Of a stretch of 11,065 nt of DNA, positions 1-11,065 are shown one piece after another (the stretch's first letter is position 1; each line of letters opens with the position of its first letter). This DNA is from Candidatus Fermentibacterota bacterium (GTDB taxonomy: Bacteria > JAFGKV01): the NCBI GenBank assembly GCA_030620115.1, contig JAUXFG010000129.1, forward strand, positions 1 through 11,065, given 5' to 3'. The translations under genes were made by a program, and so were the position numbers. The notes below the pieces were generated by a model. The model was not told the DNA's origin, searched no databases, and was given only the letters and a program-made list of their open reading frames with translations.

Positions 1-214
1 AGCCAACTACGCCGCTTCGCGACGAAAGCCGGTAAGAAGTGCAGGTTAATCTACATGGATCAGGTGGTAGCGCAAGGGCGTCCCACCTCACGGAGATGCC
101 CCGTGTGGCTGCTGAATCCGGGCATTGACTCCGCAGAGCGGCAGTCCTAATATCCCGAGGCGATTCCGTGATACTGTGCGGAACAGTAGTTCTCTTTGGC
201 AGCTGGGGGAGGTC
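1..214 (+). other. Leader / upstream region of the operon with stem-loops
   Basis: No gene could be recognised here. One frame is open from the window edge to a stop at 148-150, but its translation resembles no family I know, so I do not call a gene tail. Two foldable elements are visible. AGGTGG at 62-67 pairs with CCACCT at 83-88 and encloses a smaller GCGC/GCGT stem (70-73 with 78-81) with an AAGG loop. GACTCCGC at 127-134 pairs with GCGGCAGTC at 138-146 with one bulged C. Neither is followed by a T-run, so they do not look like intrinsic terminators. They could form a structured 5' leader for the MoeA-like gene, but this is inference. Confidence 0.3.
205..212 (+). promoter_or_regulatory. 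Purine-rich Shine-Dalgarno-like site with very short spacing
   Basis: GGGGGAGG ends 2 nt before ATG 215 of the MoeA-like gene, closer than the usual 5-9 nt. It is the only SD-like sequence near a start that matches the family N-terminus. Initiation may be inefficient, or a non-ATG start further upstream may be used. Confidence 0.4.
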
Positions 215-1390
215 ATGTCGGATCTACGCAGAGTTCAGAGTCTTATCCGCGCTTCTTCGGGTCCTGTGGAAACAGAGCGTGTTGCCCTTCTGGAGGCAGT
301 TGGGAGGGTGACATCGGAAGGAATTGTGGCTCCTACCCAACTCCCGCCATCTTCATTGGCGATCATGGGGGGATATGCGGTTCAGCGGGTCAGGGCCGAC
401 ATTCTCGCCCAGAATGAAGCAGCAGGCGGTGATTCATCGTCGTTTCCGAATTGCCGCGTTCCCATCTTTCCAGGAGATCCCCTCCCTGCACATACCAATG
501 CGGTGATCCCTTCTGGAACAGCCGAGGAACCAAGTATCGCCGATGATGCGCCTATGGCGCAGAGGGAGTATATAGTAGGCGCTGGAGAGATAGGAGCATC
601 AGGGGAGACATTGTTCGGCAGTGGAAGACTCCTGAGTCCCACCGACATCTCCCTCCTGGCTGATCTTGGCCTTCGTCGTGTTGGTGTCTACAAGAAACCC
701 ACGGTCGCGGTTCTCACGATAGGGGATGAGTTCTCCAAGGTTGACGATGTGCTGGGCCCTGATAAGCGATATGACAGCGCTGGAGCACTGATCAGCGGGG
801 CTGTAGTTCAGTGTGGAGGATTGCCGGTGCAACTTGGCCCGGTGACTGAGGGCCCTGAGGATCTGGAGTACGCAGTCAGGAAGGGGCTCGAGGAGAATGG
901 GCTGGTGATTGCGACGCGACGGGGGCGTGGCCGAGGTGATGGTCTGACCCACGTACTCGCGAAACAGGGCATTGAGGTAATATTCTCCCATGTTGCGTTA
1001 TGGCCGGGCGGCGAGGTTCTTTTTGGACAGATGAAGGATCACCCGGTCCTGGTCCTTCCACTTGGTGCGGGGGAGTTGCTTGTGGCTGCGGAGCTCCTTC
1101 TGGTTCCCCTCTTGTTGCGATTGGTTGGTTGGAAGCGATCCATAAGGCGTGGCGTGACTGCTCGACTGGAACGAACATTGAGGAGCCCTCGTAACGATGT
1201 GTGTGCGGCGTGGGCGGTGACCCTCATGGGTGAATCAAGCCCATACCAGGCGTGCCCAGTGCCCCAGTGGCCGGGTGGAGCCCTGTACCGATCCGCTTCA
1301 ATCTATGGGCTCTGCCTCTCTGAAGATGGGAGCGATTTGGCTGCAGGGTGTTCTGCGGAGGTGCTGCCGCTCCTTAGCAGGATTTTGTGA
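215..1390 (+). CDS. MoeA-like protein, catalytic motifs degenerate
   Basis: The 391-residue product has the length and domain order of molybdopterin molybdenumtransferase (MoeA), the enzyme that inserts molybdate into adenylylated molybdopterin. Visible family landmarks are the N-terminal VETERVALLEAVGRV (18-32), MGGYAV (51-56), the MoCF-binding core with TIGDEF (168-173) and YDSAG (186-190), and a domain IV-like C-terminus. Key motifs are altered. The DNSAMDGYA-type motif reads SSLAIMGGYA (46-55), the SSGGVSVG segment reads TRRGRGRG (234-241), KPGKP reads WPGGE (263-267), and LPGNPVS is replaced by LPLGAGEL (281-288). Loss of molybdate-insertion activity is therefore likely, leaving a binding or scaffold role (inference). 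I chose ATG 215 because the family N-terminus begins there. GGGGGAGG (205-212) lies only 2 nt upstream, which is unusually close. A TTG at 125 in the same frame would add 30 residues. It is the first gene of the apparent operon, 10 nt before the ABC ATPase. Confidence 0.75.
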   Translation: MSDLRRVQSLIRASSGPVETERVALLEAVGRVTSEGIVAPTQLPPSSLAIMGGYAVQRVRADILAQNEAAGGDSSSFPNCRVPIFPGDPLPAHTNAVIPSGTAEEPSIADDAPMAQREYIVGAGEIGASGETLFGSGRLLSPTDISLLADLGLRRVGVYKKPTVAVLTIGDEFSKVDDVLGPDKRYDSAGALISGAVVQCGGLPVQLGPVTEGPEDLEYAVRKGLEENGLVIATRRGRGRGDGLTHVLAKQGIEVIFSHVALWPGGEVLFGQMKDHPVLVLPLGAGELLVAAELLLVPLLLRLVGWKRSIRRGVTARLERTLRSPRNDVCAAWAVTLMGESSPYQACPVPQWPGGALYRSASIYGLCLSEDGSDLAAGCSAEVLPLLSRIL

Positions 1391-1400
1391 GGAATTGCTT

Positions 1401-2336
1401 ATGGCTCTTGTAGATGTGAGAGAGATATATCGGAAGTTTGAGAATATCCAGGCATTGGATGGCGTCTCGTTCACGGTGGAAGAGGGGGAGATATTTGGTC
1501 TCCTCGGGCCCAACGGCGCCGGCAAGACTACTCTGGTCCGGATCATCACCGGTGTGCTTCGACCGAATGCGGGCAGGGTCCTTATTGGTGGACGTGAAAT
1601 ATCCCCAGCCACGCGAGATGTTCGAAGGATCGTGGGTGTGGTACCTCAGCAAATCACGGTATACGAGGATCTCACCGCATGGGATAACCTCCTCTTCTGG
1701 GGCAGGCTCTACGGCCTGCGGGGTGCTGATCTGCGCTCCCGCATAGAAGAGCTGCTTGTGCTCGTTGGATTGGAAGCCAGGGCCAAGGATCGATTGGTGA
1801 CCTATTCCGGTGGTATGAAACGTCGCCTCAATCTCTGCATGGGACTGATCCACAAGCCCAAGGTCCTGATCCTGGATGAACCAACACTGGGCATCGACCC
1901 ACAAGCCAGGCTGCTTCTGCTGGATCGTGTGCGGGAGATCGCCTCCACGGGAACAGCCGTGATCTATACCACTCACTATCTCGAAGAAGCTGAGTCCATA
2001 TGCAGTAGGATTGCCATCATTGACCATGGCCGCGTGCTCACCATGGGCAGCCTGGCCGAGCTTCTTCGCCAGGTACGACACAAAGAAATCATCAAGCTCC
2101 ACGGCGCATTTGATCCTGAGCGTGACGGCGAACGGTTCCAAGCCTTCCCCGGATTCGAGATCATTTCACTTGACGATGAGAATGTGGTGCTGGAGCCCCA
2201 CGAACGGAATGGCATACCGGGGATTCTTTCTACCCTCCTTTCCGAGATTCCCCAGATCCAGGGCATCTCCGTGGAAAAACCTACACTTGAGAGCCTCTTC
2301 ATCCAGCTCACGGGGAGAGAACTGAGGGATCAGTGA
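1401..2336 (+). CDS. ABC-2 type exporter, ATP-binding subunit
   Basis: This 311-residue cytoplasmic ATPase powers the exporter formed with the two permeases that follow. All ABC motifs are intact: Walker A GPNGAGKTT (36-44), Q-loop VPQQ (81-84), signature YSGGM (135-139), Walker B VLILDE (155-160), D-loop LGID (163-166) and switch histidine TTH (H192). A C-terminal extension ends in KPTLESLFIQLTGRELRD, a layout typical of the CcmA/DrrA/NatA-like ATPases that pair with ABC-2 permeases. I chose ATG 1401 because TGAGGAA (1388-1394) sits just upstream and the conserved domain begins at once. The same frame is open further upstream, but that part overlaps the MoeA-like gene and has no family similarity. 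The stop overlaps the next start by 4 nt (GTGA). The substrate cannot be inferred. Confidence 0.95.
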   Translation: MALVDVREIYRKFENIQALDGVSFTVEEGEIFGLLGPNGAGKTTLVRIITGVLRPNAGRVLIGGREISPATRDVRRIVGVVPQQITVYEDLTAWDNLLFWGRLYGLRGADLRSRIEELLVLVGLEARAKDRLVTYSGGMKRRLNLCMGLIHKPKVLILDEPTLGIDPQARLLLLDRVREIASTGTAVIYTTHYLEEAESICSRIAIIDHGRVLTMGSLAELLRQVRHKEIIKLHGAFDPERDGERFQAFPGFEIISLDDENVVLEPHERNGIPGILSTLLSEIPQIQGISVEKPTLESLFIQLTGRELRDQ

Positions 2337-3571
2337 GCCGGATTCTCGCGGTCTCATGGCGTGATCTGAAGAGTTCCGCTATGGCTCCCACGGGAATCGT
2401 TCTCATGCTTCTTATTCCCCTTCTCTTATCGGGTATAATCGGCCTCGCATTTGGCACTGGCGATGGGGAGCAGAAGTTCCCCACGCTCAAGCTTCTGGTC
2501 TGGAACCGTGATGAAGGATTGGTGGGACGACTCTTCGCTTCCACATTGGGGCAGGAAAGCGCTTCCCAGTATGTGGACGCTGAGTTCGTGGCCGAGGAGG
2601 GCATGGAGCGGATCCGGCAGGGCAAGGCCTCAGCGCTGCTCATTCTTCCCGAAGGGCTGACCGACTCGATCCTTGCCGGCGGCACTGCGACGCTGGAGCT
2701 CATCAAGAACCCCGCCGAACAGTACATGCCGCTTATTGCGGAGAATGGTATGCGGCTTGTCGCATCGGCGCTGGATGCACTGGTTCGAATCCTGGAACCT
2801 GAGCTTGCACTCATCCGGAATGCCGATGAAGTGGATGCACACATCCCTGAACAGGAACAGATTGCGTCGATCTCGGCAGCCATGAGCGGGCGATTCTATC
2901 GCCTGGCCCAATGGTTCTCTCCATGGCCGGTGAAGCTTGAGATGCATGAGCCGGATGAGTCATCATCTGAAGGAATGAATGTATTCGGATACGTGCTCCC
3001 CGGGCTCACGGTCATGATGCTCCTGATGATCGCGCAGAAGCTCCTCCGGGAGATCTCCGAAGAGCATGAGAACGGCACTCTATCTGCTGTTCTCGCCACA
3101 CCCATCGATGTGACCGAATACGCCATGGGCAAGGCCCTCGGCCTATTGATTCTCACACTCGCGGGCTTTGCCGTGCTCTTGCCCTGTGGATCCCTTCTAT
3201 TCTCGATACACTGGGGTGAGCCCGTGGCGGTGCTCACCATGGCCATCGGGTTCTCACTGGCTGCGTCGGGCATGATGATGCTCCTTTGCGGCATCACGCG
3301 ATCGAGCCGACAAGCCGAAGCCGTAGGCATCACCGTGGTTCTCCTCATGTCTTTGGTGGGCGGCAGCATGGTTCCCTTCCGCGCAGAACATGGCGTGCTC
3401 GCTGTTCTCTCGCGGTTGACCCCCAATCGGTGGGCTATCGATGGATTCCTTGCGGTCATGCAGGGGGAGCCTGTGACTGCGATTCTTGGCGAAGCAGGGG
3501 TCTTGTTTGTGGCGGGCCTCGTGATGCTCGTGACCGGGGCGATGCTTTTCCGAAAAAGAGTCATGCAATGA
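2333..3571 (+). CDS. ABC-2 type permease, first subunit
   Basis: The 412-residue integral membrane protein has the layout of ABC2_membrane_3 family exporters. There is one N-terminal membrane helix (about 20-40), a large extracytoplasmic domain (about 41-215), and five further helices near 217-235, 268-290, 296-320, 330-347 and 387-405. The coupling-region motif EHENGTLSAVLATP (244-257) matches the E.E.GTL..LL.TP pattern of this family, and LTPNRWAIDGF (362-372) matches the conserved segment before the last helix. It starts with GTG inside the GTGA overlap with the ATPase stop, and ends in an ATGA overlap with the second permease, so all three are probably translationally coupled. With the next gene it likely forms a heterodimeric membrane channel. 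Antibiotic, lipid, polysaccharide and protein export are all possible for this family. Confidence 0.92.
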   Translation: MSRILAVSWRDLKSSAMAPTGIVLMLLIPLLLSGIIGLAFGTGDGEQKFPTLKLLVWNRDEGLVGRLFASTLGQESASQYVDAEFVAEEGMERIRQGKASALLILPEGLTDSILAGGTATLELIKNPAEQYMPLIAENGMRLVASALDALVRILEPELALIRNADEVDAHIPEQEQIASISAAMSGRFYRLAQWFSPWPVKLEMHEPDESSSEGMNVFGYVLPGLTVMMLLMIAQKLLREISEEHENGTLSAVLATPIDVTEYAMGKALGLLILTLAGFAVLLPCGSLLFSIHWGEPVAVLTMAIGFSLAASGMMMLLCGITRSSRQAEAVGITVVLLMSLVGGSMVPFRAEHGVLAVLSRLTPNRWAIDGFLAVMQGEPVTAILGEAGVLFVAGLVMLVTGAMLFRKRVMQ

Positions 3572-4767
3572 GAATCGCCCTGGAGATCGCGCGGTTCGAA
3601 GTAATGAGGGTGCTGCGGGATACGGGCGCGTTCTTCTGGATTGTGGCATTCCCTGTCATCTATGCATCGTTTTTTGGCATGATCCAGTTCACCGGATCCA
3701 GGAGTGTCTCGGTTGGTCTCTGCATTGCAGATGCTGATTCCGGCTTTTTGGCCCGTGGTCTGCAATCGAGTCTTGCGAAGTTCTCCATGGAGTTGCTCGA
3801 CAGCACGGCGCTGGCCGAATATGAACGGCGGGACGGGCTCACGATCAACGAGGTTGCGCTTTCTGATACTTTGCCTTCTGATTGCGTGCGGCTGCTTTCA
3901 ATCCCCGCAGGATTTACCGACAGTCTGCTGCACCACAATCCGGTCATTCTTCATCTGACTACGGGGGATGAAGGCGCATTCATGGCCACCATTACCACGC
4001 AGGTCATGGTGTGGCGAGCGATCCTCGAGAATATGGCGGCGCTGATAGCTGCTTCTTCAGACACAAGCGGCGGCGGACTGGAATTGCAGCTCGAAGCACA
4101 ACGAGCTCGCCCCCAAAAGGTCATAGTCAGGAGTTCATTTGCCGGTGGGGTTGAGCAGGCGCCCCAGGGGCTTTCGCAGACCGTACCCGGCACCATAGTG
4201 ATGATGGTTCTCATGATCCTGCTCACACAAGGGACGGCAACTCTGGTGCTCGAACGCAAACAGGGCCTGCTCTTGCATATCTCTGCAACACCCGCCACGC
4301 GATCCGAGATCATCTGGGGCAAGCTCTTGGGCAGATATCTGACAGGTGGTGTTCAGATCGTCATTCTCTGGATTCTCATGGTGGCGGCTCAGCACCTCTT
4401 GGGCGTGTGGATCGGCTATCGTCTCATTGAAACCGTGCCACTACTGGCCATCTATGCTCTCGCGGCGTCGGGCGTTGGTTTCTTTGTGGCAGCGCTGGTT
4501 CGCAGCATTGACACCGCGGTGGGCATCGGGATTACGGTGACGCTGGTCATGGCAGCGTTGGGCGGCTGCTGGTGGCCCTTGGAGATCGTGCCCAGGGGTA
4601 TGCAGATAGCGGGACACGCCTTCCCCACGGCCTGGGCCATGGACGCGCTCCACCAGCTCATGGCATACAATCATGGCCTCGGCAGCGTCGTGCCTCAGAT
4701 GGCCATCCTTGCGCTCTACGGCATCGTTTTCTCTGCTGCTGCCTCTCGCGTGCTCCGGCTTACGTGA
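3568..4767 (+). CDS. ABC-2 type permease, second subunit
   Basis: The 399-residue membrane protein has the same architecture as the preceding permease but diverges strongly in sequence. It has helix 1 at about 20-40, an extracytoplasmic domain at about 41-205, then helices near 206-224, 256-282, 289-310, 316-336 and 375-393. The motif ERKQGLLLHISATPATRSEI (229-248) corresponds to the E...G....L..TP element, and FPTAWAMDALHQLM (352-365) to the conserved W-A-D segment. ATG 3568 overlaps the previous stop (ATGA); the frame is open upstream but that part lies inside permease 1. Its stop lies 8 nt before the next start. Two unlike half-channels in tandem with one ATPase imply a 2:1:1 exporter (inference from family organisation). 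Confidence 0.92.
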   Translation: MRIALEIARFEVMRVLRDTGAFFWIVAFPVIYASFFGMIQFTGSRSVSVGLCIADADSGFLARGLQSSLAKFSMELLDSTALAEYERRDGLTINEVALSDTLPSDCVRLLSIPAGFTDSLLHHNPVILHLTTGDEGAFMATITTQVMVWRAILENMAALIAASSDTSGGGLELQLEAQRARPQKVIVRSSFAGGVEQAPQGLSQTVPGTIVMMVLMILLTQGTATLVLERKQGLLLHISATPATRSEIIWGKLLGRYLTGGVQIVILWILMVAAQHLLGVWIGYRLIETVPLLAIYALAASGVGFFVAALVRSIDTAVGIGITVTLVMAALGGCWWPLEIVPRGMQIAGHAFPTAWAMDALHQLMAYNHGLGSVVPQMAILALYGIVFSAAASRVLRLT

Positions 4768-4771
4768 GGAG
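4766..4771 (+). promoter_or_regulatory. Shine-Dalgarno for the two-receiver/PPDK_N gene
   Basis: GAGGAG overlaps the stop codon of permease 2 and lies 4 nt before ATG 4776. It supports that start over the open frame that extends upstream within the permease gene. Confidence 0.7.
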
Positions 4772-4775
4772 AATC

Positions 4776-7754
4776 ATGAACGAGTCACTGGAACTCAACA
4801 GCAGATACGGCATGCATACGGAGGAGTTCTCCGACCTTATGAGGCATCGAGTGGGGAGGATTCTGATGGTTGCATCACAGTACGATGCCTTTGCGCTTGA
4901 AGAGGACGGGCAGCTATCCGAGCAGTTGTTCCGTGAGTACCGCAATCTGGATCTCAACCCGCGATACACGCCCCGGTTCACCCATGTTGGGAGCGCCAAG
5001 GCTGCGCTCGAACGTCTCGCTGAACGGGAATTCGATCTCATAATCACCACCCCCAGGATTGGCGACATGGACGTGGAGACGTTCGGGAAGATTGTGAAGA
5101 GCAAGTTCGAGCATATCCCGCTTACCGTGTTGGCCGCTCACGCATGGGATCTCCCCCGTTTGGCCGATTTCAGAAAGCGCGGAGTGGCTGACTGGGTATT
5201 CCTCTGGCAAGGTGACGCGGCAGTCTTGCTCGCCATACTCAAGCAGGTGGAAGACAGGGCGAATGTCGACGCAGATGTGCGCCAGGGCATTCAGGTGATC
5301 ATTCTCGTCGAGGATGGCATAAGGTTTTTCTCGTCCTATCTGCCGCAGATATACACCGAGATCACGCTTCAAACAGGGCGGCTGGTTGCTGAGAGCCTCA
5401 ACATCTCGCACCGCTTGCTTCGAATTCGGGCACGGCCCAAGATTCTCCTGGCACAAACATTCGAAGAGGCCTGGGAGCTGTACGAGCACTTCAAGCAGAA
5501 TATCCTTGGCGTCATCTCCGATGTTCGATTCTCCTTGGATGGCAAGGAGGATCCTGAAGCAGGGCTCAACCTGCTCAAGAGGATCCGTGAACAGGATGCG
5601 GATCTCCCCATACTCATGCAGTCGAGTGAGCTGAAGAATAGGCAGCTCGCCCATGATGCCGGTGCTTCGTTCATCTGGAAGAATTCCCCGCACCTTCTCG
5701 AGGACATTCGGGATTACATCCTCAACTATTTCGGGTTTGGTGATTTTGTATTTCGAATGCCGGATGGCAAGGAAGTGGGTCGGGCCAAGACCATGAAGGA
5801 AATGGTCGACATTCTGGAACGGGCGCCAAGCGAATCCATCGAGTACCATGCACAGAGAAATCACTTCTCCATGTGGTTGAAAGCTCGGTCTGAGTTCGAG
5901 CTCGCCGCGCTTCTCAAGCCCCGGCGGGTAACTGAATTCTCCTCCATCGATGAGATCCGTAGTCATTTGAGATCCAGTATTGCCAGCTATCTCCGTGAAG
6001 TGCAGCGCCATGTGATTACTGACTTCGATGAAGAGACATATGATGGCAATGTTTCGTTTGCGAAGGTAGGGGAGGGTTCGCTAGGAGGAAAAGGACGTGG
6101 GTTGGCTTTCATGCACAAGCTGCTCTCCCAGGAGAGAATCCAGCTACCAGGTGTGGAAGTATCCATACCGGAAACCACCGTCCTGGCCAGCGATGTGTTC
6201 GAAGAGTTCCTGGAAGACAATGAACTCTTGCCCATTGTCCTTGGATCGGAACCGAGAAGCGACGCCGACATACTCAATGCCTTTCGGCGGGGCAGGTTCA
6301 ACCACCGTCGTCGTGGCCAGTTGGCGACTATCCTCACGCATGCTCAGGGTCCCTTCGCGGTGAGATCTTCCAGCATCCTAGAGGATTCGCTCTATCAACC
6401 ATTTGCCGGCGTATATGCGACGGTGATGTTGCCGAACAGCCATGCAAGCCTGGACGTTCGCCTGGCGCAGCTGCTGGAAGCGGTCAAGGTTGTGTATGCG
6501 TCGACCTATTTGCGCGCTGCGCGGGAGTACTTGGATACCACGCCGCACAGGATTGAAGAAGAGAGAATGGCGGTACTCATCCAGAGATTGGTGGGCAGTG
6601 CCCGTGGCGGTTGGTTCTACCCCACGATTGCGGGCGTGGCTTCATCATGGAATTTCTATCCCGCCAAAGGTGTTCGTCCTGACGAAGGAGTCGTGCAGAT
6701 TGCGCTTGGTCTCGGGAAGACCGTGGTGGATGGGTATGATGCCCTGAGATTTTGCCCCGCTCATCCGGAGATTCTCCCTCAGTTCTCGTCGACCAAGGAC
6801 ATGCTGCGCAATGCACAGCGTCGATTCTACGGCCTGGATATGAGCCAGGAGAGCGTCATCCCAGGGCTTGACTATGACGCCAATCTTTTACAGCTCGATG
6901 TGTCTGAAGCGGTGAAAGATGGGGCGGTAGACCAGATAGGTTCGACGTATGTTCCTGATAGCGATCGTGTGGTTGGCGGCATCATCAAGGGCGGCACGCC
7001 TCTGGTGACCTTTGCAGGTCTTCTCCAAGGCTACGTGCTCCCGTTGCCCGAAGTGCTGCAGCGTCTTCTCCGGATTTGCCAGGATGGCTTCGGCATGCCG
7101 GTGGAGATCGAATTCGCCATGAATCTCGAGCCCGGGTCCGGGCATAGGCAGGTCTTCAACGTGCTCCAGGTCCGCCCGCTGGTGGTGGAGAAGATGGAGA
7201 CAATCGTGGATCTGGAGAGCCTTGCTGGCAGCGCCATACCTGTGGTGGTCTCGGAACGCGCCCTTGGGCATGGACGGGTACTCGAGACCCGCGACCTGGT
7301 GGTTGTTGATCCCCGGAGACTCGACCGGTCATTGACGGGAAAGGTGGCTGAGCAGATCGAGAAGTTGAACGCACAGATCCGCTCTGAAGGGAGATCGTAT
7401 ATTCTGCTGGGCCCAGGCAGGTGGGGATCAAATGATTCGTGGTTGGGCATCCCGGTGGTCTGGCATCAGATATCATCCGCAGGGGCCATTATTGAGACTG
7501 ATTTCAAAGATTTCGAGGTTGAACCCTCTCAGGGCTCCCATTTCTTCCACAATATCACCACGTTCGGCGTCGCGTATCTCACCGTTCATGAATCCAGGGA
7601 ACCCGGGGCCATCAAGTGGGAATTCATAGACGCATTGCCTCGGCATGGGGAGTACCTCGACGGGGTAGTCCTCCATATTCGTCTCGACCAGCCTTTGAAG
7701 GTTTTTGTGGATGGCCATTCAGGCAAGGGTATCGTCATCGCCGATGCGGGTTAG
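4776..7754 (+). CDS. Two-receiver protein with PEP-synthase-like ATP-grasp domain
   Basis: The 992-residue cytoplasmic protein has four visible parts. Residues 27-160 are receiver-like, but the phosphoacceptor position holds Thr92 (LIITTPRIGDMD) and no beta-5 lysine is seen, so it is a pseudo-receiver. Residues 172-320 form a second receiver with acidic pair E179/D180, phosphoacceptor D249 (ISDVRF), S283 and K302 (FIWKNSP), and an unusually long stretch between the acidic pair and D249. Residues about 425-805 match the PEP synthase/PPDK N-terminal ATP-binding domain: GSLGGKGRGLAFM (434-446), FAVRSSSILEDS (527-538), FAGVYAT (543-549), LGLGKTVVDG (644-653), EIEF (777-780) and VLQVRP (796-801). 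The usual phosphohistidine swivelling domain (GG.TSHAAI) and the PEP/pyruvate TIM barrel are absent. Instead, residues 820-992 carry GPGRWGSNDSWLGIPV (879-894) and SQGSHFFHN (918-926). Similar proteins are annotated PEP/pyruvate-binding or PEP synthase, but true PEP synthesis is doubtful. A phosphorylation-controlled, ATP-dependent role is inferred. It is the last gene of the operon. Confidence 0.88.
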   Translation: MNESLELNSRYGMHTEEFSDLMRHRVGRILMVASQYDAFALEEDGQLSEQLFREYRNLDLNPRYTPRFTHVGSAKAALERLAEREFDLIITTPRIGDMDVETFGKIVKSKFEHIPLTVLAAHAWDLPRLADFRKRGVADWVFLWQGDAAVLLAILKQVEDRANVDADVRQGIQVIILVEDGIRFFSSYLPQIYTEITLQTGRLVAESLNISHRLLRIRARPKILLAQTFEEAWELYEHFKQNILGVISDVRFSLDGKEDPEAGLNLLKRIREQDADLPILMQSSELKNRQLAHDAGASFIWKNSPHLLEDIRDYILNYFGFGDFVFRMPDGKEVGRAKTMKEMVDILERAPSESIEYHAQRNHFSMWLKARSEFELAALLKPRRVTEFSSIDEIRSHLRSSIASYLREVQRHVITDFDEETYDGNVSFAKVGEGSLGGKGRGLAFMHKLLSQERIQLPGVEVSIPETTVLASDVFEEFLEDNELLPIVLGSEPRSDADILNAFRRGRFNHRRRGQLATILTHAQGPFAVRSSSILEDSLYQPFAGVYATVMLPNSHASLDVRLAQLLEAVKVVYASTYLRAAREYLDTTPHRIEEERMAVLIQRLVGSARGGWFYPTIAGVASSWNFYPAKGVRPDEGVVQIALGLGKTVVDGYDALRFCPAHPEILPQFSSTKDMLRNAQRRFYGLDMSQESVIPGLDYDANLLQLDVSEAVKDGAVDQIGSTYVPDSDRVVGGIIKGGTPLVTFAGLLQGYVLPLPEVLQRLLRICQDGFGMPVEIEFAMNLEPGSGHRQVFNVLQVRPLVVEKMETIVDLESLAGSAIPVVVSERALGHGRVLETRDLVVVDPRRLDRSLTGKVAEQIEKLNAQIRSEGRSYILLGPGRWGSNDSWLGIPVVWHQISSAGAIIETDFKDFEVEPSQGSHFFHNITTFGVAYLTVHESREPGAIKWEFIDALPRHGEYLDGVVLHIRLDQPLKVFVDGHSGKGIVIADAG

Positions 7755-7762
7755 ATCGCGTT

Positions 7763-8650
7763 CTATAAGAGACCGCGGGGGCCAAGGACATAGATAACCA
7801 CGGCTGACGAAAGGGCCCATAAAGCCACTGCAATAAGCAAAGGCTTGTCTTCCACGAGGAGGCGATCCGGGCTATCACCGAGATCGTGTCTGTGCACGAG
7901 ATATAGGTATCGGAATATGCCGTAGATGACAAATGGAATGGTCATGGAAAGCCCACGCGTGTGGAATTTCGCCACTGTCTCCGGGCTCAGAGTATACAGA
8001 GCATAGGTCACCACAGTTGATGATGTCACCACTGAGATCATCTGGTCCAGCATGTGGGGCGTGTACTCCCGAAGGATCTTCCGGTGCCCCCCGGCCGCCT
8101 CATCCAATATGACCAACTCGCTCCTGCGTTTGCTCAGGCCGAGAAAAAGAGAAAGCTGAATCGTGCATACGAGCAGCCACGATGACATCTCCACATCGAT
8201 TACTATGGCGCCGGCCGCGGCCCTAAGCACGAATCCCGCTGCGATGGCGAATACATCAAGAATCACTAGGTGCTTGAGCCATGTGCTGTAGGCAAGCATG
8301 AGCACGACGTAGGCGACGGCCGTCAGGGCGAAGGTTGTGCCGAGGAGCGCTGCACAGAAAAGACCCACGGCGCCCAACAGAACGGCGCCTATCACGGCAG
8401 CTTTTGCGGAGAGTTCGCCGGCGGCAATGGGCCTTCTGCATTTTGTGGGGTGCTTACGATCGGCTTCCTTATCAAGCAGATCATTAACCACATAGACTAC
8501 GCCGCTTATGGCCGAGTAGATGAGGAATGCGGCCGTGGCGCGAAGAATATCAGGCGTATGGAATGCCCTTTGCGCAAAGGCGACGCCGGCAAACACCAGC
8601 AGATTCTTTGTCCATTGTCGTGGACGCAGTGAAATGACAAAAGATTTCAT
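7763..8650 (-). CDS. UbiA-family prenyltransferase, probable decaprenyl-phosphate phosphoribosyltransferase
   Basis: The 295-residue polytopic membrane enzyme belongs to the UbiA superfamily. The first aspartate-rich motif is N56-D57-L-L-D60-K-E-A-D64, followed by RKHPTKCRRPIAAG (65-78), a signature of decaprenyl-phosphate phosphoribosyltransferase (DPPR synthase). In actinobacteria that enzyme attaches phosphoribosyl to polyprenyl phosphate on the way to decaprenyl-phospho-arabinose. The second conserved block, YSTWLKHLVILDVFAIAAGF (121-140), then VLRAAAGA, and KRRSEL (174-179) fit as well. About eight or nine hydrophobic helices are visible. In non-actinobacterial genomes such homologues have uncertain donors and acceptors, and no arabinosyl-pathway partners (DprE1/DprE2) are in view. 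It converges on the two-receiver/PPDK_N gene, with 8 nt between the stops. A weak AAGCGGG lies upstream of the ATG. Confidence 0.88.
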   Translation of the reverse strand: MKSFVISLRPRQWTKNLLVFAGVAFAQRAFHTPDILRATAAFLIYSAISGVVYVVNDLLDKEADRKHPTKCRRPIAAGELSAKAAVIGAVLLGAVGLFCAALLGTTFALTAVAYVVLMLAYSTWLKHLVILDVFAIAAGFVLRAAAGAIVIDVEMSSWLLVCTIQLSLFLGLSKRRSELVILDEAAGGHRKILREYTPHMLDQMISVVTSSTVVTYALYTLSPETVAKFHTRGLSMTIPFVIYGIFRYLYLVHRHDLGDSPDRLLVEDKPLLIAVALWALSSAVVIYVLGPRGLL

Positions 8651-8673
8651 TATAACCCGCTTATCCGTAAAGC

Positions 8674-8685
8674 AATCGTACGATT
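8674..8685. promoter_or_regulatory. Perfect 12-nt palindrome overlapping the -10 (possible operator)
   Basis: AATCGTACGATT is identical to its reverse complement and overlaps the candidate -10 of the UbiA-like gene. It could bind a dimeric repressor. A 12-nt palindrome can also arise by chance, and no second copy was seen in the window. Confidence 0.3.
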
Positions 8686-8704
8686 ATGAGCGCCATGTCG
8701 TCAA
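8675..8704 (-). promoter_or_regulatory. Candidate sigma70-type promoter of the UbiA-like gene
   Basis: Read on the minus strand, TTGACG (complement of 8699-8704) is followed after 18 nt by TACGAT (complement of 8675-8680). Transcription would start near 8668 and leave a leader of about 18 nt before the ATG at 8650. The -35 matches the consensus at five of six positions and the -10 at four of six. No experimental support is available. Confidence 0.4.
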
Positions 8705-8797
8705 GAAGCATGGAGGGGCTAGAGAACCCGCCCATGCGGGAGAACAGCATGTACACCACCCAGTAACTTCTCAATAAGTCCCTGCGTCCGACCTCCT

Positions 8798-8830
8798 CCC
8801 CCTTTCGCAAAGGGGGATTGAGGGGGATTT
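8798..8830. repeat. Dispersed intergenic repeat with CCCCCTTT/AAAGGGGG hairpin
   Basis: CCCCCTTT (8798-8805), loop CGC, and AAAGGGGG (8809-8816) form an 8-bp perfect stem, followed by ATTGAGGGGGATTT (8817-8830). This hairpin plus ATTGAGGGGGAT tail resembles short repeats scattered between genes in many bacterial genomes, whose spurious translations read NPPLxKG. Only one copy lies in this window, so repetition within this genome is inferred from the known pattern. Confidence 0.6.
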
Positions 8831-9182
8831 CTCCGATGCTGCCCGGACTCATTGACAACCAACCGCCCATGATAGGAAACAAGAAATCCGACACAATCTG
8901 CCGTTGGCCTTGCTCGTCAACAAGTACAAAGCGCATTCAACCCGGCGTCGATCATGATGGCGAATCCCCATCGCCAACTATGAGGGAGTTCCCGCCAGAA
9001 CATGATGCAAGGATCGTCAACGAGGCTGCCACATGTTATGCTCCATGGTGAGCAATGAAGTGCTCCAAGCTATTCCAGGAGGGGTTTTTGGTCAACGCGT
9101 CCCTGTGGAAGGCATGCTCTTGACTCTGAAAGGCAAGCTGACTAACTGTAGTGCTTCCTTGCATGGATAAAAGGGAAAACCG

Positions 9183-9191
9183 TGCAATAAT
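9183..9191 (+). promoter_or_regulatory. Candidate extended -10 promoter for the TPR gene
   Basis: TGCAATAAT contains a TGn element followed by AATAAT, a five-of-six match to TATAAT. No good -35 is visible 16-18 nt upstream. Transcription would begin near 9198, giving a leader of about 30 nt to ATG 9228. Confidence 0.3.
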
Positions 9192-9212
9192 ACTAGCGGG
9201 GCTGTCATCCTT

Positions 9213-9218
9213 AAGGAG
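9213..9218 (+). promoter_or_regulatory. Shine-Dalgarno of the TPR gene
   Basis: AAGGAG lies 9 nt before ATG 9228 and fixes the start of the TPR protein. Confidence 0.7.
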
Positions 9219-9227
9219 CAACGAACG

Positions 9228-9962
9228 ATGGAGAGGTCGCCGAAAGCTCAGGCGCTTCATGACCAGGGTTTGGCGTCATATCGGGCGCAACGGTATGAAG
9301 AAGCTCTCGAGCTTTTTTCCGGGGCACTTCAGGAGAGTCCGACGGATGCCTTGGTGAACTACAGGGTCGGCACAACCCTGTTTCGGCTGGAGCGGCATGA
9401 AGAAGCGGAGCGTTACTTCGAACGGGCCATTGAGGCAAATCCGAATCACACCAATGCGTTGATGAATCTTGGACTGCTCTATGATATCACCGGCAGGAAG
9501 GAACAGGGAGTTCGAATGCTCAAGGCGGCTGCCGAGAGCGACTCCACCAATCCGCAGATCCAGTTCAATCTTGGCGCTCTGTATGGTGACCAAGGTCATT
9601 ACGACATGGCGGTGCATCATTTCGCGAAAGCATTGGAGCTCGACCCCCGGAGCCTTGAGGCTTCATTCAACTTGGGTCTTGCCTACAGCAAGATGGGCCT
9701 GTACAAGAAGGCGATCGAGGCGTTCCGCAACACGCTTCGGTTGGATTCGAGGCATGTGGATGCGTTGTTTGCCCTTGGTACCGCATATCGTCAGTGCCAG
9801 ATGTCCGAGCGGGCCATGGAAACATATCAGAGGATCACCGATATCGATCATGGGGCGACGCGGGCCTATTTCTGGCTTGGTGTGCTTTATGATAAGAAGG
9901 GTATGAAGGAAGAGGCCCGGACGATGTATCGTCGCGTCCGAGAAGAGGAGAACCGTTCTTAG
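9228..9962 (+). CDS. TPR-repeat protein
   Basis: The 244-residue protein consists almost entirely of seven consecutive tetratricopeptide repeats, at about residues 6-39, 41-73, 75-107, 109-141, 143-175, 177-209 and 211-242. Each keeps the W/L-G-Y-A-F-A-P type spacing, for example NLGLAYSKMGLYKKAIEAF (148-166). Such superhelices bind partner proteins or peptides and have no catalytic activity. There is no signal peptide or membrane segment, so the product is probably cytoplasmic. ATG 9228 is supported by AAGGAG 9 nt upstream. The gene stands apart from its neighbours: the upstream gene is divergent and 577 nt away, and the downstream gene starts 239 nt later. Its partner cannot be inferred from this window. 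Confidence 0.9.
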   Translation: MERSPKAQALHDQGLASYRAQRYEEALELFSGALQESPTDALVNYRVGTTLFRLERHEEAERYFERAIEANPNHTNALMNLGLLYDITGRKEQGVRMLKAAAESDSTNPQIQFNLGALYGDQGHYDMAVHHFAKALELDPRSLEASFNLGLAYSKMGLYKKAIEAFRNTLRLDSRHVDALFALGTAYRQCQMSERAMETYQRITDIDHGATRAYFWLGVLYDKKGMKEEARTMYRRVREEENRS

Positions 9963-10187
9963 GGCACTTTCAAGAATAACCCCCTTTCTTGCACTCCATC
10001 TTTGTATCAACTCAAACCTGCATTTATCCCTCAACCCTGTGCAGCGAAACCTGGTGAGAAATGCCGGCTGACCTACTATGTTGTCCTAGTCCGTAGTTCC
10101 TAGGTTTGTCGGACCGAGCGCAGCCATGAGGTCGTGGGCACCGCCACCATTGATTTCGGCGCGAGGATCGCAAGTTGGTGTTGGGGC

Positions 10188-10193
10188 AAGGAG
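10188..10193 (+). promoter_or_regulatory. Shine-Dalgarno deciding the GTG start of the esterase gene
   Basis: AAGGAG lies 8 nt before GTG 10202. The same frame is open back to a stop at 10151-10153 and contains other TTG/GTG codons (10175, 10178, 10181), but those lie upstream of or against this site, so GTG 10202 is preferred. Confidence 0.65.
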
Positions 10194-10201
10194 TTCTGAC
10201 C

Positions 10202-11065
10202 GTGTTAACTATCTTCATCCTCTCATCCACACTGCTTCTAGTTTCTGCGGAACCGGTCTCGTTGACCTTCGAGGTGAACCCTGCAACAGTGCCCGGGGAT
10301 AGCGCCGTGTACGTGGTGGGCAATATCCAGGCCTTGGGGCAGTGGCGCCACGAAGATGCCCTGCGCTTGAGCCAGGTCGAGCCCGGCGCATGGCGGGGCG
10401 CCCTCGAAGTGGCGGTTGGCACGGAGATGGCCTTCAAGGTGACATGTGGCTCATGGGGCACGGAGGCCCTCCTTCCAGATGGAAGCATTCCGGCCGACAC
10501 GTGGATCACCGTAGCCAGTGACACCGTTGTGATAATTTCGGTGGATGCATGGAAAAATGAGAGTGAGCAGATATCCGGCGGTGTCACAGGGGATGTGCAT
10601 CGGCATACGGCATTCCATTCCGATATAATGGGAAGAGCCCGGGATATCTGGGTGCTGCTGCCGAGGTCCTATGCTGACTCAACAGGAAAACGCTATCCAG
10701 TCCTCTACATGCACGATGGGAGGAACGCCTTTGATCCGGCTCTCTCCTATGCGGGAGTAGATTGGCAAGTGGATGAAGTCGTAGATAGTCTTACGGCCAA
10801 GGGAGAGCTCCCTGAACTGATGGTTGTGGCCATTGATAACACCCCTCAGAGATCCATGGAGTATGCTGATACGACCCTTGGAGAGCTCTATGCCCAATTC
10901 ATCGTCGAGGAATTGAAACCGTATATCGACGAGCAGTATCGAACCCTTCCCAGTCGCGATCACACCGCTGTTATGGGTTCTTCCATGGGCGGCCTCATAT
11001 CATTTCTCTTGGCATGGTGGTATCCCGATGTATTCGGCCATGCAGCGTGTTTGTCTCCCGCCTTC
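10202..11065 (+). CDS. Secreted putative esterase with N-terminal CBM20-like module (3' partial)
   Basis: This gene runs off the window after 288 codons. Residues 1-16 (MLTIFILSSTLLLVSA) look like a short signal peptide, though without the usual basic N-terminus. Residues about 19-117 resemble a CBM20 starch-binding domain: VYVVGNIQALGQW (36-48) and FKVTCGSW (78-85), with W48, K79 and W85 as possible glucan-contacting residues. From about 140 the sequence matches the putative esterase family (esterase D/Fes/antigen 85 type alpha/beta hydrolases): RDIWVLLPRSY (147-157), YPVLYMHDGRNAFD (165-178) and the nucleophile elbow GSSMGG (259-264, Ser261). The catalytic acid and histidine would lie beyond the window. 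It probably acts outside the cytoplasm on an ester linked to, or located near, an alpha-glucan (inference). GTG 10202 is chosen for its AAGGAG site; earlier TTG/GTG codons could add up to nine residues. Confidence 0.85.
   Translation, partial: MLTIFILSSTLLLVSAEPVSLTFEVNPATVPGDSAVYVVGNIQALGQWRHEDALRLSQVEPGAWRGALEVAVGTEMAFKVTCGSWGTEALLPDGSIPADTWITVASDTVVIISVDAWKNESEQISGGVTGDVHRHTAFHSDIMGRARDIWVLLPRSYADSTGKRYPVLYMHDGRNAFDPALSYAGVDWQVDEVVDSLTAKGELPELMVVAIDNTPQRSMEYADTTLGELYAQFIVEELKPYIDEQYRTLPSRDHTAVMGSSMGGLISFLLAWWYPDVFGHAACLSPAF

Follow-up and report, generated by a model that had tools for sequence, protein, structure and literature searches.

Proteins of the MoeA fold have been described in roles other than their metabolic one, and those working at membranes are the closest precedents for the locus considered here. 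Glp of Corynebacteriales is a repurposed MoeA that binds the membrane receptor GlpR, whose gene lies close to its own, and a parallel MoeA-fold partner of a membrane protein is gephyrin, which acts at the glycine receptor (PMC10522489). Whether this repurposing of MoeA at membranes was inherited or arose independently is a question raised by the authors of the Glp study (PMC10522489). For the insertase itself Asp228 of E. coli MoeA has been named as catalytically relevant (PMC9458074). On the side of transport, the nearest known systems are type V (ABC-2) exporters such as DrrAB, NodIJ and those resembling YbhFSR. In the literature nothing relevant was found on operons combining MoeA with ABC genes.

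The window, i.e. the whole stretch of DNA analysed, is an entire contig of 11,065 bases belonging to a genome of 4.1 Mb (G000; 296 contigs, estimated completeness ~98%), and the region 5' of its first gene, A, lies outside this contig. It was compared with two genomes of a sister genus (G001 and G002) and with a wider survey of 386 genomes. Genes A–E are all encoded on one strand with junctions of +10, −4, −4 and +8; the five reading frames, their families and these distances, as given in the preliminary description, were recovered by ORF calls and Pfam/NCBIfam searches. Neither a tRNA nor an Rfam family was detected within the window. Its features are the following.

215–1390, plus strand: A, MoeA-fold protein of 391 aa (Pfam/NCBIfam and PDB matches, motif comparison, orthologues in G001 and G002).
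1401–2336, plus strand: B, ATPase of an ABC-2 exporter, DrrA/NodI-like (ABC_tran 1e-34; 67% identical in G001 and G002).
2333–3571, plus strand: C, ABC-2 permease 1 (ABC2_membrane_3 2e-33; 51% identical in G001).
3568–4767, plus strand: D, ABC-2 permease 2 (ABC2_membrane_3 1e-27; 56% identical in G001).
4765–4778, plus strand: D/E junction TGAGGAGAATCATG, with the D stop inside an SD-like GAGGAG preceding the E ATG, in G000 only.
4776–7754, plus strand: E, 992 aa, consisting of a pseudo-receiver, a receiver, PPDK_N and a conserved C-terminal domain (PPDK_N 4e-34, Response_reg 2e-6).
4851–5225 (approximate), plus strand: receiver-like domain 1 of E, a pseudo-receiver with a residue other than Asp at the phospho-Asp position (FleR/response-regulator matches).
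5289–5711 (approximate), plus strand: receiver domain 2 of E (Pfam Response_reg, slightly below the curated cut-off; family alignment).
6078–7199, plus strand: PPDK_N ATP-grasp domain of E, retaining GGK, VRSS and QxRP-type motifs.
7200–7751, plus strand: unnamed C-terminal domain of E, GPGRWGS ... SxGSHFF with invariant His922, without a Pfam match.
7763–8650, minus strand: F, UbiA-family decaprenyl-phosphate phosphoribosyltransferase-like protein, member of an E-F-G block and not of A–D.
9228–9962, plus strand: G, TPR protein, member of the conserved E-F-G block.

Protein A shares with the MoeA insertase the MoeA_N (8e-21) and MoCF_biosynth (4e-7) domains, both above the Pfam cut-offs, as well as matches to solved MoeA and gephyrin structures in the PDB and an architecture in which domains I–III are recognised and followed by a domain-IV-like C-terminus. 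It differs from the insertase in that its best score against a MoeA equivalog of NCBIfam is 141 bits at cut-offs of 440–534, and in the loss of 26 of the 58 columns conserved in eight canonical MoeAs from other genomes. If motifs are named according to what we take to be family usage (DGYA, TGAP, SGG, PGNP and GDE; position 228 excepted), the Asp of DGYA, the Thr of TGAP, both Gly of SGG and the Gly and Pro of PGNP are absent from all three orthologues of A. The Asp of the third motif, residue 242 of A and equivalent to D228 of E. coli, is invariant in the three, and the Glu of GDE is retained in two. Judged by these residues, a large part of the site for molybdenum insertion is gone from A. 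In the tree, A-type proteins form a clade with support of 100/100 on a stem of 1.9 changes; a few comparison ORFs there were in the wrong frame or on very long branches, and the nearest neighbour of A in this tree was not used. AlphaFold models of A, with pLDDT of 34 for the protein alone and 38 together with two orthologues, were discarded.

Among the 386 genomes, A-type proteins are confined to the family of the window: a scan with the A alignment matched only two sister-genus loci, and the next-best matches were canonical MoeAs not located beside this ABC triad. Proteins of G100 and G366 were A-like by score and were rejected, as they keep a canonical DGFA motif and have no adjacent triad of this ABC type.

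In G001 genes A-B-C-D stand together on contig C91 (L067 4290-8852) with identities to the window proteins of 41, 67, 51 and 56%, respectively, while G002 has A-B-C on a short contig (L008) that ends inside C, leaving D off the contig. The A orthologues of these two genomes are 41–43% identical to A of the window. Both genera of the family thus have this neighbourhood, with A located before B in each of the three genomes, and the linkage between A and B rests on two lineages. The stop of A and the start of B overlap as ATGA in G001 and G002, and in G000 they are separated by a 10-base gap with a ribosome-binding site across the A stop; C and D are joined through GTGA and ATGA/TTGA overlaps. 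In a rough dN/dS comparison of G001 with G002 (dS >1), A gives 0.17, B 0.16 and the available part of C 0.19. By these values A is maintained and not decaying, with purifying selection acting on it as on B and C. Beyond D, G000 and G001 no longer have the same sequence. By gene order and codon overlaps A-B-C-D is a conserved four-gene unit, and its MoeA-like member is likely to be a repurposed MoeA.

The transport part of this unit combines an ABC ATPase with two ABC-2 permeases in one operon, as is typical for type V exporters. C and D are distinct proteins, their orthologues being 22–24% identical across the pair, so that a heteromeric exporter, as proposed in the preliminary description, is the expected arrangement. 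Like DrrAB, NodIJ and YbhFSR-like systems it has an ATPase with a DrrA-type C-terminus and two permeases with ABC2_membrane_3, but it differs from them in having an additional MoeA-derived gene and no gene for a membrane-fusion protein, and its proteins score under every NCBIfam curated cut-off shown. This ABC type is present in 23 of the 386 genomes, and in 12 other families none of 18 loci has a MoeA-family ORF beside the triad, several of these loci being clipped by contig ends.

A is the sole MoeA homologue detected in each of G000, G001 and G002, and searches for MoaA, MoaC and MoaE gave no match in these genomes, the same searches being positive in 11 of 14 control genomes each. A complete lack of molybdenum use in these organisms, which the missing Moa genes might suggest, was rejected, because each genome has 3–4 genes for Mo hydroxylases with a xanthine dehydrogenase-type molybdopterin-binding domain (for example L200 1783-4059, L202 2752-5580 and L203 1911-4187). 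G001 and G002 also have a selenocysteine formate-dehydrogenase-like gene, and both sets of genes imply that the cofactor is needed. One of the Mo hydroxylase genes is adjoined by a MobA-like NTP_transf_3 gene. Besides, contig C200 of G000 (L113) encodes a large fused protein in which NAD(P)-binding and ferredoxin parts are combined with a molybdopterin-oxidoreductase-like one; the Cys/Sec ligand seen in the formate dehydrogenase of G002 is apparently missing from it.

The environment of E is different. In G001 E, F and G lie on contig C188 (identities of 62, 68 and 63%); there, E and F are separated by an additional aminotransferase gene that the window lacks. In G002 E-F-G are on a different contig from A-B-C. 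Since this block stands apart from A–D in the sister genus, the conserved neighbours of E are F (UbiA) and G (TPR), which the preliminary description did not include and whose synteny with E holds throughout the three genomes, and A–D is a separate unit. The E homologue of G002 (L068 7557-10608) is split into two overlapping frames, either by a sequencing error or because the gene is broken. E-type proteins were registered in 45 of the 386 genomes, some of which have only a short paralogue; among genomes possessing both E and this ABC type, the two share a contig in G000 only. E homologues of other families are not beside MoeA or this ABC type. The neighbours of the seven distant homologues compared vary: in G055 it is a kinase gene, in G027 and G032 another PPDK_N protein, and in G053 and G056 a nearby gene is what we take, from reading the sequence, to be NADP-glutamate dehydrogenase-like. 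Such dehydrogenase-like genes (L072 11769-13112, L075 3564-7348) belong to two unrelated families. By this distribution E is a member of a widespread family and not a part of the A–D cassette.

The preliminary description had united all five genes into one system, with control of the exporter by E as a plausible model, and proposed to look for the five families as neighbours in other genomes. Such co-occurrence was observed for A with the ABC genes, in both genera and with overlapping stops and starts; E of the sister genus is elsewhere, and no E–ABC pairing on one contig was found outside G000. Scatter independent of the ABC genes, which had been named as evidence against the proposal, is therefore a property of E and not of A, and a five-gene system is unlikely. 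One can still imagine that the five genes form a real system in the G000 lineage, where phosphorylated receiver 2 switches the ATP-grasp activity and in this way controls the exporter. The operon-like clean junction with the D stop inside the ribosome-binding site of E, the intact receiver 2 and the presence of an E-type protein in 9–10 of the 23 genomes encoding such an exporter are in line with it, though shared ancestry may account for the latter. Separation of E from the exporter genes in both sister genomes and in all other genomes with both makes it very improbable, as does G055, where E is overlapped by a kinase gene instead. An artificial junction, i.e. an assembly chimera of two contigs, is just as hard to accept: the contig is short, the assembly contains 296 of them, G001 lacks the junction, and in G002, whose contig ends before D, it is not seen, but the join falls precisely between intact genes with a ribosome-binding site over the D stop, which is improbable for a random chimera. 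The best reading of the D–E adjacency is thus that it is lineage-specific: the E-UbiA-TPR block would have come to lie directly behind the A–D operon in G000, where, judging from the junction, E is probably co-transcribed with A–D, and its position after D does not by itself show control of the exporter. In this way a four-gene unit is separated from a chance neighbour that could otherwise be read as part of a five-part machine.

For the remaining four genes we give an even chance to a family-specific exporter cassette A-B-C-D, with A as a repurposed MoeA acting as a scaffold or regulator on the exporter, and E outside the cassette. B, C and D would hydrolyse ATP and export a substrate; A, whose synthesis is coupled to that of B, would bind the exporter from the cytoplasm and, once bound, organise or gate it. 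This binding and the regulatory role are suggested by analogy with Glp/GlpR and gephyrin at the glycine receptor, which likewise have a repurposed MoeA fold of full architecture and a membrane partner, in the case of GlpR encoded nearby. Unlike in these systems, the would-be partner of A is a three-gene ABC exporter and A itself has lost part of the MoeA motifs. The NCBIfam Glp model gave 139 bits for A at a cut-off of 475, glpR is not a neighbour, its place being taken by ABC genes, and no relation of A to cell division was seen, so that A may be regarded as an analogue of Glp and not as a member of its group. A difficulty for a scaffold or regulator is that genomes needing the cofactor have no MoeA homologue besides A, which has kept the catalytic Asp. 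The same facts, together with the mostly retained Glu, the MobA-like gene and the 3–4 Mo hydroxylases without MoaA, MoaC and MoaE, speak for another possibility, namely that A still handles the Mo cofactor, be it by binding, carrying or salvaging it or by insertion of Mo into a pterin taken up from outside, and that a cofactor-related compound is moved, or its toxicity relieved, by the ABC unit. With the DGYA Asp, TGAP Thr, SGG loop and PGNP gone in all orthologues, and a triad that is of exporter class and common without a MoeA neighbour, we find this unlikely. To a similarly low degree one may assume that A only shares a transcript with the exporter genes and does something unrelated in the cytoplasm; the cassette is known in just two genera and such triads occur elsewhere without A, but A and B show translational coupling in 3/3 genomes even though the DNA beyond D differs between G000 and G001. 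Tentatively and with less than even probability, A could represent a further repurposing of the MoeA fold, separate from gephyrin and Glp: a non-insertase that now serves an ABC-2 exporter as its own cytoplasmic subunit, in hosts that have Mo hydroxylases but no recognisable pathway for making the cofactor. If true, an exporter-tied MoeA relative in an unrelated family, with most of the insertase motifs gone, would add another case to the question of inherited versus independent origin.

As to E itself, its resemblance to PEP synthase and PPDK is limited to PPDK_N, which retains the nucleotide-binding motifs. In contrast to these enzymes, Pfam, which matched PPDK_N and Response_reg, found neither the His swivel (phosphohistidine) domain nor the PEP/pyruvate domain, and E has its receivers ahead of PPDK_N and a conserved domain without a name after it. 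Two receivers had been supposed for E. The second has the acidic pair, phospho-Asp, Ser/Thr and Lys expected of a response regulator (E179-D180, D249, S283 and K302, which are invariant or nearly so across an alignment of nine homologues). In none of these nine does the first have Asp at the phospho-acceptor position, and it should be called a pseudo-receiver. A candidate partner for the intact receiver is the GAF-HisKA-HATPase kinase of G055, whose gene overlaps the end of the E homologue by 4 nt (L071 11233-13500). Nothing relevant on this combination of domains was found in the literature, and by its domain composition E belongs with other signalling-like ATP-grasp proteins that form an uncharacterised group. 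GRWG and SxGSHFF of its C-terminal domain are invariant, and a similar motif ends two other PPDK_N proteins of G000. On contig C237 of that genome (L118 5906-10958) a 602-aa PPDK_N protein is encoded beside one of 1085 aa with PPDK_N and a C-terminal NTP_transf_2; this pair is also present in G001, and both members carry the SxGS/THFF C-terminal motif as E does.
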